Assembly (NCBI GenBank): GCA_031082125.1
Contig: JAVHLM010000013.1
Location: 1 to 64,000, forward strand
DNA: 64,000 nt
From: Candidatus Eremiobacterota bacterium
GTDB lineage: Bacteria; Vulcanimicrobiota; CADAWZ01; Ess09-12
Direction of reading: 5' to 3'
The notes beneath the pieces were generated by a model that saw only the letters and a list, made by a program, of their open reading frames with translations, was not told the origin of the DNA and searched no databases. Below, piece after piece: positions 1 through 64,000 of the stretch. Within the stretch, counting starts at the first letter, position 1. Each line of letters opens with the position of its first letter. The translations under genes were made by a program, and so were the position numbers.

Positions 1-65
1 TTGTGTCCACAATCTCCCACAGGCATTTTCATTGCGAGTTATGCAGGGCTCTCTTACTATTCTTT

Positions 66-94
66 TTGCAAAAGAACCTTTCCCATGCTATAAT
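66..94 (+). promoter_or_regulatory. Promoter of the NYN-LOTUS gene
   Basis: TTGCAA at 66-71 and TATAAT at 89-94 are separated by 17 bp. The -10 box is preceded by TGC, an extended -10. Transcription would start near 101, followed by GGAGG at 121-125 and the GTG start at 135. Confidence 0.7.
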
Positions 95-134
95 AGGGAA
101 TACTATCCTACACTCTTACAGGAGGTCTTCACCG

Positions 135-890
135 GTGGAGCATGCAAACACGCTTGCCCTTTTTATTGATTTTGACAACATCGCCCTTGGTTTTGAAAAC
201 CGGAAGAAAAAGTTTGATATTGCCAAAGTTCTTGAGCGCCTTGTGGAGAAAGGCAAGATAATCGTCAAGAGAGCCTATTCAGACTGGGCCCGCTACCCTG
301 ATCAGAAAAGGGATCTCCATGAAGCGGCCATTGAGCTCATTGAGATCCCGAAACGCTCAAGAGTAGGCAAGAACTCTGCCGATATAAGACTTGTTGTTGA
401 CGCGATGGACCTTTCTTATTCCAAGGAGCACATTGACACCTTTGTCATTATGTCAGGCGACAGCGATTTTTCGCCCCTGGTGAGCAAGCTCAAGGAAAAC
501 GGGAAACACGTAATCGGCATCAGCCTTAAGGAGTCAGCGTCGAACCTGCTCATCTCCAACTGCGACGAGTTCATCTTTTACGAGGACCTGGACCTGCCCA
601 AGGATATCCCTTCTGGAATAATCAAGGACCTGCCCGAGAACAAGAAGGAGGCCTACCAGCTCCTTATCGACTCCGTCGTCGCCCTTATGAGGGAGAACAA
701 GGAGATCATCTACTCCTCGATGGTCAAGGACACCATAAAGAGAAAGAAGCCGTCATTTACCGAGTCGGCTCATGGGTACAGGACTTTCAGCGATCTACTC
801 AAGGACGCCGAAAGAAGGGGAGTGCTCCAGCTCTCAGGGGATTCCCGCAGCAGGACCCTCATCATCACCGGATTCGGCAAATCCAGCTAG
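135..890 (+). CDS. NYN-domain protein with C-terminal LOTUS/OST-HTH domain
   Basis: The protein has 251 residues. The N-terminal part (about 5-155) is a NYN/LabA-like PIN-fold domain, a family of metal-dependent RNases. The acidic motif LFIDFDN (D12, D14, N15), the NSADIRLVVD segment and SGDSDFSPL supply the expected carboxylates. Residues about 185-250 look like a LOTUS/OST-HTH winged helix, which binds RNA. A role in RNA turnover or quality control is inferred from the family. The reading frame is open back to position 3, but GTG 135 is chosen because GGAGG lies 9 bp upstream and the NYN domain starts at once. It has its own promoter at 66-94 and is followed 12 bp later by pduL. Confidence 0.85.
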   Translation: MEHANTLALFIDFDNIALGFENRKKKFDIAKVLERLVEKGKIIVKRAYSDWARYPDQKRDLHEAAIELIEIPKRSRVGKNSADIRLVVDAMDLSYSKEHIDTFVIMSGDSDFSPLVSKLKENGKHVIGISLKESASNLLISNCDEFIFYEDLDLPKDIPSGIIKDLPENKKEAYQLLIDSVVALMRENKEIIYSSMVKDTIKRKKPSFTESAHGYRTFSDLLKDAERRGVLQLSGDSRSRTLIITGFGKSS

Positions 891-902
891 AAAGGAGGCA
901 CC

Positions 903-1514
903 ATGGATGAAGATCTGAAAATCCCCATCAGCATCAGCGCCCGCCACATCCATCTCACGAAGGAGCATGTGGCGACTCTTTTCGGAAAAGACGCACGCCT
1001 CACGGTGAAGGCCCCTCTCTCACAGCCCGGCCAGTTCGCCTGCAACGAGACTGTCTCGCTTACAGGGCCCAGAAGCACCATCCAGAACGTGAGGGTCCTG
1101 GGCCCTGAAAGGAAGGAGTCGCAGGTCGAGATATCAAGAACCGACGAGTTCGCCCTCGGGATAGATGCTCCTGTCCGCCTCTCCGGGGACACCTCTGGAA
1201 CGCCCGGCATCAGGCTCATCGGGCCCGCCGGCGAGGTGGCCCTTGACCACGGGGTCATTCAGGCGAAGCGCCACATCCACATGACTCCCCCGGACGCGCA
1301 GCGTTTTGGCGTGGAGGACGGGGAATGCGTGATGGTGAAGGTAGGCGGCGAGCGGGGCATTGTCTATGATGACGTGATTGTTCGTGTCAGTAATGATTTT
1401 ATGCTTGACATGCATGTAGATACTGACGAGGCAAATGCCGCCGAGCTCCGCCAGGGTGCAGGCGGCATTCTCATCAAAGGCCCCACGATGGTGAGGCCCG
1501 ACGGGGTCCAGTAA
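903..1514 (+). CDS. pduL: PduL-type phosphate acyltransferase
   Basis: At 203 residues this matches the PduL family, which interconverts acyl-CoA and acyl phosphate (acetyl or propanoyl). Two zinc-site segments are visible: SARHIHL (H15, H17) and AKRHIHM (H124, H126), each at the start of one of the two beta-barrel halves. A strong AAAGGAGG lies just before the ATG. There is no N-terminal encapsulation peptide of the kind found on microcompartment PduL, and no shell genes are present, so a free cytosolic role in acetate or propionate energy metabolism is inferred. It is probably co-transcribed with the NYN gene. Confidence 0.9.
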   Translation: MDEDLKIPISISARHIHLTKEHVATLFGKDARLTVKAPLSQPGQFACNETVSLTGPRSTIQNVRVLGPERKESQVEISRTDEFALGIDAPVRLSGDTSGTPGIRLIGPAGEVALDHGVIQAKRHIHMTPPDAQRFGVEDGECVMVKVGGERGIVYDDVIVRVSNDFMLDMHVDTDEANAAELRQGAGGILIKGPTMVRPDGVQ

Positions 1515-1571
1515 CCGGGCGGAAGAAGTCCGGGGTACCGGAAATGTAACAAAATGGCAAGACCTTTCATA

Positions 1572-1601
1572 TAGACATGGGCGTCCCTCCCATGGTACAA
1601 T
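1572..1601 (+). promoter_or_regulatory. Promoter of the GH57 gene, with palindrome in spacer
   Basis: TAGACA (1572-1577) and TACAAT (1596-1601) are 18 bp apart. The spacer holds an inverted repeat, CATGGG (1576-1581) and CCCATG (1589-1594), which could be an operator. The start codon of the glycosidase is 81 bp downstream of the -10 box. Confidence 0.5.
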
Positions 1602-1682
1602 GACATATGGCATATTCTTGCCTTTTGGAGTCAAAGAGCAGGCTTCATCCCCGGGGAAGCCTTAGGAGAGGGGGATTTTCTG

Positions 1683-4292
1683 ATGGATTCTTCAGAGATT
1701 GGGCGGTTTCAGCCTTCCTTTGTAAGCCATGATCCCAAAAGACAGCCGCCGGCGAAGAGCAGTGGGCCGCCGCCTGGCGACAGTGTGCCCTGTGACGGCT
1801 TTGCAGGGTCTGTGCCTTCCGGTAAGGAGTCAAAGCTCCAGCGAGGAGCTTCAGAGGTAAAAATGTCACCGCCTGCTGAGCCGGAAAAGCAGGAGCAGGT
1901 CAATCCTCTTCTGTCGGCCCTTGAGATCCGTGAAAAGCTCGAGAGCCTCACGGGTGCCGAGCGGACCGAATTCATCAGGGACTTTCGGGAAAAGAACGCC
2001 GGCAAGATCTTTGTCTCCATCGATCTTCACGATCACCAGCCTATCTATCGCCCCGGAGTTCACCCCGCCGACACTCCCGAGTACAACAATTATGTTCTGG
2101 GAACGGGCGATGCGGAGAACCGGAGAGAAGTATACCGCGATGCCGAGGCTTATGCCGTTGAATCGATGAAAGGGAAGCCCGACTATCCCCATTTCGGGAT
2201 CCAGGTCTCCTTTTCAGGCTCTCTCATGGAAAACATGGAAAAGTCCGCCGAGCGCGGGCTCTGGCCGGGCAAGGACTGGAGCAGCCATTACCGGAACCTC
2301 CGCAAGGATTCCTTCACCTCGGAAGGGAACCCGCGACTGGATTTCGTCAACATCGGCTATCATCATCCCCTCATGGGGCTTATCGCCACGGGCCACACTG
2401 ATGGCGGCGTCAACAGCGACAAGGATATAGAGCTCCAGATCAAGATGCACCAGCATGCCGTTGACAAGCTCTTCGGCGGCCCCATTTCCAAGGGATTCTT
2501 TCCGCCGGAGATGGCTTTCAGCGAGCGCATGATACCTGCCATCAAGAAGGCGGGCATTGAATGGACCATGGTGGACAACCTCCACTTTGACCGTGCCAAC
2601 GAGGATTACCACAACACGGCCGACGGCCTCAAGCCGCCCAACAAGGCTGACAGAAGGAACCCAGGCACTCATACCTATGAGACGCTTCCCAATGACCTTG
2701 CCAAGGTCCACCTTGTGTCGCCTGAGGCCCTCAAGCCCCACTACGTGAAACATGTGGACCCCATGACGGGCAGCGAGGAGCTCATGGTCGTAGTCCCCGA
2801 GGAGCGCTCCCTCTCGTCGTATATCCAGAAGGATCGTGACGGGAGCAAGATCCAGGACGTCATCACCAAGTTCCAGAAATACAATACCGATCCTGCCCAT
2901 CCCCTCTTCGTGCTTTTCGCCACCGACGGCGACAACAACGGCTCAAACAGCGGGGAGTTCCACAGGAACGTCCCCATAGATATGGCGACGCGGTACCCGG
3001 GCCAGGTGGTCTTCACTACCATCTCGGACTACCTGGAGCTTTTCCCTCCCGAGAAGCCGAAACTGGTCTCGGGCCAGGGCGAGCCGAAGCACTACGAAGG
3101 AGGCGACGTGATCCATGTAGAGGACGGCGCCTGGTGGGGAGCCAACCTGGGCGATCCCCAGTTCTCGAAATGGATGGACGACCCCGCTTATACAGGCTAT
3201 TCGCCTAAAAAGAATTCATGGGCCACCCTTACGGCAGCCAAGAACGAGGTCCTCACCGCCGACAGCCTCGAGCCTGCCGGCCTGACAAAAGAAAGCATCG
3301 GCAATATCATAGCCGGGAGCGGCACCGATACTGAGAAGGCCTGGAACAATCTCCTCGTGGGCCAGACTTCCTGCTATGAATACTGGAACCCCGACAATGT
3401 CCTCTCCTATTCGTCGGTGACGGGCGCCAACAGGGCCGTGGAAGATGCCCGCAAGGTCATCGACCGCCATGGCAAGGACAAGGACGCCGTGGGCCCAAGC
3501 ATATTCCTTCCCATGCACTACCCTTACAACCCCAAGGGCATGCCTTCGAGCTTCAACGTGGTGAGCTATGTCTATGACGTGAACAACGTGAAGTCCGTGG
3601 AAGTGAAATACCGGACCGATGATGACGGCAAGCTCGACAGATCCCAGGATTTCATGTTTGAGGGGACAGGCGTCAAGCCCTGGAAGAGCGGGCATGCCAT
3701 GACAAAAATGCCTTTCCCGGACCTTCCCAACAAGCCCGATGTGTGGGTGGACCCCAAGGTGAGGGCCGATGAGTACAGGACCAAGGTGGAGCTTGAAGTC
3801 CCCCAGGGCAAGGAGGGCGAGCTTGTTCAGTATTACGTCGAAGCCGAGGATATGAAGGGGAATATATCGCGGTCGCCTATCCAGCACGTCTATGTTTCAG
3901 CGGCAGGGGCGCCTGCCGAGGTGACCAACGAGGAGCTCCATAACCAGCTCAAGTCGGGCGATCCCGACACACAGGCGACGGCGGTGGCCTTTGTGCTCAC
4001 CACGGGGAGAAATGATCCCAACATCTTCAACCATGTCTTCTTCCGCCTCGAGCAGGCCGATGAGAAGCTCCTGAAAAGCCTCGAAAACCTGGCCATCAAG
4101 GAGAAGATAAAGCTTTCCGCTGATCCGAAATTCAGGGATGAGTACATCACCAGGCTTGACAAGCACCTTGTGAAAGAGGAGAATACGGCGAAGATAAAGT
4201 CTCTGCCCCATCTCTCATATTTCATGTCCCATCCTCTCGCGGACATGGCAGGTGATCCCCGCGTGGCGAGGATTCTTGCCAAGCTTTCATGA
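1683..4292 (+). CDS. Glycoside hydrolase family 57-like protein
   Basis: The protein has 869 residues. Residues 1-75 are Pro/Ser/Lys-rich and probably disordered. The catalytic (beta/alpha)7 barrel begins near 108. The GH57 signatures are present: HDHQPIY at 116-122 (motif HxHQP), GYHHP at 225-229, and GFFPPEMAFSE with E276 as the likely nucleophile. A later ATDGDNNG segment fits the fourth motif. Residues about 600-740 resemble a beta-sandwich and the last 120 are helical. GH57 enzymes act on alpha-glucans (amylase, branching enzyme) or related sugars; the substrate cannot be read here. No signal peptide is visible, so it is probably cytoplasmic. The stop overlaps the next start (ATGA). Confidence 0.8.
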   Translation: MDSSEIGRFQPSFVSHDPKRQPPAKSSGPPPGDSVPCDGFAGSVPSGKESKLQRGASEVKMSPPAEPEKQEQVNPLLSALEIREKLESLTGAERTEFIRDFREKNAGKIFVSIDLHDHQPIYRPGVHPADTPEYNNYVLGTGDAENRREVYRDAEAYAVESMKGKPDYPHFGIQVSFSGSLMENMEKSAERGLWPGKDWSSHYRNLRKDSFTSEGNPRLDFVNIGYHHPLMGLIATGHTDGGVNSDKDIELQIKMHQHAVDKLFGGPISKGFFPPEMAFSERMIPAIKKAGIEWTMVDNLHFDRANEDYHNTADGLKPPNKADRRNPGTHTYETLPNDLAKVHLVSPEALKPHYVKHVDPMTGSEELMVVVPEERSLSSYIQKDRDGSKIQDVITKFQKYNTDPAHPLFVLFATDGDNNGSNSGEFHRNVPIDMATRYPGQVVFTTISDYLELFPPEKPKLVSGQGEPKHYEGGDVIHVEDGAWWGANLGDPQFSKWMDDPAYTGYSPKKNSWATLTAAKNEVLTADSLEPAGLTKESIGNIIAGSGTDTEKAWNNLLVGQTSCYEYWNPDNVLSYSSVTGANRAVEDARKVIDRHGKDKDAVGPSIFLPMHYPYNPKGMPSSFNVVSYVYDVNNVKSVEVKYRTDDDGKLDRSQDFMFEGTGVKPWKSGHAMTKMPFPDLPNKPDVWVDPKVRADEYRTKVELEVPQGKEGELVQYYVEAEDMKGNISRSPIQHVYVSAAGAPAEVTNEELHNQLKSGDPDTQATAVAFVLTTGRNDPNIFNHVFFRLEQADEKLLKSLENLAIKEKIKLSADPKFRDEYITRLDKHLVKEENTAKIKSLPHLSYFMSHPLADMAGDPRVARILAKLS

Positions 4293-5056
4293 AATTGGGC
4301 GCCGTCAGGGAAAACAAGTGTCGAGGCAAGGGGAGCCCTTGCCTCGCTCAGCGTACACCCCATGCAGGAGGAACCTCCTCAGATGAGAGGATCCTCACCG
4401 ATGTGCCCCTTTTCTCAGAGCTCGGCAGCAAGGAACTGGAGGATCTTGAGGGAATCGCCGTCTCAACAAGGTTTCACAAAGGGGAGTATATTTTTTTTCA
4501 GGGAGAAGAGGGGGGCGCTTTTTTTATAATTATCTCGGGAAAAGTGAAGATTGTAAGGGACTCTCCCAGCGGGAGGGAGATCACCCTCGCCGCCCTTTCA
4601 AGGGGGGATTCCTTCGGCGAACTCTCGCTTCTGGACGGGAAGTCCCGCTCAGCATCGGTCGTGGCCATTTCCAAGGCGGAGGTGCTCGTGATTTTCCGCG
4701 GTGACTTTGAAGAATACCTGCGCACTCATCCTGAGGTGGCTATAAAGCTTCTCACCGTGTATGCAGGCCGCCTTCGTGATGCCAACAGGCGGATTGAAGA
4801 CCTGGCATGCCATTCGGTGAGGGGGAGGCTTGCCCAGATGATGCTTGACAGCGTGGCGGGAAATGGAGTGATATGCGAGGAAGGCGTCGTTTTTCAGCTT
4901 CCCTCTTCACATAAGGAGATCGCCTCGCAGCTTGGCACAAGCCGCGAGACTGTCTCGAGAACTCTTGCCGCCCTCTGCAATGAGGGATTTATCAGGATGA
5001 TGAAGAGCCAGGTGACCGTACCCTGCCTGGAATCGCTCAGGTCACTTGTGCTGTGA
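4289..5056 (+). CDS. Crp/Fnr family transcription regulator
   Basis: The protein has 255 residues. A cyclic-nucleotide-binding beta roll lies at about 40-155, with the phosphate-binding-cassette-like FGELSLLDGKSRSASV retaining the Arg and Ser. A dimer helix follows, then a Crp-type winged helix (about 190-250) with the recognition segment TSRETVSRTLAAL. Only two Cys occur near the N terminus, so an Fnr-type iron-sulfur cluster is unlikely. The ATG overlaps the glycosidase stop. The first 35 residues look unlike the family and a later start is possible, but no in-frame ATG is available. Translational coupling suggests control of carbohydrate use. Confidence 0.85.
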   Translation: MKLGAVRENKCRGKGSPCLAQRTPHAGGTSSDERILTDVPLFSELGSKELEDLEGIAVSTRFHKGEYIFFQGEEGGAFFIIISGKVKIVRDSPSGREITLAALSRGDSFGELSLLDGKSRSASVVAISKAEVLVIFRGDFEEYLRTHPEVAIKLLTVYAGRLRDANRRIEDLACHSVRGRLAQMMLDSVAGNGVICEEGVVFQLPSSHKEIASQLGTSRETVSRTLAALCNEGFIRMMKSQVTVPCLESLRSLVL

Positions 5057-5062
5057 GGGATC

Positions 5063-6973
5063 ATGGCTGCTTTTGAAGGTCTCAGAGAAATTCACCGGGA
5101 GCCCCTGTCCCTTCTTGAAGGGGGGCAACCCCGGGAGGCCGCTGAATATCTTTCACGCCTGCTGAAAAAGAGGAAAATCACTCCCATTGAGAGAGCCTTC
5201 CTGTATTTTCACCTTGCGAGGGCTTACGGGAGACTGGCCCGTTTCAATGAAGCCGAGAGATGTCTCCGTCTGGCCATCAGCCACTGCACACCCGGGGCCC
5301 CGGAGGAGCTGGTCGCCCTGTATCAGGAGCAGGCTCTCCTGTGGTACAGGAGAAACCATCTCACGAGAGCCCGGAGAGCCCTTGCCAGGAGCGCTTTGCT
5401 GCTGAAAGGCCTGGAGAGAACAGCACCCTTTGCAAGATACCTCCATTACCGCGGCCTTTGCTTCTCCAAAGCCTCCCTGAGGGTTGAGGCCATGGAGAGC
5501 CTGAAGCAGTCCCTCGCGCTCTACCGCGCACTGGAGCTCCCGGCCGAACAGTCCCAGGTCCTTGATACCATGGGGATGATCTTCACCGAGATGGGGCAGG
5601 TCGAGGAGGCCCTCGGCCATTACCAGGAATCACTCCGCCTCAAAGAGCGGGAAGGCGATGAATACGGAATTGCCATCACCCTTGGAAACCTGGGGAGATG
5701 CTCTCTTCAGAACATGGAATTCCGCAAGGCGATTGATTTTTTTCAGAAGGACCTTGCGCTCTGCGAAAAGCTGCAGGACTCCCATGGCCTCATGGTGATG
5801 TGCAATAACCTCGGGAGAGCTTTCACCTCCCTGAAGGAGACCGGCAAGGCCTCGGGGTACCTAGAGAGGAGCCTTTCAATGGCCCGCGAGGCAGGAAACG
5901 AGATATGGAGCGCAATCAATGAAAAGGACATCGCCTATAATCATCTCAGCTCGAGCGAGCTCGGTGAGGCATCGGGGAAGCTGACCGGCGCCCTCGAGAC
6001 CTTCCGGCGCTTTGATGCGAGGCCGCTCGTGGCCGAGGCCTTGAAAATCCATGCCATAGTGCTCAGGGCTGAAGGCCGCTTTGAAGAAAGCATGAAACGC
6101 TTCCACGAAGCGCTTGAGCTCTATCAGGGGCTTTCCATCCCGTTTCAGACTGCCGAGGTCCTTTTTCAGATCGGCCTGCTCTATCACAGGATGAATGACA
6201 AGCCTCAGGCAGTGTCCTATCTGGAAAAGGCGATAGAGATAGCAGAAAAACTCAATGCTCAATGGCTTTTGCAGAAATTTGAGAGTCTCCTTGCCGAATT
6301 GCACGAGGGAGAATGGCTCAGGCTCTGCCTGAAGCGTTATGTCGGCGAAGATCTCGTCGATACGGTGCTCTCAGAAACTTTTCAAACAGGAAAAAGGATG
6401 AGAGCAACGGTACTCTTCCTTGACCTGAAGCCGGGAAGGCTCTTTTTCGAGAGGGCTCTCGCCGAGGAGGTAGTCTCCCTCTTTAACGATTATTTCAGCA
6501 GGTTCTCCGAGATTATAGCCAGGGAGAGCGGGACAGTGGAAGGATTCATCGCCCAGGAGATGATGGCCTATTTCGGCGTGACGGGGCACTCCGATGACAA
6601 CGCCCTTCATGCAGTGAGAAGCGGCTGCCGTATCATGGAGGCCTCTCTTCAGCTTGCCCAGGCCCGTGAGAGAAGGGATCTCCCCGTTCCCGGCATCGCC
6701 GTGGGCATCAACACCGGAGAGGTTTACGCCGGCAACGTGGGCACCTATCTCAGAATGCAGTTTAAAGTCACGGGAAGCACCGTGAATCTGGCTTCCAGGA
6801 TTCTCCACAAGGCCAGGGCGGGGCAGGTGCTTCTGAGCGAAAGCGCGTTCTGCGAGGTGAGAGACCATGTCACGGCGAATCCCCTCAAGCCTCTGGTATT
6901 GAAAGGGGTCAGGGAAGAGCAGCCCGTGTGGGATGTTGACTGGAAGAGCACGATTAAATGGGCATCCCCGTGA
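5063..6973 (+). CDS. TPR protein with degenerate class III cyclase domain
   Basis: The protein has 636 residues. Residues about 25-440 are tandem TPR repeats (at least eight). Residues about 448-630 have the fold signature of a bacterial class III adenylyl/guanylyl cyclase. The first metal Asp is kept (D454 in LFLDL), as are the N575 and R579 transition-state residues in TVNLASRI. The second metal Asp is Gln (Q498 in FIAQEMMAYFG, usually FIGD). The base-selecting Lys is Gly (G494) and the Asp before TVN is Ser (S572). It is therefore probably a non-catalytic sensor or scaffold. It follows the Crp/Fnr gene by 6 bp, so a link to a cyclic-nucleotide-type receptor is suggestive but unproven. Confidence 0.8.
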   Translation: MAAFEGLREIHREPLSLLEGGQPREAAEYLSRLLKKRKITPIERAFLYFHLARAYGRLARFNEAERCLRLAISHCTPGAPEELVALYQEQALLWYRRNHLTRARRALARSALLLKGLERTAPFARYLHYRGLCFSKASLRVEAMESLKQSLALYRALELPAEQSQVLDTMGMIFTEMGQVEEALGHYQESLRLKEREGDEYGIAITLGNLGRCSLQNMEFRKAIDFFQKDLALCEKLQDSHGLMVMCNNLGRAFTSLKETGKASGYLERSLSMAREAGNEIWSAINEKDIAYNHLSSSELGEASGKLTGALETFRRFDARPLVAEALKIHAIVLRAEGRFEESMKRFHEALELYQGLSIPFQTAEVLFQIGLLYHRMNDKPQAVSYLEKAIEIAEKLNAQWLLQKFESLLAELHEGEWLRLCLKRYVGEDLVDTVLSETFQTGKRMRATVLFLDLKPGRLFFERALAEEVVSLFNDYFSRFSEIIARESGTVEGFIAQEMMAYFGVTGHSDDNALHAVRSGCRIMEASLQLAQARERRDLPVPGIAVGINTGEVYAGNVGTYLRMQFKVTGSTVNLASRILHKARAGQVLLSESAFCEVRDHVTANPLKPLVLKGVREEQPVWDVDWKSTIKWASP

Positions 6974-7433
6974 TGATGCCCTCAAATACCACTTTGCCTT
7001 TTACCACGCCCTGGGTTTCAAAGATAGCGATCCTGCTCTTCAGCTCCGTGTTCTTTGCTATCAGTATGAGCCTGTCACCGGGAAGGACGGTGCCGCGGAA
7101 CTTCACCTTGTCGAGGCCACCAAAGCCGAGGAACCTCCTGGGATCGTCGTTGAGGGCGATCTTATAAAAATAAGTGCAGAGCTGCGCAGCGGCCTCGATG
7201 ATGAGGACCCCGGGGAAAATGGGGCGTCCCGGAACATGACCTTTAACCCAGAACTCGCTGTCAGAGACGTCCTTGTAGCCTATGATGAATTTGTTCTGCC
7301 GGTCAATGGTGAAGATCCCCGAGAGCTGCTCCATGTCGAAGCGCTGCTGGTTGATCTTCCGGATCTCCTCGATGGGGATTTCCGTTCTGGATAAATCGAG
7401 AGCTGCGAGATCATAAATGAGTCTGGCTGCCAT
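6954..7433 (-). CDS. FabZ/FabA-like hot-dog dehydratase
   Basis: The protein has 159 residues. The hot-dog fold carries the FabZ active-site stretch: H66 in KGHVPGRPIFPGV and E80 in LIIEAAAQ, the His/Glu pair that dehydrates 3-hydroxyacyl-ACP. A GGAGGG sits about 8 bp before the ATG. Its 3' end overlaps the TPR-cyclase gene by 20 bp, convergently. No other fatty acid genes adjoin it, but it is divergent from the glycosyltransferase operon. It may be a second FabZ used for an acylated glycolipid, or a general dehydratase; the substrate is unknown. Confidence 0.8.
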   Translation of the reverse strand: MAARLIYDLAALDLSRTEIPIEEIRKINQQRFDMEQLSGIFTIDRQNKFIIGYKDVSDSEFWVKGHVPGRPIFPGVLIIEAAAQLCTYFYKIALNDDPRRFLGFGGLDKVKFRGTVLPGDRLILIAKNTELKSRIAIFETQGVVKGKVVFEGIITGMPI

Positions 7434-7611
7434 AAAGCCCTACCCTCCGGGAGTCCTGACCCATGCCAGGAAATTGTTTTCTCATGATATTACGGGCTTT
7501 TCCCGGGGAAATCCTTCCATGGAGAGGAGTCCGTGCTGATAGGATTCAAGGGCGCAAAGTGAGAATTATCTTCTTTCATGGAAGGGCCCATCGTTGAAAG
7601 GACCGGATCAC

Positions 7612-8679
7612 ATGGGGAAAAAGATTCTTATTATCCATCTTGCGGGAGGACTGGGCGATCTTCTGCTCTCCACGGCGCTCCTTGAGCCTCTCAGGCATCA
7701 TTTTCCCCGCTCGTCAGTTACCATGATGGTGCGTGATGAGCTCAGGGAAGCTGTGGAAGGCCATCCAGCCCTCGACGGCGTGATAGGTGTCCCGGGGGGG
7801 AACCTGAAAGGGTGGGGAAACCTCAGCCGCCGGGCTGAAGCCCTCAGGAAGGAGAGCTTTGATACAGGCATTGTGCTCTGGAGCAGGGTGGAGGAAGCGT
7901 GGCTGCTCTTTCTCTCAGGCATTCCCACGAGGGTCGGCCAGGACTCCAGGCTTTTTTACAGCTTTCTCTATACCCACCGGGTCAGGGTCAGATCGGAGCA
8001 TCACGATACCACGAGCCACTGGGTTGATATAATGCTTGATTATGCAAGGATACTGGGCTGTGAGGCTGAGGCACCTGAAGTGGCCATCCATGTTGACGGA
8101 AAATCAGAAGAGCGGGCGGGTGCCATACTTGCCCGCGCAGGATGGGATGGAAGCTCACCGCTTATAGGCTTTCACGTCGGCAAGGGGCTCCCTCTCGATG
8201 AGAAACGTTGGCCTGTCAACTTTTTCGCGGGCCTGGCCGATGCAGTCGCCGGGCGCTTCGGAGGCAGGGTCCTTCTGACCGGCAGCGGCATGGAGAGGGG
8301 ACTTGTGAATGCCGTGGCCACCCTTATGAAGCAGAAGCCCCTTAATATTGCAGGCGAGACCTCTATCAAGGAGCTCGCGGCGGTAATTTCCCGCTGCCAG
8401 GTCTTTGTCTGCCCCGATTCGGCTCCCATGCACCTTGCTGCGGCGATGAAGGTGCCCACGGTAGGAATCTTCGCCCTTGCAAGCGATTTTCCCTCAAGAT
8501 GGCGGCCTTATGGAACGGAATACGAGGTCGTTCTCCCCCCGGGCAGACGCTGCGCGAAAAAATGCGTGAAAGAGCACTGCAATGACTTCTCCTGTTACCA
8601 TGACATACCGGTGGCTGATGTGCTTGACGCCATTGAGAGGCTCACGGGCAAAAGGAGGAAATTTAATCAAGTCCCCTAA
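7612..8679 (+). CDS. GT9 heptosyltransferase-like glycosyltransferase
   Basis: The protein has 355 residues and is the first gene of the glycoconjugate operon. It begins KKILIIHLAGGLGDLLLST, the GT9 (WaaF/WaaC) N-terminal motif, and has the C-terminal donor site CPDSAPMHLAAAMKVPTVGIF. GT9 enzymes transfer heptose from ADP-heptose to lipid A-core or other acceptors. The frame extends to a TTG at 7594, but ATG 7612 has GAAAGG upstream and matches the family N terminus. A Cys-rich C-terminal stretch (CAKKCVKEHCNDFSC) resembles that of many GT9 proteins. It works with the HldE-type enzymes encoded at 10.9-12.4 kb. Confidence 0.88.
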   Translation: MGKKILIIHLAGGLGDLLLSTALLEPLRHHFPRSSVTMMVRDELREAVEGHPALDGVIGVPGGNLKGWGNLSRRAEALRKESFDTGIVLWSRVEEAWLLFLSGIPTRVGQDSRLFYSFLYTHRVRVRSEHHDTTSHWVDIMLDYARILGCEAEAPEVAIHVDGKSEERAGAILARAGWDGSSPLIGFHVGKGLPLDEKRWPVNFFAGLADAVAGRFGGRVLLTGSGMERGLVNAVATLMKQKPLNIAGETSIKELAAVISRCQVFVCPDSAPMHLAAAMKVPTVGIFALASDFPSRWRPYGTEYEVVLPPGRRCAKKCVKEHCNDFSCYHDIPVADVLDAIERLTGKRRKFNQVP

Positions 8680-8739
8680 TAATTGTAAGGTGCACCTCGC
8701 CGGTCATACTATAAAGGCGCGTCCGGAAGGAGATTTACC

Positions 8740-9894
8740 TTGAAGATAGGAATTGATGCCTCTTTTCTTGCACGGGACACAAGGGGAATGGGAAGGGCTA
8801 CCCGCAGCATAGTCGCCCGGATGCTTGGCCTGTTCAACCACGAGTTTTATTTCATAATGGTCAAGCATAAATCTGATGAGAAAAGTATTCAAAAGCACTT
8901 CCCCGAGAAGAAGCTCGATTTCATGACCGTAAAGGACTCCAGGATTTCCATGCTCGATGTCATATGGTTTCCCTGGAGCAGGATAGATTTTTTCCCTTCG
9001 GCACGGAGAGCCGTGACCATTCATGACCTGGCCCCTTATCGCTATTCGCACAAGAGAAAGGGAAGCGAAGGCTATAACGACAGGAAAAGGATCAAGGAGG
9101 CCTGCGAGGCCGCCGACATGATAATCACCCCGTCGGATTTCTCACGGAGCGAGATTTGCACGTTCCTTGAGATACCGCAGGAGAAGATTGAAGTGATCCC
9201 CCATGGAGTCGAGGAGATCTTCAAGCCCCAGGAGCTGGAGAGGGAGAAGGCAGCGCAGTACCTTGACCGCTTCAGCAAAGGGCTCCCCTATATTCTCTTC
9301 GTGGGCAACGTGGAAAAGCGGAAGAACATTGATGTGCTCCTCTATGCCTTTGAAAAGGCGAAGAAGGAGTATACCTTTCCTCATAAGCTTATCGTGGCGG
9401 GAAAATGCCCGGGGACCCTCGTGGGAAGCAACGGCACAACGGGATGGTCCCGGAAGCTCTTGTCCCGTATCGGGATCCCAAAGAAAACCACGAAAAACTC
9501 AATTGTATCGCTGGTGGAGAAGCTCTCCGTAAAAGAGGATGTGGTGTGGCTGGGGGAAGTGACTGATGAAGACCTTCTGGCCCTCTACAACCTGGCGAAG
9601 CTCTTTGTCTTTCCCTCCTTTTATGAAGGCTTCGGCCTCCCGATCCTGGAGGCGATGGCGTGCGGCGTGCCATGCATAGTCTCGGAAATACCTCCATTCG
9701 TGGAAGTGGCCCAGGATGCCGTGGCATACTTTGATCCCAAGAATGCCGCCGATCTCGCCGAAAAAATGTGGCTCATCATCTCAGATTCGGACCTCACGGC
9801 GAAGATGAGGAAGAGAGGATTTGAACAGGCTCAGAAGTACCAGTGGGATGTCTCGGCTCACAAGCATATCAAGGTCCTGGAGGAGCTCCGCTAA
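8740..9894 (+). CDS. GT4 family glycosyltransferase
   Basis: The protein has 384 residues with a GT-B fold: an N-terminal acceptor domain, and a C-terminal donor domain from about 180. The retaining-transferase motif FPSFYEGFGLPILEAMACG (EX7E) is intact, and NVEKRKNI precedes it as in mannosyl/glucosyl transferases. The start is TTG, supported by AAGGAG 8 bp upstream and by the immediate KIGIDASFLARDTRG motif. The next gene begins directly after its stop. Its likely role is addition of a hexose to the operon's glycan. Confidence 0.88.
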   Translation: MKIGIDASFLARDTRGMGRATRSIVARMLGLFNHEFYFIMVKHKSDEKSIQKHFPEKKLDFMTVKDSRISMLDVIWFPWSRIDFFPSARRAVTIHDLAPYRYSHKRKGSEGYNDRKRIKEACEAADMIITPSDFSRSEICTFLEIPQEKIEVIPHGVEEIFKPQELEREKAAQYLDRFSKGLPYILFVGNVEKRKNIDVLLYAFEKAKKEYTFPHKLIVAGKCPGTLVGSNGTTGWSRKLLSRIGIPKKTTKNSIVSLVEKLSVKEDVVWLGEVTDEDLLALYNLAKLFVFPSFYEGFGLPILEAMACGVPCIVSEIPPFVEVAQDAVAYFDPKNAADLAEKMWLIISDSDLTAKMRKRGFEQAQKYQWDVSAHKHIKVLEELR

Positions 9895-10854
9895 ATGCCC
9901 ATGCACTTTGAGCCTCTTGATTTCTCGCGGATCCGCACCTACTCGATTGCCGCGAGGAAAAACAAGGTGTCATGTCAGGGGTTTGCCAGGCCCTACCGCG
10001 AAGGCTCCACCTTTGCCGATTTTATTGCGACAATCCCGTCGATCCTCGCAGGCGGTGAGTACCGGGAGATCATAGATTCCATCGTGAAGGCCCATCTTTC
10101 CCGCCGGCTCGTCCTTCTTACCATGGGAGCCCATGTGATAAAGGTGGGATTATCACCCATTGTGATAGACCTTGTGAAAAGGGGCATCATCAATGCAATA
10201 GCCTTCAACGGCGCGGGAAGTGTCCATGACCTGGAGATTGCCCTCGTGGGCGAGACATCGGAAAATGTGGCCGATGGAATCAGGGAGGGCACATTCGGCA
10301 TGGTCCGTGAAACGGGTGATATACTTAACGAATGCGCCCTCAGGGCTTACGAGGAAAAGAGGGGATTCGGGGAGGTAATAGGCGAGCGCATTTCGGAAGC
10401 ACCTTTCGCCTCGATGAGCATATTCGCAGAGGCCCGGAAGGCCGGCGTACCCACCACTGTCCACGTCGCACTGGGAAGCGATATCTTTCACACCCATCCC
10501 GCAGCCCGCGGCGATGCTATCGGCGCCGCATCCTTCCATGATTTCAGGCTGCTGTGCGGGATCATCTCCCAGGCCACCGAAGGGAGCGTCATCATGAACG
10601 CCGGTTCGGCCGTGGTGCTTCCCACCGTCATTGAGAAGGCCATAGCCGCGGCCAGGAACCTGGGCTGCAGGGTGGAAGGCTTTACCGGCATCAATATCGA
10701 TTTTCTCAGGCAGTACCGCTCTCTCAACAACCCGGTGAACCGGGCGAAGGAGCTTGGAGGAAAGGGGTACAGCCTCACGGGCCACCATGAATTCATGATC
10801 CCCCTGATTGCCGCGGGAGTCATAGAAGAGCTCCGCAGGACAGCGGGCAACTGA
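9895..10854 (+). CDS. Conserved protein of unknown function in heptose operon
   Basis: The protein has 319 residues and starts directly after the preceding TAA, with GGAGGAG inside the upstream gene. It reads as one soluble alpha/beta domain with strong glycine-rich and His-containing motifs: AFNGAGSVHDLEIAL, GSDIFHTHPAARGDAIGAA, MNAGSAVVLPTVIEKA and GHHEFMIPL. The order and style of these motifs faintly recall deoxyhypusine-synthase-type NAD-binding proteins, but this is a weak impression. There is no signal peptide or membrane segment. Its place between a GT4 and the heptose kinase suggests a part in sugar or acceptor supply. Confidence 0.75.
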   Translation: MPMHFEPLDFSRIRTYSIAARKNKVSCQGFARPYREGSTFADFIATIPSILAGGEYREIIDSIVKAHLSRRLVLLTMGAHVIKVGLSPIVIDLVKRGIINAIAFNGAGSVHDLEIALVGETSENVADGIREGTFGMVRETGDILNECALRAYEEKRGFGEVIGERISEAPFASMSIFAEARKAGVPTTVHVALGSDIFHTHPAARGDAIGAASFHDFRLLCGIISQATEGSVIMNAGSAVVLPTVIEKAIAAARNLGCRVEGFTGINIDFLRQYRSLNNPVNRAKELGGKGYSLTGHHEFMIPLIAAGVIEELRRTAGN

Positions 10855-10877
10855 TTCCAGGATCGAGGAGATACCAT

Positions 10878-11885
10878 ATGATGCTTATTGAAAGGGAAAG
10901 AGCAAGGGAGCTTATTTTCAACTTCAGGGAAATCAGCATGCTGGTCCTTGGCGACAGCATGCTGGATCAATGGATCTGGGGGAAGGTGAACCGCATATCC
11001 CCTGAGGCCCCTGTACCCGTCGTGGAGGTTGATTATTACTCCTATTCACCGGGAGGGGCGGCAAACGTGGTAAACAACCTCTGCTCCCTCGGTGCCAGAA
11101 GCTCCATTGTGAGCATTATCGGTGAAGACGAATACGGTGTGAGGCTGAGACAGGAGCTTTCAGGGAGAGGCGTTGATGTCACGGGACTGGTAACAGACCC
11201 TTCAAGGCCCACAACGACCAAGTCAAGAATTATAGCGAACCATCAGCAGGTATGCAGGACTGATATCGAGAAACGCGACAGGATAAACGGTGGGATGACA
11301 GAGAAGCTCGGCGCGCACCTTGAAGAGAGCCTTGAAAAGCACAAGCTCGTGGTGATATCTGATTACAACAAGGGGCTGCTGAACGACGGGCTTGTTGGCA
11401 GGATAATGCAATGGAAGGCAAGAACGGGGGGCAAGGTCGTTGTGGGCCCGAAGCCGGAAAACATCGGCATCTTCAAGGGTGCCACCCTCATCGCTCTCAA
11501 TGAAAAAGAAGCGGTGAGCGTTGCCGGCGAGAAGATTAACGACCAGGAGAGCCTTGGCAGGGTGGGGCAGACGATCCTCAGTGAATTCAAGAACGAGGCA
11601 GTGCTGATCACCAGGGGGGAGAAGGGAATGGCTCTCTTTACCGATAAAGGCGAAACTGCCAGCGTATCAGCCCTCGCAAGCGAGGTATTTGACGTGAGCG
11701 GGGCGGGCGATACGGTGCTCTCAGTGGTGGCCCTCTCGCTCCGGGCGGGCGCCTCGTTCAGGGAGGCCATGATCCTCTCCAATTTTGCCGCCGCCGTCGT
11801 CGTGAAGAAGGTAGGCACCGCCACCGTCTCAATCTCCGAGCTTATCGACGTGATTGACAAGCAGCATCTTTCAACCGCTTTCTGA
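10878..11885 (+). CDS. hldE domain 1 (rfaE1): D-glycero-beta-D-manno-heptose-7-phosphate kinase
   Basis: The protein has 335 residues of the PfkB/ribokinase fold. It carries LGDSMLDQWIWGKVNRISPE (substrate site), the GGAANV segment and the catalytic DVSGAGDTV motif near the C terminus. It phosphorylates heptose-7-phosphate at C1 in ADP-heptose synthesis. In E. coli this is the N-terminal half of HldE; here it is a separate gene, with the second half encoded next. GAGGAG precedes the start. Another ATG is adjacent (10881). Confidence 0.9.
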   Translation: MMLIERERARELIFNFREISMLVLGDSMLDQWIWGKVNRISPEAPVPVVEVDYYSYSPGGAANVVNNLCSLGARSSIVSIIGEDEYGVRLRQELSGRGVDVTGLVTDPSRPTTTKSRIIANHQQVCRTDIEKRDRINGGMTEKLGAHLEESLEKHKLVVISDYNKGLLNDGLVGRIMQWKARTGGKVVVGPKPENIGIFKGATLIALNEKEAVSVAGEKINDQESLGRVGQTILSEFKNEAVLITRGEKGMALFTDKGETASVSALASEVFDVSGAGDTVLSVVALSLRAGASFREAMILSNFAAAVVVKKVGTATVSISELIDVIDKQHLSTAF

Positions 11886-11927
11886 CAGGTGGCCCGGCCC
11901 CGGCGGCCAGGAGCGAGGTTTTTCCTT

Positions 11928-12410
11928 ATGGGTAAAGAGAAGCTCAAGAGCCTCGAGGAACTCTCGGAGATTGTGGCCCGCTTCAAAGGTGAAGGCCTGA
12001 AGGTGGTCTTTACCAACGGCTGCTTTGACATACTTCATGTGGGCCATGTCAGGCTTCTTGCGGCGGCAAAGACCTTTGGTGACATCCTGATCGTGGGCCT
12101 CAACAGCGACAGCTCAGTGAAGCGCCTGAAAGGTGAAAAGAGGCCCATAGTGAGCGGTCCCGACAGGGCTGAGGTGCTCAGTGCCATTGAATCGGTGGAT
12201 TATGTGGTGCTCTTTGAAGAGGACACCCCTGTAAGAGTGATAGGCGCCTTGAAGCCCCATGTGCACGTGAAGGGCGGCGATTATGACCTCGAGAAAATCC
12301 CTGAAGCGGAAGTGGTGCGCTCCTATGGAGGAGAGCTCAGGGCATTTTCCCTCGTGGACGGGCGCTCTTCCACAGATATCATAGAAAAAATCGGGGGGAC
12401 GCTCATCTGA
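11928..12410 (+). CDS. rfaE2: D-glycero-beta-D-manno-heptose 1-phosphate adenylyltransferase
   Basis: The protein has 160 residues with a nucleotidyltransferase fold. The TNGCFDILHVGHV segment carries the HxGH ATP site, and VKGGDYD and the C-terminal GRSSTDII match HldE domain 2. It makes ADP-heptose from heptose-1-phosphate and ATP, the donor for the three GT9 enzymes. A GTG at 11889 is in frame, but ATG 11928 with GCGAGG 9 bp upstream fits the family length. It lies 42 bp after the kinase, so the pathway order is kept. Confidence 0.9.
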   Translation: MGKEKLKSLEELSEIVARFKGEGLKVVFTNGCFDILHVGHVRLLAAAKTFGDILIVGLNSDSSVKRLKGEKRPIVSGPDRAEVLSAIESVDYVVLFEEDTPVRVIGALKPHVHVKGGDYDLEKIPEAEVVRSYGGELRAFSLVDGRSSTDIIEKIGGTLI

Positions 12411-12447
12411 GGGCCCCCTGCCTTCCCGCAGGCTTCCCATACGGTAT

Positions 12448-14583
12448 ATGAATAAAACTGAGAAGCGCATATATGTCCTTGCCAACAGCCCCGGCGAGAT
12501 AGCGGGGTGGCTCAGGCCTTCCGTAAAGGTGCTGAAAGAGCTTCTCCCCGAATACGGTATATCTGTCGTGCTCCTCCCCTGCGTCTTTGCCTCAGGCGGT
12601 GAAAAGTCCGTGGTCCAGGCCATCCCCGGAGTTGACGAGGTCATTCCCCCTGCCGGGTATCCCGCCCTCCTCCTCGACAGGAGCGGCAAGTCCAGCGCCG
12701 AGCTTCTCCATCTGGGCGGGGAGATTACCCTCACAGCATTCCTCGCCAGGTCATGGGAAGCCCCTGCATGGGCTTATCAATGGGGTAAGAAAAGCGTTGA
12801 TCAGTACTTCCACGGCTATTTTGTCAAGACCGAGAGCGACAGGGAGGCCCTTGTCCGGAGCGGCATAAGCGGGAACAAGGCTTTTGTCGTAGGTGATCTC
12901 CTCGTGGACTCCGTGAAGGGTGCCCTCAAGGGAGACACCGTTCCCCGCGAGGAAGGCCCGGTTGAAGAGATATGCTTCATGGCGGGAAGCCGCCTCAAGG
13001 AGCTCCGCACGCTTCTCCCCTTTTACCTGGAGATTTCAAAGTACCTGAGGGAGAAATTCCCGGCCGTGAAGTTCAAGGCCCTCATCTCTCCCTTTGTGGA
13101 CTGGCAGCAGTTTGCCGGGGACCGGGAACTTCTCCCTGTGAGGCAGTTCGGGGGGCTGAGGGGAATCATTGACGAGAAAGAGGAATACCTCCGCTCTGAT
13201 GAGGGCCTGGCCATCCGCCTTGTGAGGGAGAATCACCTTGACGAGCTTGCAGGCTCCGATTTCGTCATCACCATTCCCGGGACCAAGACCGGCGAGGCGG
13301 GGTGCCTTGGCAGGCCCATGGTGGTCCTCCTTCCTCTTAACAGGCCTGAGGAAATTCCCTACATAGGGATTGTGGGGCTCCTGGACTGGCTTCCTCTCCT
13401 TGGGCGCCTCCTGAAAGCTCCCCTTATCAGGAGAATTGCAAAAACCCTGGGAGCCGTGGCCCAGCCCAATATCCTGGCGCGCCGCGAGATCGTGCCAGAG
13501 ATCAAGGGTGTCCTCGAGGCCCGCCAGGTTGCCGGGCAGGTAATGACCTTGATGGCTGATCAAGAGGCTCTCGCAAAGATGAGAGGAGACCTCAAGGAGC
13601 TTTACCGCCCCTTTGAAGGGGCCACTGAGCGCATGATAAGGATATTCGCAAAGTCAGCGAGACCTGACCTGGACAGTGAGACTCCCTGTTTCTCCCTTGT
13701 CATCTGCACAAGAAACAGGAAAGAGCTCCTTGAGGGTGCCATAAAGACCCTTGATGACCAGAAGTTCCCTTCCGCCGGCTATGAGATACTTGTCGTCGAT
13801 GACGGCTCCGAGGATGGCACCGACGAGCTGGTCATGACGATGAAGACCCGGTGTGCACTCAGGTATCTCAAGCGTACATGGGGCGGAAGGGCTGCCACAA
13901 GGAATTACGGGATACAGGAAGCCCGCGGCGACGTCATAATCTTTGTCGATGACGATATTCTTGCGCCGCCGGACTTCATCGCCGAGCATGCAAGGTTTCA
14001 CAGGATGTTCCCCAGGGCTGTCGTGAGGGGACCTATCATCAATATAGACAGGTACGAGTTTCCCCGCGACATCAAGGCGGGCCTTACCGATTTCTCTCAG
14101 GCTTTCTTCTGCACCTGCAACGTCTCTGTTCCCAGGAGAGAACTTCAGGATGTGGGGGGGTTTGATGAGAGCTTCGTAGAATATGGATATGAGGACAATG
14201 AGGTGGGCTGGCGCCTCCGCCAGAGGGGGCTCAAAGCCAGGTTCAACACGAAGGCCATCATTTATCATTACAAGCCGCGGAAGAGGGAGGAGGATCTCCC
14301 GGCGATGATCAGGACGGCCCAGGAGCTTGCCCGCTCGGCGGTGATGTATTATGAGAAGCATCCCGACCTGAAGGTGCGGCTTGCCACAGGCATCAATTCG
14401 CTCTATTTTCTGAAGCAGTCACTTTTTGCAGGCCCTTTTTTCAAGAATCGATGGGTCAGGAAATGGAAAAAGCTCGTGCATGGCGGCACGAACAGCGAAA
14501 TGCTCGCCGTGGAGAAGAAGATTTTCGGCTATTATTACGCGGAAACCCTCAGGGAGGAACTTAAAAAGAAAGGACTGTTATAA
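12448..14583 (+). CDS. LpxB-like glycosyltransferase fused to a GT2 domain
   Basis: The protein has 711 residues. Residues 1 to about 395 belong to the lipid-A-disaccharide-synthase-related group: the N terminus has ANSPGEIAGWLRP and the donor half has FMAGSRLKEL and TIPGTKTGEAG. Residues about 408-700 form a GT-A family 2 transferase: FSLVICTRNRKELL, VVDDGSEDGTDE, the DxD region IFVDDDILAP, and a GYEDNEVGWRLR catalytic-base region. LpxB proper joins UDP-diacyl-GlcN to lipid X; the relative seen here may use another acceptor. A single polypeptide could perform two successive transfers. The stop is 3 bp before the next ATG. Confidence 0.85.
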   Translation: MNKTEKRIYVLANSPGEIAGWLRPSVKVLKELLPEYGISVVLLPCVFASGGEKSVVQAIPGVDEVIPPAGYPALLLDRSGKSSAELLHLGGEITLTAFLARSWEAPAWAYQWGKKSVDQYFHGYFVKTESDREALVRSGISGNKAFVVGDLLVDSVKGALKGDTVPREEGPVEEICFMAGSRLKELRTLLPFYLEISKYLREKFPAVKFKALISPFVDWQQFAGDRELLPVRQFGGLRGIIDEKEEYLRSDEGLAIRLVRENHLDELAGSDFVITIPGTKTGEAGCLGRPMVVLLPLNRPEEIPYIGIVGLLDWLPLLGRLLKAPLIRRIAKTLGAVAQPNILARREIVPEIKGVLEARQVAGQVMTLMADQEALAKMRGDLKELYRPFEGATERMIRIFAKSARPDLDSETPCFSLVICTRNRKELLEGAIKTLDDQKFPSAGYEILVVDDGSEDGTDELVMTMKTRCALRYLKRTWGGRAATRNYGIQEARGDVIIFVDDDILAPPDFIAEHARFHRMFPRAVVRGPIINIDRYEFPRDIKAGLTDFSQAFFCTCNVSVPRRELQDVGGFDESFVEYGYEDNEVGWRLRQRGLKARFNTKAIIYHYKPRKREEDLPAMIRTAQELARSAVMYYEKHPDLKVRLATGINSLYFLKQSLFAGPFFKNRWVRKWKKLVHGGTNSEMLAVEKKIFGYYYAETLREELKKKGLL

Positions 14584-14586
14584 GCG

Positions 14587-15483
14587 ATGAAAGTCTCGGT
14601 GCAGATTTGTTCCAGAAACAGGGAGGATCTTCTCAAGAGATCGCTTGTGGCGCTCTTTAAACAGAATTTTCCAAAGGACCAGTATGAGATTATCGTGGTC
14701 GATGACGGCTCTGAAGACGGCACCTCTGATATGGTGAGGTCCCTCAGCGGGCCCTGTTCTCTCCGCCTTATCACCCAGGGTCATGACGGGCTCTCAATCG
14801 GAAGAAACCGCGGCATTAAAAGCGCCGTGGGCGATTACGTCCTTTTCATCGATGATGACATAATAGCCGACGAGAACCTCATAGCGGAGCATATGCGCTT
14901 TCACCGCATACATCCCCGCAGCGTGGTGAAAGGGTGGGTCAATCACACCTCAGAGCTGGACAGGAAGGTGCCGCAGTTCACCATTGCCGATTTCTGCACC
15001 GCCTTCTTCTGGACGAGCAATGTTTCCATCGCAAGGAAATATCTGCTTGAAGTGGGCCTTTTCGACGAGGATTTCAGGGAGTACGGGTGGGAGGACCTGG
15101 AACTGGGCCTGCGCCTGAGAAACTACGGCCTCGTGAGCCGCTACAACAAGAAAGCCATAGTCTTTCATTACAAGAGCAAGTGGAAGAAAAGCGACATTCC
15201 CCGGCTGATAGAGCAGACGAAGGCGAAGGGGAGGACGGCCCTCATATTTCTTGCCAAGCATCCCGGTATGCGCGTGCGGTTTGCCACGTCGCTTTACGGC
15301 TCGCGCCTGCTGATGAACGACCTTTTCAACTGGCAGGACAAGGGCATCGATTTCTGCGAAAGGGTGATATCGGAGCAGGACGACGGCAAGGAGCTCACAG
15401 GCTTCGCCCTTATGTGTGCAAGAAACCTTGTGAGCTTTTACTACTTCAACGAGATCAAAAAATCCCTTACCCCGGGAGGGTAG
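14587..15483 (+). CDS. GT2 family glycosyltransferase
   Basis: The protein has 298 residues of inverting GT-A fold. It begins VSVQICSRNREDLLKRS and has IVVDDGSEDGTSD, the DxD segment LFIDDDIIAD and a REYGWEDLELGLRLR acceptor/base region. It is clearly paralogous to the C-terminal half of the preceding fusion, suggesting duplication. It starts 3 bp after the upstream stop and is probably translationally coupled. The sugar cannot be deduced. Confidence 0.88.
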   Translation: MKVSVQICSRNREDLLKRSLVALFKQNFPKDQYEIIVVDDGSEDGTSDMVRSLSGPCSLRLITQGHDGLSIGRNRGIKSAVGDYVLFIDDDIIADENLIAEHMRFHRIHPRSVVKGWVNHTSELDRKVPQFTIADFCTAFFWTSNVSIARKYLLEVGLFDEDFREYGWEDLELGLRLRNYGLVSRYNKKAIVFHYKSKWKKSDIPRLIEQTKAKGRTALIFLAKHPGMRVRFATSLYGSRLLMNDLFNWQDKGIDFCERVISEQDDGKELTGFALMCARNLVSFYYFNEIKKSLTPGG

Positions 15484-15495
15484 GAAAGGGAGAGA

Positions 15496-16554
15496 GTGGC
15501 CATTAACCCCCTGCCCAGGAACATAGCGGTGGTGAGGCTTGATGCCCTGGGTGACACCATACTCACCATCCCTCTGCTGGACAGCCTCAGGAAGCTCGTC
15601 CCCGGGGCCCGGATCGTGGTCATCGCCTCACCAAGGGGATACCCTGCCCTCAAGGACAGCCATTCTGTTGACGAAGTCCTTGTCATTGAGCCTGGAGAGC
15701 TCACCTGGACAAGGATGAGAACTGTTGCGGGGCAGCTCAGGGAGAGAAACATAGCCCTTTCCATAAATGTGACGGAAAAACTGGGAGGCTACCTCATCCC
15801 CTTCATGGCCCCCGTGCCCGCCAGGATAGGCTTCAATCCCGGATTTATCCAGCCAGTCAAGGAGTGCATCTGCCAGGCTCTGCTGACCCATAAGATCCAT
15901 TATATGAACGATCCCTCCAGGCCCGGGGGGGAGCATGAAATAGAAAGGCAGCACAGGCTTCTTGAGCCCCTTGGCGGGGAGGGGAGCCCCGGTCCCTACC
16001 GTATTGCCATTGACGAGGAGCACGGGAAGTGGGCCAGGGAGTTCCTTGGCGCCGCCTGCGGCGGCGCGGCAGTGCCGGTAGCGCTCCATCTTTCAAACAA
16101 GTGGCTTGATGACGGCGGGAGCGATGACTTCCTGAGAATTCTTGCCGGGGAGCTGCAGAAAATGAGCCATCTTGTCCTCACCTATGGCCCTGCGGAAAAA
16201 GCCTGGGCAGAGCCCTTTGCGGCCTCTCTCGGCCAGGAGCGCCTCACGGTGTTCCATGATCCTTCCTATCTGAGGTGGGCGTCGGTGCTCTCCCTCACCA
16301 AGGCGCTTGTCACCATGGATACCTCTGCCGGCCACGTGGCCGCCGGTGTCTCTCTGCCTGTCGTGGATGTCTTTCCTTCCCTTTACTTTGCCCATTGCAC
16401 GGAAAGGTGGCACCCTTGGAGGGTTGCGCATAGATTGGTCGAAAAGAAATCATTGCAGGAGGTAAGCGGCAGGGAAAAAGAGGAGAGGCAGGAGGAACTG
16501 CTTGCCCATATCATGAAAGCCCTTCAGGAGCTTCTGCAATGCCAGAATTCATAA
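15496..16554 (+). CDS. GT9 heptosyltransferase-like glycosyltransferase
   Basis: The protein has 352 residues and is the second GT9 gene. It shows IAVVRLDALGDTILTIPLLD at the N terminus and the donor-binding TMDTSAGHVAAGVSLPVVDVF near residue 275. The start is GTG, with a purine-rich GGAAAGGGAGAG upstream. It overlaps the following GT2 gene by 16 bp. The expected role is transfer of heptose to the growing glycan. Confidence 0.87.
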   Translation: MAINPLPRNIAVVRLDALGDTILTIPLLDSLRKLVPGARIVVIASPRGYPALKDSHSVDEVLVIEPGELTWTRMRTVAGQLRERNIALSINVTEKLGGYLIPFMAPVPARIGFNPGFIQPVKECICQALLTHKIHYMNDPSRPGGEHEIERQHRLLEPLGGEGSPGPYRIAIDEEHGKWAREFLGAACGGAAVPVALHLSNKWLDDGGSDDFLRILAGELQKMSHLVLTYGPAEKAWAEPFAASLGQERLTVFHDPSYLRWASVLSLTKALVTMDTSAGHVAAGVSLPVVDVFPSLYFAHCTERWHPWRVAHRLVEKKSLQEVSGREKEERQEELLAHIMKALQELLQCQNS

Positions 16555-17468
16555 GCGTAGTCATCCCCACCTTCAACAGGAGGGAGACCCTCAGGGTGAT
16601 CCTCCCTGCTCTTGCCATGCAGACCTATTCCCGTGACCTCTACGAGATTATCCTGGTTGACAACGGATCCAGTGACGGCACCGATGAGATGATCCACGCC
16701 CTGAGGCTGCCTAACCTCCGATACATCGTCCAGGAGAACAGCGGCCGCTCGGGAGCGCGGAACAGGGGCATAAGGGAGGCACAGGGCACCCTGGTGCTTT
16801 TCACCGATGCCGATATCATTCCCGACAGGCGCCTTCTCGAGAGCCATGCCCGCTTCTACGATTCCCACAGGAATTCGGCCGTGGTGGGCTGCGAGGTTCA
16901 GGTCAACACGCTTGAGGAATACGAGGCTGTCAGGGATCACAGAGGCCTCTGGAGAACCCTTCACCCTGACCGCAGAACCAGGCTCTCGTGGCTTTATTTC
17001 CTCACGGGGAATGCCCTCGTGGAGAAAGCCACCCTTGTCAGGGTGGGGATGTTTGATGAGAATTTCACCGGGTACGGCCATGAAGACCTTGAGCTGGGCT
17101 ACCGGATAGAAAAGAGCGGGACTCCCATCCTTTATAACCATAAGGCCGTGAATTATCACTGGCATCCCGTGTCATTCGATGAGCAGTGCAGCAAGATGCA
17201 CCTGGCAGGCATCTCTACAGTACGCTTTCACCGCAAGCACAGGGACTTTCAGATCAAGCTCCGGCTCGGCATGACGCCTCTCTCCCTGGGCATGCACTCC
17301 CTTTTGGCCGGCGACGGCTGGCTTATGAAAGCCTGCGAGCGGAGCAAGGGCTCATCGCCTCTCTGCAAGGACATTGTGCTTCAGCATCATTATCTCAATG
17401 GCATCAAGGAGGCGCTCTCCCTGGAGGCTGCTGCCGGGCCGTTTCCCCGTGACGGGAGCCGGGAATGA
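16539..17468 (+). CDS. GT2 family glycosyltransferase
   Basis: The protein has 309 residues. The GT-A signature is complete: ISVVIPTFNRRETLRV, ILVDNGSSDGTDE, NRGIREAQG, the DxD FTDADIIPD, and GYGHEDLELGYRIE. It is more distant from the two upstream GT2 domains than they are from each other. It overlaps both neighbours (16 bp and 4 bp), so the GT9-GT2-GT9 genes are read as one transcript. Confidence 0.88.
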   Translation: MPEFISVVIPTFNRRETLRVILPALAMQTYSRDLYEIILVDNGSSDGTDEMIHALRLPNLRYIVQENSGRSGARNRGIREAQGTLVLFTDADIIPDRRLLESHARFYDSHRNSAVVGCEVQVNTLEEYEAVRDHRGLWRTLHPDRRTRLSWLYFLTGNALVEKATLVRVGMFDENFTGYGHEDLELGYRIEKSGTPILYNHKAVNYHWHPVSFDEQCSKMHLAGISTVRFHRKHRDFQIKLRLGMTPLSLGMHSLLAGDGWLMKACERSKGSSPLCKDIVLQHHYLNGIKEALSLEAAAGPFPRDGSRE

Positions 17469-18529
17469 CGGCTTCTGAAAAGGAACAGTTCCAGAATATT
17501 CTTGTCATCAGGCTTGACAAAGTGGGCGACCTGCTCCTTTCCACGCCCTTTCTGCGCAACCTCCGGGAATGCTATCCCCACTCGCACATTGCCGTGCTGG
17601 TGAAGCCCTATACGAGGGAGGTGCTTCTCGGCAACCCCCATGTCGATGAAATAATAGTCCACCATCATGGTGACTCCCTGATTCGGGCTCTCATGGCGGC
17701 ATCGCCTCTCAGGAGCAGGCCCTGGGACATGGCCGTGGCTCTCTCTCCCACGGTGATCTCCTACGTGACGGCAATGCTTTCCGGCGCCAGGGAGCGTGCT
17801 GGCTATACCTACTCAAGAAGAATCGCTGCCCGGCTCATAGCTGCTGCTACGCTCACAAGCTACAGGGTGCTTGCCATAGATGAGGCTCTCGCCGGTGGTG
17901 AAGCGATCCCCCATGAAGTCCGGCAGACCTTTACCATTCTCGAGGAAATGGGGTGGAATCCCGGCGATTATCCCCTGGAAGTCTATCCAGGCAGAGAGGC
18001 GGGCGATTATGCCGCCGGGCTCATAGGAAAATCCGCTCCGGGAAAGAAATTAATAGGAATCCATCTCTCCTGGAAGTGGCTCACCCCTCCGTGGACCGCT
18101 CATGACATGCTCACCTTCATAAGGAAGGTGGCGGCTGACTATAAGGAATACGGCGTCCTGGTAACTTACGGCCCCGAGGAGGAGCATGTGGCGGAAGAGA
18201 TGGAGAGGGACTTCCTCAATGAGGGGAATGTGTTTTTCGCAGGGGGCCTGGCCTTCAGGCAGTGGGCTGCCCTTATAGGCCGGTGCAGCATATTTTTCTC
18301 GACCGATACGGGCTCCCTTCACTGTGCCGCAGCGATGGGAGTCCCCACGGTGTGCCTTTATGAAAAGAGGACCTTTACCCACTGCTCACAACAGTGGGCG
18401 CCCTGGAAAATTCCGGCAGTGATTATAGAAAAGGATGACCCTTCGGGTACCATAGAAAGGCTGATTGAGGGATGCAAAAAATTACTCAAGGAGACTGTAA
18501 GCCATGAAACAAGACGCGGAGAAATATAA
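17465..18529 (+). CDS. GT9 heptosyltransferase-like glycosyltransferase
   Basis: The protein has 354 residues and is the third GT9 gene. It begins with NILVIRLDKVGDLLLSTPFL and has the donor motif FFSTDTGSLHCAAAMGVPTV. The initiating ATG overlaps the preceding stop (ATGA). Its 3' end overlaps aspS by 26 bp, so translation of the tRNA synthetase is tied to the glycosylation operon. Confidence 0.87.
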   Translation: MTASEKEQFQNILVIRLDKVGDLLLSTPFLRNLRECYPHSHIAVLVKPYTREVLLGNPHVDEIIVHHHGDSLIRALMAASPLRSRPWDMAVALSPTVISYVTAMLSGARERAGYTYSRRIAARLIAAATLTSYRVLAIDEALAGGEAIPHEVRQTFTILEEMGWNPGDYPLEVYPGREAGDYAAGLIGKSAPGKKLIGIHLSWKWLTPPWTAHDMLTFIRKVAADYKEYGVLVTYGPEEEHVAEEMERDFLNEGNVFFAGGLAFRQWAALIGRCSIFFSTDTGSLHCAAAMGVPTVCLYEKRTFTHCSQQWAPWKIPAVIIEKDDPSGTIERLIEGCKKLLKETVSHETRRGEI

Positions 18530-20291
18530 GAGAACCCATACCTGCGGTGCCCTTGCAAGAAAGGACAGCGGCGGTACTGTCACGCTTGCCGGATGGATCA
18601 ACCGGCGCAGAGATTTGGGAGGGCTCATATTCATTGACCTGCGGGACCGCCATGGCATGACCCAGGTGGTTTTCAACCCCCAGCAGAATGAGGAAGTCTT
18701 CCGGATGGCGGAGAATCTCAAGGCGGAATATGTCATTGCCATAAAGGGCACCGTTACAGATCGCCCCGAGGGGACCTGCAACCGCAACCTGGCAACAGGC
18801 GAGATAGAAGTGCATGCCACGGAGCTCTCCATCATAAACCCTTCCAAGGTGCCTCCTTTTAACATGGCAGAGGGCCTGAGCCTTGATGAGACTCTCAGGC
18901 TGAAATACCGCTATCTCGATCTCCGAAGGCCCGGCATGGTTGCGCGGATGGTGCTCCGCCACCGCGCCGCCAAGGTGGTGAGGGACTATTTTGACGGCGA
19001 GGGATTCCTGGAAATAGAGACTCCCATGCTGGTGAGGAGCACTCCTGAGGGCGCAAGGGACTACCTTGTACCGAGCCGTGTCAATCAGGGGAAATTTTAT
19101 GCCCTTCCCCAGTCCCCCCAGCTCTTCAAGCAGCTCCTGATGGTGGGCGGGATCGACAGGTATTTTCAGATTGCCCGGTGTTTCAGGGATGAGGATCTCA
19201 GGGCTGACAGGCAGCCCGAGTTTACTCAGATTGATATGGAAATGTCCTTTGTCACACGGGAGGATGTCTTTGACACCATAGAGAGGATGCTTTTCCAGGT
19301 CTTTGAAAAGGCAAAGTCAGTGGAGCTTCAGACTCCCTTCCCCCGTATCTCTTATACCGATGCAATCAACCGCTACGGCACAGACAAGCCCGATCTGCGG
19401 TTCGGTATGGAGATAACGGACATCACCTCTGTGGTGTCCGGTGTGAAATTCGAGGTTTTTGAAAAGACGCGGGAGGGAGGGGGAAAGGTAAAGGCCATCA
19501 AGCTCCCCGGCCATTCCCATCTTTCAAGGAAGGAAATAGAGGAGCTGGTGAACATGGCGAAGACAGCAGGCCTCTCAGGCCTGCTCACCATAGCCTTTAC
19601 GCCGGGCGGGGTGAAGTCCTTCCTCACCAGGTTCATCGATCCTGAATGCATGGAGTCTCTCAGGAAGGCCATGGGTGCCGTTGAGGGCGACCTTCTCCTT
19701 ATTGCCGCCGGTGAGACAGCAAAGGTTTCCGAGGGCCTTGGAAAGCTCAGGCTTGACATGGCGGCAAAGTATAAGCTGAAGCCGGTGGTTGACTTCAGCT
19801 TCCTCTGGGTGGTGGACTTCCCCCTTTACAAGTTCAACGCCGAAGAGAACCGCATTGAGGCGGAGCACCATCCCTTCACGTCGCCGCTCCCGGAGGATGT
19901 GCACCTTATGGACACTGATCCTCTCAAGGTGAGAGCTAATGCCTATGATATCGTTCTTAACGGCGTGGAGCTGGGAAGCGGGAGCGTCCGCATCCATAAC
20001 CGCGAGATGCAGGAGAAGGTCTTCAGGATAACCGGAATCTCTGAAGAGGAGGCTTACGAAAAATTCGGCTTTCTTCTCTCGGCTTTTGAATTCGGCGCCC
20101 CTCCCCATGGCGGCATTGCCCTTGGATTAGACAGGCTTGTGGCAATCATGGCAGGTACTGAGAGCATCAGGGAGGTTCTCGCCTTTCCCAAGAACCAGAG
20201 CGCCATCTGCCCTCTCACGGGGGCTCCCGTAGAGGCGACACCCGATCAGCTCAAGCTCCTGAAAATATCGGTCTGTGAGCCATCTTCTTAA
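18504..20291 (+). CDS. aspS: Aspartate-tRNA ligase
   Basis: The protein has 595 residues, a normal bacterial AspRS length. An N-terminal OB fold (about 1-105, WINRRRDLGGLIFIDLRDR) is followed by a class II catalytic domain with FRDEDLRADRQPEFTQID (motif 2 region) and the GLDRLV motif 3, and a GAD-type insertion about 285-410. It charges tRNA-Asp; whether it also charges tRNA-Asn cannot be judged without a search for gatCAB. It overlaps the GT9 gene by 26 bp, and GGAGAC 7 bp upstream serves as its ribosome site. Confidence 0.97.
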   Translation: MKQDAEKYKRTHTCGALARKDSGGTVTLAGWINRRRDLGGLIFIDLRDRHGMTQVVFNPQQNEEVFRMAENLKAEYVIAIKGTVTDRPEGTCNRNLATGEIEVHATELSIINPSKVPPFNMAEGLSLDETLRLKYRYLDLRRPGMVARMVLRHRAAKVVRDYFDGEGFLEIETPMLVRSTPEGARDYLVPSRVNQGKFYALPQSPQLFKQLLMVGGIDRYFQIARCFRDEDLRADRQPEFTQIDMEMSFVTREDVFDTIERMLFQVFEKAKSVELQTPFPRISYTDAINRYGTDKPDLRFGMEITDITSVVSGVKFEVFEKTREGGGKVKAIKLPGHSHLSRKEIEELVNMAKTAGLSGLLTIAFTPGGVKSFLTRFIDPECMESLRKAMGAVEGDLLLIAAGETAKVSEGLGKLRLDMAAKYKLKPVVDFSFLWVVDFPLYKFNAEENRIEAEHHPFTSPLPEDVHLMDTDPLKVRANAYDIVLNGVELGSGSVRIHNREMQEKVFRITGISEEEAYEKFGFLLSAFEFGAPPHGGIALGLDRLVAIMAGTESIREVLAFPKNQSAICPLTGAPVEATPDQLKLLKISVCEPSS

Positions 20292-20417
20292 GAAACAGCG
20301 GACGGCTGCCCTTGAGAGCGGCGGCTCCTCGCACCGTTCCCTGGAGGATATCAATCCCGGGAAGAGAACTCTCTCATGTCCCGGAATTGAGGAGCACATG
20401 AAAAGGAGGGCATAATC

Positions 20418-21194
20418 ATGAGAAAGGGAAAGCTTGCAAAGCCGCTGCTGCTTTGCTCCATGTTGTGTATATGCGCGTTATGGGTGAGCGGGTGCATAGA
20501 GATCAGCCTGAAGACCAAGATAGAACCCAACGGGAAATGCACGGAGAATATTCAGATATCCACAAGCGCCATGTTTGCCGATGGTATCAAGACCGAATTG
20601 AAAAAGAAGGACTTCGCGAAAGAGGGATACCAGGTTGAGACAAAGACTGACGGGGACAAGGTGAATATCATATTCAGCAGGCAGTTTAACAGCATTGCTG
20701 AGATGTACAGCGCCAAAAGGCTCGATCCGGTATCAGGCGTGGAAGGCGGGAAAGATGAATCGAAGGCTATAGGCGAATTTAAGGTCCAGGATCTCTTCTT
20801 TGTAAAGACCATGACCTTCAAGGAGACTACCCCCAAGGTTGAATCCAAAACCCCCAAGGATGATAAGGAAAAGCAGATGGAGGAGATGGGCAAGCAGTTC
20901 GCGCAGAACATGTTCTCCTTCAAGAGGGTTGTGGTGATGCCAGGCCCCATAATATCCGGGAATGCCAGCGCGATAGAAAAAGAGACCAACACTGCCACGT
21001 GGAACATTCCCATTGACAAGGTGCAGGATGGCTATACCTTTGAAGTGACTTCAAGAATCATCAATTACCCGGCCATAGGTGCCGTGAGTGTCATTCTCAT
21101 TGTGATCATAGTAGTGGTGATAATGGGTATCGCGAAAAAAGGCAAGGGTGAAGCACCTGCAGAGGTGGCCGAAGCCGAGACGCAGCCCTCCTGA
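20418..21194 (+). CDS. LppM-like lipoprotein with C-terminal membrane anchor
   Basis: The protein has 258 residues. A signal peptide ends in the lipobox VSGC (C26). The exported part (27-210) resembles the LppM/DUF3153 beta fold (CIEISLKTKIEPNGKCTENI at its start). A hydrophobic helix at about 213-236 precedes a short charged tail. AAGGAGG lies 9 bp before the start. It is followed by the PEGA protein 68 bp later, and both probably work at the envelope. The family assignment is from motif style only. Confidence 0.65.
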   Translation: MRKGKLAKPLLLCSMLCICALWVSGCIEISLKTKIEPNGKCTENIQISTSAMFADGIKTELKKKDFAKEGYQVETKTDGDKVNIIFSRQFNSIAEMYSAKRLDPVSGVEGGKDESKAIGEFKVQDLFFVKTMTFKETTPKVESKTPKDDKEKQMEEMGKQFAQNMFSFKRVVVMPGPIISGNASAIEKETNTATWNIPIDKVQDGYTFEVTSRIINYPAIGAVSVILIVIIVVVIMGIAKKGKGEAPAEVAEAETQPS

Positions 21195-21262
21195 GGTTTT
21201 TCCCCGGAGGATTTGGCATGCTGCACAAGCCCCACAAAGATGCTTGATTCAAGGAGGCCGAT

Positions 21263-23011
21263 ATGCCCTACGATGAAGATGGAAACCTCATAGATGAACA
21301 CGGAAACCTCATCCCCGGCTCTGGAGAGCCCCGGGAAGACCAGGAAACCCCGGAGGAGGAGGATTTTGTAAAGGAATTCCAAGAAGGCGACAACTTCAAA
21401 GAGGAAGCAAAGGAAGAGCAGTCAGAGGCAGACCTTGACGATGAGCTGAAGGCGGATCTGAAAAAGTCCCTCGAGGAAGCTCCGCAAGGCCCTGAAAAAA
21501 AAGTAAAGATCGATACGCTCAAGACGAAGAGCCCTCTCCCCATAATTGGCGCTGCCGTCCTGGTGATCCTTGTCCTTGTCGCCGTGGGCTATATTCTTTA
21601 TCTCCAGCAGAAGGGGGCCGATCCGAAGAAGCTTACCATCGTGTTCACCCTCTCGCCGCCGGGAACAGAAGTGACGGTCGATGAGCAGAAAGTGGTGCCT
21701 GTCACAAGGAAAGACGGCCAGCTCGGGATCACGGGGCTTGAAGCAGGCAAGCACACCCTTGCCTTCAGGAATAAAGGCCATAAGCCCCTCACCATGAAAG
21801 ACGTGGTGGTGTCGGAAAAGACGGCCACCCTTCTGGGGAGCGTGAAGCTGGAAAAGTACCCTTCAGGCTCTATCACCGTGAAGATTGAGCCTGCCGACGT
21901 AAAGCTTTATATTGACGGTGCCGAAGTGAAGGTCGTGAAGCTTGACGACGGCAGCCTCCAGGTGACAGGAGTTCCTGAGGGAAAGCACTCTCTCAGGGTC
22001 GAGAAAAAGGACTTGGAGAGCTGGAAAAAGGATGATATCCAGATGGCCAAGGATGACTGCCTTGAGCTTGATCCCTTGACGCTCAAGCAGAGGATATGGA
22101 AGCCCATGGAGATAGATGTGTCTCCCGTTGCTGTCAGCGTGTTTGTTGACAGGAAGAAGGTCGGCACCACGGTGAATGCAAAGAATATCGTCATCACTGA
22201 CTCCCTCGATCCCGGGAAATACCGGCTGGATATCTTTGCCGATGGCTACGAGAGCTGGAGCATGAAGGAAGTGGAGGTCTATCCCGACCTTTCCACCACC
22301 GTGGGCCCCGTGAGATTGAGCCTCCTCAAGAGCGGCAAGATCATCCTTGACTCCGAGGAGAAGCCAGATGTAGAGCTGGACGGGAAGAAGGTTGAGCCGG
22401 TCCTCCGCTCCGACGGGCGTTACGAGGTGGACAAGGTCAAGCCGGGGACCCACTCCCTCAAGGTGAGCCGCGAAGGCTTTCATGAGCTTATATGGGACAA
22501 GATTGCCATGCCCAAGGACCGGCCTCTTGAGCTGGCCAATATTCCATGGAAACAGATGAAGGGAAAGACAGTCATCCTCTCCACTGATCCCGGCGAGGTG
22601 AAGATTTACCTGGAAAACGAGCTTAAAGGCACCACGCCTCCAATCCCGGGGACAAGCTTTGTGATAACCGATCTGAAGGCTGAGCGGTATACATTGCGTG
22701 CTGAAAAGGAAGGCTATAGCACATGGAAAGACGAATCAGTGATCGTCGAGGATGACAAGCCAACGATCATGCCCCTCATTGCGTTGACCAAGCCTTCCTC
22801 CTTAAAGATTACCGGCACCCCTGAAGAAGTGGAAGCCAGGATTGAAGGGCGGGAAGGAACTGTCACCGCTCCGGGAACATTGAGCGATCTTGCTCCCGGC
22901 ACTTACAAGATTACCCTGAAAAAGAAAGGTTTCAAGGACAAGGTGATGATGGCGACTGTGGCGGCAGGCAAAGAGACGGAGATCACCTATAAGCTGGAAA
23001 AGAAGAAATAG
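21263..23011 (+). CDS. PEGA-repeat membrane protein
   Basis: The protein has 582 residues. Residues 1-90 are acidic and cytoplasmic, with DEDGNLIDEHGNLIPG near the start. One transmembrane helix lies at about 92-114. Six PEGA-type repeats of about 70 residues follow, each with the pattern of a small beta unit ending in PGxHxLxxxxxG. PEGA modules often bind surface polymers or connect to S-layer-like structures. AAGGAGG lies before the ATG. It is the last gene before a gene-poor stretch of about 600 bp. Confidence 0.85.
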   Translation: MPYDEDGNLIDEHGNLIPGSGEPREDQETPEEEDFVKEFQEGDNFKEEAKEEQSEADLDDELKADLKKSLEEAPQGPEKKVKIDTLKTKSPLPIIGAAVLVILVLVAVGYILYLQQKGADPKKLTIVFTLSPPGTEVTVDEQKVVPVTRKDGQLGITGLEAGKHTLAFRNKGHKPLTMKDVVVSEKTATLLGSVKLEKYPSGSITVKIEPADVKLYIDGAEVKVVKLDDGSLQVTGVPEGKHSLRVEKKDLESWKKDDIQMAKDDCLELDPLTLKQRIWKPMEIDVSPVAVSVFVDRKKVGTTVNAKNIVITDSLDPGKYRLDIFADGYESWSMKEVEVYPDLSTTVGPVRLSLLKSGKIILDSEEKPDVELDGKKVEPVLRSDGRYEVDKVKPGTHSLKVSREGFHELIWDKIAMPKDRPLELANIPWKQMKGKTVILSTDPGEVKIYLENELKGTTPPIPGTSFVITDLKAERYTLRAEKEGYSTWKDESVIVEDDKPTIMPLIALTKPSSLKITGTPEEVEARIEGREGTVTAPGTLSDLAPGTYKITLKKKGFKDKVMMATVAAGKETEITYKLEKKK

Positions 23012-23088
23012 GGGAAAAATACCCGGAAGAGAGAAAATCCCATGAAATAAGGCTTCTGACCCCCAGAAAAAGTCTGCATGCAAAACCC

Positions 23089-23118
23089 TTGACTTTTTGA
23101 ACAAATGTATCCTATAAT
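23089..23118 (+). promoter_or_regulatory. Consensus promoter of candidate small RNA
   Basis: TTGACT (23089-23094) and TATAAT (23113-23118) are 18 bp apart. Predicted start near 23125, exactly where the outer helix of the candidate RNA begins. No ribosome site or ORF follows within 100 bp. Confidence 0.75.
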
Positions 23119-23124
23119 GATTGT

Positions 23125-23225
23125 GTAAATAAGAGTAGATTTACCTTGCCATGGAAAGGTACAATCTCCCTCCTATTTACTCCACTGATCGTCCCCGAAG
23201 AACCCTCCATTCTTCGGGGATTTTC
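23125..23225 (+). ncRNA. Candidate structured small RNA
   Basis: About 100 nt lie between a consensus promoter and a hairpin terminator. Outer helix: GTAAATA (23125-23131) with TATTTAC (23174-23180). Inner hairpin: GATTTACCTT (23138-23147) with AAGGTA (23156-23161), a bulged C, then AATC (23163-23166), closed by the 8-nt loop GCCATGGA. A terminator hairpin follows at 23193-23219. The nested architecture and the absence of an ORF suggest a functional RNA. It does not match 6S, SRP or a riboswitch that I recognise. Confidence 0.5.
23193..23225 (+). terminator. Rho-independent terminator of the candidate small RNA
   Basis: Perfect 10-bp arms CCCCGAAGAA (23193-23202) and TTCTTCGGGG (23210-23219), a 7-nt loop, then ATTTTC. 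Confidence 0.7.
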
Positions 23226-23260
23226 ACATCGGGGGGAAATATATCCCCGCAGCCATCAGG

Positions 23261-23299
23261 AAGGCCCGTCACCATGAGGTAAAGTGGCCTTTTGTTTTT
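23261..23299 (+). terminator. Second terminator-like hairpin
   Basis: AAGGCC (23261-23266) pairs with GGCCTT (23286-23291) across a 19-nt loop, followed by TTGTTTTTC. The stem is short but the T tract is good. It could back up the terminator at 23193. Confidence 0.45.
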
Positions 23300-23567
23300 C
23301 CTCCCAGATGGTCCGAAACAATCCAAATTGACCCACTTTTTCAGAAATCTTGGCAAGATTTGGATACACCCCTACAGGGCAGAAATCTATATTACATGCT
23401 ATTCTGGAAAAAGCCAGGGGAGAATGTCCCCATCTTGACCCATGACTGGAATTTGTCCCGAAACTATTGACAAGTTCTGCTCTGCGGGAGGAGCTAAGGA
23501 ATAGTGGCTCATTGACCTCCTCTTCACCTTATCTTCATACTCCATTCACTGTCTTTTCATACTACTT

Positions 23568-23576
23568 TGTTATAAT
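23568..23576 (+). promoter_or_regulatory. Extended -10 promoter of the small Cys peptide gene
   Basis: TGTTATAAT at 23568-23576 is an extended -10 element. No good -35 box is visible 16-18 bp upstream. The ribosome site of the peptide gene starts 19 bp downstream. Confidence 0.5.
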
Positions 23577-23609
23577 ATGCTCAGAAGATGAAGAAAGGAG
23601 GCGATCACC

Positions 23610-23714
23610 ATGATTACAAAAGTGTTTGCGGGAAAAGGTAACGATATCACGCAATGTCCATCAATGTGCGTAATAGAACTTGCTTTGGTTACAATGATGG
23701 CAGTTGCACGTTAA
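23610..23714 (+). CDS. 34-residue Cys-containing peptide
   Basis: An AAGGAGG (23595-23601) stands 8 bp before ATG 23610, and an extended -10 promoter lies 34 bp upstream. The peptide begins MITKVFAGKGNDITQC and has a CPSMC segment. Its C-terminal half is hydrophobic. A second frame (+2) across 23654-23722 reads NRTCFGYNDGSCTLTA before a stop, which looks more peptide-like than the end of frame 0. The true product could therefore arise by frameshift, or the gene may carry an old indel. It could be a leader peptide, toxin, signal or modified-peptide precursor. No maturation enzyme adjoins it. Function unknown. Confidence 0.5.
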   Translation: MITKVFAGKGNDITQCPSMCVIELALVTMMAVAR

Positions 23715-23928
23715 CTGCATAAATGATCCTGATATGTCGATTGTACTGCGCCCCATTTGTCCAGACAGCTCAGTATCTGCAATGCGGATGGCTGAGCAGC
23801 TGGCTTCTCGGGTTTTTGACACTACATTTCATAAAATCACTCAGGGCTTCTTTGGCCCAGAGAGGCTGCAAAAGATTCATGCAATAAGCCGGGGAATAAT
23901 TCCACAGCAGGAGAGCCCGGGAGCAGCT
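23715..23928. other. Intergenic stretch without supported gene
   Basis: About 210 bp. An open frame with TTG 23704 or ATG 23734 ends at 23937, but it has no ribosome site and its composition is unlike the neighbours. An imperfect hairpin CTCAGGGC/GCCCAGAG lies near 23842-23865. Confidence 0.4.
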
Positions 23929-23953
23929 TCAAAATAAGCGAAGATCTCGCTTC
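23929..23953 (-). terminator. Terminator of the receiver-kinase gene
   Basis: AAGCGA (23936-23941) and TCGCTT (23947-23952) with a 5-nt loop. On the minus strand the stem is followed by ATTTTG just after the kinase stop codon at 23955. Confidence 0.55.
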
Positions 23954-23954
23954 T

Positions 23955-25385
23955 TCATGCTTTAAACTCCACGATGAACTTTGCCCCCTTCTGCCGCTCA
24001 AGCCTTATGGTTCCACCGAGCTGCTCTGCCAGCATGCCGACAAGCTGCAGCCCGAAACCTTCTGGTGCTGCAATATCGATTGTTTCTGAAACACCTATGC
24101 CGTTGTCCTCAATGATGAGTGTCCCCTCATTGTCCTTTTTCGAGAGGGAAACAGTGATTATTCCCTTGTCTCTGCCGGGAAAGGAATGTTTCATTGCGTT
24201 TGTCAGGAGCTCATTGATAATCATGCCGAGGGGAGACAGGATCTCTGAGTCGAGGACGAGGTCGTCAATGTGCTTTTCAATTGTCAAGAATCTCCTGGCG
24301 GGAAATATGCCTACAATTTCATCAATCAAGGCGGAGAGGTATTCCCTGGTGGATATCTTTCTGAAATCAGATGACCGGTAAAGCTTGTCATAGAGAACCA
24401 TCATGCTCTGGACACGGCTTCTCGCATCCTCAAGGGAGGAAACGGCTGATTGATCCTTGAGTGCCTGCGACTGCAGAGAGAGGAGGCTCATGATAACGTT
24501 CATGTTGTTCTTGACGCGGTGATGAACCTCTCGCAGGAGCAGTTCTTTTTCGGCAAGAAGTGATTTGATCTTCTCTTCCGCCTGCCTGCGCTCCGTGATG
24601 TTTTCAAAAGTCGCTACAAAATATCCCTTCTCATTGCTGTGAACAGAAACAGACAGGCACATGGCCAGGGGCTTGAAATCGATCTCGAACTTCTCGGAAC
24701 TGCCCTTTGATGCGACTCTGCCGTAGATCTCAAACAACTCCGGGTTCAGTTCTCTGATCCCGGGGATCACTTCTGTGACGCGCTTACCTATCACATCCTT
24801 CAAGCCGGTCAATTGATCAAATGCCTGGTTGACATCGAGATACACAAAATCCACCGGGCGGTCATGGTCATCAAAAAGCATTCTGCAGTAAGCAAATCCA
24901 TCCAGCATGTTTTGAAAAAGAGAGTGGTAACGCACCTCGCTTTCCTGGCGTTTCCGGTAAGTCTCGATGAGTTCTTCATTCTTCTTCTCCAGTTGCATGT
25001 GAGCCTCAAAGAGCTCAAAGGCCATCTCTATCGAAGACTGGAGCACAAAGGCACCGTAATCCTTGAGCACATAGCCGTAGCGGGTGATGCCGTGGACTTT
25101 CTCCACTATCTCGCGCTCGGCATGGGAAGTGAGGAACACGATGGGAAGCCTTCGCACTTCCAGGATATGCTTTGCGGCCTCGGTGCCGTCGATCCCTTCG
25201 CCCAGATTGATGTCCATGATCACAAGGTCGATAGAGGGATCGGTTTTTATTGCCTCAAGAGCATCTTCACCGGAACAGACAGTTGTCACCTCATAATTGT
25301 TTCTTTCCAATATATCTGCTTCGACCCTGGCGGTGACTTTCTCATCTTCAACGATGAGTATCTTCTTGCAGCGATTATCCTTCAT
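23955..25385 (-). CDS. Receiver-PAS-HisKA_2 hybrid histidine kinase
   Basis: The protein has 476 residues. A response-regulator receiver (about 8-125) has the acidic pocket (VEDE) and the phosphoacceptor in VIMDINLG. A coiled linker leads to a PAS domain (about 150-270, ENITERRQAEEKI at its end). A HisKA_2/HWE-type kinase follows with the His in REVHHRVKNN, and an HATPase_c domain with INELLTNAMKHSF and EDNGIGV. No membrane segment is present, so it is cytosolic. The receiver-first order suggests that it is controlled by a partner kinase. Its output partner is not encoded nearby. Confidence 0.9.
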   Translation of the reverse strand: MKDNRCKKILIVEDEKVTARVEADILERNNYEVTTVCSGEDALEAIKTDPSIDLVIMDINLGEGIDGTEAAKHILEVRRLPIVFLTSHAEREIVEKVHGITRYGYVLKDYGAFVLQSSIEMAFELFEAHMQLEKKNEELIETYRKRQESEVRYHSLFQNMLDGFAYCRMLFDDHDRPVDFVYLDVNQAFDQLTGLKDVIGKRVTEVIPGIRELNPELFEIYGRVASKGSSEKFEIDFKPLAMCLSVSVHSNEKGYFVATFENITERRQAEEKIKSLLAEKELLLREVHHRVKNNMNVIMSLLSLQSQALKDQSAVSSLEDARSRVQSMMVLYDKLYRSSDFRKISTREYLSALIDEIVGIFPARRFLTIEKHIDDLVLDSEILSPLGMIINELLTNAMKHSFPGRDKGIITVSLSKKDNEGTLIIEDNGIGVSETIDIAAPEGFGLQLVGMLAEQLGGTIRLERQKGAKFIVEFKA

Positions 25386-25489
25386 CTTTGAGCCTCTCTT
25401 CCCTCAGGGGACATCTTCCGTTGTTGCCTCCCTCCCCTGAAGGGAAGGGGGAGCGGAGCGGGAATCCCAGGGATATTCAGCAGATATGG

Positions 25490-25918
25490 TCAGAATTCAC
25501 CGGTGCCGTCAACCTTGCTTTTTGTGCTGAAAAGCTTGATGAGGCCTTGGATTATAAGCACAAGACCTGCGATGCCGATGAGCAGGAAGAAGATGAAAAT
25601 GGCCAGACGGACCACGGGATTCAGTATTCCCAGGCAGAGATAGGGCAATATCCAGAATATGCCGGTGAAGGAGGTGGCCATGCAGATGATGCCGATGCTG
25701 ATGGAAAAGAAGCTGGCCTTCATTATCTCAAGGGATTTCTTCATCCTGAGCTCTTCATCGTGAAGCTTTTCTTTTTCTTCTTTTTCCCTCTTCAGATATT
25801 CCTCAGGAGAAATGCTGGATGGCCTCTCCGGCACATCGGCATTCTCATCACCCTGCATCTTGTCAAAATACCTTTTTGCCGCCAGATCGTCTTCATCATC
25901 AGGTTTTTTCATCGCCAT
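25490..25918 (-). CDS. Small membrane protein of unknown function
   Basis: The protein has 142 residues. The first 65 are charged, with a Lys/Glu-rich helix likely to be a coiled coil. Two hydrophobic helices follow (about 68-92 and 100-125) and a short tail ends the protein. Both termini are probably cytoplasmic. The start MAMKKP could also be the second Met. No family is recognised. It lies 104 bp upstream of the kinase on the same strand. Confidence 0.65.
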   Translation of the reverse strand: MAMKKPDDEDDLAAKRYFDKMQGDENADVPERPSSISPEEYLKREKEEKEKLHDEELRMKKSLEIMKASFFSISIGIICMATSFTGIFWILPYLCLGILNPVVRLAIFIFFLLIGIAGLVLIIQGLIKLFSTKSKVDGTGEF

Positions 25919-26026
25919 GGCACCTGCTCTGGAACTTGATGCTCTCCCGCTGAAGATTGATTATCATAACAGCGGAGCCATGAAGGAATATTCAATATAC
26001 TGGATGAATTCACCTGTTGGGAAACA

Positions 26027-26056
26027 TTGATAAGACCGGGGAAATTCTGCTATAAT
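26027..26056 (+). promoter_or_regulatory. Promoter of the pilin-like gene
   Basis: TTGATA (26027-26032) and TATAAT (26051-26056), 18-bp spacer. The ATG of the pilin-like gene is 17 bp beyond the -10 box, so the leader is short. Confidence 0.65.
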
Positions 26057-26073
26057 AGTATGGGGGTACTGTC

Positions 26074-26481
26074 ATGAGGAGAAAAAGGGCAGGATTCACA
26101 CTGATAGAGCTTATGATAGTCATTGCAATCATAGGAGTGCTTGCAGCTATCATGCTCCCGGCTTTTATAAGAGTGAGGGCCCAGGGCCTCCTCTCAAGCT
26201 GTGAGAACAACCTGAAAAACGTGGCCACGGCCTGTGAGACATACTCCACTGACGCAAAGGGCAGGTATCCTCCCACGACAACGCTGCTGCTGCCGGAGTA
26301 TGTAAAAGCCCTCCCCAAGTGCCCGAGCACAAAGATAGACTATTCCTATACCTATACGACGGTCCCCGATTTCTATACGGTGTGGTGCACCGCGGGAGAG
26401 AGGGCCCATGAGGTAGTGGAGATGACCGACGGCTTCCCGCAGTACACCTCTGATCAGGGCCTTGTATTAAAGAAGTTATAA
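26074..26481 (+). CDS. Type IV pilin-like / pseudopilin protein
   Basis: The protein has 135 residues. The class III signal RRKRAGFTLIELMIVIAIIG gives a prepilin peptidase site between G and F with Glu at +5, followed by the hydrophobic helix. The globular part has paired Cys residues (SSCENN, PKCPS, VWCTAG). It is exported by a type II secretion or type IV pilus system; pilT (51.5 kb) and gspG (49.2 kb) are encoded elsewhere in the window. It may be a minor pilin rather than the main subunit. Confidence 0.88.
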   Translation: MRRKRAGFTLIELMIVIAIIGVLAAIMLPAFIRVRAQGLLSSCENNLKNVATACETYSTDAKGRYPPTTTLLLPEYVKALPKCPSTKIDYSYTYTTVPDFYTVWCTAGERAHEVVEMTDGFPQYTSDQGLVLKKL

Positions 26482-26556
26482 TGCGGACAGACTCTTTTGT
26501 AACCGTTCGGGAAAAGGTTGATGGGAGAGTCTGTCCCCTGTTTTCCGAGGTGTCAT

Positions 26557-28290
26557 ATGCAGAAAATAAGAATTGCGCTTGCGCAGATGAATGCGACCGT
26601 CGGAGATCTCGACGGGAACACTGTGAAAATCATCGAGAACATACGGCGTGCCAGGGAGAACGCCGCTGATATTGTTATCTTTCCTGAGCTCACGGTATGC
26701 GGTTATCCCCCCGAAGATCTGCTCCTCAAAAAGGAATTCATAAGCCGCAACCTTGAGTGCATCAGCAGGATTACGGCAGAGACTTCCGGCATTACGGCGA
26801 TAGTAGGCTTTGTGGATGCCGGAGAGGATATCTATAACGCGGCAGCCTGCCTCCATGATGGTGCCTGTGCGGGAGTGGTGCACAAGTTTTTCCTGCCGAA
26901 CTACGGAGTCTTTGATGAAAACCGCTACTTTCAGTCAGGCACCGAGTACAAGGTTTTCAGGCTTGGCGACGTAACCTTTGGAATTGTCGTATGCGAAGAT
27001 ATATGGTATTCCGGCGGCCCTGCCCAGGTGCAGGCCCTCCTGGGAGATGCCCAGCTCATCTTAAGCATCAATGCCTCTCCTTTTTACTGCGGGAAATGGA
27101 AGATCCGTGAGCGGATCCTCGGCACAAGGGCTTTTGACGGCTCCTTCTTTCTTGCCTATGTGAATGCCGTGGGTGGCCAGGATGAGCTCATATTTGACGG
27201 TCAGTCACTGGTGTTCTCCCCTACAGGCGAGCTTCTCTCGCGGGCCTGTTCACACCAGGAGGATCTTCTTTTCTGTGACATCGATATTTCAGAAGCCTTC
27301 AGGGACAGGCTTATCGATCCCCGCCGCAGGAAGGCGAAGCTTGAGCTTCGCGGCACGGGACAGCAGTGCGTCCATGCGTCCCTCAATATGGTGGCGCCTG
27401 AAAATAAGCCTCCCTGCGAAGCGCGGATCACAGAGCCTCCCGGTGAGGTGGAGGAAATGTACCGATCCCTTGTCCTGGGAATAAGGGATTATGTGAGGAA
27501 AAACGGCTTTTCAACGGTGGTGCTTGGCCTGAGCGGGGGGATTGACTCCGCCCTGACAGCCTCTCTCGCCGTGGCGGCCCTGGGTTCTGGCAACGTGGTG
27601 GGAGTCTCCATGCCGTCACCATACACTTCGCAGGAGAGCCGTAAAGATGGTGTTGAACTGGCAGGGAACCTGGGAATAAGGCTCATAGAGATACCTATTG
27701 AAGAGCCCTTCAGCGCCTTCAAGGAGGTGCTTTCTCCTGTTTTCAAGGATCTCAAGGAGAACATTACCGAGGAGAACGTGCAGGCCCGTGTGAGGGGAAC
27801 TCTTCTGATGGCGCTTTCAAACAAGTTCGGGTGGCTTGTCCTCACGACGGGGAACAAGTCTGAGATCGCCTGCGGTTACTGCACCCTTTACGGCGATACG
27901 GCGGGCGGCTTCTCGGTCCTGAAGGATGTCTACAAGACCCAGGTCTATGCGCTGTCTGAATTTATCAACGGCGAGAGAGAGATAATTCCACGGCGGTCCA
28001 TCACGAAGGCTCCTACGGCAGAGCTCCGCCCGAACCAGAAGGACACCGACTCCCTCCCTCCCTATGAGCTCCTCGACCATGTGCTCCACCATTACATTGA
28101 GAAGGAGATGAGTATTGAGGAGATGGTGCATCTGGGTTTCGAAAGCGCCCTGGTGAAGTCTGTCGTAAGGCTTGTTGACAGGAATGAATACAAGAGAAGG
28201 CAAGCGCCTCCCGGCATCAAGATATCGGAAAAAGCCTTCGGGAAGGACAGGAGGCTCCCTGTGACCAACCTGTTCAAGCCCTGGGAATGA
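26557..28290 (+). CDS. nadE: Glutamine-dependent NAD+ synthase
   Basis: The protein has 577 residues, as expected for the two-domain enzyme. The N-terminal nitrilase-like glutaminase has the Glu (E44 in FPELTVCGYPPEDLL), Lys (HKFFLPNYGVFDE) and Cys (VVCEDIW) triad. The C-terminal synthetase has the ATP PP-loop LGLSGGIDSALTASL and TTGNKSEIACGY. It amidates deamido-NAD. An upstream in-frame ATG (26518) exists, but ATG 26557 with CCGAGG fits the family start. Confidence 0.95.
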   Translation: MQKIRIALAQMNATVGDLDGNTVKIIENIRRARENAADIVIFPELTVCGYPPEDLLLKKEFISRNLECISRITAETSGITAIVGFVDAGEDIYNAAACLHDGACAGVVHKFFLPNYGVFDENRYFQSGTEYKVFRLGDVTFGIVVCEDIWYSGGPAQVQALLGDAQLILSINASPFYCGKWKIRERILGTRAFDGSFFLAYVNAVGGQDELIFDGQSLVFSPTGELLSRACSHQEDLLFCDIDISEAFRDRLIDPRRRKAKLELRGTGQQCVHASLNMVAPENKPPCEARITEPPGEVEEMYRSLVLGIRDYVRKNGFSTVVLGLSGGIDSALTASLAVAALGSGNVVGVSMPSPYTSQESRKDGVELAGNLGIRLIEIPIEEPFSAFKEVLSPVFKDLKENITEENVQARVRGTLLMALSNKFGWLVLTTGNKSEIACGYCTLYGDTAGGFSVLKDVYKTQVYALSEFINGEREIIPRRSITKAPTAELRPNQKDTDSLPPYELLDHVLHHYIEKEMSIEEMVHLGFESALVKSVVRLVDRNEYKRRQAPPGIKISEKAFGKDRRLPVTNLFKPWE

Positions 28291-28341
28291 TGAGGGAATA
28301 TTTCTGATGCTGCAGAGGTAGGAGAGGTGAGGTGAGGAACG

Positions 28342-28881
28342 ATGAAAAAAATGCGGTCAATTTTTTTGGCAATCTGTGCACTTCTCTCCTTTCTGAGCCA
28401 TGGAGCCTATGGCGCAGAAGGGTCTGCCGGTCAGGAGGTCCGCTTCAGATTTCTTATGGCGCCTGGAAAGACTCACGCCCTCATCGATTTGGTGAAAGTT
28501 CTGAACGACAAGGGCGAAGTCATCGCATCACTCGACCTGGGCGACGGTAATGACACCGCCGGGCAGAACAGGATCTCCCTTGATGATGCAGACCGCTGGG
28601 GCGACGCCGTCACCCTTGACAGCCGCACGGCCCGCCCTGTGAACGGAAAAGAGGTGAAGAGCGAGCACTCGGGCTTTCAGCTCTTCCTCCCGGTGCTCCC
28701 CAAAGAGGGGAAGCTCAGAATCCGCATCAGCTACAAGGACCTCGGCGAAGATCTCATGCCTGTGGAAATTTTCGACGGAGAGGAATTCAGGAGAATTGCC
28801 CAGATCCTCCTGGAGAACAGCGGTGACTGGCTTGAAGAGGAATATGCCATTCCTGCCATTGACATAAAGCAGGTTCATTGA
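28342..28881 (+). CDS. Exported protein of unknown function
   Basis: The protein has 179 residues. A signal peptide (about 1-24, ending HGAYGA) leads to a soluble beta-rich domain. No Cys or known motif is seen. Its stop overlaps the TTG start of the next gene (TTGA), so the two are coupled. The sequence GAGGTGAGG precedes the start. It lies 51 bp behind nadE and may share its transcript. Confidence 0.65.
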   Translation: MKKMRSIFLAICALLSFLSHGAYGAEGSAGQEVRFRFLMAPGKTHALIDLVKVLNDKGEVIASLDLGDGNDTAGQNRISLDDADRWGDAVTLDSRTARPVNGKEVKSEHSGFQLFLPVLPKEGKLRIRISYKDLGEDLMPVEIFDGEEFRRIAQILLENSGDWLEEEYAIPAIDIKQVH

Positions 28882-29375
28882 AAGTGCTTCCCGATCTGGT
28901 AAAGCTGCTGTGGAAAAATCACCAGGGTGCCCTTGAATCCCTGAGAGAGGTCATGTGTGCCCGCTACTGCCCCATATGCGGTGACAACTGCTGCACGGGG
29001 AGGCTCAATCCCTCAATAAGCGACCTCAGGGCCTTTCCAGACCTCAGGAGGGTGCGGTACCGGTGGGACAGGAAACCTGAGGGGCCGTATCTGGTGGACA
29101 GAAGGTTTCTTTTTTTCGGCACATGCTATCTTGTGAATGGCTGCCCTCACCTCAAGGGAAACCTCTGTGCCATCCACGAAGAGGCTGCGCGCCCCCGTGA
29201 GTGCCACGAGTATCCCCTTTACCTTGATTTCCCTTTCAGCATCCCTTTTTTCAAGCCTTTTATCAGCGTGGAGCTCTCATGCGGCATATTCAGGTATAAG
29301 AAAAACTGCGACGAAGTGTCGCAGCTTGGCGAAAGGCTCGGACTGGAAGTGATATTTCATGAGACGCCGCCCTGA
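28878..29375 (+). CDS. YkgJ-like Cys-cluster protein
   Basis: The protein has 165 residues with about eleven Cys. The N-terminal cluster includes C27, C31, C34, C38 and C39. A second group is GTCYLVNGCPHL, and a third is ARPRECHEYPLYLDFP, the Cys-x-x-Tyr-Pro hallmark of the YkgJ (CxxCxxCC) family, thought to bind a metal or iron-sulfur centre. The start is TTG, overlapping the previous stop. Function is unknown for the family; a redox or metal-sensing role is inferred. It faces the TPR-SEC-C gene convergently, 8 bp away. Confidence 0.75.
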   Translation: MKVLPDLVKLLWKNHQGALESLREVMCARYCPICGDNCCTGRLNPSISDLRAFPDLRRVRYRWDRKPEGPYLVDRRFLFFGTCYLVNGCPHLKGNLCAIHEEAARPRECHEYPLYLDFPFSIPFFKPFISVELSCGIFRYKKNCDEVSQLGERLGLEVIFHETPP

Positions 29376-29383
29376 GGAGCTTC

Positions 29384-30463
29384 TCAGCTCCACTTTCCGT
29401 GGCATTTCTTGAACTTCTTGCCGCTTCCGCAGGGGCATTCCTCGTTTCTGCCCACCTTGGTGAAGGCATAGGGATTGATTTTCTCAACGAGCTCCCTGAG
29501 GGGAGCGCTTCCAGGGTAAAAGGCAAGGACCTTTTTGAAGTGGGTGATGGCCTTCTCTTTCTCATCGAGGGCCAGGAACACCCATGCAAGGGGAAGGTTG
29601 AGGTAGGGCATGTCAGGATCGAGGGTCTGGGCTTTTTCCGCCGCCGCCATGGCCCCTTCCCTGTCAGCAAGCTGCACGGCCGTCGAGGCAAGGTTCAGGT
29701 GCACAGCGGCCCTGGTGAGCACATCGTTATAGACTTCGAAGGAGTGCTCATCATCTTTCTTGTGCTTTTCGTTGGGAAAGACAATGTACTGGATGGTCCT
29801 GTCGTCCTTCGGCTTTCGCTGGTTGAGCTCCAGTGCCTTCTGAAAAAACTCCCTCGCCTTTTCATAGCTTCGCGTGAGGTAGGCCATGGCGCCAAGGTTA
29901 TTGTAGGTAATATCGATGAACTCGCTCTTCTCCTCTGTGCGGATGTCTCTTGCCGTCTCAAGGTGCCCGGCGGCTTCATCAAACAGCTTCAGTGATATCT
30001 CCACGAAGCCGAGATTGTTGAATATGTCGCCGCTCCTGCAGCCGAAGTCTATGGCCTCGAGGTATTCCTTCACGGCATCTTCAAATTTCTTTTCCTTGTA
30101 AAGTATTTTCCCTATCCTGTCAGCAATCTCTGCATACTCCTCGCGGTTTCCTTTTTCCTTGAAGAGCTTTTTGCTTTCACCGTATAGCTCAAGTGACGGT
30201 CCGTACTCATTCAGAAGCTCCTTGAGGTGTGCCATGCTGCGGAGCTGAGCGGCCATGCCTTCCTTGTCATCCAGCCGCTCGAAGGCAGTTTTGCTGCGGC
30301 TGTAATAATCCAGGGCCTCGTTGAACCTTTTCTGGTTCTGGAGCTGCGCCCCCATGGTGGAGAGGAGCTGGGCGTCACGCCTCTTTTTTTCCAGTTCCTC
30401 ATTCTGGGCTTTTTCAGGTTCTGGTGAGGGGGTGTCATTTTTTTTCTCGACGTCTGTTTCCAC
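29384..30463 (-). CDS. TPR protein with C-terminal SEC-C motif
   Basis: The protein has 359 residues. A charged N terminus (1-30) is followed by about seven TPR-like helix pairs and a C-terminal SEC-C zinc motif, NEECPCGSGKKFKKCHG, as at the end of SecA. SEC-C binds zinc and often contacts ribosomes or SecB/SecA-type partners. No signal peptide is present. It may be a cytosolic adaptor in protein export or quality control. The gene upstream of it on this strand is the macro-domain gene. Confidence 0.85.
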   Translation of the reverse strand: METDVEKKNDTPSPEPEKAQNEELEKKRRDAQLLSTMGAQLQNQKRFNEALDYYSRSKTAFERLDDKEGMAAQLRSMAHLKELLNEYGPSLELYGESKKLFKEKGNREEYAEIADRIGKILYKEKKFEDAVKEYLEAIDFGCRSGDIFNNLGFVEISLKLFDEAAGHLETARDIRTEEKSEFIDITYNNLGAMAYLTRSYEKAREFFQKALELNQRKPKDDRTIQYIVFPNEKHKKDDEHSFEVYNDVLTRAAVHLNLASTAVQLADREGAMAAAEKAQTLDPDMPYLNLPLAWVFLALDEKEKAITHFKKVLAFYPGSAPLRELVEKINPYAFTKVGRNEECPCGSGKKFKKCHGKWS

Positions 30464-30509
30464 GGTGAGCTGTCCTTTCTTTGATATTTGTGTGATAGTG
30501 AAGAGGCTT

Positions 30510-31046
30510 TCAGTCTCCCGCCAGTTCTTTCATGGCATTCTGGTAGGCTTCCAGCGTGGTGGAGTCAAAAAGAACGAAGCGGACCAGCCTTATCTGCTGG
30601 TGCTCCCTCAAGAAGTCTCGAACAGCGGCAAGGGCAACTGCTGCAGCCGATCTCACGGGGTATCCATATGCGCCGGTGCTGATCGAGGGAAATGCGAGGG
30701 AAGTGATACCTTTTTCCTTGGCAAGAGAGAGGCTTTCGCGGTAGCACGACGCGAGGGTTACGGCCTCACCGGCCGCCCCTCCCTGCCATATGGGCCCCAC
30801 GGTGTGTATGACAGAAGAGGCCTTCAATCTCCCGCCGGTGGTGATGACGGCCTCTCCCGGCGGGCAATGGCCTATTCTGCGGCATTCCTCCATGATGGCG
30901 GGGCCGCCTGCACGGTGGATGGCGCCGTCCACTCCGCCGCCGCCGCGGAGGCCGCTGTTTGCGGCATTCACGATCGCTTCCACTTCTTCCCCTGTGATAT
31001 CACCCATTGCGAGCTCTATTACGCTCCCGCCCACGGTGGTTTTCAT
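30510..31046 (-). CDS. Macro-domain ADP-ribose hydrolase
   Basis: The protein has 178 residues, the size of YmdB/MacroD enzymes. The ADP-ribose loop NAANSGLRGGGGVDGAIH and the second loop SISTGAYGYP are intact, including the catalytic-type Asn and Asp residues of the MacroD group. It removes O-acetyl or protein-bound ADP-ribose. It lies 46 bp upstream of the TPR-SEC-C gene on the same strand. DnaA-like boxes stand 127-157 bp upstream of its start. Confidence 0.9.
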   Translation of the reverse strand: MKTTVGGSVIELAMGDITGEEVEAIVNAANSGLRGGGGVDGAIHRAGGPAIMEECRRIGHCPPGEAVITTGGRLKASSVIHTVGPIWQGGAAGEAVTLASCYRESLSLAKEKGITSLAFPSISTGAYGYPVRSAAAVALAAVRDFLREHQQIRLVRFVLFDSTTLEAYQNAMKELAGD

Positions 31047-31172
31047 CGGCCTGTCCTTCCATCGTCAATTCAGCTCTGTGAGTATATTCTACGGGACTCA
31101 TCCATTTTCTTGCTGAAAGCGATAAGCTGGAAGGTGACATTTTTTCTTTTTATGGTACCATGGGCAGGTGAC

Positions 31173-31203
31173 TTATCCACAATTTTTGTGGATAAGTGGA
31201 TAA
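31173..31203. promoter_or_regulatory. Cluster of three DnaA-like boxes
   Basis: TTATCCACA (31173-31181) and TGTGGATAA (31187-31195) are two exact DnaA consensus boxes in inverted orientation, 5 bp apart. AGTGGATAA (31195-31203) is a third, one base off on the reverse strand. No T tract follows on either strand, so it is not a usual terminator. No dnaA, dnaN or gyrB is nearby. Confidence 0.5.
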
Positions 31204-31235
31204 CTCATGGGAATCCTGGCGGAAAGAGCGTATAT

Positions 31236-33785
31236 TCACGATGCGGCGGCCTTGTCAAAATCCATCTGCAGAAAACGCTCCAGAAGCCTCCTTCTCCAGG
31301 CTCCCCTCAGCATCAATGCCCAGAAAACGGTAAGGAGCGCAATAAGCAGATAGTCAAGGGGGGAGAGCCTCAGCACCTCAAGGGGCAGGTGGAGCTGCCT
31401 GAAGGCAAGGGAGGCGACATAGAGGACAAAGATTGCCAGGACGAGATATGCGGGCTTTTTGTCGCTGGAAAGCGGGTTTCCTCCGGTGAAGAGAGGGTGG
31501 GGAGGCTCGGCAAAGACCACAAGCAGGAGGCCCGACAGAATGGTGAAATGGGTGAGCACGATCTGGGCAACGGCCCTGGCCATCTCGTAAATGGCATCTT
31601 CATTTGAGACCCTGTACTTCATTCCCGCCCACTGCATGTAAGCCATGATCTGCTCCTCCATGATACCCACGGCAAATATCTTCATGTGCACAAGGTAGAA
31701 ATAGAGGGTGTACACGATGAGACCGAAGACCACGATGGAAAAGGTCGCAGGGAGCACGTAGTGGAGAATCGAGTAGAGGAGCCTCTTGCGGGGGAACTCG
31801 GGGCGCGCCCAGAGGGCAAAGCAGAAGGAGGGGATACCCACGGTGAGTATTGAGAGAAGGGCTGCCTGCTTGGGGGCATAGGGGAACCCGGCACCGACGA
31901 ATTCCGCCGCTATAATGATAAGGGCGACGTAAAGCGAGCGGGTCATATAGAGGGAGAGAATGCTTCTCATACCGTTCACGATTCGCCTCCCTTCTATGAG
32001 GGCATGGGGGATGGCCTCGAAGGAGTCATTGAGAAGCACAATGTCCGAGACCGAGCGGGCGGCGCCGGTGCCGCTCTGGAGGGCTATCCCGAGGTTGGCC
32101 TTCTTGAGGGCAAGCACGTCGTTCACGCCGTCGCCTATCATGGCCACGTAAAATCCTCTTTCTTTCAGGGCGTCAATGAGCATTTCCTTCTGCTGGGGCG
32201 TCACCCTTCCGAAGATCACGCCTTCCTTTGCGGCGTGAGACCGCTCGGGAGGGGACATGGCCTCAATGTCAGGGCCGTATACCAGGCGCACCTCGCCCTG
32301 GAGGCCTGCCTGGCGGGCAAGGGCCAGCACCGTCTCGGGGCTGTCGCCCGAGATGATCTTGAGCTTGATTTTTGCCTTGGCCAGTTTTTCCAGCGTTTCC
32401 CTGGCGCCTTTGCGCAGTTCGTCGGAGAAGAAAGCGAGGGCCCGGGGAGCCAGGGAAGGGGGGAGCAGGGGGTTCTCATCCTTGTCGAAGAGGGGATCGG
32501 ATGAGCGTGCCTCACAGAAGAGAAGAACGCGCATTCCCATGGTAGCCGCCTCTTTCACCAGCGGCTCTATGGCATCCCTGCCCTTTGTGACATTGCCCTG
32601 CAGAGCCTCCCAGGCACCGAGGACATAAACGGTGCCTGGCGCTTCCTGGAGCGCCATGGCGCTCCATTTCCATTCTGACGAGAAGGGGACTTCCCTGTCG
32701 AGGGGTTTTACCATGCCTCCCAGGGCTCCCTTGATCGCTTCGGCCGTGGCGTTTGCAAGGGTCATCGATGAGGCGAAGGAGCCCAGAAGGCTTTTCACCT
32801 CATCAAGGCTTCCTTCCAGGGGGTTGATCCGCTCGAGCTTTATACGGTTTGCCGTAATGGTCCCTGTCTTGTCCATGCAGAGCACATCGACATGGCTCAG
32901 AGATTCAACGGCGTTGCTCTGCTGCACGAGGGCGCCCTTCCCGGCTATTCTCACGGCGCCCAGCGAATAGGCAACGATGACGGCCATAAAGAGCCCGATG
33001 GGCACAATTCCTGCTATCACCGCTGCAGATTGAACGCTCTGCACCAGGGGGCTCCCGTTCAGAAGGGCTGAAACGGCCTTCAGGAACCCTATCATGAGGG
33101 CCGTGCCCATAAGAATGCGTATCACGAGATTTACGTCCTGCTGGAGGGGCGTCAGTACCTGCCTGTATGACTTGGCGCCCGTGGCAAGCCTGTTCATGAG
33201 GCTTTCCATGCCCACCTTCTCTGTTTCTATGACGGCCATGCCGCTTATGCAGAAGCTCCCGGAGAGGACTGTGTCACCCTCCTTCCGGGGCACCGGGTCT
33301 GATTCGCCGGTGATGAGCGACTCGTCAACCCTCAGGTTCTCCTCGCGGAGCACCTTGCCGTCAACTACCATCTGATCACCAGGCCTGAAAACGATTTCGT
33401 CATCCTGTACCACCGACGAGGGATCCAGCGTCTCCTCCCTCCCGTCGCGGAGAATTGTCACTTTCGGCCGGGTGAGGAGGGCGATCTCATCAAGCTTTCT
33501 CTTGGCCTGGATCTCCTGGACAAGGCCGATGACCACATTGAGGAATATCAGTGCCACGCTCATAAGGGCATCGGTATGGAGGCCGAAGGCCATGAGCATG
33601 GCGCCGATGAGGAGCATGACAAAATTGAACCCCGTAAGCACGTTGCGGGCTATGATTTCTTTGTAAGACTGGCTGTGGGGAGGCTCGGCGCGGTTTGCCC
33701 TGCCCTCTTTCAGCTTTTCAGCCACTTCCTGTTCCGAGAGCCCCTTGTAACCCCAGAGCCCCGAGGCCTGAACAATGTCTTCCAT
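31236..33785 (-). CDS. CtpE-like cation-transporting P-type ATPase
   Basis: The protein has 849 residues. It has TGES (159-162) in the actuator domain, DKTGT with D305, the nucleotide-binding region, and GDGVNDVLALKKANLGIA. About ten transmembrane helices are visible: four around 48-275 and six C-terminal. The transmembrane-4 motif is PIGL (262-265) instead of PEGL, so the usual Glu ligand is Ile. Overall it resembles the CtpE group, for which calcium uptake has been described, but the ion is not certain here. It is transcribed alone. Confidence 0.88.
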   Translation of the reverse strand: MEDIVQASGLWGYKGLSEQEVAEKLKEGRANRAEPPHSQSYKEIIARNVLTGFNFVMLLIGAMLMAFGLHTDALMSVALIFLNVVIGLVQEIQAKRKLDEIALLTRPKVTILRDGREETLDPSSVVQDDEIVFRPGDQMVVDGKVLREENLRVDESLITGESDPVPRKEGDTVLSGSFCISGMAVIETEKVGMESLMNRLATGAKSYRQVLTPLQQDVNLVIRILMGTALMIGFLKAVSALLNGSPLVQSVQSAAVIAGIVPIGLFMAVIVAYSLGAVRIAGKGALVQQSNAVESLSHVDVLCMDKTGTITANRIKLERINPLEGSLDEVKSLLGSFASSMTLANATAEAIKGALGGMVKPLDREVPFSSEWKWSAMALQEAPGTVYVLGAWEALQGNVTKGRDAIEPLVKEAATMGMRVLLFCEARSSDPLFDKDENPLLPPSLAPRALAFFSDELRKGARETLEKLAKAKIKLKIISGDSPETVLALARQAGLQGEVRLVYGPDIEAMSPPERSHAAKEGVIFGRVTPQQKEMLIDALKERGFYVAMIGDGVNDVLALKKANLGIALQSGTGAARSVSDIVLLNDSFEAIPHALIEGRRIVNGMRSILSLYMTRSLYVALIIIAAEFVGAGFPYAPKQAALLSILTVGIPSFCFALWARPEFPRKRLLYSILHYVLPATFSIVVFGLIVYTLYFYLVHMKIFAVGIMEEQIMAYMQWAGMKYRVSNEDAIYEMARAVAQIVLTHFTILSGLLLVVFAEPPHPLFTGGNPLSSDKKPAYLVLAIFVLYVASLAFRQLHLPLEVLRLSPLDYLLIALLTVFWALMLRGAWRRRLLERFLQMDFDKAAAS

Positions 33786-33909
33786 GGTTTCCTCAACGGT
33801 GGTAAAGGTAATTCTGCAGCCTTGCCTGCCACCTCAGGATGGTGAGGGGGACCTCCCCTGGTATTTCTCCCCGGCGGTGTGCAACTCCTATTATGGGCCG
33901 CACAGACTT

Positions 33910-34485
33910 TCATACCCGGGGCTGTGGCGGTGGCCAGGGCAGGCCGCAGCCCGCCCGCTCACGGGCCGTCTCATCAGCCAGCAGCGGTGGTGTGGTGACT
34001 ATGACAGAGCAGAGAGTGCCCCTGCTGTTGAAGTCAACCTGCCATTCAATATCGCCGAACTCATAATACAGGGTTGCCTCTTCATCACAGAGCTCGCGCC
34101 AGTATGGCTCACCAAAGGCTGCAACGACCTTGTTCTCCCTTATCCCCGGCAGGAGGGGCACCGGTTTGCCCTTGAGCAGGAATTTCCCTTTGAATGGCTT
34201 GAATTTAGGCTCGAAATAGCAGTTATCCCATATGAATATATAGGTGTTCGTGAGGCCATCGTCAAAATCTATGATGATTCCCCTGGAGTAATAGCGCAGC
34301 TCGCCCTTCTTGGCCTCAATGGAATTCTCAGAGGGCCCGAACATGGAGAGCTTTTCCAATGGCTCACCGAGCCTGACGCTCATAAGGGTATGGCTGTCAC
34401 CGTCAAAGCACGGGGTGAGCTTCCCGTCAGCCACCCAGTCATTGGTGGGATCGCGGACAAAAAAGAAAAGCCTCAGAAATTCCAT
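33910..34485 (-). CDS. Unknown protein with two SmpA-like beta units
   Basis: The protein has 191 residues without signal peptide. Two similar segments can be seen: LGEPLEKLSMFGPSE followed by LRYYSRGIIIDFDDG, and VVAAFGEPYWRELCDEEA followed by LYYEFGDIEWQVDF. Each reads as a small mixed fold like SmpA/BLIP modules; this is a weak inference. The start overlaps the upstream stop by one base (TAATG), so it is translated with the dehydratase-like gene. Confidence 0.6.
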   Translation of the reverse strand: MEFLRLFFFVRDPTNDWVADGKLTPCFDGDSHTLMSVRLGEPLEKLSMFGPSENSIEAKKGELRYYSRGIIIDFDDGLTNTYIFIWDNCYFEPKFKPFKGKFLLKGKPVPLLPGIRENKVVAAFGEPYWRELCDEEATLYYEFGDIEWQVDFNSRGTLCSVIVTTPPLLADETARERAGCGLPWPPPQPRV

Positions 34486-35651
34486 TATACAGGCGCTTTC
34501 TGGACCATCTCGAGCAGGGCTTCCACCCTGGTGCGAAGCTGCTCCATGCCCTCGGGGGCGTAATCTGTCTCCACCTTGAGGAAAGGAAGGCTATGGGCTT
34601 TCACAATGTGCTCCCTGACGAGGTGTGACTCTATGTTATAGGTATGGCATCCCGAGAGGATGACATCCACGACGGCGTCAGGCCGGTACTCGCCGATGAG
34701 CCTGTCAATGACGGCCAGCCTCCTCCTGTTTGGGGTCATCACCGAGCAGGGAAGCTCGAAGTAACGGCGTGCTATTGCAGTGAGGGGATCACCGGTATCC
34801 TCGTTCACGAGCTGGAGCTGGGGCTTGATCCCGCTGCATGACTCCTGCATCACCACGGCGGCGCCAGCCTGTTCCAGCACCCTGATGATTTTTTCGCTGT
34901 CTCCCGCGATAGGGCACCCCGTCAGCATGACCCTCGGGGCTTTCCTGTCCGCGGCAGGTGTGCCTTTTTCCATGCGCAGCGTGAGCTTCTCGATCATTGT
35001 CTCAAGAAATGCAAGGGCCTCGTCTCCACAGGCGCTGGAGACCATGGGCAGAAATTCGTTTATCTCCGCGAGCTGTATATAGGGGGGATTGTGGCGGGCA
35101 AACTCAAATATCTTTACGATGAGCTTTCTCCTCTTGTTGGCCTCCTTGATGGCCTCCTCGAGAGCCTCCGCACTGATGGGTCGCTTGAATGTCTCTTCCA
35201 GGAAAGCGGCCATTTTTTTGACCTGAAGCAGCCAGTGGTCGAAGGCTTCCTCGTCATCGGGCTTCTGGGTAAGCTCGAGGATAAACATTGGCTTTCTCTC
35301 TCCGATGAGCTCGTACATCTTTTTCTTTCCGTCACAGGTGGTCTCGGCAATTACCGCCTCGCTCAGGCCATAGAGGGGGCAGGAGTCGGTAATTATTGAG
35401 CCGTAATTGGACTTGATGAGGGGGCAGACAGAGGGGGGGAGCATTGCTTCCGCGGCGCTTATAGGCTTGTTGGAAGAAGTGCACAGGACTGTCGGTATTG
35501 CCTTGAGAGCCCATATCAGCTCGAGAGGTGCGTAATAGCAATAATATCCAATTATGGGGAATCCTTCTTTCCTTTTTCTCAGGAGGTACTCCAGGAGCCT
35601 CTTGAAGGGGAATCCGACATACTCATCATTTAATAGCGCTTCGGGCAGCAT
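34485..35651 (-). CDS. 2-hydroxyacyl-CoA dehydratase / double-cubane family protein
   Basis: The protein has 388 residues and resembles HgdB/BcrB/DCCP subunits, which hold iron-sulfur clusters. Conserved Cys include CSSCP-like spots (TVLCTSSNKPI, PSVCPLIKS, DSCPLYG, TTCDGKKKM), TGCPIAGD, ESCSG and the C-terminal LSGCHTYN. Such proteins carry out low-potential reductions or dehydration, driven by an ATP-dependent activase. No activase gene and no second subunit are present, so it fits the double-cubane cluster protein type better than a full dehydratase. The partner is the small unknown gene downstream. Confidence 0.8.
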   Translation of the reverse strand: MLPEALLNDEYVGFPFKRLLEYLLRKRKEGFPIIGYYCYYAPLELIWALKAIPTVLCTSSNKPISAAEAMLPPSVCPLIKSNYGSIITDSCPLYGLSEAVIAETTCDGKKKMYELIGERKPMFILELTQKPDDEEAFDHWLLQVKKMAAFLEETFKRPISAEALEEAIKEANKRRKLIVKIFEFARHNPPYIQLAEINEFLPMVSSACGDEALAFLETMIEKLTLRMEKGTPAADRKAPRVMLTGCPIAGDSEKIIRVLEQAGAAVVMQESCSGIKPQLQLVNEDTGDPLTAIARRYFELPCSVMTPNRRRLAVIDRLIGEYRPDAVVDVILSGCHTYNIESHLVREHIVKAHSLPFLKVETDYAPEGMEQLRTRVEALLEMVQKAPV

Positions 35652-35665
35652 GGCGCCTCCTTGTT

Positions 35666-36598
35666 TTATTGTTTCTTTTCAGGGACAAAGCGCACATTCA
35701 CCTTCTCTGTTCCCGTTATCTTCGTGACATAGGCCGTGGAGCCGGTGCTCTTCCTGGAGAAGACTTCGGCATTCTGTGCCGTGCCTACTAAGGAATAGCC
35801 CAGTTTTTCCACCATAGCCCTCATCTGGGCCGCCATGGCCCCGGCCTTGGCTTTCGCAGGGGGATTCACTGTCACGTCCCAGTCAAAGCCTTTCTCCGAT
35901 GATCCGCCCATGGTGACCATCTCCACCTCCATCGGCCCCACCTCGGCATAGACAGAGTCCTCGATGCGGCGATCCTTGAAGAAGGGGTAAAGAGTGATAA
36001 GGCGCGAGAGGGTGGGCATGGTGGAGGTGTTGGAGTCTGCTGTTTTCCACAGGATCTTTATCATAGAGAGCGTCGCCCCCCCTGAAAAACTCTCTGCGGG
36101 CCTTGTAATGGCCACGGTGTGATCAATGCCGTTTTCCTCGCCGGTGAAGGTCATGGCATCAGCACTCACCGAGTTTTTGCCCGACTCCCTGAAGCCCAGG
36201 CCTTTGAGGAGTGAAAGCATTTTCTGCAGCACCTGCTCGCGGTATCCCGTCAGGAAGCATTCGCCGGTGCTCCAGAGGAAAGTATTTCTCCTTATGGAGT
36301 AAAGATATCCCACCCCTATGCTCATCTTCGCCACGGGAAGCGACGTGAGAAAGGCCCTCATCCTGGCCGGGGCCTTGATGCCGCTGTTGAGGCCGCAGCG
36401 GTCCAGGAGGGTGATAAACTGCGCGTCGGTGCTTATCTCTGAGGCATCCTTGAGGTGAATGAGGGAATCGTCAAAGAGCACTTCAGGGGGCTTTTTTTCC
36501 TCTTTCGCGAAGGCAGCGGCCTTGGTAAAGCCCGCCGGGCCGGCAGCCAGAAAGCACACAAGCACCAGGCAGAACGTGAGCAATGAAGCCTTTTTCAT
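35666..36598 (-). CDS. Exported protein of unknown function
   Basis: The protein has 310 residues. A signal peptide (about 1-28, ending near TKAAAFA) leads to a soluble domain with no recognised motif. It is mixed alpha/beta and low in Cys. It is one of four exported-protein genes on the minus strand (35.7-39.2 kb). It lies 14 bp before the dehydratase-like gene and may share its mRNA. Confidence 0.65.
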   Translation of the reverse strand: MKKASLLTFCLVLVCFLAAGPAGFTKAAAFAKEEKKPPEVLFDDSLIHLKDASEISTDAQFITLLDRCGLNSGIKAPARMRAFLTSLPVAKMSIGVGYLYSIRRNTFLWSTGECFLTGYREQVLQKMLSLLKGLGFRESGKNSVSADAMTFTGEENGIDHTVAITRPAESFSGGATLSMIKILWKTADSNTSTMPTLSRLITLYPFFKDRRIEDSVYAEVGPMEVEMVTMGGSSEKGFDWDVTVNPPAKAKAGAMAAQMRAMVEKLGYSLVGTAQNAEVFSRKSTGSTAYVTKITGTEKVNVRFVPEKKQ

Positions 36599-36628
36599 GA
36601 TGCCCTCCTTATCCGGAGCCAGGAGCGG

Positions 36629-37243
36629 CTATTTCACCTGCTCCTTGTTTCTTTCCTCAAGAAACTTCATGGTTTCCTCGAGAGAGGGAACGCCGAATTC
36701 CTTCTGCACTTTTTCCGGCACAAGGGTGCAGTGAGGCTCGAGCGACCATGATCCTTTACCGTCGACAGAATACTGGGTAAAAAAGACCTGGGGATTCTCT
36801 CTTGAGCGGAGGTAGCGGTCCAGCGAAGCGGCGGAAAGCCACCGGGCCGGCCCGTAGCCATTGAAGGCCGATATTGTCGAGAGAATATGAGCGACAAGGA
36901 AGTCGTCGGGCTTTTCGCCATGCTGGTAAATCATGGCGGCGCAGTAATAATCCATGGCAGTGGAGAGGGCGCCGCTCTGCATCAGCTCCAGGACCCTCTC
37001 CCGCCTTTTCCTGTCCCTTACCCTCATGGTGAGCAGCTCCCGGGCGCTCATCTTTGTAAAGTTCTCCCTCTCGGCCTGATCTGCCTTGAAGAGCAGAATG
37101 AGCTCGGCGCTGTCCCGCGATGGCGCGCCGTCGCCAGGCAGGGGAGAAGGGGACTGAGCCATGGCAGCCTTCAATGGGCTCAGGGTAAAAAGGAGCAAAA
37201 GGGCACCCGCCAGGAATGGCAGGAAAAAGATCCTCTTTCTCAT
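36629..37243 (-). CDS. Exported DUF6624-like protein
   Basis: The protein has 204 residues with a signal peptide (about 1-29, AAMAQ). A helical region reads DYYCAAMIYQHGEKPDDFL, then HILSTISAFNGYGPARWL and DRYLRSRENPQVFFTQY. This pattern (buried Gln/His near a repeated-helix core and a final TQY) resembles DUF6624. The family has no known function. It lies next to the ankyrin gene (15 bp). Confidence 0.6.
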   Translation of the reverse strand: MRKRIFFLPFLAGALLLLFTLSPLKAAMAQSPSPLPGDGAPSRDSAELILLFKADQAERENFTKMSARELLTMRVRDRKRRERVLELMQSGALSTAMDYYCAAMIYQHGEKPDDFLVAHILSTISAFNGYGPARWLSAASLDRYLRSRENPQVFFTQYSVDGKGSWSLEPHCTLVPEKVQKEFGVPSLEETMKFLEERNKEQVK

Positions 37244-37258
37244 CGCTCACCAGTCCTT

Positions 37259-38134
37259 TCAGCTCCCTTTCTTGAACTTGAAGCTGATCCTTGCCTTTTC
37301 CACGCCTCCGCGGGAGTCAACCCAGAATTCGCGGAGCGTGAGGTCAGGCTTGGCTACAAAGATATACGAGCCGTTCTTGTGGCCCCTGATGGAAATGGCT
37401 ATGACGTCGCCTTTCCCTTCCACGGCTTTCCGGGAGTTGCCCTTGTCATCCTTGTGATAATAATAAATGTCGTTCCCTACCTTGTAGACGACTACCGGAC
37501 CTGCTCCAGTTCCTGCCGCTGCAAAATAGTTCACCCCGTTGTCAATGACCTCCCTTGTCTTGCCCTGGGAGATCTCAAGTTTACCGTCGGTAAGAGAAAC
37601 GTCCCACTTTTTCTTTTCCCACGAGATGGTCTTTTTAAAGTTTGAGGCCTTGGTGGCGGGATCTTCCCAGACCAGTTTCTCATCGCCGATTTTCGCCTTG
37701 TGCTTCATGAGTAGGTTAGCCGTATCGGCATGCCTGAAGGCAAGCGCATACTGAAGGGGAGTCCACGCATGGGCATTTTCCTTGTTCACATCGCCTTTTG
37801 CCGCGATGAGGAGCTTTATGATCTCATCGAAGCCCAGTGCCGCTGCAAAGTGAAGGGCCGTGTTCCCGGATTTCGCCTGGGCGTTCACGTCAGCCTTTTT
37901 GGCGATGAGAAGCTTCACTATGTCCTTGTTGCCGCACATGACGGCTACGTGAAGGGGGGTAAGGCCCAGCTTTGATTCCGCCTGTTTCACAAGGCCGGGA
38001 TTCTTGTCAAGCATCGCCTTCACCGAGTCGGCATTTCCGCTCACGATGGCATCGTAAATGTCTTCCGCCAGTGCCGCCTGCGATATGAAGATTACCATTG
38101 CGAGGACCAGCAATATCCCGAGGTTTCTGTGCAT
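37259..38134 (-). CDS. Exported ankyrin-repeat protein
   Basis: The protein has 291 residues. A signal peptide (1-23, ending AALA) is followed by four ankyrin repeats (about 40-170), for example GLTPLHVAVMCGNKDIVKLL and GNTALHFAAALGFDEIIKLL. A C-terminal beta-rich region (about 180-290) has no known family. Ankyrin units make protein contacts. Export suggests a periplasmic or surface partner. Confidence 0.82.
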   Translation of the reverse strand: MHRNLGILLVLAMVIFISQAALAEDIYDAIVSGNADSVKAMLDKNPGLVKQAESKLGLTPLHVAVMCGNKDIVKLLIAKKADVNAQAKSGNTALHFAAALGFDEIIKLLIAAKGDVNKENAHAWTPLQYALAFRHADTANLLMKHKAKIGDEKLVWEDPATKASNFKKTISWEKKKWDVSLTDGKLEISQGKTREVIDNGVNYFAAAGTGAGPVVVYKVGNDIYYYHKDDKGNSRKAVEGKGDVIAISIRGHKNGSYIFVAKPDLTLREFWVDSRGGVEKARISFKFKKGS

Positions 38135-38229
38135 GAGTATTCCTCCTTATAGGTGATTATCTTTGTAAAATTCGGGGAATCACGGCTTCTTCCCTTTGCG
38201 TGAATCCAGGCGGCCCCGGGCTCTTTTCC

Positions 38230-39228
38230 CTATTTGGGGCCGAGGGAGCGCAGCTCCTTTCCCGTGGCCATATCCCAGAGCTTCACCGTGTAATCGCCGC
38301 TCCCCGTGGCGATAAGCTTGCCATCGGGGCTTATGGTTACGGCATAAATGGTATTGATGTGGCCGCTCAGCTTTTTCAGCTCTTTTCCCGTGGCCACGTC
38401 CCAGAGGCAGACCATCCTTTCGTGGGCTGCCGCAGCGAATTTCCCGTCAGGGCTGAAGCACACGCAATAGGCAGGAGTTGAATTGCCCTCCACCTCCAGG
38501 CTCCTCATCTCTTTTCCCGTGGCTACATCCCATAGCTTGAGGGTATAGTCGTAGCTTCCGCTCGCAAGGGTCTTCCCGTCAGGGCTGAAGACCACTGAGA
38601 CCACATAGTTGCAGTGCCCCCTGAGAGTCCGGAGCTCTTTTCCCGTGGCCACATCCCAGAGCTTCACCTGGTTATCGGTGCTCGCGCTTGCGAGCGTCTT
38701 CCCGTCAGGGCTGAAGGCCACGTCGTTCACCGCGTACTGGTGGCCTTCCAGGGTCCTTATGAGCTTCCCGGTCACGGCATCCCAGAGCTTGATGGAAAAG
38801 TCCCTGCTCCCGCTTGCCACCATCTTCGCGTCGGGGCTGAAGGCCACGGAGAACACCGGGCAGGGGTGGGCATCTATGGAAAGGACCTCTTTCCCCGTAG
38901 CCACGTCCCAAAGCTTCACGTAATAGTCGTATCCGCCGGTGACAAGCTTCTTCCCGTCAGGGCTGAAGGCCAGCGAGACGATATAGTTGCGGTGGCCCCT
39001 GAGGGAGCGGAGCTCCTTTCCCGTGGCCATATCCCAGAGCTTCACCTCGTTGTCCAGGCTGCCGCTGGCGAGAATCTTCCCGTCAGGGCTGAAGGCCAGG
39101 GCAAATACCGCGCCGGCATGGCCGGCCTCGTTTCCCTGTGCCCATGAGACTCCGCCGCCAAAGAGAAGAGAAAAGCAGAGAATCACAAGAAGCGGTGCGG
39201 ATTTCCCTGAAAGGGTGATATTTTTCAT
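38230..39228 (-). CDS. Exported seven-bladed WD40 beta-propeller
   Basis: The protein has 332 residues with a signal peptide (about 1-30, ending VSWAQ). Seven WD40 units follow and should form one closed ring. Most have the regular GH...VxSLAFSPDGKxLASGS...VKLWDVATGKEL pattern; blade 6 lacks the GH pair and has HERMVCLWDV. The near-identical units show recent duplication. It is a binding scaffold with no other domain, probably periplasmic. A copy of the intergenic repeat lies 43-56 bp upstream. Confidence 0.88.
   Translation of the reverse strand: MKNITLSGKSAPLLVILCFSLLFGGGVSWAQGNEAGHAGAVFALAFSPDGKILASGSLDNEVKLWDMATGKELRSLRGHRNYIVSLAFSPDGKKLVTGGYDYYVKLWDVATGKEVLSIDAHPCPVFSVAFSPDAKMVASGSRDFSIKLWDAVTGKLIRTLEGHQYAVNDVAFSPDGKTLASASTDNQVKLWDVATGKELRTLRGHCNYVVSVVFSPDGKTLASGSYDYTLKLWDVATGKEMRSLEVEGNSTPAYCVCFSPDGKFAAAAHERMVCLWDVATGKELKKLSGHINTIYAVTISPDGKLIATGSGDYTVKLWDMATGKELRSLGPK
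38250..39130 (-). repeat. Tandem DNA repeats encoding WD40 blades
   Basis: Seven units of about 126 bp encode the propeller. The nucleotide strings for the GKELRSLRGH and KLWDVATGKE segments recur almost unchanged, so the array can expand or shrink by recombination. Confidence 0.7.
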
Positions 39229-39270
39229 GACAGCCCACCTCCATCAATGATATATGACAGGTCATATTTT

Positions 39271-39308
39271 GTGCTCTTGAGTATAATTATAGAAGGGCCG
39301 CCATCATT
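39271..39308 (+). repeat. Dispersed intergenic repeat, copy a
   Basis: GTGCTCTTGAGTATAA (39271-39286) is followed, with some extra bases, by CCGCCATCATT near 39299-39308. Same element as copies b to e. Confidence 0.5.
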
Positions 39309-39344
39309 CCTCCGGCAATCTGCAGTTTTAAATGATCGGCACAT

Positions 39345-39381
39345 AGCGAAAAGCCAGAGCGGAGTGGTTTCCGCCCTGGCG
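39345..39381 (-). terminator. Terminator of the YiiX-like gene
   Basis: GCCAGAGCGGA (39353-39363) and TCCGCCCTGGC (39370-39380) form a long stem with one mismatch. On the minus strand it is followed by TTTTCG, 37 bp after the stop codon. Confidence 0.7.
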
Positions 39382-39417
39382 GCTGCTTTGCCATGAAGAG
39401 ATGAATCCTGCGGTGCC

Positions 39418-40353
39418 TTACAGGAATGAGCTCACATCCTGCTTGGTATACTGGCCCGTCTGGATCTTGTTCCCTATTAGTGTGGTGAGTACCAGGCCGG
39501 TGCAGAGGCCCAGGGCGCAGCCAACGGGGCCAAGTGAAGCTCCAATGGTGCTCGCCGCCGCCCATCCTGCAGCACCCCCCGCAAGGGCCCCAAGGGCCAC
39601 GGGATAATGAGAGGCCTGATTTTTCCAGAAGTTCGACCCGTCTGAGTAGGGTATCTCGGCGTCCTTGATGTACCTGAAGGCATCAGGCGCCACGGCTCTC
39701 TTGTTCATGCCGAGGACCTTCTCCTTCAGGGGCACCTCCATCTTGTTGGGCATTGACTGGAGGGCTTTATAGACAAGCTCCGAGCAATAATACTTGTCAC
39801 TGTTCTCAAAGTCGAATGATGAATCGTACGGCTTCCCGAACTGCGAGCGCATGTAGCCCAGGGCCGCCTCGCGGTCCTCGGGGGTTTTGTAGGGGGGGCG
39901 CACAATCTCTATCAGGGCGGGACCCTGGAGGAATTTCCTCACGTCGGCCCTCACCACGCCAGAGTTGTTCTCCCTGTTGAGGGCAGTGGCCTCGAGCATC
40001 TTGCCGTCGCCTTCGTACATCCCCACGTGGGTATAGTCCGATCCGAGAGTCACCTTCTCCATGACCTGCCAGGAGGGGTAGCCGTTGTTTGTCTCTATTA
40101 TGAGATCGCCTGGCTGCAGGAGGCTCATGATCTTCTCGCGCCTCTCGACAGTAATATCCTTGGTGACAGTCGGTATCCTGATCCCCAGGATCTTCACGAA
40201 GGTCGAAGAGGCAAAGCCCCTCCCCTCCTCTGAAGCAGAATGAGTAAAGCTCTCCTGGGGATCTTTCTCGTGAGAGGCTGATCCGGGGGGCTGTTTCGGA
40301 GTGTAGCGCCGGGCCGCGGTATCAGCCGGAATGCCTATCCTGTCGATTGCCAT
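39418..40353 (-). CDS. YiiX-like permuted papain-fold hydrolase
   Basis: The protein has 311 residues. The core (about 80-235) has the permuted NlpC/P60-like order: LQPGDLIIETNN, a catalytic-type His in YTHVGMYEGDGKMLEA, and the Cys in YYCSELVYKAL. The C-terminal 50 residues are a glycine/alanine-rich hydrophobic helix pair. The family holds amidases or lipid/peptide hydrolases of unknown substrate. Start ATG 40353 is chosen over the 57-bp-longer frame because AGGAG lies 9 bp upstream. No signal peptide is seen. The tail may insert in a membrane. Confidence 0.78.
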   Translation of the reverse strand: MAIDRIGIPADTAARRYTPKQPPGSASHEKDPQESFTHSASEEGRGFASSTFVKILGIRIPTVTKDITVERREKIMSLLQPGDLIIETNNGYPSWQVMEKVTLGSDYTHVGMYEGDGKMLEATALNRENNSGVVRADVRKFLQGPALIEIVRPPYKTPEDREAALGYMRSQFGKPYDSSFDFENSDKYYCSELVYKALQSMPNKMEVPLKEKVLGMNKRAVAPDAFRYIKDAEIPYSDGSNFWKNQASHYPVALGALAGGAAGWAAASTIGASLGPVGCALGLCTGLVLTTLIGNKIQTGQYTKQDVSSFL

Positions 40354-40418
40354 GCCTGTTATCTCCTGACAAATAAATTGTGCATGCTGCGGGACATTTT
40401 GGAAATGCAACCGTCAAT

Positions 40419-40456
40419 TATGCTCTTTGAGTATAACCTTACGCCCTTATTATACC
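40419..40456 (+). repeat. Dispersed intergenic repeat, copy b
   Basis: ATGCTCTTTGAGTATAACC (40420-40438) then ACGCCCTTATTATACC (40441-40456). It lies 66-103 bp upstream of the YiiX-like start. Confidence 0.5.
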
Positions 40457-40543
40457 ATGGGCTTCCACATGGTTTTCAAGCCCTCAGATGTGATAAATTT
40501 GTTAAATTTCCGGCACTTTGCCTGAAAAGCCTCGTGCAGTGCC

Positions 40544-40972
40544 TCAGGCAGGGGTATAGACCTGGGGCTCCATTTTCCCCTCGCCCCAGAATTCAATGAC
40601 CTTGGGTATGATACGGATGACCACGTAGTTCGGGTCATCGGGCCCCTTGAACATGCGCGCCAGGTAGTCATTCCAGAACTCTTTCTTGACGGCGGGGTCT
40701 TCAAGCACTTCAGCCTTCCCCGCCACCTGGAGGTATGATTTTGTGAAGTCCCTCGCATCGCCGCCAAGCAGGGCATGGCAGTGGGGATCCGCCTGGATCT
40801 GACTTACTTTCCGCGAGAGCTTTGAAGCGGTAAAATAGAGGTCCATGCTCTCTTTCGCATGGACCATCACGTACCGCACCCATGGCTTTCCATCCAGGAT
40901 GGTGGCAAAGCTTGCCATAGGCGAGCTTTGCATCACCTCAAGTATCTTTTTCCTGAGTTCCTCGTTTCCCAT
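40544..40972 (-). CDS. PPOX-fold flavin-binding protein
   Basis: The protein has 142 residues, a split-barrel of the pyridoxamine-phosphate-oxidase-like (general stress protein 26) type. Typical features are SFATILDGKPWVRYV and a C-terminal beta strand IEFWGEG. It probably binds FMN or a related cofactor. The substrate is unknown. AAAAGGAGG stands 9 bp before the ATG. Confidence 0.8.
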   Translation of the reverse strand: MGNEELRKKILEVMQSSPMASFATILDGKPWVRYVMVHAKESMDLYFTASKLSRKVSQIQADPHCHALLGGDARDFTKSYLQVAGKAEVLEDPAVKKEFWNDYLARMFKGPDDPNYVVIRIIPKVIEFWGEGKMEPQVYTPA

Positions 40973-41326
40973 TGTCGTTTCCTCCTTTTCAAGATAAGTA
41001 CGTTAATGCCCTGAAGGGCGGTATGATTGCCTTGCGTGCCCAGGACTGCCGGTCAGAGCGATGCAGCTTCTTCTCCTTTCAGGCAGATTCTCTCCTCAAT
41101 GATTCGCCGGAAGTGATCCTTCACCTCTCTCGGTCCCTGTTCCCGTGACTCCTACCCAAACCCGCTGCAGCATATTTTTCTTTTATGGAATAACATGGGG
41201 AGGTGTACGACTATATATGATACAAGTGCCACTTTACCGGAGGACCTTCGCTCCTGCTCCTGTCAACCTCTTCACCTGGCGCGAAAACCCGGGAGCGGCC
41301 CTTCAGAACAAAGAGGAGGTGCAGGA
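40973..41326. other. Divergent intergenic region
   Basis: About 350 bp separate the PPOX gene from the Rid gene. Apart from AT-rich spots near 41170-41221 (TATATATGATAC), no clear promoter, RNA or repeat is seen. Open frames here lack ribosome sites. Confidence 0.5.
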
Positions 41327-41764
41327 ATGGTTATTGAGAAGAAAACGATCCATGTCCCGGAGGCTATGTGCGAGGCCTATCATTATCCCCTTCCCTCAGC
41401 ATTCAGCCGCGGGATGGAGGTACGCCTGCCGGGAGCACGGATGGTCTTTGTGTCCGGGACGGCAAGCGTGGGCAGGGAGGGGGAGAGCCTCCACCGGGGG
41501 GATTTCCGCTCCCAGGCAAGACAGGCTTTTGAAAATGCCAGGGCGGTCCTTAAAAGCGCCGGAGCCGACTGGGCTGATGTCGTCAAGGCGACAATTTTCA
41601 TCAAGGATATCAAAGAGCATTACATGGCCTTCAACGAGGTGAGGTGCGCCTATTTTAAAGAGATGGGAGTCAGAGAGTACCCCGCGTCCACCTGTATTGA
41701 AGCCACTCTTTGCCGTGATGATCTCCTCGTGGAGATGGATATGACTGCAGTTGTAGCTCTGTAG
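41327..41764 (+). CDS. Rid-family (YjgF/YER057c/UK114) protein
   Basis: The protein has 145 residues of chorismate-mutase-like fold. FVSGTASVGREGE, FENARAVLKSAGADWADVV and the C-terminal VEMDMTAVVAL follow the family pattern. The Arg of RidA imine deaminases (PAR motif) is replaced: REYPASTCIEAT. The last catalytic-type Glu is Asp. It is thus probably not a standard 2-iminobutanoate deaminase. Start ATG 41327 has AAGAGGAGG 7 bp upstream; an upstream frame reaches 41195 without a site. Confidence 0.85.
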   Translation: MVIEKKTIHVPEAMCEAYHYPLPSAFSRGMEVRLPGARMVFVSGTASVGREGESLHRGDFRSQARQAFENARAVLKSAGADWADVVKATIFIKDIKEHYMAFNEVRCAYFKEMGVREYPASTCIEATLCRDDLLVEMDMTAVVAL

Positions 41765-41830
41765 GGGCAGGTTTAAAGCCGGGTGCGGTGAAATCCTCAT
41801 GAAAGAATGCATAATCACAAGGAGGGAATG

Positions 41831-43072
41831 ATGAAAAGGAATTCTTTGACAATTGCTGCAGTTCTTATTGCTGCCTTTATTCTGGCGGCAGCTCCGGGGG
41901 CCTCTGCCGGGCAGGGCAAGGCAGAGCACTGGACCACCATGGTAACTCCGAAGCCTCTCAGCGATAATGTGAATAAAGGCCTCCAGTGGCTCACGGAGCA
42001 CCAGCTCAAGAGCGGCGGCTGGGGGCAGGGTGAGGAATCTGAATCAATGGGCCATGGGATGGACAATCTCAAGGCTGTCGCCAATGTAGCCGACACGTGC
42101 ATTGCCACGCTTGCCCTTCTGCGTTCGGGAAGCACGCCGGCGAAGGGCGGATATTCGAAGAATATCACCAGGGCTGTTGAGTATCTGTGCAGCGAGGTGG
42201 AAAAGTCTGATGACAAGGGCCTTTCCGTGACAAGTGTGAAGGGGACGCGGGTGCAGGCAAAGCTCGGCCCTTACATTGACACTTTCATGGCGGCCCTCAT
42301 CCTTTCTGAAGTGAAAGGGAAGATGGCCGACGGGAAAGGCAATGACCGTGTGGCGGCAGCCTTGAGGAAGACTCTCAGGAAGATAGAGCAGAACCAGAAA
42401 TCCGACGGCACATGGGACAATCAGGGATGGGCTCCCACCCTTTCCCAGTCAATGGCGGGAAAAGCGCTGAACAGGGCAAGCCAGACAGGGGAAAAGGTGA
42501 ACGAGCAGGTGCGCCAGAAGACTGAAACCTATGCCCGGGGGCAGTTTGATGGCAAGACGGGGGCTTTCAAAAAGGATGGCTCAGCGGGCGTGGATCTCTA
42601 CTCAAGTGCCGCCAATCTCGGGGCAATGCAGGACTCGGCAAACACCAACCAGATGAAAATGAAAGAGGCCGAGCAGAGGCTCAAAGGCACAAAAAGTGAG
42701 AGCGAGCGGAAGGAGATTCAGGGGCAGATTGCCCGATACCAGCAGAATGACAAGGACCTCAGGGCAGCCCAGGAAGCCGTCGTAAAGAGGATGGATGACA
42801 AGGCCTTCATCCAGGGCTTCGGCTCCAACGGCGGCGAGGAGTTCCTGAGCTATATGAACATAGGGGAGAGCCTTGTGACAAAAGGCGGCAAGGAATGGAC
42901 GAAATGGGACAGTTCCATGACAGGAAACCTCAACAACATCCAGAACAAGGACGGGAGCTGGACGGGCCACCACTGCATCACGGGCCGCACCTTCTGCACC
43001 GCGGCGGCGCTGCTGGTGCTCATGGTGGACAGGACGCCTGTACCCGTGGCGGCAAAGATGAAGGGGAAATAG
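41831..43072 (+). CDS. Exported terpenoid-cyclase-like toroid protein
   Basis: The protein has 413 residues. A signal peptide (1-25, ending GASAG) is followed by repeats of the squalene-cyclase/prenyltransferase alpha/alpha type: LTEHQLKSGGWGQG, NQKSDGTWDNQGWAP and NKDGSWTGHHCITGRTFCTA. The middle has a long Lys/Glu/Gln-rich helix (about 260-320) that interrupts the toroid. No DxDD cyclase motif is seen, so terpenoid cyclisation is unlikely. A binding role is inferred. Start ATG 41831 follows GGAGGG; the ATG 3 bp before is also possible. An earlier ATG (41807) lacks a site. Confidence 0.72.
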   Translation: MKRNSLTIAAVLIAAFILAAAPGASAGQGKAEHWTTMVTPKPLSDNVNKGLQWLTEHQLKSGGWGQGEESESMGHGMDNLKAVANVADTCIATLALLRSGSTPAKGGYSKNITRAVEYLCSEVEKSDDKGLSVTSVKGTRVQAKLGPYIDTFMAALILSEVKGKMADGKGNDRVAAALRKTLRKIEQNQKSDGTWDNQGWAPTLSQSMAGKALNRASQTGEKVNEQVRQKTETYARGQFDGKTGAFKKDGSAGVDLYSSAANLGAMQDSANTNQMKMKEAEQRLKGTKSESERKEIQGQIARYQQNDKDLRAAQEAVVKRMDDKAFIQGFGSNGGEEFLSYMNIGESLVTKGGKEWTKWDSSMTGNLNNIQNKDGSWTGHHCITGRTFCTAAALLVLMVDRTPVPVAAKMKGK

Positions 43073-43083
43073 AAGGAAGAGTC

Positions 43084-44358
43084 ATGAACACCGCACTCAG
43101 GGCGAAAGTGCCTCTTTTGATGGCAGCCCTTCTTCTCCTTGGCATGGTGAGGGTTCAAGGGGCATACGGAGCGTCTCCCGGCGATCCCTCACTTCCGCTT
43201 GTGGAGAGAATTGACCGATCCCTGGGGAAGGCCACCCGTTTTATCGTCTCCAGGCAGAGCGAGGACGGGGCGTGGCGATCTGATACCTATGGCTGCTTCA
43301 AGGGAGGGCCTGAGCTCACTCCTTACGTGCTCTCGAGCCTTTTCTTTCTTCCCCAGGGAGGCAGGGAGGCAGGGACTGCCTATCAGAAAGGCGTGGCTTA
43401 CCTGATGAACATGGTAAAAAGCGACGGTACGATCGAAACAGGCCCCGGCGGTCTGATGTTCCCGGTCCATACGTCAGCAATGGCAAGCCGTGTTGTGGTG
43501 CTGGCAGGCAGGGATAAGGCCCATCTCATGGGGCAGGCTGCATGGCTTGCCTATCTCAGGGCACGCAGGCTCTCGGGGGACCTGGGATGGACGCCCAAGG
43601 ACAGTGAATTCGGGGGCTGGGGCTTTTCCCTGGTGCTCCCGAAAAAGCCCGCACCGGGAGGGTCCCGCCCTCCCTTCGTGGAGTCCAACCTCTCGGCCAC
43701 CCTGTTCGGCCTTGCCGCCCTGCGCTCTGCCAGGGTGCCGGAGAGCGATCCCATCTACGGCGAAATTCTGACCTTTGTGAAGCGCTGCCAGAATTTTTCT
43801 GACCCCGGGGAGGAGAGCGATGAAGCCTTTGATGATGGCGGGTTTTTCTTTATCCCTGCCGATGAGGGGCAAAACAAGGCCGGCGTGGCGGGCCTTGACT
43901 GTCACGGAAGGAAGCGCTTCAATTCATACGGCTCCATGACGGCCGACGGACTCAGGGCTCTCATAAGGTGCGGCCTCTCAAAAGATGCGCCCCGCGTGGT
44001 GGCGGCAAGGAAATGGCTCGAATGGAATTTCTCCGCATCGAGAAACCCCGGCCGTTTCACCGCGGAGCGCGAGGAGCTCCGCAATTCCTATTATTACTAT
44101 TACCTCTGGGCAGCGGCCCATGCCTTCCAGGCCCTGGAAGTAAAGGAGATTGCCACGAAATACGGCAGGGTGCGCTGGCCTGAAGCGCTAGCAGAGGAGA
44201 TCATGAACCGGCAGAGAGCCGACGGGTCATGGATCAGCCGCTTTACCGATGCCAAGGAGGATGATCCCCTCGTGGCGGCACCCTGGGCCGCGTCGGCACT
44301 TGCCATCTGCCGGTCAATGATGACCGGCGCTCAGGGGACCTTGTTTCCACGGCAATAA
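43084..44358 (+). CDS. Exported terpenoid-cyclase-like toroid protein
   Basis: The protein has 424 residues and lies 11 bp after a related gene. Signal peptide about 1-30. The repeats are SEDGAWRSDTYG, EFGGWGFSL, GLAALRSARVPESD and RADGSWISRF. A helix tail includes a run of tyrosines (NSYYYYYLW). As with the neighbour, no DxDD motif exists. The two appear to be a duplicated pair of exported toroids, possibly binding lipids or polyprenyl chains. GGAAGAG precedes the ATG at 43084. An upstream frame to 42895 is a shadow of the first toroid gene. Confidence 0.72.
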   Translation: MNTALRAKVPLLMAALLLLGMVRVQGAYGASPGDPSLPLVERIDRSLGKATRFIVSRQSEDGAWRSDTYGCFKGGPELTPYVLSSLFFLPQGGREAGTAYQKGVAYLMNMVKSDGTIETGPGGLMFPVHTSAMASRVVVLAGRDKAHLMGQAAWLAYLRARRLSGDLGWTPKDSEFGGWGFSLVLPKKPAPGGSRPPFVESNLSATLFGLAALRSARVPESDPIYGEILTFVKRCQNFSDPGEESDEAFDDGGFFFIPADEGQNKAGVAGLDCHGRKRFNSYGSMTADGLRALIRCGLSKDAPRVVAARKWLEWNFSASRNPGRFTAEREELRNSYYYYYLWAAAHAFQALEVKEIATKYGRVRWPEALAEEIMNRQRADGSWISRFTDAKEDDPLVAAPWAASALAICRSMMTGAQGTLFPRQ

Positions 44359-44406
44359 AAAATCCCCCCCTTCCCGCTCATGCAGGAAAGGAGGGGATTT
44401 TCTCTC
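44357..44406. terminator. Bidirectional terminator
   Basis: AAAATCCCC (44359-44367) pairs with GGGGATTTT (44393-44401), extended inside by CCTTCC with GGAAAGG (one bulge). It ends the toroid gene and, read the other way, the TPR gene at 44411. T-rich flanks occur on both strands. Confidence 0.8.
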
Positions 44407-44410
44407 TCTT

Positions 44411-45439
44411 TTACTTGCCTCTCATCTGCTCGAGATCTTCCTTGATAAGCCCCTGGATCAGGAAGAACGGTCCTTTGTCTCCCTGGGCTTTGGCGAGGTA
44501 TTCCTCGGCCTCGGTATCATTGTTCTTGAGGAAGTAATACTGGGCGATGAAGAAATATGCCTGGTCCTCGCGGATGGACTTGTCACGCTTGGTCTTTGCG
44601 GTTTCCATTGCCATATCCTTGAAATCCTTGGGGGTAATCTCGCCAAGGATAAGTCCGAGTGCCTGGGCGGGCCACCCCTTTTCCTTCACCTTGTCATAGT
44701 AAGCTTTCATGTCGGAAGTGACATCTTTTCCTGAACGGGCCTGCCCGATATAATTGATTACGTTGTAAATCACGATGTCAGGCCTCATCTCGACGGCCCA
44801 GGCGAAGTCCTTGAGCGCGGAGTCATAGCTCTTTTTCTTGAGGTAGGTGATGCCCCTGAGCAGGTAGGCTTCAGCGGCCTTGGGCGCGTAAGATATCGTG
44901 TTGCTCGCCGCCTTGATTGCGCCGTTGCTGTCGCCGAGCCTGTAGCAGGCAATGGCCCTCATGATCAGGACTGTCGAGTTCTCGGGCTGCTTGGCCAGGA
45001 CTCTGTCGTAATCCTGAATGGCTTTTTTAGAGTGCCCGAGGTAGAAATACGCCTGTCCCCTGTAGAAGAGCGCCGTGGCGTTATCGGGGTTCATCTCTAT
45101 GGCCTTGTTGAGGTCGCTGAGGGCCTGGCCGTAATTTTCCAGCAGAAAATGGGTAAAGCCTCTGAAAGTATAAGCCTTGACATAGGCCTTGTTCATATCT
45201 ATTGCCGCGTTAAAGCATTTAAGGGCTTCGCCGAACTGCTTCTTCTTGAAGAAGTCGTACCCTCTGTCATAATAGGCTCTTGCGTCTGACCTGGGCGCAG
45301 TTTTGATCTCCTTTTTCTTCACTGCCGGCTTGTCGGCCGCCGCTTGATCGTCCTTCTCGATGGCCTTTTCAGCAAAAGCCGCTGAGGTAAGGGACAGAAT
45401 GAAGGCAAATATCACAAGAATCCCGATGATCTTTTTCAT
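44411..45439 (-). CDS. Exported TPR protein
   Basis: The protein has 342 residues. A signal peptide (1-23, ending AAFA) and a charged linker are followed by about seven TPR units (about 55-280), for example AYTFRGFTHFLLENYGQALS and ALFYRGQAYFYLGHSKKAIQ. It is a periplasmic scaffold with no enzymatic motif. It converges with the toroid genes over the terminator. The leader of about 200 bp upstream shows no strong promoter. Confidence 0.85.
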   Translation of the reverse strand: MKKIIGILVIFAFILSLTSAAFAEKAIEKDDQAAADKPAVKKKEIKTAPRSDARAYYDRGYDFFKKKQFGEALKCFNAAIDMNKAYVKAYTFRGFTHFLLENYGQALSDLNKAIEMNPDNATALFYRGQAYFYLGHSKKAIQDYDRVLAKQPENSTVLIMRAIACYRLGDSNGAIKAASNTISYAPKAAEAYLLRGITYLKKKSYDSALKDFAWAVEMRPDIVIYNVINYIGQARSGKDVTSDMKAYYDKVKEKGWPAQALGLILGEITPKDFKDMAMETAKTKRDKSIREDQAYFFIAQYYFLKNNDTEAEEYLAKAQGDKGPFFLIQGLIKEDLEQMRGK

Positions 45440-45645
45440 AATTTCCTCCTTTTACGTCACTTTTATTTAATAATGGGGTGAATAGCTGTCCTGGCGCCTC
45501 CTTTCCTGATATGATGCATGATTCAAAAGCTCATTTCCATGGGGTTTTTCCGTGCTCCGGGCACACTCAGCTCGTTTCTCTTTATCCTGTCATAATATAT
45601 TACGCCATTTTTTCCAACATGCCTGCGCGTCATGAAAAAAATGGT

Positions 45646-46143
45646 TCATACGGTGATGCCATTGATTTCATCTGATTTTTTTTCGCCACTCTCCTCCAGA
45701 GCTCTTGCCGCATCTTGCGCGAGCTTGTCGCACCTCTCATTGTATCGGTGGCCTGAATGGCCCCGCACATGAGTGAAGAGGACTTCATGGCTTCCTGTGA
45801 GGCAGAGAAGCTCTTCCCAGAGGTCCTGGTTCTTGACCGGTGATTTGTCCGCCTTGTGCCAGCCCCTGGCCTGCCATTGCGAGAGCCAGCTTTTCTGGAA
45901 GGCATCGACAATATAGCGGGAGTCAGAGACTATCTCGACAGTGCAGGGCTCCTTTAACGCCTTGAAGGCCTCGATGATGGCCTTCAGCTCCATCCTGTTG
46001 TTGGTGGTCTGTCTTTCGCCTCCCGAGAGTACCTTCTCAACGGCACCGTAGGTGAGGATGGCAGACCAGCCCCCCGGCCCCGGGTTGCCCAGACAGGCGC
46101 CGTCAGTGTAAATGATGACTTTTTTGCGCTGATTTCCTACCAT
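45646..46143 (-). CDS. rnhA: Ribonuclease HI
   Basis: The protein has 165 residues. It cleaves RNA in RNA-DNA hybrids. The four acidic catalytic residues are visible in IYTDGACLGNPG, RMELKAI, VSDSRYI and NERCDKLA, and GHSGHRYN gives the His loop. The size is normal for HI. It is transcribed away from the DcrB/PsbP-like gene. Confidence 0.96.
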   Translation of the reverse strand: MVGNQRKKVIIYTDGACLGNPGPGGWSAILTYGAVEKVLSGGERQTTNNRMELKAIIEAFKALKEPCTVEIVSDSRYIVDAFQKSWLSQWQARGWHKADKSPVKNQDLWEELLCLTGSHEVLFTHVRGHSGHRYNERCDKLAQDAARALEESGEKKSDEINGITV

Positions 46144-46219
46144 GACACCCCTCTTGTGATTAATGAGGGATTTGCCATTTTTCCAGGCGATCCCTCCTGG
46201 AAAAGGTGAATTGCCTCTC

Positions 46220-46225
46220 TATAAT
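46220..46225 (+). promoter_or_regulatory. -10 element of the DcrB-like/kinase operon
   Basis: TATAAT (46220-46225). A -35 of CTGGAA (46197-46202) with 17-bp spacing is weak. The ATG lies 43 bp downstream. Confidence 0.45.
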
Positions 46226-46268
46226 GAATATAAATAATTTCTCCTGAAATAAAGCGGCGAGGTGAGCA

Positions 46269-46871
46269 GTGAAATATCAGAGAGTGCTTTTTCTCATACC
46301 TGTCCTTCTGCTGGCACTGTACCTTTTATTTCCGGCACAGGGACTTTCGCAGGTCAAGCCAGCGAAAACACCACCGCCCGGGAATGAGGTAAAGCAGTAT
46401 GACTTCGAGAAGTCGGGATTCTCTGTCACCGTGCCGGTGAAAAGCTGGAAAATCGAAAAAGACACCGATGACTCAAGTTCTCTTGAGCTCACCCTTACAG
46501 GAAAAGGTATCGTGGTTCAGATCCTCTCTTTCCAGAAGACTATGGCAACTGTCCCGGAGCTGATAAAGGAGCTGAACAGGACTTTTAAGAAAAATTTCTC
46601 TGGCGACGGTGCCCAGGATTATGCCATGCAGTCCCAGAAAGACTGGCGCGCCGGAGCCCTTGCCGGCAAAAGAGTCATAGCGAGATTTCTGCAGGGGAAG
46701 GAAGTGTTTTTCAACGACCAGATTTATGCCGAGGGGGACGACAGGGTCGTGGTCTTTACGCTTATTGCAAAGAAACCCCTCTATGATGCAGCTAAAAAGG
46801 ATTTCGAGAAGATGGCGGGATCACTCATTATGAAAGAGCCGGCAATGCCCGGCTCTCTGCCTGGAGAGTAA
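46269..46871 (+). CDS. Exported DcrB/PsbP-like protein
   Basis: The protein has 200 residues with a signal peptide (1-28, ending GLSQ). The exported domain starts with YDFEKSGFSVTVPVKSWKIE and ends with an amphipathic segment (KKDFEKMAGSLI), a pattern seen in DcrB/PsbP-like proteins. Such domains bind lipids or act in envelope maintenance. It is read together with the Ser/Thr kinase gene, which starts 2 bp after its stop, so it may be a sensor or target partner. Confidence 0.65.
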   Translation: MKYQRVLFLIPVLLLALYLLFPAQGLSQVKPAKTPPPGNEVKQYDFEKSGFSVTVPVKSWKIEKDTDDSSSLELTLTGKGIVVQILSFQKTMATVPELIKELNRTFKKNFSGDGAQDYAMQSQKDWRAGALAGKRVIARFLQGKEVFFNDQIYAEGDDRVVVFTLIAKKPLYDAAKKDFEKMAGSLIMKEPAMPGSLPGE

Positions 46872-46873
46872 GC

Positions 46874-48115
46874 ATGTCAGGTCTGTGGGAAAAGGGGACG
46901 GTCATCAAAGACCGCTACCGTATTGAAAAGTTTGTCGGCAAAGGCGGGCAGAAGACGGTGTATCTCGCCACCGATATTTCGGGCCAGCTCGGTGACAGGA
47001 AGCTCGCCCTCAAGGAGATGATCGGGAACCCGTCAGACAGCCATAACATTGCCAACATGCATCTCTTTGAGCAGGAAGCCATACTCCTCAAGAACCTCAA
47101 GCACGCCGCAATCCCCCGGGTCTATGATTATTTTATTGACCAGGGAAAGTATTACATCGTGCAGGAGTTTATCGAGGGAGAATCTCTCTCCAACCTGCTT
47201 CACAAGCACAGCTTTTCCCAGGATGAGGCATTGAGGCTTGTAATCCAGATGGCTGACTGCCTTCAGTATCTCCACAGGCACAGACCGCCCATAATATACA
47301 GGGACCTGAAGCCGCAGAACGTCAAGGTGAACAACAACCAGGTACATTTCATCGACTTTTCGGGAGCTCTTCTCCCCGGAATCGGCGAGGAAGCTGAGAA
47401 AGCCGTGGTTTTTTCCAGGGGATACACTCCACCAGATGTGAGGAAAAGAAAGAAAATAGATTACACCTTTGACACTTATTCCCTGGGAGTGGTGCTTTTT
47501 GAGATGCTCACCCGCTATGACGTGAAATCAAGCTCTGGCAAGCTTCCCGACATCCAGAAGATAAGGGGTGGAATCTCGCCTGAGATCAGGGAGATAGTCA
47601 ACAAGGCCGTCTATCCCTCCCATTACTGGCAGTACCAGACCATGTGGGAGATGAAGATGGAACTCATCAATGCGAGGAACTCTCTTAAAAAGCTCGCCGA
47701 GCTTGAGGAAAAAAAGGAGAAAAATTCTTTTGCCGGCGTTCTTATTTTTTTTCACCAGTTTCACATAAGCCTTGTGCAGCCTATGCTTGCCTTTTTTATT
47801 TTTTTCCTGCTGGGGGTCGCCATCGGCCTCCCGCCCCTTCTTTCCTTTTTCAGGCCCGGCGTGTCTTTCGGGATTCTGGATAACAGCAATTTCCTTTACG
47901 GTTTAGCCCTCTATATCCTTGTGGTCCAGATTATCTGGGGCCGCTGGTTTGGCGGCAACCAGACCCTTTCACGCTTTTACCGGCGGCTCCATGGAAAGAT
48001 TCACTGGCTCAGGAAGATCCGTTTCATCACCCTGCTGCAGATAATAAATGTGGCAATTCTGATGGGGTTGATAGGCTTTTTCCTGGTAAGAGGCATCTGG
48101 ACTGATATCACGTGA
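46874..48115 (+). CDS. Membrane Ser/Thr protein kinase
   Basis: The protein has 413 residues. The kinase domain (about 14-265) has a Gly-rich loop VGKGGQKTVY, the Lys K47 in LALKEM, the catalytic Asp D144 in YRDLKPQN (usual HRD is YRD), and D161 in IDFSGAL (DFG to DFS). Three hydrophobic helices (about 292-315, 335-358, 375-400) follow. There is no PASTA or other sensor domain, so signalling may come through the membrane part or the coupled DcrB-like protein. All catalytic acids are present, so activity is likely. Confidence 0.87.
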   Translation: MSGLWEKGTVIKDRYRIEKFVGKGGQKTVYLATDISGQLGDRKLALKEMIGNPSDSHNIANMHLFEQEAILLKNLKHAAIPRVYDYFIDQGKYYIVQEFIEGESLSNLLHKHSFSQDEALRLVIQMADCLQYLHRHRPPIIYRDLKPQNVKVNNNQVHFIDFSGALLPGIGEEAEKAVVFSRGYTPPDVRKRKKIDYTFDTYSLGVVLFEMLTRYDVKSSSGKLPDIQKIRGGISPEIREIVNKAVYPSHYWQYQTMWEMKMELINARNSLKKLAELEEKKEKNSFAGVLIFFHQFHISLVQPMLAFFIFFLLGVAIGLPPLLSFFRPGVSFGILDNSNFLYGLALYILVVQIIWGRWFGGNQTLSRFYRRLHGKIHWLRKIRFITLLQIINVAILMGLIGFFLVRGIWTDIT

Positions 48116-48148
48116 TCTCCCATTGAAGTTTTTTGAAGTTTATGGTAT

Positions 48149-48177
48149 TATGCTCAAGAGCATACCTCACGCCATCA
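48149..48177 (+). repeat. Dispersed intergenic repeat, copy c
   Basis: TATGCTCAAGAGCATA (48149-48164), an almost perfect palindrome, followed by CGCCATCAT (48169-48177). It lies 105-133 bp upstream of gspC. A further TATAAT at 48202-48207 may be the gspC -10. Confidence 0.6.
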
Positions 48178-48281
48178 TGGAATTAACGACGGGTGTCAGC
48201 ATATAATGCGCTTCGGTATATCGGTGCTGACTGCGAGGGAACATGCCCGCCGGGGCATGGACGGAACCCGGCAGGAACGCT

Positions 48282-49136
48282 ATGGAAGAGAAACTTGAGA
48301 AAATAAAGATATACGCGGAATGGGGGGCAGGACTTCTCCTTGTGGCTCTCTCTGCCTATTTTTCCGCCACTCTTTTCCTTGCGTTTCTCGAGGGCTCCTA
48401 TTACACTGACCCCCGCCTGGTGGTAGTGAAGCGGGCTCTTCCTGAAAAGGAAAAGAAAAAGAGCCTTGATGAATATCTGGCCCTTGCAAAACCGCTGTTC
48501 CCCGAGCCCAAGGTGACCACGAAACCTGGGGGTGCCTCGCCGCAGGAGGCAGCCCTCGGCCCGCTGAAGCTTGTCGCCACTATTATCGGTGAAGGTACCT
48601 CTATTGCCGTGATAAATGCAGGCGGCAGTGATCGCGTCCTTGAGAAGGGCAGGGTGCTCGGAAATTTTACCGTGAAGGAGATTTTCAAGAACAAGGTCAT
48701 TCTTGCCTCGTCAGGAGCTGATACGGTGATCAGGATGAGGTATGGAGAGCCCGATGAGCCTCTCCCGCAGGCAAGCCCCTCCGAGAGCCAGCAGCCGGTG
48801 GAGGTGACGCCCGGGGTGATAAAGAGGGAAATGGGCCGGAGAGAATTTGAGTCCCTGATTGATCCGCCCGACAGGGTGGCGAGGGAGATAGGTTTTGCAC
48901 CCGTAAGCAGGGAGGGCAAGCCTTACGGCATCCAGCTCACTTTCGTCAAGCCTGAAAGCTTTCTTCAGAAGATGGGATTTCTCCCCGGAGATATCCTCTC
49001 AACCATCAACAACAAGCCCCTCTATACTCCTGAAGATGGCATGCAGGCATACCAGATGATGAAAAACGAGGATACTGTCGATTTCAAGATTGACAGGGGG
49101 GGAAGATTTTATCAGCTCCAGATTGTATTCAAATAG
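48282..49136 (+). CDS. gspC: Type II secretion GspC-like protein
   Basis: The protein has 284 residues: a short cytoplasmic end, one transmembrane helix (about 13-35), a periplasmic HR-like domain (about 95-165, LKLVATIIGEGTSIAVINA), and a C-terminal PDZ-like domain (about 205-284, LPGDILSTINNKPLYTPEDG). GspC links inner-membrane parts to the secretin. Start ATG 48282 follows AGGAAC; a longer frame from 48243 has no site. gspG is next. The rest of the secretion operon is not here. Confidence 0.82.
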   Translation: MEEKLEKIKIYAEWGAGLLLVALSAYFSATLFLAFLEGSYYTDPRLVVVKRALPEKEKKKSLDEYLALAKPLFPEPKVTTKPGGASPQEAALGPLKLVATIIGEGTSIAVINAGGSDRVLEKGRVLGNFTVKEIFKNKVILASSGADTVIRMRYGEPDEPLPQASPSESQQPVEVTPGVIKREMGRREFESLIDPPDRVAREIGFAPVSREGKPYGIQLTFVKPESFLQKMGFLPGDILSTINNKPLYTPEDGMQAYQMMKNEDTVDFKIDRGGRFYQLQIVFK

Positions 49137-49163
49137 CTATCAGCGCGAAGGGAGATTTCTTGT

Positions 49164-49631
49164 ATGAGAAGACGGAATATGAGAGGCTTTACCTTTCTGG
49201 AGATCATGGTGGTCGTCGCAATTCTGGCCATACTTGCAGGGCTCATCATTCCCCGCTTTGTGGGAAGGGCCGAGGAGGCGCGCAGAACAAAGGCCATAGT
49301 CCAGATGAGGGAGATCATGAAGGCCCTGGAGCTCTATAAGCTTGACAATGGCAATTATCCCACCACCGAACAGGGCCTTATTGCGCTTGTGGAACAGCCC
49401 ACAAGCGAGCCGCTGCCAAAGAAGTGGAGGCAGTATGTGGATAAAGTGCCTGTCGATCCCTGGAAGAACAACTTTATCTATGTCTGCCCGGGCGCCGATC
49501 ACGGCAGGAAAAACGACCCCAACAGGGAAAAGGTCGAGGGGAAATACGGCTACTATGACCTTATGTGTTATGGTCAGGACGGCGTTGAGGGAGAAGATGA
49601 CATCGTAAGCTGGAACATGCCCGAAGAGTAA
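49164..49631 (+). CDS. gspG: Type II secretion major pseudopilin
   Basis: The protein has 155 residues. The leader RRRNMRGFTFLEIMVVVAIL has the prepilin peptidase site and Glu at +5. The C-terminal part has the GspG pattern: DNGNYPTTEQGLIALVE, KKWRQYVDKVPVDPWKNNF and the calcium-site-like segment DLMCYGQDGVEGEDDI. It is the main subunit of the secretion pseudopilus. It follows gspC by 27 bp. Confidence 0.95.
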   Translation: MRRRNMRGFTFLEIMVVVAILAILAGLIIPRFVGRAEEARRTKAIVQMREIMKALELYKLDNGNYPTTEQGLIALVEQPTSEPLPKKWRQYVDKVPVDPWKNNFIYVCPGADHGRKNDPNREKVEGKYGYYDLMCYGQDGVEGEDDIVSWNMPEE

Positions 49632-49663
49632 ATCAATCCCGCCGATATTTTTGGCAGGTGTTG

Positions 49664-49692
49664 TTGACAGGTCTCCATAAAATTGTTATACT
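49664..49692 (+). promoter_or_regulatory. Near-ideal promoter of the Lys-rich mini-protein
   Basis: TTGACA (49664-49669), 17-bp spacer, TATACT (49687-49692) with TGT before the -10 box (extended). One of the strongest matches in the window. Transcription should begin near 49699, with an AT-rich leader of about 70 nt. Confidence 0.8.
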
Positions 49693-49769
49693 ATCTGAAG
49701 TGTTTACCATGCGTTATATAAACTATATATGGTAATCTATAAAATAGAGAGAAAGGGTGGTGAAACAAA

Positions 49770-49934
49770 GTGGCAACAGCAAAAAAGACGACGACAGTGA
49801 AAAAGGCCTCCACAACGAAAAAAGCCGAAGCTCATCATGAAGTGCCTGAGAAGCATCATGAAGCCAAGCACGTTGAAAAAGAGCATGTTGAAGCTCCTGC
49901 TGAAAAGAAGGAATCGCGCCCCAGAGTATATTAG
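49770..49934 (+). CDS. 54-residue Lys/Ala/His-rich basic protein
   Basis: The GTG start follows AAAGGGTGG by 9-12 bp. The product is built of KK, AKK, EHH and EK repeats (it begins ATAKKTTTVKKASTTKKAE, contains AHHEVPEKHHEAKHVEKEHV and ends SRPRVY), with no hydrophobic core. It resembles histone-H1-like or other low-complexity nucleoid or RNA-binding tails; this is by composition only. A strong promoter lies upstream and a hairpin terminator downstream, so it is a single-gene unit. It could instead be a surface or storage peptide. Confidence 0.65.
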   Translation: MATAKKTTTVKKASTTKKAEAHHEVPEKHHEAKHVEKEHVEAPAEKKESRPRVY

Positions 49935-49972
49935 TACCTGCGGTACACGAAGATATTGGATTTTGAGAAAAG

Positions 49973-49997
49973 AACCTGGCGTTCATACCAGGTTTTC
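49973..49997 (+). terminator. Terminator of the Lys-rich mini-protein gene
   Basis: AACCTGG (49973-49979) and CCAGGTT (49988-49994), an 8-nt loop and a TTTTCTTG tail. Confidence 0.7.
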
Positions 49998-50135
49998 TTG
50001 TTGTTGGCCTCTCTCCCGGCCTGGCATGCCCGGCAAGAGGAGAAAGGGAGCGCTCCATGGAAACATATACTCGCCGCCATGAGGCGGGAGGGCAGAGTGG
50101 CAGGATTTTCTCAGGGAGGTATCTGAGGAATATTC

Positions 50136-51335
50136 ATGGTTACGAAAGCAGGGTGCATAAAGGCTGTCGTGGTGGTTCTCCTTATTGGTGCCGCCGTGGC
50201 CGGCATTTATTATTATACCTTACAGAAAAAGCCAAGACCAGTAGCACCGGAGCCCCCTTCGGCCTATGAAGGCCAGGTGAGGATAGGGGTCACGGATCGA
50301 ACCTCATCGCTTCTTTTCTATGCCCTGGGAAACCTCATGAAAGGCAAAGGCTATGAGGTCATTCTGATACCGGTAAGTGACCCTGACGAGGTGTGGGGCC
50401 GCCTGGCGGCAGGAAGCATCGACGTGACATGTGCGCCCATTGACGCCATCGCTCTTGGTTTCGCAAGGCAGAAACCGGGGGCTGTCATCTTCAAAGTGGC
50501 CACGAGCTGCGGAGCCGATGCCATAGTCGTAAAGCCTGGAATCACCAGGATAGAGGAGCTTTCCGGAAAAAGGGTGGCCCTTGTTCCGGCATCGACGTCT
50601 TCTCTCCTTCTCACCCTTTTCCAGGACAAGGTGGCAAAGACCATCAATGAATGCGACACCGTACATGTCGCAAATGAAAAGGAGGCCCTGGAGATGCTCT
50701 CCTCAGGGAAGGCAGACGGGGCGGTCCTCAGTGACCCCACACTCCAGGAAGCCATAAACAGGAAATTCAAGGTGATCGCGTCAACGGCAAAGACTCCGCT
50801 GGTGGAGGAATACTGCGTGGCTGGCGGGCCTTTCATGAAAGCCTACCCTGAAAGGGTCGATGACCTGGTGCGGGCATGGTTTGAGTTGCTCGAGATCTAC
50901 CAGAAGAGCCCCGGAATGGGAAAGCGCCTCGTGAGCAAAGGGTGCGGCCTTGACCAGGAGAAGCTCTCCCTTTTCCTGTCCCATGTCACTTTCGCCACGC
51001 TTGATGAGAACAAGGAGATGAGCGAAAGCGAGCTTTTCAGGAAACTGGAGAGGTTCCAGAAATTCTGGAGCCTCGAGGGGGCCCCCAATGCCCATCTCCC
51101 CCTCGATCTTAAAAGCTCATTTTCCCTCTCAACGGTGAGGGATCTGAAGGCGGAAGACATTCAGTCGGTATTCATAGAGGATGGGGCAAGCCCCTCTCCT
51201 TCAGCAGCACCGACAGCGCTTCCACCTCCGCTTCCCACCAGGAATCCTTCGCCTGCCGTCACTCCCCCGTTGTCGCCGCCGCCTGCAACGCCTCTGCCGC
51301 CGGTGGAATCTATCGATGTCCCTCTCACGGAATAA
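50136..51335 (+). CDS. Membrane-anchored periplasmic binding-protein-like protein
   Basis: The protein has 399 residues. One N-terminal hydrophobic helix (about 9-27) may be an uncleaved anchor. Residues about 45-330 read as an NMT1/SsuA-type solute-binding fold (GQVRIGVTDRTSSLLFYALG, RIEELSGKRVALVPASTSSL). The C-terminal 60 residues are Pro/Ser-rich (PPLPTRNPSPAVTPPLSPPP). No permease or ATPase genes adjoin it. It may sense rather than transport. GAGG lies 9 bp before the start. Confidence 0.78.
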   Translation: MVTKAGCIKAVVVVLLIGAAVAGIYYYTLQKKPRPVAPEPPSAYEGQVRIGVTDRTSSLLFYALGNLMKGKGYEVILIPVSDPDEVWGRLAAGSIDVTCAPIDAIALGFARQKPGAVIFKVATSCGADAIVVKPGITRIEELSGKRVALVPASTSSLLLTLFQDKVAKTINECDTVHVANEKEALEMLSSGKADGAVLSDPTLQEAINRKFKVIASTAKTPLVEEYCVAGGPFMKAYPERVDDLVRAWFELLEIYQKSPGMGKRLVSKGCGLDQEKLSLFLSHVTFATLDENKEMSESELFRKLERFQKFWSLEGAPNAHLPLDLKSSFSLSTVRDLKAEDIQSVFIEDGASPSPSAAPTALPPPLPTRNPSPAVTPPLSPPPATPLPPVESIDVPLTE

Positions 51336-51425
51336 GCCGGAGTCCGGCCTCCATGCCGGGCCTCGGGAATGAGGGATACCTGTCGTGCTGTTACAAAAAG
51401 GAGATGATGCCGGGGGGATAGAAAT

Positions 51426-51467
51426 ATGTACCACGGTGAAATCGTATACGAAGGCGAGGGTGCTTAA
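51426..51467 (+). CDS. Possible 13-residue leader peptide of pilT
   Basis: ATG 51426 encodes MYHGEIVYEGEGA and stops at TAA 51465-51467, directly before the TTG start of pilT. GGGGGGATAG stands upstream. It may couple translation of pilT or be chance. Confidence 0.3.
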   Translation: MYHGEIVYEGEGA

Positions 51468-52565
51468 TTGACAATTCAGAACATTTCTCCTGACGAACGA
51501 TTATTGCTTGAGCTCCTCAAAAGAGTCGTGCAGCAGAATGCCACGGATTTGCACCTGTCAGGCGGCTCCCCTCCCATTCTGAGAATCATGGGCGAGCTCG
51601 TGCCCCTCACTCCCCTTGGCCCTATAAGCCCTGAAAAGATTCAGAAGATGATTTTCTCCATCATGTCCGGCTACCAGAACGAGGATTTCATCAACAAGAA
51701 GGAGCTTGATTTCTCCTATGAAGGCAAGGGACTGGGACGTTTCAGGATAAATGTCATGTTCGAGCGGAACTCCATAGGAGCTGTATTCAGGCGCATTCCC
51801 GACGATCCCTATTCAATCGACCAGCTCGGTGTTCCCAAGGTGATGAAAAAGCTCTGTGAAAAGAGAACAGGCCTTATTCTCGTCACCGGTCCTTCGGGGA
51901 GCGGGAAGTCCACCACGCTTGCCGCCTGCATCGATTACATCAATACCAACACCAATTGCCACATAGTGACTATTGAAGATCCCATAGAATACGTCCACAA
52001 AAACAAGAAAGCCCTCATACGCCAGAGAGAGGTGGGCCTTCACACGACATCATTCGCCTCGGCCCTGAGGCATTGCCTCAGGCAGGATCCCGATGTGATT
52101 CTCGTAGGCGAGATGCGTGATCTGGAGACCATGTTCACTACTCTATCAGCTGCAGAGACGGGACACCTTGTCTTCTCGACGCTTCACACGTCAGGTGCGG
52201 TTGAATGTATAAACCGCGTCGTTGATGTGTTCCCTGCCGATCAGCAGACCCAGGTGCGCATACAGCTTGCCACGAGCCTTGAGGGAGTGCTCTCGCAGAC
52301 TCTCATTCCGAAGGCGAAAGGCCACGGAATGGTGCTCTGCGTTGAGGTGATGGTGGCCACGCCTGCAGTAAGAAATATCATCAGGGAGGGCAGGCTTCAC
52401 ACCCTCAGAAACTGCATTGAGACAGGGTCGGAATACGGCATGCAGACCTTTGAGGTCTCTCTCAGGGACCTCTATCTCAAAGGCCTCGTGACCTATGAAA
52501 TGGCCCTCTCGAGGGCCCTTGACGTTGAAGCTTTCAAAAAGCTGACCGGAATGGGCATGGTCTGA
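51468..52565 (+). CDS. pilT: Type IV pilus retraction ATPase PilT
   Basis: The protein has 365 residues, the standard PilT length. It has Walker A GPSGSGKSTT, the Asp-box TIEDPIEYVH, Walker B QDPDVILVGEMRDLE, and the His-box TGHLVFSTLHTS. It drives pilus retraction for twitching movement. The start is TTG, with GGCGAGGG 7 bp upstream. No assembly ATPase (pilB) is in the window. It is coupled to the class II aldolase gene by a 1-base gap. Confidence 0.95.
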   Translation: MTIQNISPDERLLLELLKRVVQQNATDLHLSGGSPPILRIMGELVPLTPLGPISPEKIQKMIFSIMSGYQNEDFINKKELDFSYEGKGLGRFRINVMFERNSIGAVFRRIPDDPYSIDQLGVPKVMKKLCEKRTGLILVTGPSGSGKSTTLAACIDYINTNTNCHIVTIEDPIEYVHKNKKALIRQREVGLHTTSFASALRHCLRQDPDVILVGEMRDLETMFTTLSAAETGHLVFSTLHTSGAVECINRVVDVFPADQQTQVRIQLATSLEGVLSQTLIPKAKGHGMVLCVEVMVATPAVRNIIREGRLHTLRNCIETGSEYGMQTFEVSLRDLYLKGLVTYEMALSRALDVEAFKKLTGMGMV

Positions 52566-52566
52566 G

Positions 52567-53343
52567 ATGAACCCCCCCGAATCTTTTTCCTCTTCATACC
52601 TGGCGGAGCTTATTGCAGCGCGCCTCTCAGAGCTTCTGCAAAAGCCGGGCGTCCAGATCCCTGATGAGGCCTCCCGGCATGAGATAATTCATTCTGTCGC
52701 CTCAGCAGTGGCAGCAGCCCTCTGCGAAGAGGAGGAGAAGGCTGCCATTGTGAAAATCTGCCGCCGTCTCCATCACATGGGATATTTTGCCGGGACTTCA
52801 GGAAATGTGAGCGTCCGGCTCCCCGGCGGTGATATACTCGTGACGCCCTCAGGCGTCAACAAGAGCTCCCTGGCAAGCAGCGACATCGTGAGGCTGAGCC
52901 CCGGCGGTGCGGTGTGTGAGGGCACAGGAAAGCCATCATCTGAGACAAGGATGCACCTTTTCAGCTATGAGAGAAGACCAGATGTGCATGCCATAGTCCA
53001 TGCCCATCCTCCCTTTGCCACAGGCTTCGCCGCCGCAAGAGTGGCCCTTGACAGGCCCGTGCTCCCTGAGGCAATCCTTATACTGGGGAGCATACCGCTG
53101 GTGGAATATGGAACTCCCTCCACATGGGAGCTTCCTGAATCCCTTGCTCCCTATGTGGCCAATCATAATGCCTTCCTTCTGGCCAATCATGGCGCTCTCA
53201 CCTTCGGTGATGACGTGCACCAGGCCTCGCACAGAATGGAAACGCTGGAGCTTTTTGCCAACGTGATTCTTGTGGCCCGTCTTCTCGGGGGGGAGAAGCT
53301 TCTCAGTGCCGGTGAGCTGGAGAGGCTTGCCAGGATCCGCTAG
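52567..53343 (+). CDS. Class II aldolase/adducin family protein
   Basis: The protein has 258 residues. The core (about 60-255) has the zinc aldolase pattern: GNVSVRLPGGDILVTPSG, E126 in SSETRMH, and H145 and H147 in IVHAHPP, plus HNAFLLANHGAL. It resembles fuculose- or ribulose-phosphate aldolases/epimerases. The first 60 residues are an extra amphipathic helical segment (YLAELIAARLSELLQK). Start and stop positions overlap neighbours: 1 bp from pilT, and a 4-bp convergent overlap with the next gene. The substrate is unknown. Confidence 0.85.
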   Translation: MNPPESFSSSYLAELIAARLSELLQKPGVQIPDEASRHEIIHSVASAVAAALCEEEEKAAIVKICRRLHHMGYFAGTSGNVSVRLPGGDILVTPSGVNKSSLASSDIVRLSPGGAVCEGTGKPSSETRMHLFSYERRPDVHAIVHAHPPFATGFAAARVALDRPVLPEAILILGSIPLVEYGTPSTWELPESLAPYVANHNAFLLANHGALTFGDDVHQASHRMETLELFANVILVARLLGGEKLLSAGELERLARIR

Positions 53344-53846
53344 ACCTCAAGGGCTTCCATCAGCATGGTCTTCCTGCTCTCCTTGGCGAGCCTTATCACT
53401 TCAATGACAGTATTGAATTTGGGGAAGAAGAGGCTGTCAATTCTCACCATAATGTCTTTGCTGCCCAGCACTGCAGACTTGGTGAAACGGAAGCCCTTCT
53501 TGGGCGGCGCGAACATAAGGTTTTCCCAGTTCTCGGTGAAGTTGAGCCTGCCTTTTTGATAGGCTATGTTGAGGGGCGTTATCACTATGAACTGGTTCAA
53601 TCCCCTGCTGATGATCATTGCCAGAAATAGGAGCAGGATGACGCCGAAGGCTACAGGAAAATATCCGAAAAGGTAGCAGTCGGTGGTGGCACCGAAGCCA
53701 ATCTCCGTAAAGAATCTTATCCTGGAGATCCCGTACAGGATGAGATAGGCAGATATGGAGATGGTGAACGCGCTCATTATGGCCAACTGAATGGTCAGCC
53801 CCGATCTGAAAGTCTTTCTTCTCTGCACTGGTTTCTTTAAAGCCAT
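53340..53846 (-). CDS. PH-like membrane protein with two helices
   Basis: The protein has 168 residues if started at ATG 53846 (26 codons earlier is possible at 53924). Two transmembrane helices (about 15-38 and 55-80) lead to a C-terminal region FIVITPLNIAYQKGRLNF and an acidic-basic tail, as in YcxB/PH-like small membrane proteins. No enzymatic motif. The 3' end overlaps the aldolase gene. Confidence 0.6.
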   Translation of the reverse strand: MALKKPVQRRKTFRSGLTIQLAIMSAFTISISAYLILYGISRIRFFTEIGFGATTDCYLFGYFPVAFGVILLLFLAMIISRGLNQFIVITPLNIAYQKGRLNFTENWENLMFAPPKKGFRFTKSAVLGSKDIMVRIDSLFFPKFNTVIEVIRLAKESRKTMLMEALEV

Positions 53847-54010
53847 TGCCTCACCGCCACAGCAGGATCTTCCCCGATTCCGCATCCCGGGATTATATAT
53901 TGAACTCGAAGTTATATATTTCATTGAGAAGGAAAAAAAACCTCCCGCTCATACCGGGCAGAAAAGGAAAACTGCCGGGAACTTCTCGAATATTTATGAT
54001 AAGCCTTTTT

Positions 54011-54060
54011 GTGCTCCAGAGCATAACTGGCGCCATCATTATACTTGAGAGCATAATGTG
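54011..54060 (+). repeat. Dispersed intergenic repeat, copy d
   Basis: GTGCTCCAGAGCATAACTGG (54011-54030), then CGCCATCATT (54031-54040), then a second half-site ATACTTGAGAGCATAATG (54041-54058). This is the most complete copy and lies 48-97 bp upstream of the next start. Confidence 0.6.
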
Positions 54061-54107
54061 CGTCAGTATGAGCAGTTTATGCATAAAATCGCTTGAGGGG
54101 TGTTTTT

Positions 54108-55196
54108 ATGAAGAAAATGAGTCCCTGGCCATGCCAGTATGGGAATTCCCAGGCACGAAACCAGGCTTCTGCCGCGGGGCCGAGGAGAGGACTTGTCACC
54201 GCGCAGTGCACTTTTGAAAACGGAGTTTTTTACACTCCTCTTATCGGCGAGAATGATGAAATCGTGATAGCCCTCAGGGAATCCATCATTATGCTGGACA
54301 GGCATCTCAAGAGGAAGTGGGAGAAGGATCTCTGTTCTCCCCGCACCCTGGCTTTCTGGGGCAAGGGAAAGCTGGTCATAGGGTGCACAGACGGCCTTGC
54401 CCATATTGACAGTTCAAAGAAACTGACCATCCTTCCCCTTCCCGATGAGTTCAAGAAGGGTTCCCTCACTCCCTTCATTCACATAGTGGCAGGTCCCTCC
54501 AATAACCTCTATGCCCTCACCGGAGACGCCGTGTTCTGCATGAACGAGGATTTTGAGATTCTCTGGAGTGAGAACCTGGCGGCCCGCTTCGGGCTCTTCG
54601 GAGGCTGGAGGATGGCCCTCAGCAAAGGCGGCCAGGTCTTCATTTCCGGGGCCTTTTCCTGGTCCACCGAAGATGAGAGCAAGGAGTATGCAGGTTACCT
54701 GGCGGCCCTGAGCGAAAAAGGAGAGTTTCTGTGGCAGAAGAACCACGATCTTGATTCCCTTCCTACATCGAGCGGCATCTCCCTGAGACTTACCACATCG
54801 GACTCGGAACTGTGGCTTTCCGATGCCGGCGCTGCCTGTTATGACTTTGACGGGAACCTGCGCTGGAGAGATCAGGACGAGGAGAAAATAGCTTTCGTGC
54901 AGGCAATAAGCAATGATAACCAGGCTGTCCTCACGAGAAAAGAGGAAGTGTTTTCCCTCTCCTCACAGAATAATTTCCACGAGCATCATATTGCCATGCT
55001 CAATGGATGGCCCCACGAAATGGTAATGGACAGCGAGAGAGTCCTCTATATTCTCACGAGCGAAGGACTTGAAGGGTGGTCATATTCCGGCGAGCAGATT
55101 TTTGAGATAAAGGGCATTATCGGTGACAGGATTTCCATCGGCAACGGATATCTTGTAGTCAGCTCCCGGCGCGGCAAGATTACCGTTGTTGAGTGA
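54108..55196 (+). CDS. Beta-propeller-like protein of unknown function
   Basis: The protein has 362 residues without signal peptide. Repeated segments such as ALRESIIMLDRHLKRKWEKD, FCMNEDFEILWSENLAARFG, LAALSEKGEFLWQKN and CYDFDGNLRWRDQDEEKI resemble PQQ-like beta-propeller blades. No quinone ligands are seen, so it is probably a scaffold or intracellular sensor. Start ATG 54108 has GAGGGG 7 bp upstream; a TTG 15 bp earlier is in frame. It lies directly downstream of copy d of the intergenic repeat. Confidence 0.65.
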   Translation: MKKMSPWPCQYGNSQARNQASAAGPRRGLVTAQCTFENGVFYTPLIGENDEIVIALRESIIMLDRHLKRKWEKDLCSPRTLAFWGKGKLVIGCTDGLAHIDSSKKLTILPLPDEFKKGSLTPFIHIVAGPSNNLYALTGDAVFCMNEDFEILWSENLAARFGLFGGWRMALSKGGQVFISGAFSWSTEDESKEYAGYLAALSEKGEFLWQKNHDLDSLPTSSGISLRLTTSDSELWLSDAGAACYDFDGNLRWRDQDEEKIAFVQAISNDNQAVLTRKEEVFSLSSQNNFHEHHIAMLNGWPHEMVMDSERVLYILTSEGLEGWSYSGEQIFEIKGIIGDRISIGNGYLVVSSRRGKITVVE

Positions 55197-55272
55197 AATG
55201 TGGCTTTAAAGAAAGATTTCCCCGGGGCCGCACTCCCAAAGACGTCATGAAATAAAGTAAGAGGTGAGCACT

Positions 55273-55869
55273 ATGAAAAAAGCTGGACTGATGATCGTCA
55301 TTCTGGGCTTTCTGATGATTTTTGCGGCAGCTTCGGTAACGCCTGCTGCCGCGGCAGATGACTATCTCTGGACCAATGAATCCGCAATGACCCGTTTCCT
55401 GGCAAAGTATTACCATATCGATCCGATCGTGGTAATCTCCCTGGGGCAGCGGATGAATTTCCCTGATGACGTGTCGGTGGCGATATATCTCGCAAAAGCC
55501 GCCGAGAGGAGCCCCATGGAGTTTCTGGAGCCGAGGATCTCCAAGAAGAGCTGGATGGAGATAACGGGGCTCCTGAAGCTCGATCCCGTCATACTGTTCA
55601 CTGCCCTTCCCCCCAAAACGCCGGTCCCAGAGGTGTTCAAGCATGCATACCAGGAGTACAACAAGCACCAGAAGGATTCTGCATATCCGATAATCCTTTA
55701 TGACAAAGAGTTCAGGAATCTCGTGCAGCTCAAGCTTATGACAGATGCATTTAAAAAGCCGCCGCAGGATGTCATGAAGGCGGTGAGCCAGGGGAAGAGC
55801 TTCACCTCCCTTATCCTGGCAGAGTTGAGCAGCAAAGATGACAAGGGAAGCAGGAACGAGGACCAATGA
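55273..55869 (+). CDS. Exported protein of unknown function
   Basis: The protein has 198 residues. A signal peptide (1-27, ending AAAA) is followed by a helical domain with LAKYYHIDPIVVISLGQRMN and VFKHAYQEYNKHQ. No family is recognised. The sequence AGAGGTGAG precedes ATG 55273; a GTG 9 bp earlier is possible. Its stop overlaps the OPT transporter start, so they are coupled and it may be an accessory to transport. Confidence 0.65.
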   Translation: MKKAGLMIVILGFLMIFAAASVTPAAAADDYLWTNESAMTRFLAKYYHIDPIVVISLGQRMNFPDDVSVAIYLAKAAERSPMEFLEPRISKKSWMEITGLLKLDPVILFTALPPKTPVPEVFKHAYQEYNKHQKDSAYPIILYDKEFRNLVQLKLMTDAFKKPPQDVMKAVSQGKSFTSLILAELSSKDDKGSRNEDQ

Positions 55870-57812
55870 GCAGTTCAGAGCATCACCAGACCCCCGGGGA
55901 TTTGGATGAAAAGACCGGCGATGCCACAGATGCGGGCGGCGGGGAAAAGAATTTCGTCATTGAAAAAGTCCCCTCAATGGATTTTACCGGCATGTCTCCC
56001 GACGAGATAGAGAATTACTGGGTGAAGCATATTTACAAGGGCGACAAGGAGCGGCAGCTCACTTTCAGATCGGTCCTCATGGGCATGCTGCTGGGAGGGA
56101 TCATGTCCCTCTCAAACCTCTATGTGGGCCTCAAAACAGGGTGGGGCATAGGAGTGGCCATCACGTCCTGCATACTTGCCTTCAGCATCTTCAAGGCTCT
56201 CCAGAGGCTTCTTCCGTTCTGGATAAAACAAGAATTCACCGTCCTTGAGAACAACATGATGCAGTCAGCAGCATCAGCGGCAGGATATATGACATCGGCG
56301 GGGCTTGTTTCGGCCATTCCCGCTCTTATGATGCTCACAGGCCAGACCATGTCTCCCCTCGAGCTTATCCTTTGGCTTGCCGCAGTGAGTTTTCTCGGGT
56401 GTATCATGGCCATTCCCATGAAGCGGCAGATGATTAACGTGGAGCAGCTCAAGTTTCCCAGCGGCATTGCTGCGGCGGAGACGCTTCAGAGCATGCATGC
56501 CCACGGCGGAGAGGCTGCCCTCAAGGCCAGGACGCTTGGTCTCTCGGCAATAGTGGGAGTTCTGGTGGCATGGTTCCGTGACGGCAAAGTTGCCTGGATG
56601 AAGGGCCTCAATATCCCGGGAATGTTCCCCCTTCCCTTTTCCATATTCGGCGTCCCCTGCAGCAAGCTCACCATAGGATTCGAGGGGAGCCTCATCATGA
56701 TAGGCGCCGGTGCCATCATCGGCCTGAAGGTCACCATCAGCATGCTGGCAGGTGCCGTGATCAATTATATCCTGCTGGCCCCCTTCCTGATAAAGTCCGG
56801 CGTGATAAAGGAGGCGGCAGGCTACAGGGAGATCGTGAAGTGGAGCCTCTGGCCCGGCGTGGCCCTGATGCTTACCTCCTCCCTTGTCACTTTTGCCCTC
56901 AACTGGAAGGTTCTGGCCCGGGCTTTCAAGGGGTTGGGCGCCATGTTCGGAGGAGCCAGGAAGGGCGATGAGGATCCCATAGAGCGCGTTGAATCCCCCA
57001 TGTCGTGGTTCATCATAGGGGTCATTGTAGTGGGTGCTTACTGCGTGTATCTCCAGACCACAATGTTTCAGATACACTGGTGGATGGGTGTGCTTGCCGT
57101 GCTTCTCTCCTTTGTGCTCTCCATTGTGGCCTGCAGGGCGAGCGGCGAGACCGATATCAATCCCATCGGGGCCATGGGAAAAATCACGCAGCTCACTTAC
57201 GGGGTGATTGCACCCGGGAACGTGACGGCAAACCTCATGACGGCATCAATCACCTCGGGAGCGGCCTCACACTCAGCCGATCTTCTCTCTGATCTCAAGA
57301 GCGGCTATATCCTTGGAGCAAACGCGCGTATGCAGTTCATCGCCCAGTTTTTTGGCATTATCGCAGGGGCCCTTTTTTCGGTGCCGGTATACAACCTGCT
57401 TGTTCCCAACGCGAGTGTTCTCGGCACAGACAAGATACCCGCCCCGGCGGCGCAGGTATGGAAAGGCGTGGCGGAGCTTCTCTCCAAGGGTATTGAATCA
57501 CTGCCACCCTCGGCCCTTTTCGCCGTCAAGATAGCGGCGGTGCTCGGCGTGGCACTGGCCCTCCTGGAATGGTATGTGCCGAAATCAAGAAAATACCTCC
57601 CCTCGGCAGCGGGCCTCGGAATGGCTTTCGTAATTCCCTTCTTCAACAGTTTCTCGATGTTCATCGGCGCCGTCATCGCCTATCTTTATCACCGGTATTA
57701 TCGCAGCGCTGCCAGGATGTACACCATACCCATAAGCTCCGGCCTTATAGCGGGGGAGAGCCTCATGGGAATTGTCATCGCGGCGCTCACCATGCTCAAT
57801 ATAATAAGATGA
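55866..57812 (+). CDS. OPT family oligopeptide transporter
   Basis: The protein has 648 residues. A hydrophilic N terminus (1-55) and about 14-16 transmembrane segments match the OPT group of proton-coupled peptide or metal-chelate transporters. Conserved patches include SLSNLYVGLKTGWG near 80, KFPSGIAAAETLQ near 200 and GNVTANLMTASITSGAASH near 460. The substrate is unknown. The start overlaps the preceding gene by 4 bp, and its stop overlaps the SGNH gene (ATGA). Confidence 0.9.
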   Translation: MSSSEHHQTPGDLDEKTGDATDAGGGEKNFVIEKVPSMDFTGMSPDEIENYWVKHIYKGDKERQLTFRSVLMGMLLGGIMSLSNLYVGLKTGWGIGVAITSCILAFSIFKALQRLLPFWIKQEFTVLENNMMQSAASAAGYMTSAGLVSAIPALMMLTGQTMSPLELILWLAAVSFLGCIMAIPMKRQMINVEQLKFPSGIAAAETLQSMHAHGGEAALKARTLGLSAIVGVLVAWFRDGKVAWMKGLNIPGMFPLPFSIFGVPCSKLTIGFEGSLIMIGAGAIIGLKVTISMLAGAVINYILLAPFLIKSGVIKEAAGYREIVKWSLWPGVALMLTSSLVTFALNWKVLARAFKGLGAMFGGARKGDEDPIERVESPMSWFIIGVIVVGAYCVYLQTTMFQIHWWMGVLAVLLSFVLSIVACRASGETDINPIGAMGKITQLTYGVIAPGNVTANLMTASITSGAASHSADLLSDLKSGYILGANARMQFIAQFFGIIAGALFSVPVYNLLVPNASVLGTDKIPAPAAQVWKGVAELLSKGIESLPPSALFAVKIAAVLGVALALLEWYVPKSRKYLPSAAGLGMAFVIPFFNSFSMFIGAVIAYLYHRYYRSAARMYTIPISSGLIAGESLMGIVIAALTMLNIIR

Positions 57813-59017
57813 AGTGCCCCGCCAGGTTCCGGCGCCTTTTTCTCTTGCTCTGCATCCTCCTCGCATGGTGTATTGTGATGGAGTTCGCGGTGCGGTTCAC
57901 AGGGAAGCACGATATGAACGGCAACTTCTTTTTCAGGAACAGAAGGCTCAGGCCCTACCGGCTCCCTCTTGTCAGCACTGGTGAGGCCCTTGAGGCATTC
58001 CGGTCAGGCCGGAAAACCTATATCATATACGACGCCGCAACAGGATGGGCGATAAGGCCCTCGTATGGAGCGGATACTTCGCTCTATTGCAGCAGTGATG
58101 AGGGGATCCGCGTGGGTTCTGAAAAGACGAGGTTTTCCAGGGCTCCCGGCAAAGGGATAGTAAGGATTGCCCTCTTCGGCGACTCCTTCATTCACGGGAA
58201 CGAGGTGAGCTTCAGCGGCTCACTGGGCTCCCATCTTGAGAAAAAAATGAACACACAGGGGGGCACGGCGGAAGTGATGAACTTCGGGGTGCCGGGATAC
58301 GGCATAGACCAGGCATACCTGCGCTATCTTCACAAGGGGAGGCAGTTCGTGCCCCCCGTGGTCATCCTTGGCCTTCAATGTGAGAATATCAAGAGAGATG
58401 TCAACATGTTGTGCCCCCTTTACAACCCATTCGCCTTTCTGCCCTTTACCAAGCCGAGGTACCTCGCCATGGGGGAAGGGCTCGAACTGCTGAATTCTCC
58501 CCCTCTCCCCCAGGATAAGGTGATGCCCCTCCTCCAGAATATGGCATCGTGGGACCTGGCTCCCCATGAGTTCTGGTGGAACAAAGAGGATTATAAGGAG
58601 ACGCTTCTTACAAAAAGCAGGTTCATCTCATTACTGATAAGCCTCACTTCTTCAGAGGAGAGCTTTTACAGGCTCAGGAATGAACCTGTGGCGGTCTCGC
58701 TGAAGATCATCGATCTTTTCAGGAGTGAGGTGGAATCACAGGGAGCCGCTTTCCTGATTGTCCATCTCCCCACAAGGCAGGATATTGACTTCTCAAGGAA
58801 GGGCAGTAAGCTTCTCTGCAGGGACTTTATCAAGGCCCTCGAGGAGAAAAACACCGTTCTGAAGCCTGAGGCTCTCCTTGTCAAGGAGAAGACTGCGGAC
58901 CTTTTCTGCCAGGGGGGCCATTACACTTCAAAAGGAAACGAGATAATCGCGCAGTCCATAGCAGAGCATCTCGAGAAGACAGGCAGCCTCAAATCCCGCG
59001 CTCCAAAACAAAACTAG
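57809..59017 (+). CDS. SGNH/GDSL-type hydrolase with N-terminal anchor
   Basis: The protein has 402 residues. A hydrophobic segment (about 8-27) anchors or exports it. The SGNH block I is IALFGDSFIHGNE (nucleophile Ser), block II is FGVPGYGIDQAYLRY, and the catalytic His is in GGHYTSKGNEIIA. Such enzymes are esterases, often acetyl-removing on surface polysaccharides. The start overlaps the OPT stop. The last codons and stop (RAPKQN, TAG) lie within a copy of the dispersed repeat. Confidence 0.82.
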   Translation: MKCPARFRRLFLLLCILLAWCIVMEFAVRFTGKHDMNGNFFFRNRRLRPYRLPLVSTGEALEAFRSGRKTYIIYDAATGWAIRPSYGADTSLYCSSDEGIRVGSEKTRFSRAPGKGIVRIALFGDSFIHGNEVSFSGSLGSHLEKKMNTQGGTAEVMNFGVPGYGIDQAYLRYLHKGRQFVPPVVILGLQCENIKRDVNMLCPLYNPFAFLPFTKPRYLAMGEGLELLNSPPLPQDKVMPLLQNMASWDLAPHEFWWNKEDYKETLLTKSRFISLLISLTSSEESFYRLRNEPVAVSLKIIDLFRSEVESQGAAFLIVHLPTRQDIDFSRKGSKLLCRDFIKALEEKNTVLKPEALLVKEKTADLFCQGGHYTSKGNEIIAQSIAEHLEKTGSLKSRAPKQN

Positions 59018-59040
59018 CGCCATCACGGGAGATGGCGCCA
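59001..59040 (+). repeat. Dispersed intergenic repeat, copy e, and hairpin
   Basis: GCGCTCCAAAACAAAACTAG (58999-59018 region) and CGCCATCAC resemble copy d in 22 of 29 positions. GCGCCATC and GATGGCGC (59017-59039) form an 8-bp stem with loop ACGGGA. No T tract. It lies between convergent genes, so it may still act as a terminator. Confidence 0.4.
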
Positions 59041-59066
59041 GCATTATGGGCATTCAGGCAGTCCTG

Positions 59067-59894
59067 CTATTTCTTGGCGAGGGGGCTCTCCTCGGAGTTA
59101 ATCATCTCGGTGATCTCATCCAGGAAATGAGCAATCCAGACATTCAGGCCCGGCGTGTACGACGGCATATCCTCAATGAAGAAATCCTCAAAGATGAGCT
59201 TTCTCATCTGGTCATCGAGGCCGTACTGGATATCGATGAGGATGGATATTATGGAGGATACGTCGCCGTCAGGGGCCTTTTCCAGTCGCATGCGGGACCG
59301 CAGGAACTGGATGCATTCAAGATAGACCTCGCTGATTTTCTTTGCAAGCTTCTTCGACACCTGCTCCGAGATCCTCACGTCGTCGCGGAGCCTTACGCGG
59401 AGGTTCTCCTCGAGGGCTTCCCTGTCTGCCGTAAAGGCTTCCCTCATCAGGTCCTGTGTTTCATCGTGGGAGGTGCTCTCTTCAGCGGGTTTTGAAGTCG
59501 AGGGGGCGCTCTCCTCTGCAGAGGGCTCCTCTTCCTCCTCCTCCTCCTCCTCGTTATACTCCTCGCTTTCAAAAGCCTCTTCAAGATTTTCTATCAGGAT
59601 CTCCAGTGGCTCGGAAACCTCCCTTATCGTCAATGAAATGGTCCTGCAGGTGTCCTTGAGGTAGAGGATGTACTTCAGGTGGCTTTCCCATTCACTTTCC
59701 GGGATCTGGAGGAACCTGTCCACGAAGTTGATGTAATCGGTGACAAGTGATGAGACATGGCTGATATAGTAAGAGGGGCGGATAATCGCCAGTGAGTTTA
59801 TCTTGGTGGTGGCAACCTTCTTGTAGATTTTTGCCGAGATGTCAGCTGTTGATACCTGTTCTGCTACCTTTTTCTTGATTTCTTCCCAAGTCAT
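59067..59894 (-). CDS. Acidic helical protein of unknown function
   Basis: The protein has 275 residues without signal peptide. Two helical halves are linked by an acidic, disordered segment rich in Glu (about 117-155, with EEEEEEEEE runs). ATG 59894 is taken because GAAAGGATG is about 12 bp upstream and an upstream Met frame overlaps the next gene. No family is recognised. It may be a cytosolic adaptor. It follows the 944-aa gene by 22 bp and probably shares its mRNA. Confidence 0.6.
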   Translation of the reverse strand: MTWEEIKKKVAEQVSTADISAKIYKKVATTKINSLAIIRPSYYISHVSSLVTDYINFVDRFLQIPESEWESHLKYILYLKDTCRTISLTIREVSEPLEILIENLEEAFESEEYNEEEEEEEEEPSAEESAPSTSKPAEESTSHDETQDLMREAFTADREALEENLRVRLRDDVRISEQVSKKLAKKISEVYLECIQFLRSRMRLEKAPDGDVSSIISILIDIQYGLDDQMRKLIFEDFFIEDMPSYTPGLNVWIAHFLDEITEMINSEESPLAKK

Positions 59895-59916
59895 AATAAA
59901 ATCACATCCTTTCTCG

Positions 59917-62751
59917 TTATTGCAATAATTCAACGATCTTGCGCCGTAATTCCTCTCCTTTCATTTCCCTTACGGAGCGGATTTTACCTGCAAGCATTTC
60001 ATTCTTCAGCTCAAATTCTATCCAGCGGACAAAATCCTCTCTCCTTACGTGATATTCAAGCGACTCAAGCTCCAGGGAGTCAATGGCGTCGCGAAGTTCC
60101 CTGAGGCTCCTGGCCTTTTTCCCGAGGTAGCGCCCCGGGATCCAGAAGTGAAAAGACTTCTCAGGGGAGACCAGGTGGACAGGTTCATTGCATTTTCGTT
60201 TCCTGAGCGGTGTCTTATCCCTTGGCGGCTCAGGCTCTGGAGAGGCTTCCCGCTCACTGAGCAGGCAGCGGACCTCTCCTTCGAACTTCGCGAGTAGCTC
60301 CCGGGCCTCCTTTCGTGAAGGCGCCTCGGTGATTATGTGAATTGACGCTTCTATGGGATCGGGCACAAGGAGCACCCATGATCTGCTGAAATGGATCTTA
60401 AGGCCGTCAATGGTCTCAATGGGCTGCTCACGGTTTTGCTCCAGGAGCTTTCTCATGATACGCCCCTTCTCCTGGAAGCTGCATTCCACGCTTTTCTCCT
60501 CCTGGAAGAAGGGGGGAAGCTCTTCAACGGCCTTTGAGACAGTGGCATGATGGGTCGCGAGAAACTCAAGGAGCTTCGCAAAGGCGAACATCGCGTCAAA
60601 GGCGGAGTGGAACCGGGGATATATGAAGGCGCCCTTCTCGTTGCCTGCAAAGATAATCTTCTTTTCCCCCAGAGCGGCCGCGTGCATGAGCGAGCGGCCG
60701 TCAAGCTTCGTGCGGATAACGCTGCCATGAGAGCGGTGAGCAATCAGATCAAGTATGGAAGGAGCGCTCACAGGCACGGCAATTACGGCGTCCTTCACCG
60801 ATTTGAAGACGAGCGCCGCCATGAGGGAGAGAAGCACATTGTTGGGAATTATGGAGCCCTTTTCATCAATGAGGAAAAGGCACTCGGCATCAAAGTCAAC
60901 AAAGATGCCCAGGTCTGATCCCAGGGTTGTCACCACTTTGGCGAGCTGGGTGAGGGATTTTCTCCTGTTTGCCTGGGTCTGGAGCTCTTTTGAGGGATCA
61001 AGGTAGGCATTGATGGCGACAGTGTCGCACCCAAGCTTGCCGAGTATCACGGGAAAGATAATGGAGGACGTGTTATAGCCGTAGTCTATCACTACCTTGA
61101 AACCGGCATTTCTTATCACGGAGCCGACCAGGTTGTGGAAAAAGCCTTCAGTGTAATTATCAAGGGCTCTTGCGGGAAAGCTTATATCTCCCACCTCCTC
61201 GAGGGAGGTGCGCCGGAAGTCTTCCCTGAAAAAGATGTTTTCAATTTTTCGCTCCGCGTCCTTGTCAATATTGATGCCTCTCTTGTCATAGAACTCGATG
61301 AGGACCGACCGGGGATCTGAGGGGTTTATCCTGGTGTGGACCCCTCCCCTGGCCACGCTGTTTCTGGTGGAGTGCCTTGAGAGGGGCGTGGGCATAACCC
61401 TGTGGTCCCAGATATTGATACCCACGGAGGTGAGGCCGCAGATGACCGAGCGGTTGATCAGCCTCGCGGCGGGATGGGCATCCCTGCTCGTGGATACTAT
61501 CGCTCCCTTTTCCAGGTAAGCCCCGAAAGCAGCGCCCAGTTTCATGGCAAATTCAGGGGTAATCTCGATATTCGCAATGCCCGTGATCCCGTCTTCACCG
61601 AAGAGGGATCCCTGCCAGCGCCCCCCCCATATGAGGCTCATGCTCACCGTGGAGCCTGCCTCGATTTTCTTTTCCGGCCATATCTTGACATTTGAGCTTA
61701 TCTGGGTCCCCTTGCCGATAAAGCACTTGTCGCCTACGATAGCCCCCTCAAGGGTCAGCGCCTTTTCCTTGAGAGTCACCCCGCGGCAGAGGATAGTACC
61801 GTTCACCCGCGAGTTTTTCCCGATATATGCATTGGACCATACGATGGACCTCTGCAGGGAGGCGCCCTCCTCTATGATGCAGTTGTCGCCTATGGCGGTG
61901 AACTCATCTATGAGCACGTTTTCCTTGATCTTGCAGTTTTTCCCTATTACCACCGGTCCATCGCCGTGGACACTGGAGTGGAGTTCAGAGTTGTCGCCTA
62001 CCCAGAGGTTTTTTCTGACCTGTTTGCCTGGAATGATGGCCTTGACGTTTTTTGAGAAAGTGTCATAGATGGCCTGGCGGTATTGCTGGAGGTTCCCGAT
62101 GTCGCACCAGTACCCCTTTGAAATAAAGCCATACAGGGGCTTCCCCTCGTCAAGGAGAACAGGGAAGATATCCTTGCTGAAGTCATAGACCTTGCCCGGC
62201 TCCATCGAGTCCAGCATCGCGGGCTCCAGGCAATAGATTCCCGTGTTGATGGTGTCGCTGAATACCTCGCCCCAGCTGGGCTTTTCCAGGAACCGCTTGA
62301 TACGATGCTCCTCGTCAGTTATCACGACGCCGAACTCAAGGGGATTGGCGACCCTCGTGAGGGTGATGGTGGCCTGTGATTCTTTCTCCCTGTGGAACTG
62401 TATGATCTCGCTGAGATCAAAGTCCGTAAGGGCATCACCGCTCAGGATAAGGAAGGTCTCGTCAAGGTATTGACGGACCTTTCTTACGCTTCCCGCCGTT
62501 CCCAGAGGCTCATCTTCGACTGAATAGACCATGCTCACGCCGAATTCACGGCCGTCACCGAAGTAGCTCACGATCTCCTCTGCAAGATAGTGGAGCGTCA
62601 CTATGATCTCAGTGATCCCATGGAGCTTGAGCAGATCGATTATGTGCTCCATTATGGGCTTATTACAGACGGGAACCAGGGGTTTGGGCCTGTTGATGGT
62701 GAGAGGGCGCAGCCTTGTCCCTTCTCCTCCCGCCATTACCACTGCTTTCAT
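59917..62751 (-). CDS. Nucleotidyltransferase-hexapeptide-phosphomannomutase fusion
   Basis: The protein has 944 residues. 1-235: sugar nucleotidyltransferase with [20 protein letters not shown] and the [10 protein letters not shown] metal region. About 245-370: left-handed beta-helix repeats. About 385-790: phosphomannomutase/phosphoglucomutase-like domain, but the phosphoserine loop is [11 protein letters not shown] and the usual DPDxDR metal loop reads DFDAECLFL, so catalysis of the second half is doubtful. About 860-944: a helical tail ([36 protein letters not shown]) like DUF5752. It probably makes GDP-mannose or a related NDP-sugar for the surface glycan. Confidence 0.85.
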
Positions 62752-62925
62752 GACAACCTCCGGGAATTGCCATAGGGTTCTGCCTGAGGCTTCGGCCCCT
62801 TACCCCATTGAGGTTTTCTGCCGGTGATGAGGTGCGTGCCTTATGTGAGGATACTGGAGCAAGGGATTACCGCTCTGAGACCGTGAATCTTATATGCCTC
62901 TCGATGCTGTTCTCTATGCAAAAGG

Positions 62926-63058
62926 AAAATCCTTCTCCTTCCCTGCCGTCCGGCTTCTCTTCCGGAGTCCCGTGGCAGCAGTTTCCCGCTGAAAGATAAT
63001 CCCCGGCAGCGGAATCAGGCGGCGGGAAGGGCATGATTTTAAGGTGGAGAAGGATTTT
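62926..63058. repeat. 133-bp imperfect foldback element
   Basis: AAAATCCTTCTCC (62926-62938) is a perfect inverted match to GGAGAAGGATTTT (63046-63058). Inner bases TTCCCTGCCG pair imperfectly with CGGCGGGAAGG (63021-63031 region). It also contains the small hairpin CCGGCTTCTCTTCCGG (near 62951-62966). It could be a MITE-like element or a structured RNA. Confidence 0.45.
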
Positions 63059-63114
63059 CATGAAATTCGGAGAAAAGTTTTCTAGTGGTATCTCCCTGTG
63101 ATAAAGATATATTC

Positions 63115-63246
63115 AACCCTCTCGAAGGGGAGTAGTGAAAGCCCGTCAAAAACCTGCAGAGACTGCAGGTTTTGCCGCGGGAATACCCCGGCGGGCAGAT
63201 GGTCCGACAGACACCCGAGTAGCGGGAAGGAAAGGCAGTGGATCCT
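63115..63246 (+). promoter_or_regulatory. Structured mRNA leader, possible switch
   Basis: A perfect 11-bp hairpin, AAAACCTGCAG (63149-63159) and CTGCAGGTTTT (63163-63173), is framed by GGGGAGTAG (near 63127) and CCCGAGTAG (63214-63222). GCCCG (63141-63145) can pair with CGGG (63178-63181) or CGGGC (63192-63196), and CGGG also with CCCG (63187-63190), so mutually exclusive folds are possible close to the ribosome site. The GGGGAGTAG string is also seen in yybP-ykoY manganese riboswitches, but the other hallmarks are not clear. Confidence 0.35.
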
Positions 63247-64000
63247 ATGATGAAGATAAAACAGAAAAGAATCTTGCTCCAGATTACCCCTGATATACTT
63301 CACGCCTTCCAGAAAAGCATGCTGACCCGTTTTAACCCCCTCATCGCCGGCATGAAAAGAGAATACTGGAACAGGATCAACCTGCCCTCAGGCGATGTCG
63401 AAAAATGGCTTGTTGACGAGTTCGTGCCTGCCGGAGATACAAGGTTTTTGGGCGATCTGCTGATGATGGATCCTGATACGCTCTTCTATTACAAGTTTGA
63501 CAGGAGTGAGCAGTCGCTGGAAGTGGGCATTATGACCAAGGGCGATCCCCAGAACCTTATGACTTTCTGCACTCAGGTGAAGGAAATCCTGGAGGCGGGC
63601 AGGGCAAGTTTTTTTAATGACTGGAATGATATTGAGTTCTCAAGCGAGGCCCTCCAGACGATCATGGAGACTTCGATGGTGCTGCAGCCCTCCCCTCAGG
63701 AAGTGCAGGCAGCCCGTGCACTCGAGGATGAGAATGCCAGGAAATTCCTTGAGAAGATCAAGGGAGCCGATGCAACGTCCCTTTACAAGCTTGTGGACCC
63801 CAAGGAGCTTCCCAGGCTTGCCCCCACCGTGGACATGTTTGAGAAAATGGGCCTTCTCACGAAGGATTTCATCGTGCAATGCAGCAAGACAGGGCAGCCT
63901 ATTCTCAAGGTCTCCTCCAGGAGCGCTCTTGAGGAGACTCCGCAGGGTGCCAATAAATGCTTTATCTGCGGCAATCCCCTCTCCAAGGAGACCATTGATG
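63247..64000 (+). CDS. Unknown protein with zinc-ribbon-like motif (truncated at window end)
   Basis: At least 251 codons are open to the end of the window. The N terminus reads MMKIKQKRILLQITPDILHA. The body is helical with SLEVGIMTKGDPQNLMTF and PRLAPTVDMFEKMGLL. Near the edge a Cys pair, KCFICGNPLSKE, begins a likely zinc ribbon whose second half lies outside the window. The start is ATG 63247 or 63250, with GGGAAGGAAAGG upstream. Function unknown. Confidence 0.6.
   Translation, partial: MMKIKQKRILLQITPDILHAFQKSMLTRFNPLIAGMKREYWNRINLPSGDVEKWLVDEFVPAGDTRFLGDLLMMDPDTLFYYKFDRSEQSLEVGIMTKGDPQNLMTFCTQVKEILEAGRASFFNDWNDIEFSSEALQTIMETSMVLQPSPQEVQAARALEDENARKFLEKIKGADATSLYKLVDPKELPRLAPTVDMFEKMGLLTKDFIVQCSKTGQPILKVSSRSALEETPQGANKCFICGNPLSKETID

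Follow-up and report, generated by a model that had tools for sequence, protein, structure and literature searches.

In the window, that is, the whole stretch of DNA that was analysed (64,000 nucleotides of a Candidatus Eremiobacterota contig), we found a gene of the GSU2086 family lying between genes for a GT4 glycosyltransferase and for the two activities of HldE, in a region that also encodes three GT9 heptosyltransferase-like proteins (Table 1). It starts at the base right after the GT4 stop codon, and 23 bases separate its end from the HldE kinase ORF. The GT9 protein encoded upstream of GT4 is a likely user of activated heptose. The first-pass annotation had described a soluble protein of 319 residues between a GT4 and a heptose kinase, and profile searches confirmed both the ORF and its neighbours (GT4, rfaE kinase, adenylyltransferase and GT9); the three motifs it quoted, including GSAVVLP, are all present. 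Its description of the protein as unrecognised has to be corrected, as NCBIfam already names the family in the model NF052581 ("GSU2086 family"), though without assigning it a function. The window protein matched this model at E 9e-110 (cut-off 250 bits) over profile positions 1-300 of 301, and 42 diverse homologues aligned along it with 36 invariant columns. Given this score and this alignment the ORF is not a chance reading frame; it is a real gene and a clear member of NF052581. When the window protein was compared with 67 relatives from fetched loci, R21, G78, H80, K83, N105, G106, H111, E114, S122, E123, D216, G237, S238, K248, N255, D269, Y274, R275, R283 and E299 were invariant in all 68 sequences and H190, D196, H199, H201 and H298 nearly so. 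A search of plasmids for relatives returned only three records at E<=10. The gmhA gene of the window genome is located on another contig than the GSU2086-family gene. This genome also encodes two GmhB-like phosphatases (L094 and L095; G000 C16 and C1), one of which directly follows a SIS protein with weak likeness to GmhA.

Table 1. ORFs of the heptose gene region and its surroundings in the window, with profile matches
Feature	Position	Strand	Match or remark
869-aa ORF	1683-4292	+	no NCBIfam match at E<=1e-10
CRP-like regulator	4289-5056		adjoins the TPR protein
TPR protein	5063-6973	+	C-terminal part (about 469-622) aligns with a kinase/cyclase fusion model
FabZ-like dehydratase, upstream of the cluster	6954-7433	-	94.8 bits, FabZ cut-off 155
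GT9 heptosyltransferase-like protein	7594-8679	+	PF01075 E 1.5e-33; TIGR02195 113.1 bits, below cut-off 134.6
GT4 glycosyltransferase, directly upstream of the GSU2086-family ORF	8740-9894	+	PF00534 E 9e-37
GSU2086-family protein, 319 aa, ATG start	9895-10854	+	NF052581.1 366.9 bits; predicted DHS/ArgZ-like fold; proposed HldD-replacing heptose C6 epimerase
HldE kinase (rfaE kinase domain)	10878-11885	+	TIGR02198 344.7 bits, just under cut-off 345
HldE adenylyltransferase domain as its own ORF (heptose-1-phosphate adenylyltransferase), GTG start as listed	11889-12410	+	TIGR02199 204.3 bits, cut-off 181.5
711-aa ORF adjoining hldE, apparent fusion	12448-14583	+	N-terminal part weakly matches LpxB / TIGR03492 (lipid-A-disaccharide-synthase-related); C-terminal part is an EpsD-type GT2
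Second GT9 heptosyltransferase-like protein	15496-16554	+	TIGR02195 E 2.5e-12, below cut-off
Third GT9 heptosyltransferase-like protein	17465-18529	+	TIGR02201 E 1e-27, below cut-off

An AlphaFold2 model of the window protein, built on an alignment of 11 sequences, reached a mean pLDDT of 81.1 and a pTM of 0.81. The top 36 rows of a Foldseek search of this model against the PDB were all deoxyhypusine synthases (DHS; best E 8e-9, TM 0.62, 9iej). VIA-align gave ArgZ as the best structural match (6juy_C, Z 20.3, rmsd 2.9, 212 residues), together with AgrE (Z 20.1, and 19.9 for its complex with ornithine and NAD+), archaeal DHS (7cmc_A, Z 20.0, 269 residues) and the LOR/SDH structure 3c2q (Z 19.7), which is linked to TIGR00300. 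The predicted fold class is thereby that of deoxyhypusine synthase and of the ornithine cyclodeaminase domain of ArgZ and AgrE, as the first-pass annotation had distantly suspected from the style of the motifs. To our knowledge this fold has so far been tied to polyamine and amino-acid chemistry. Sequence comparison agreed weakly with the fold, the best PDB profile match being again ArgZ (E 5e-5). Among 42 members of the GSU2086 family, 29 matched PF21570 (at E<=0.01), 22 matched PF01916, 20 matched a DHS model and 22 weakly matched TIGR00300 (best E 2.5e-6), to which the window protein itself showed no match at E<=0.01. The window protein scored 20.6 bits against PF01916 (DS; cut-off 27), 16.7 against TIGR00321 (cut-off 304.25) and 17.3 against PF21570 (cut-off 27). 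Since these scores do not reach the curated thresholds set for the DHS and ArgZ models in question, the protein is, as judged from its sequence, a relative of these families rather than a member. The catalytic lysine with which DHS forms an imine is Lys307 in the P. horikoshii enzyme (excerpts of PMC7432094). The profile alignments of the window protein end near residue 120, short of this region; K83, K248, R275 and R283 are among its residues invariant in 68 homologues.

We screened for the family and for HldD in 148 evenly drawn genomes of the window's phylum, including the window's own, taking family presence at E<=1e-10 and counting HldD over the TIGR02197 cut-off. The family occurred in 31 genomes (30 over cut-off) and HldD in 99, and no genome encoded both, against 20.7 expected by independence (p=1.5e-19, a value that like those below treats the genomes as independent, though they are related and many are incomplete). 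Among the 131 genomes with an HldE adenylyltransferase, 30 had the family only, 88 HldD only, 13 neither and none both. At the level of genera (70 in total) the family was found in 25, HldD in 40 and both in a single one, with 14.3 expected. This genus, g27, is split by species: G031 and G125 carry the family, G062 carries HldD and G108 neither. The taxonomic families f9, f11 and f16 likewise contain both types in different species, and within f9 the count was 8 species from 8 different genera with the GSU2086 family vs 80 species with HldD, none having both (p=2.8e-7). The gmhA-gmhB-hldE region of g27 is 82-83% identical in nucleotides between G031 and G062 and has a common gene order, and in f9 three species with the GSU2086 family and two with HldD have an identical gmhA-gmhB-hldE order. 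We regard these swaps within families and within a genus as a better argument than the p-values, because the genomes are not independent. TIGR02197 was not among the seven NCBIfam families that matched the window protein at E<=1, that is, the protein has no HldD-family sequence match. A diverged HldD elsewhere in the window genome was considered and rejected: the best SDR protein (G000 C17) reached 153 bits to TIGR02197 (cut-off 274.6), scored higher as a GalE (176.8) and was 26% identical to E. coli HldD, and paralogs at 140-155 bits also occur in genomes with a true HldD (G005, G007, G011 and G015).

Excerpts of PMC5387315 give the order of the ADP-heptose pathway as GmhA-HldE-GmhB-HldE-HldD. 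Loss of the whole pathway as the cause of HldD absence could be ruled out, as GmhA, GmhB and HldE are retained. A GmhA-type isomerase was present in all 31 family-positive genomes of the window's phylum and a GmhB-type phosphatase in 30 (both at E<=1e-15, with G002 lacking the latter), where most GmhA and GmhB matches fall below the strict curated cut-offs. The HldE adenylyltransferase was found in 30 of the 31, and in the exception, G125, the kinase match is cut off by the end of the contig.

A comparable exclusion was seen in a second phylum, that of a Desulfohalobiaceae genome (G156; 277 genomes in an even draw, completeness floor 90, at most 7 first-look HldD candidates scored per genome). 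Here the family was present in 167 genomes, HldD in 64 and both in 11, against 38.6 expected (p=8e-16); HldE was found in 260. The 11 genomes with both genes (G169, G195, G205, G220, G225, G239, G248, G263, G291, G305 and G406) are unexplained. Their HldD is 60% identical to that of E. coli in G406, 57% in G305 and 41-44% in the other nine, and a recent transfer or contamination is possible in G406 and G305. Among 11 named family-positive genomes only one (G158) had an HldD over cut-off; its family gene is interrupted and falls into two frames (L012, 438-956 and 1042-1395), by either mutation or sequencing error. Genomes with neither gene (18/148 in the window's phylum and 57/277 in the second), many of which encode HldE, may use D,D-heptose, be incomplete or encode a third epimerase; therefore cells can sometimes do without both kinds of C6 epimerase, or else there is a third kind.

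The third phylum, that of an Armatimonadetes genome (G148), was sampled with 201 genomes (even draw, completeness floor 85, at most 10 first-look HldD candidates scored per genome), of which 96 encoded the family (94 over cut-off), 20 HldD and none both (p=1e-6). From these we inspected 20 loci (L122-L141), chosen as 10 high- and 10 low-scoring copies. A confident HldE pair adjoins the family gene only in L141 (kinase 244 bits, adenylyltransferase 169 bits), a diverged PfkB kinase (25-30% identity) occurs in seven (L125, L131, L134, L135, L136, L138 and L140), and the pattern HHExxxP was detected in three family genes only (L137, L139 and L141). The third-phylum count thus mixes orthologues and paralogs, and we give it less weight as independent proof because only one of the 20 inspected loci has a confident HldE pair and many copies are paralogs. 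The row of genes in locus L130 (1563-8009) encodes, in order, a GH94 phosphorylase and a GmhA-like SIS protein, then a protein with no match in Pfam, then a GSU2086 paralog followed by another SIS protein.

It is nearly certain, in our view, that the GSU2086 family belongs to the heptose pathway in those clades where it is linked to gmhA or hldE or excludes HldD. Probably the protein does the job of HldD, as its non-orthologous replacement. The observations behind this reading are the predicted fold class, the family membership, the exclusion of HldD, the retention of the other pathway genes and the operon links. From these we infer the C6 epimerisation, the level of its substrate (ADP-heptose or a heptose phosphate), its cofactor (NAD or a nickel-pincer nucleotide) and its chemistry; ADP-heptose 6-epimerase activity is a candidate function of the protein, to which the exclusion pattern lends indirect support. 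An earlier proposal had been that the gene might supply a missing step in sugar or acceptor preparation. Its sugar part has become the best reading, with HldD replaced and the pathway kept, and its acceptor part finds no support. The protein would invert C6 of manno-heptose, yielding L-glycero-D-manno-heptose for lipopolysaccharide (LPS). For this the C6 hydride would be taken onto a redox cofactor, most likely NAD+, bound by the DHS/ArgZ-like Rossmann-fold protein, the resulting 6-keto sugar would turn or shift, and the hydride would then be given back to the opposite face. NAD+ serves DHS and HSS as a prosthetic group that is both hydride acceptor and donor (excerpts of PMC4725965), and an AgrE structure was solved with ornithine and NAD+ according to the title of the PDB entry. 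A hydride taken and returned by bound NAD+ is the chemistry that an epimerase working by transient oxidation would need. A nickel-pincer nucleotide in place of NAD+ is conceivable because of the many invariant histidines and the weak kinship to TIGR00300. Among the observations against the replacement are that 11 of the 167 family-positive genomes of the second phylum also carry HldD, that some genomes have neither gene, and that only 6 of the 24 inspected copies of the window's phylum are near a heptose gene.

Gene neighbourhoods were read on the same strand within 3 kb. In the window's phylum, where 24 of the 31 positive genomes were inspected (11 of the 24 with only about 1.5 kb visible on each side), the heptose gene near the six linked copies is hldE. 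According to the first-pass annotation, homologues without a link to sugar genes would speak against its reading; the other 18 copies do lack any heptose gene within 3 kb, but their genomes show perfect HldD exclusion. Among the named relatives hldE was near the family gene in 7/7 loci of the Armatimonadota group and gmhA in 2/3 others. In the second-phylum locus L061 the genes gmhA, GSU2086, hldE and gmhB follow one another on a single strand, each scoring above an NCBIfam cut-off, and no HldD match was found in its genome (G412) in the second-phylum HldD search. Such a pathway set, which includes the GSU2086 gene and lacks only HldD, is most directly read as one where the HldD slot is filled. 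Locus L068 has the order gmhA, hldE kinase, gmhB, GSU2086. In Geobacter sulfurreducens, whose GSU2086 gave NF052581 its name, the locus number falls between hldE (GSU2085) and gmhA (GSU2087), and Tn-seq values on electrodes were -3.1 for hldE, -3.2 for GSU2086 and -3.7 for gmhA (excerpts of PMC5585712). These values support the pathway more than the step, as polarity on hldE may explain the match. Apparent gmhA fusions in the second phylum (frames of about 500-800 aa) were rejected, since the frame is extended upstream across gmhA, and gmhA itself is read in another frame.

It is conceivable that the protein works at an earlier step, epimerising sedoheptulose-7-phosphate or heptose-7-phosphate beside GmhA. 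HldE would then produce the L,D-form directly, which would make HldD superfluous. This would fit the tight pairing with gmhA in the second phylum, where gmhA was near the family gene in 34 of 36 genomes inspected (a non-random choice of 12 top-scoring loci, 20 mostly with long frames or on single contigs, 3 added by hand and 1 from the named relatives). It would also fit the paralogs of the third phylum, several of which lie beside diverged PfkB kinase, HAD phosphatase or SIS proteins at loci where a nucleotidyltransferase was not seen. These neighbours suggest that sugars or sugar phosphates are the substrates throughout the GSU2086 family, and point to sugar phosphates at least for the paralogs, which are possibly epimerases of other sugar-phosphate pathways. 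However, adjacency of genes says nothing about the order of steps, the window copy and all the Armatimonadota-group loci adjoin hldE, and known HldE and GmhB enzymes handle the D,D-form. We therefore consider an earlier step unlikely.

The exclusion pattern would also arise, and in identical form, if the enzyme made a different end product from the common precursor, such as another epimer or a keto or deoxy heptose, whose makers would have no need of HldD. On this view two heptoses would be made in the 11 genomes that carry both genes. Free swaps among close relatives with a common gmhA-gmhB-hldE operon, however, are easier to understand if the product is unchanged, and no reductase, dehydratase or aminotransferase was seen travelling with the gene among the neighbours that were read, a non-systematic survey. 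A different product thus seems somewhat less plausible still than an earlier step. Excerpts of PMC3354558 report heptose in the LPS of Desulfovibrio desulfuricans, and its stereochemistry was not found in these excerpts. Nor did we find, in the open-access literature, published LPS heptose chemistry with stereochemistry for a family-positive strain.

Relatedness of the genomes, the incompleteness of many and p-values that assume independence leave room for a clade effect or a sampling artefact, in which both genes merely mark lineages differing in their LPS. The exclusion, however, recurs in two phyla and, at the level of the family, in a third, and it persists within f9 and within g27, which makes this reading very improbable. 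Least credible of all is a polyamine enzyme, similar to deoxyhypusine or homospermidine synthase, that decorates the LPS core or stands in the operon by chance, as suggested by the DHS fold and the weak DHS profile matches, since the protein scores far below the DHS cut-offs and one would not expect HldD to be excluded by an enzyme that decorates the core.

By sequence, genomes carrying the family look as if they were without the last enzyme of the pathway. ADP-heptose supplies the LPS inner core and is itself an innate-immune signal. If the replacement of HldD is true, a whole functionless family would gain a function, a second, unrelated route to L-glycero-D-manno-heptose would exist, one could predict the chemistry of the LPS core in 167 of the 277 sampled second-phylum genomes, and the DHS/ArgZ fold would gain a sugar epimerase. 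More speculatively, and on balance doubtfully, the GSU2086 family might be a new class of sugar epimerases on the DHS/ArgZ fold that has repeatedly displaced HldD across phyla, with a nickel-pincer nucleotide as possible hydride carrier and with the Armatimonadota paralogs as further epimerases of GmhA/PfkB/HAD sugar-phosphate pathways. In the open-access literature we found no LPS role for proteins similar to deoxyhypusine synthase, no heptose role for deoxyhypusine synthase, and no link between the nickel-pincer nucleotide and ornithine cyclodeaminase. Among the matches listed on heptose in Geobacter or Desulfovibrio, on the absence of HldD and on the distribution of the pathway, none concerned a replacement of HldD.

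Compared with known systems, the window protein would share its pathway slot with HldD/RfaD (ADP-L-glycero-D-manno-heptose 6-epimerase, TIGR02197), from which it differs in having no sequence match and a predicted fold other than the SDR fold of that enzyme. With DHS (PF01916, TIGR00321; 1dhs, 7cmc, 8put) it has in common the predicted fold over nearly the whole chain, whereas identity is 12-17% and the Pfam-aligned region covers only residues 69-117 of the window protein. TIGR00300, an ornithine cyclodeaminase that NCBI names as nickel-pincer-nucleotide-dependent, is matched weakly by GSU2086-family members. The predicted fold is also that of the C-terminal ornithine cyclodeaminase domain of ArgZ and AgrE (PF21570; 6juy, 6lrf, 6lrg), at 14% identity, but the window protein is without the arginine dihydrolase part and stands in a sugar operon, whereas the context of ArgZ and AgrE is that of amino acids. 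Finally, the hldE of G. sulfurreducens is one bifunctional gene, whereas in the window the kinase and the adenylyltransferase are encoded by two ORFs.

Follow-up and report, generated by a model that had tools for sequence, protein, structure and literature searches.

The LhrC family of Listeria monocytogenes blocks the Shine-Dalgarno (SD) site through redundant C-rich motifs, which are found in a loop, in the linker and in the terminator loop, and C-rich motifs of the UCCC type are also used by RsaE, RNAIII, SprD and FsrA (PMC4132741). The locus described here lies in a stretch of 64,000 nucleotides from a Candidatus Eremiobacterota genome, called the window throughout. Its putative RNA resembles LhrC by the succession of a 5' stem-loop, a spacer and a terminator, as well as by redundant CU-rich motifs able to pair with an SD, one of which is located in the terminator loop (PMC4132741). 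However, it shows no sequence or Rfam match and occurs in a single copy, with two motifs versus three in LhrC and a terminator-loop copy that reads CCCUCC instead of UCCC. A C-rich motif complementary to the SD is likewise shared with RsaE and with the UCCC-motif sRNAs RNAIII, SprD and FsrA (PMC4132741), but here too an Rfam match is missing and the window RNA comes from another phylum. With 6S RNA (RF00013), it has in common a putatively independent transcription and a long closed hairpin, although it is too short and lacks the central bubble. A 6S identity was ruled out, since the genome carries its own 6S RNA at C15:162499-162683 (82.6 bits). The Rfam search returned no family over the gathering threshold and just chance matches at E 10, which also ruled out a known riboswitch, leader or sRNA.

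An earlier note on this DNA had described a TTGACT-N18-TATAAT promoter, a predicted start coinciding with the first base of a 7-bp closing helix, an inner hairpin and a 10-bp terminator stem 13 nt further on. All these elements were recovered where the note had placed them, except that the gap between the 5' hairpin and the terminator stem is 12 nt. Together with a second terminator-like hairpin and two CU-rich motifs, they give the following features.

23089 to 23118, + strand: sigma-70-type promoter TTGACT-N18-TATAAT, with 11 of 12 consensus bases and a pattern class that is enriched in its own genome
23125 to 23180, + strand: 5' hairpin of 56 nt (-17.4 kcal/mol, z -4.4, with 2 of 1000 shuffles equally stable)
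23166 to 23174, + strand: CU-rich segment CUCCCUCCU, candidate anti-SD pairing site 1 (placed by motif position and unpaired probabilities; putative function)
23191 to 23224, + strand: intrinsic-terminator-like hairpin 1, 10-12 bp, with the weak U-tract AUUUUC (z -4.6; d = -2.7)
23203 to 23208, + strand: CCCUCC in the loop of terminator 1, fully unpaired according to unpaired probabilities, candidate pairing site 2
23261 to 23299, + strand: intrinsic-terminator-like hairpin 2, AAGGCC...GGCCUU followed by UUUUGUUUUU (d = 0.0)

The promoter consists of a -35 box TTGACT (23089-23094) and a -10 box TATAAT (23113-23118) separated by a spacer of 18 nt. In the 7.43-Mb genome, the pattern TTGACN-N16-18-TATAAT occurs at 159 sites versus 3 for its reversed control, and the spacer-18 version alone at 17 sites versus 1; the false-match rate of this strict promoter class is roughly 2-6% in this genome. 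The downstream sequence was inspected for 97 distinct sites: an ORF with its ribosome site follows 75 of them, a tRNA gene follows 10, and neither is found after the remaining 12. The window promoter belongs to these last 12, with no ORF preceded by a ribosome site inside the 160 nt on its 3' side. Several of the other sites in this category resemble intragenic matches or starts of coding sequences that lack a canonical ribosome site, and one (L196) is near an L10 leader; the appearance of a stand-alone RNA gene, with stable hairpins and U-tracts, is limited to 2 of the 12, namely the window site and C3:111048 (L139). The genome count and the downstream survey together indicate that the promoter class is genuine here and serves untranslated genes too. 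Combining the strict promoter consensus with a filter for "no ORF, no tRNA" is, as this case shows, a way to single out the RNA genes of a genome of this type.

The survey also brought two side observations. Downstream of the L139 promoter (G000:C3:111048-111075, - strand) lies a second orphan RNA candidate, whose hairpin (AAGGTTTC...GAAACCTT) is nested and strong, and a T7 run occurs ~70 nt on; the candidate adjoins an excisionase-like ORF and has no match in Rfam. Besides, at L119, L122, L128, L132, L138, L146, L147 and others, the strict promoter stands at a constant distance of ~56-61 nt before a GTG-start ORF, as if these ORFs belonged to one gene family whose start region is conserved and which recurs across the genome.

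The predicted +1 at 23125, six bases after the -10 box, is the first base of the 7-bp closing helix GUAAAUA/UAUUUAC. This helix is followed by a 3-bp GAG/CUC helix and by an 11-bp inner stem bearing a C bulge (GAUUUACCUU against AAGGUA-C-AAUC), which is capped by the 8-nt loop GCCAUGGA. The 101 nt from 23125 to 23225 fold with a minimum free energy of -38.2 kcal/mol (z -6.0), a stability reached by none of 200 shuffles. This non-chance fold does not originate from the terminator only, since the z-scores of the hairpin alone and of the terminator alone are both low. A 175-nt form extending further in 3' gives a stable fold too (z -5.1).

The core of terminator hairpin 1 (23193-23219) is a 10-bp G+C-rich stem, CCCCGAAGAA/UUCUUCGGGG, with a 7-nt loop, while hairpin 2 (23261-23291) continues into a long U-tract up to 23299 that is better than the one of hairpin 1. 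Terminators were ranked with a d'Aubenton-type score d on both strands of the 64-kb window (128 kb of strand); d > 0 is found at just eight other sites on the two strands, and hairpin 1 ranks just below these. Two terminator-like hairpins with scores near the top of the window are found inside 100 nt, which gives a predicted RNA length of either ~100 or ~175 nt. The earlier note had proposed an independently transcribed structured RNA of about 100 nt belonging to no class that it could name. The promoter class, the fold, the terminators and the Rfam result are in line with that proposal, but the 3' end may be ~75 nt beyond the one it claimed. In our view, an independent transcript is probable, and with it a lineage-specific sRNA gene of a well-known general kind.

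CCUCC is the core of the anti-SD. The segment CUCCCUCCU, at the base of the 5' hairpin, contains CCCUCC as well as UCCC when the preceding base is included, and it is partly unpaired (half of it being paired). At least two copies of CCCUCC, a motif that was selected post hoc, are present in 0.9% of dinucleotide shuffles. Against the start regions of the window genes, the mean duplex energy is -9.2 kcal/mol for the CU-rich site versus -9.0 kcal/mol for its reversed control, and -8.15 versus -8.14 kcal/mol for the terminator loop. Since the reversed controls bind equally well on average, this duplex test does not separate the motif segments from their control. GGAGGG occurs in 3 of the 30 long window ORFs, as one SD form among several and not the dominant one. 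The anatomy of the RNA and its analogy with the C-rich sRNAs suggest, post hoc, a mechanism based on SD pairing, to which we give an even chance provided that the RNA is transcribed.

A covariance model (R1), which was built on the hairpin from one sequence and would miss strongly diverged relatives, was used together with BLAST to search up to 149 genomes of the phylum, and neither found a homologue of the RNA. Among these genomes, that of the window is the sole representative of its family and the nearest relatives are from another family. The best foreign matches, with E of 2 or higher, resemble chance hits; a weak R1 match in G010 (L225, E about 2) was rejected because no promoter or terminator hairpin exists in the 320 surrounding bases. 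R1 detected no paralogue in the own genome, where two partial BLAST matches (C1:186551 and C25:42077) were dismissed, as they share only TTGCCATGGA-type words. Collections of plasmids, phages and viral contigs gave no match to the RNA, and a contig search for close relatives anchored on aspS reached 56% identity at best, with no near relative. As no homologue was found, the stems are known from one sequence only and no sign of covariation or selection is available.

The RNA locus occupies the intergenic space 3' of a gene for a PEGA-domain protein. In a related family (f2), the order aspS - lipoprotein - PEGA is kept and a pilin-like gene comes immediately after PEGA; the two genes abut, leaving no room for the RNA-bearing stretch, which is thus absent there. 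In the window, these neighbours are separated by a block (23012-26073) that comprises, besides the RNA, a small gene of membrane type and a response-regulator/histidine-kinase gene. From gene order, the block would be either an insertion in the genome of the window or a loss in f2. On the + strand, the region 23570-23940 displays an extended -10 (TGTTATAAT), an AGGAGG and a 34-codon ORF starting at 23611, followed in a different frame by a 77-codon frame that has no match in Pfam. These two frames are possibly one frameshifted or decayed gene. A search of the window for tRNA and tmRNA genes found none.

The main rival to an independent sRNA gene is a 3' UTR: the hairpins would be tandem terminators of the aspS - lipoprotein - PEGA operon, the promoter would be fortuitous or weak, and any sRNA would be a by-product of that 3' UTR. 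The hairpins are on the strand of PEGA, 180-290 nt past its stop codon, no other plausible terminators than these two exist in 23005-23320, and the upstream gene run is conserved in the related family. However, a fortuitous promoter has to be weighed against a class with just roughly 2-6% of false matches, and the stable 5' hairpin belongs to no terminator and begins exactly at the predicted +1; we judge this explanation rather unlikely. A distinct alternative accepts a structured RNA but replaces SD pairing by an action on a protein, through sequestration or as a scaffold, or by a kissing-loop dimer formed through the loop palindrome CCAUGG. The compact, long-range closed fold and a self-complementary hexamer within an 8-nt loop speak for it, yet such a palindrome is expected by chance in ~5% of cases (a rough estimate), Rfam provides no match and 6S RNA is encoded by a separate gene (C15:162499-162683), so that this alternative is also improbable.

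Two further explanations invoke the neighbouring coding sequences. The earlier note had seen neither an ORF nor a ribosome site in the span; the ribosome site is indeed missing, but a 43-codon ORF (ATG 23151 to TAA 23280) crosses the region. Although this frame stays open, its ATG falls inside the hairpin loop, no ribosome site precedes it, it traverses terminator 1 and BLAST gave no homologous DNA, which reduces the prospect of a short protein gene to almost nothing. Alternatively, the next ORF on the + strand (34 codons, AGGAGG, ATG 23611) could have the RNA as its 5' leader or attenuator: the two share a strand, and hairpins that precede U runs could cause attenuation. This ORF is however ~490 nt away, past two terminators, and such a role is very unlikely because an extended -10 (TGTTATAAT) and a ribosome site of its own stand close upstream of it.

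The reading that we favour is a lineage-specific, independently transcribed sRNA, most likely acting in trans through SD pairing; taken as a whole it is held tentatively, at somewhat less than an even chance, with transcription, 3' end, targets and mechanism all being predicted. RNA polymerase carrying the housekeeping sigma factor would initiate at about 23125, and the transcript would form the stable 5' hairpin, whose closing helix at the first nucleotide may shield the 5' end. Transcription would stop at hairpin 1 (~100 nt) or read through to terminator 2 (~175 nt). The RNA would then pair in trans, via CUCCCUCCU and the CCCUCC of the terminator loop, with purine-rich SD regions and block translation of its targets. 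A bolder and doubtful extension is that it could be a family-specific global regulator of translation mimicking the anti-SD from two exposed sites, the UCCC strategy of Gram-positive bacteria having then arisen independently. For now, the RNA counts among the many orphan sRNA candidates; should it be transcribed, a deep and little-studied bacterial lineage would have a candidate regulatory RNA that falls outside Rfam.
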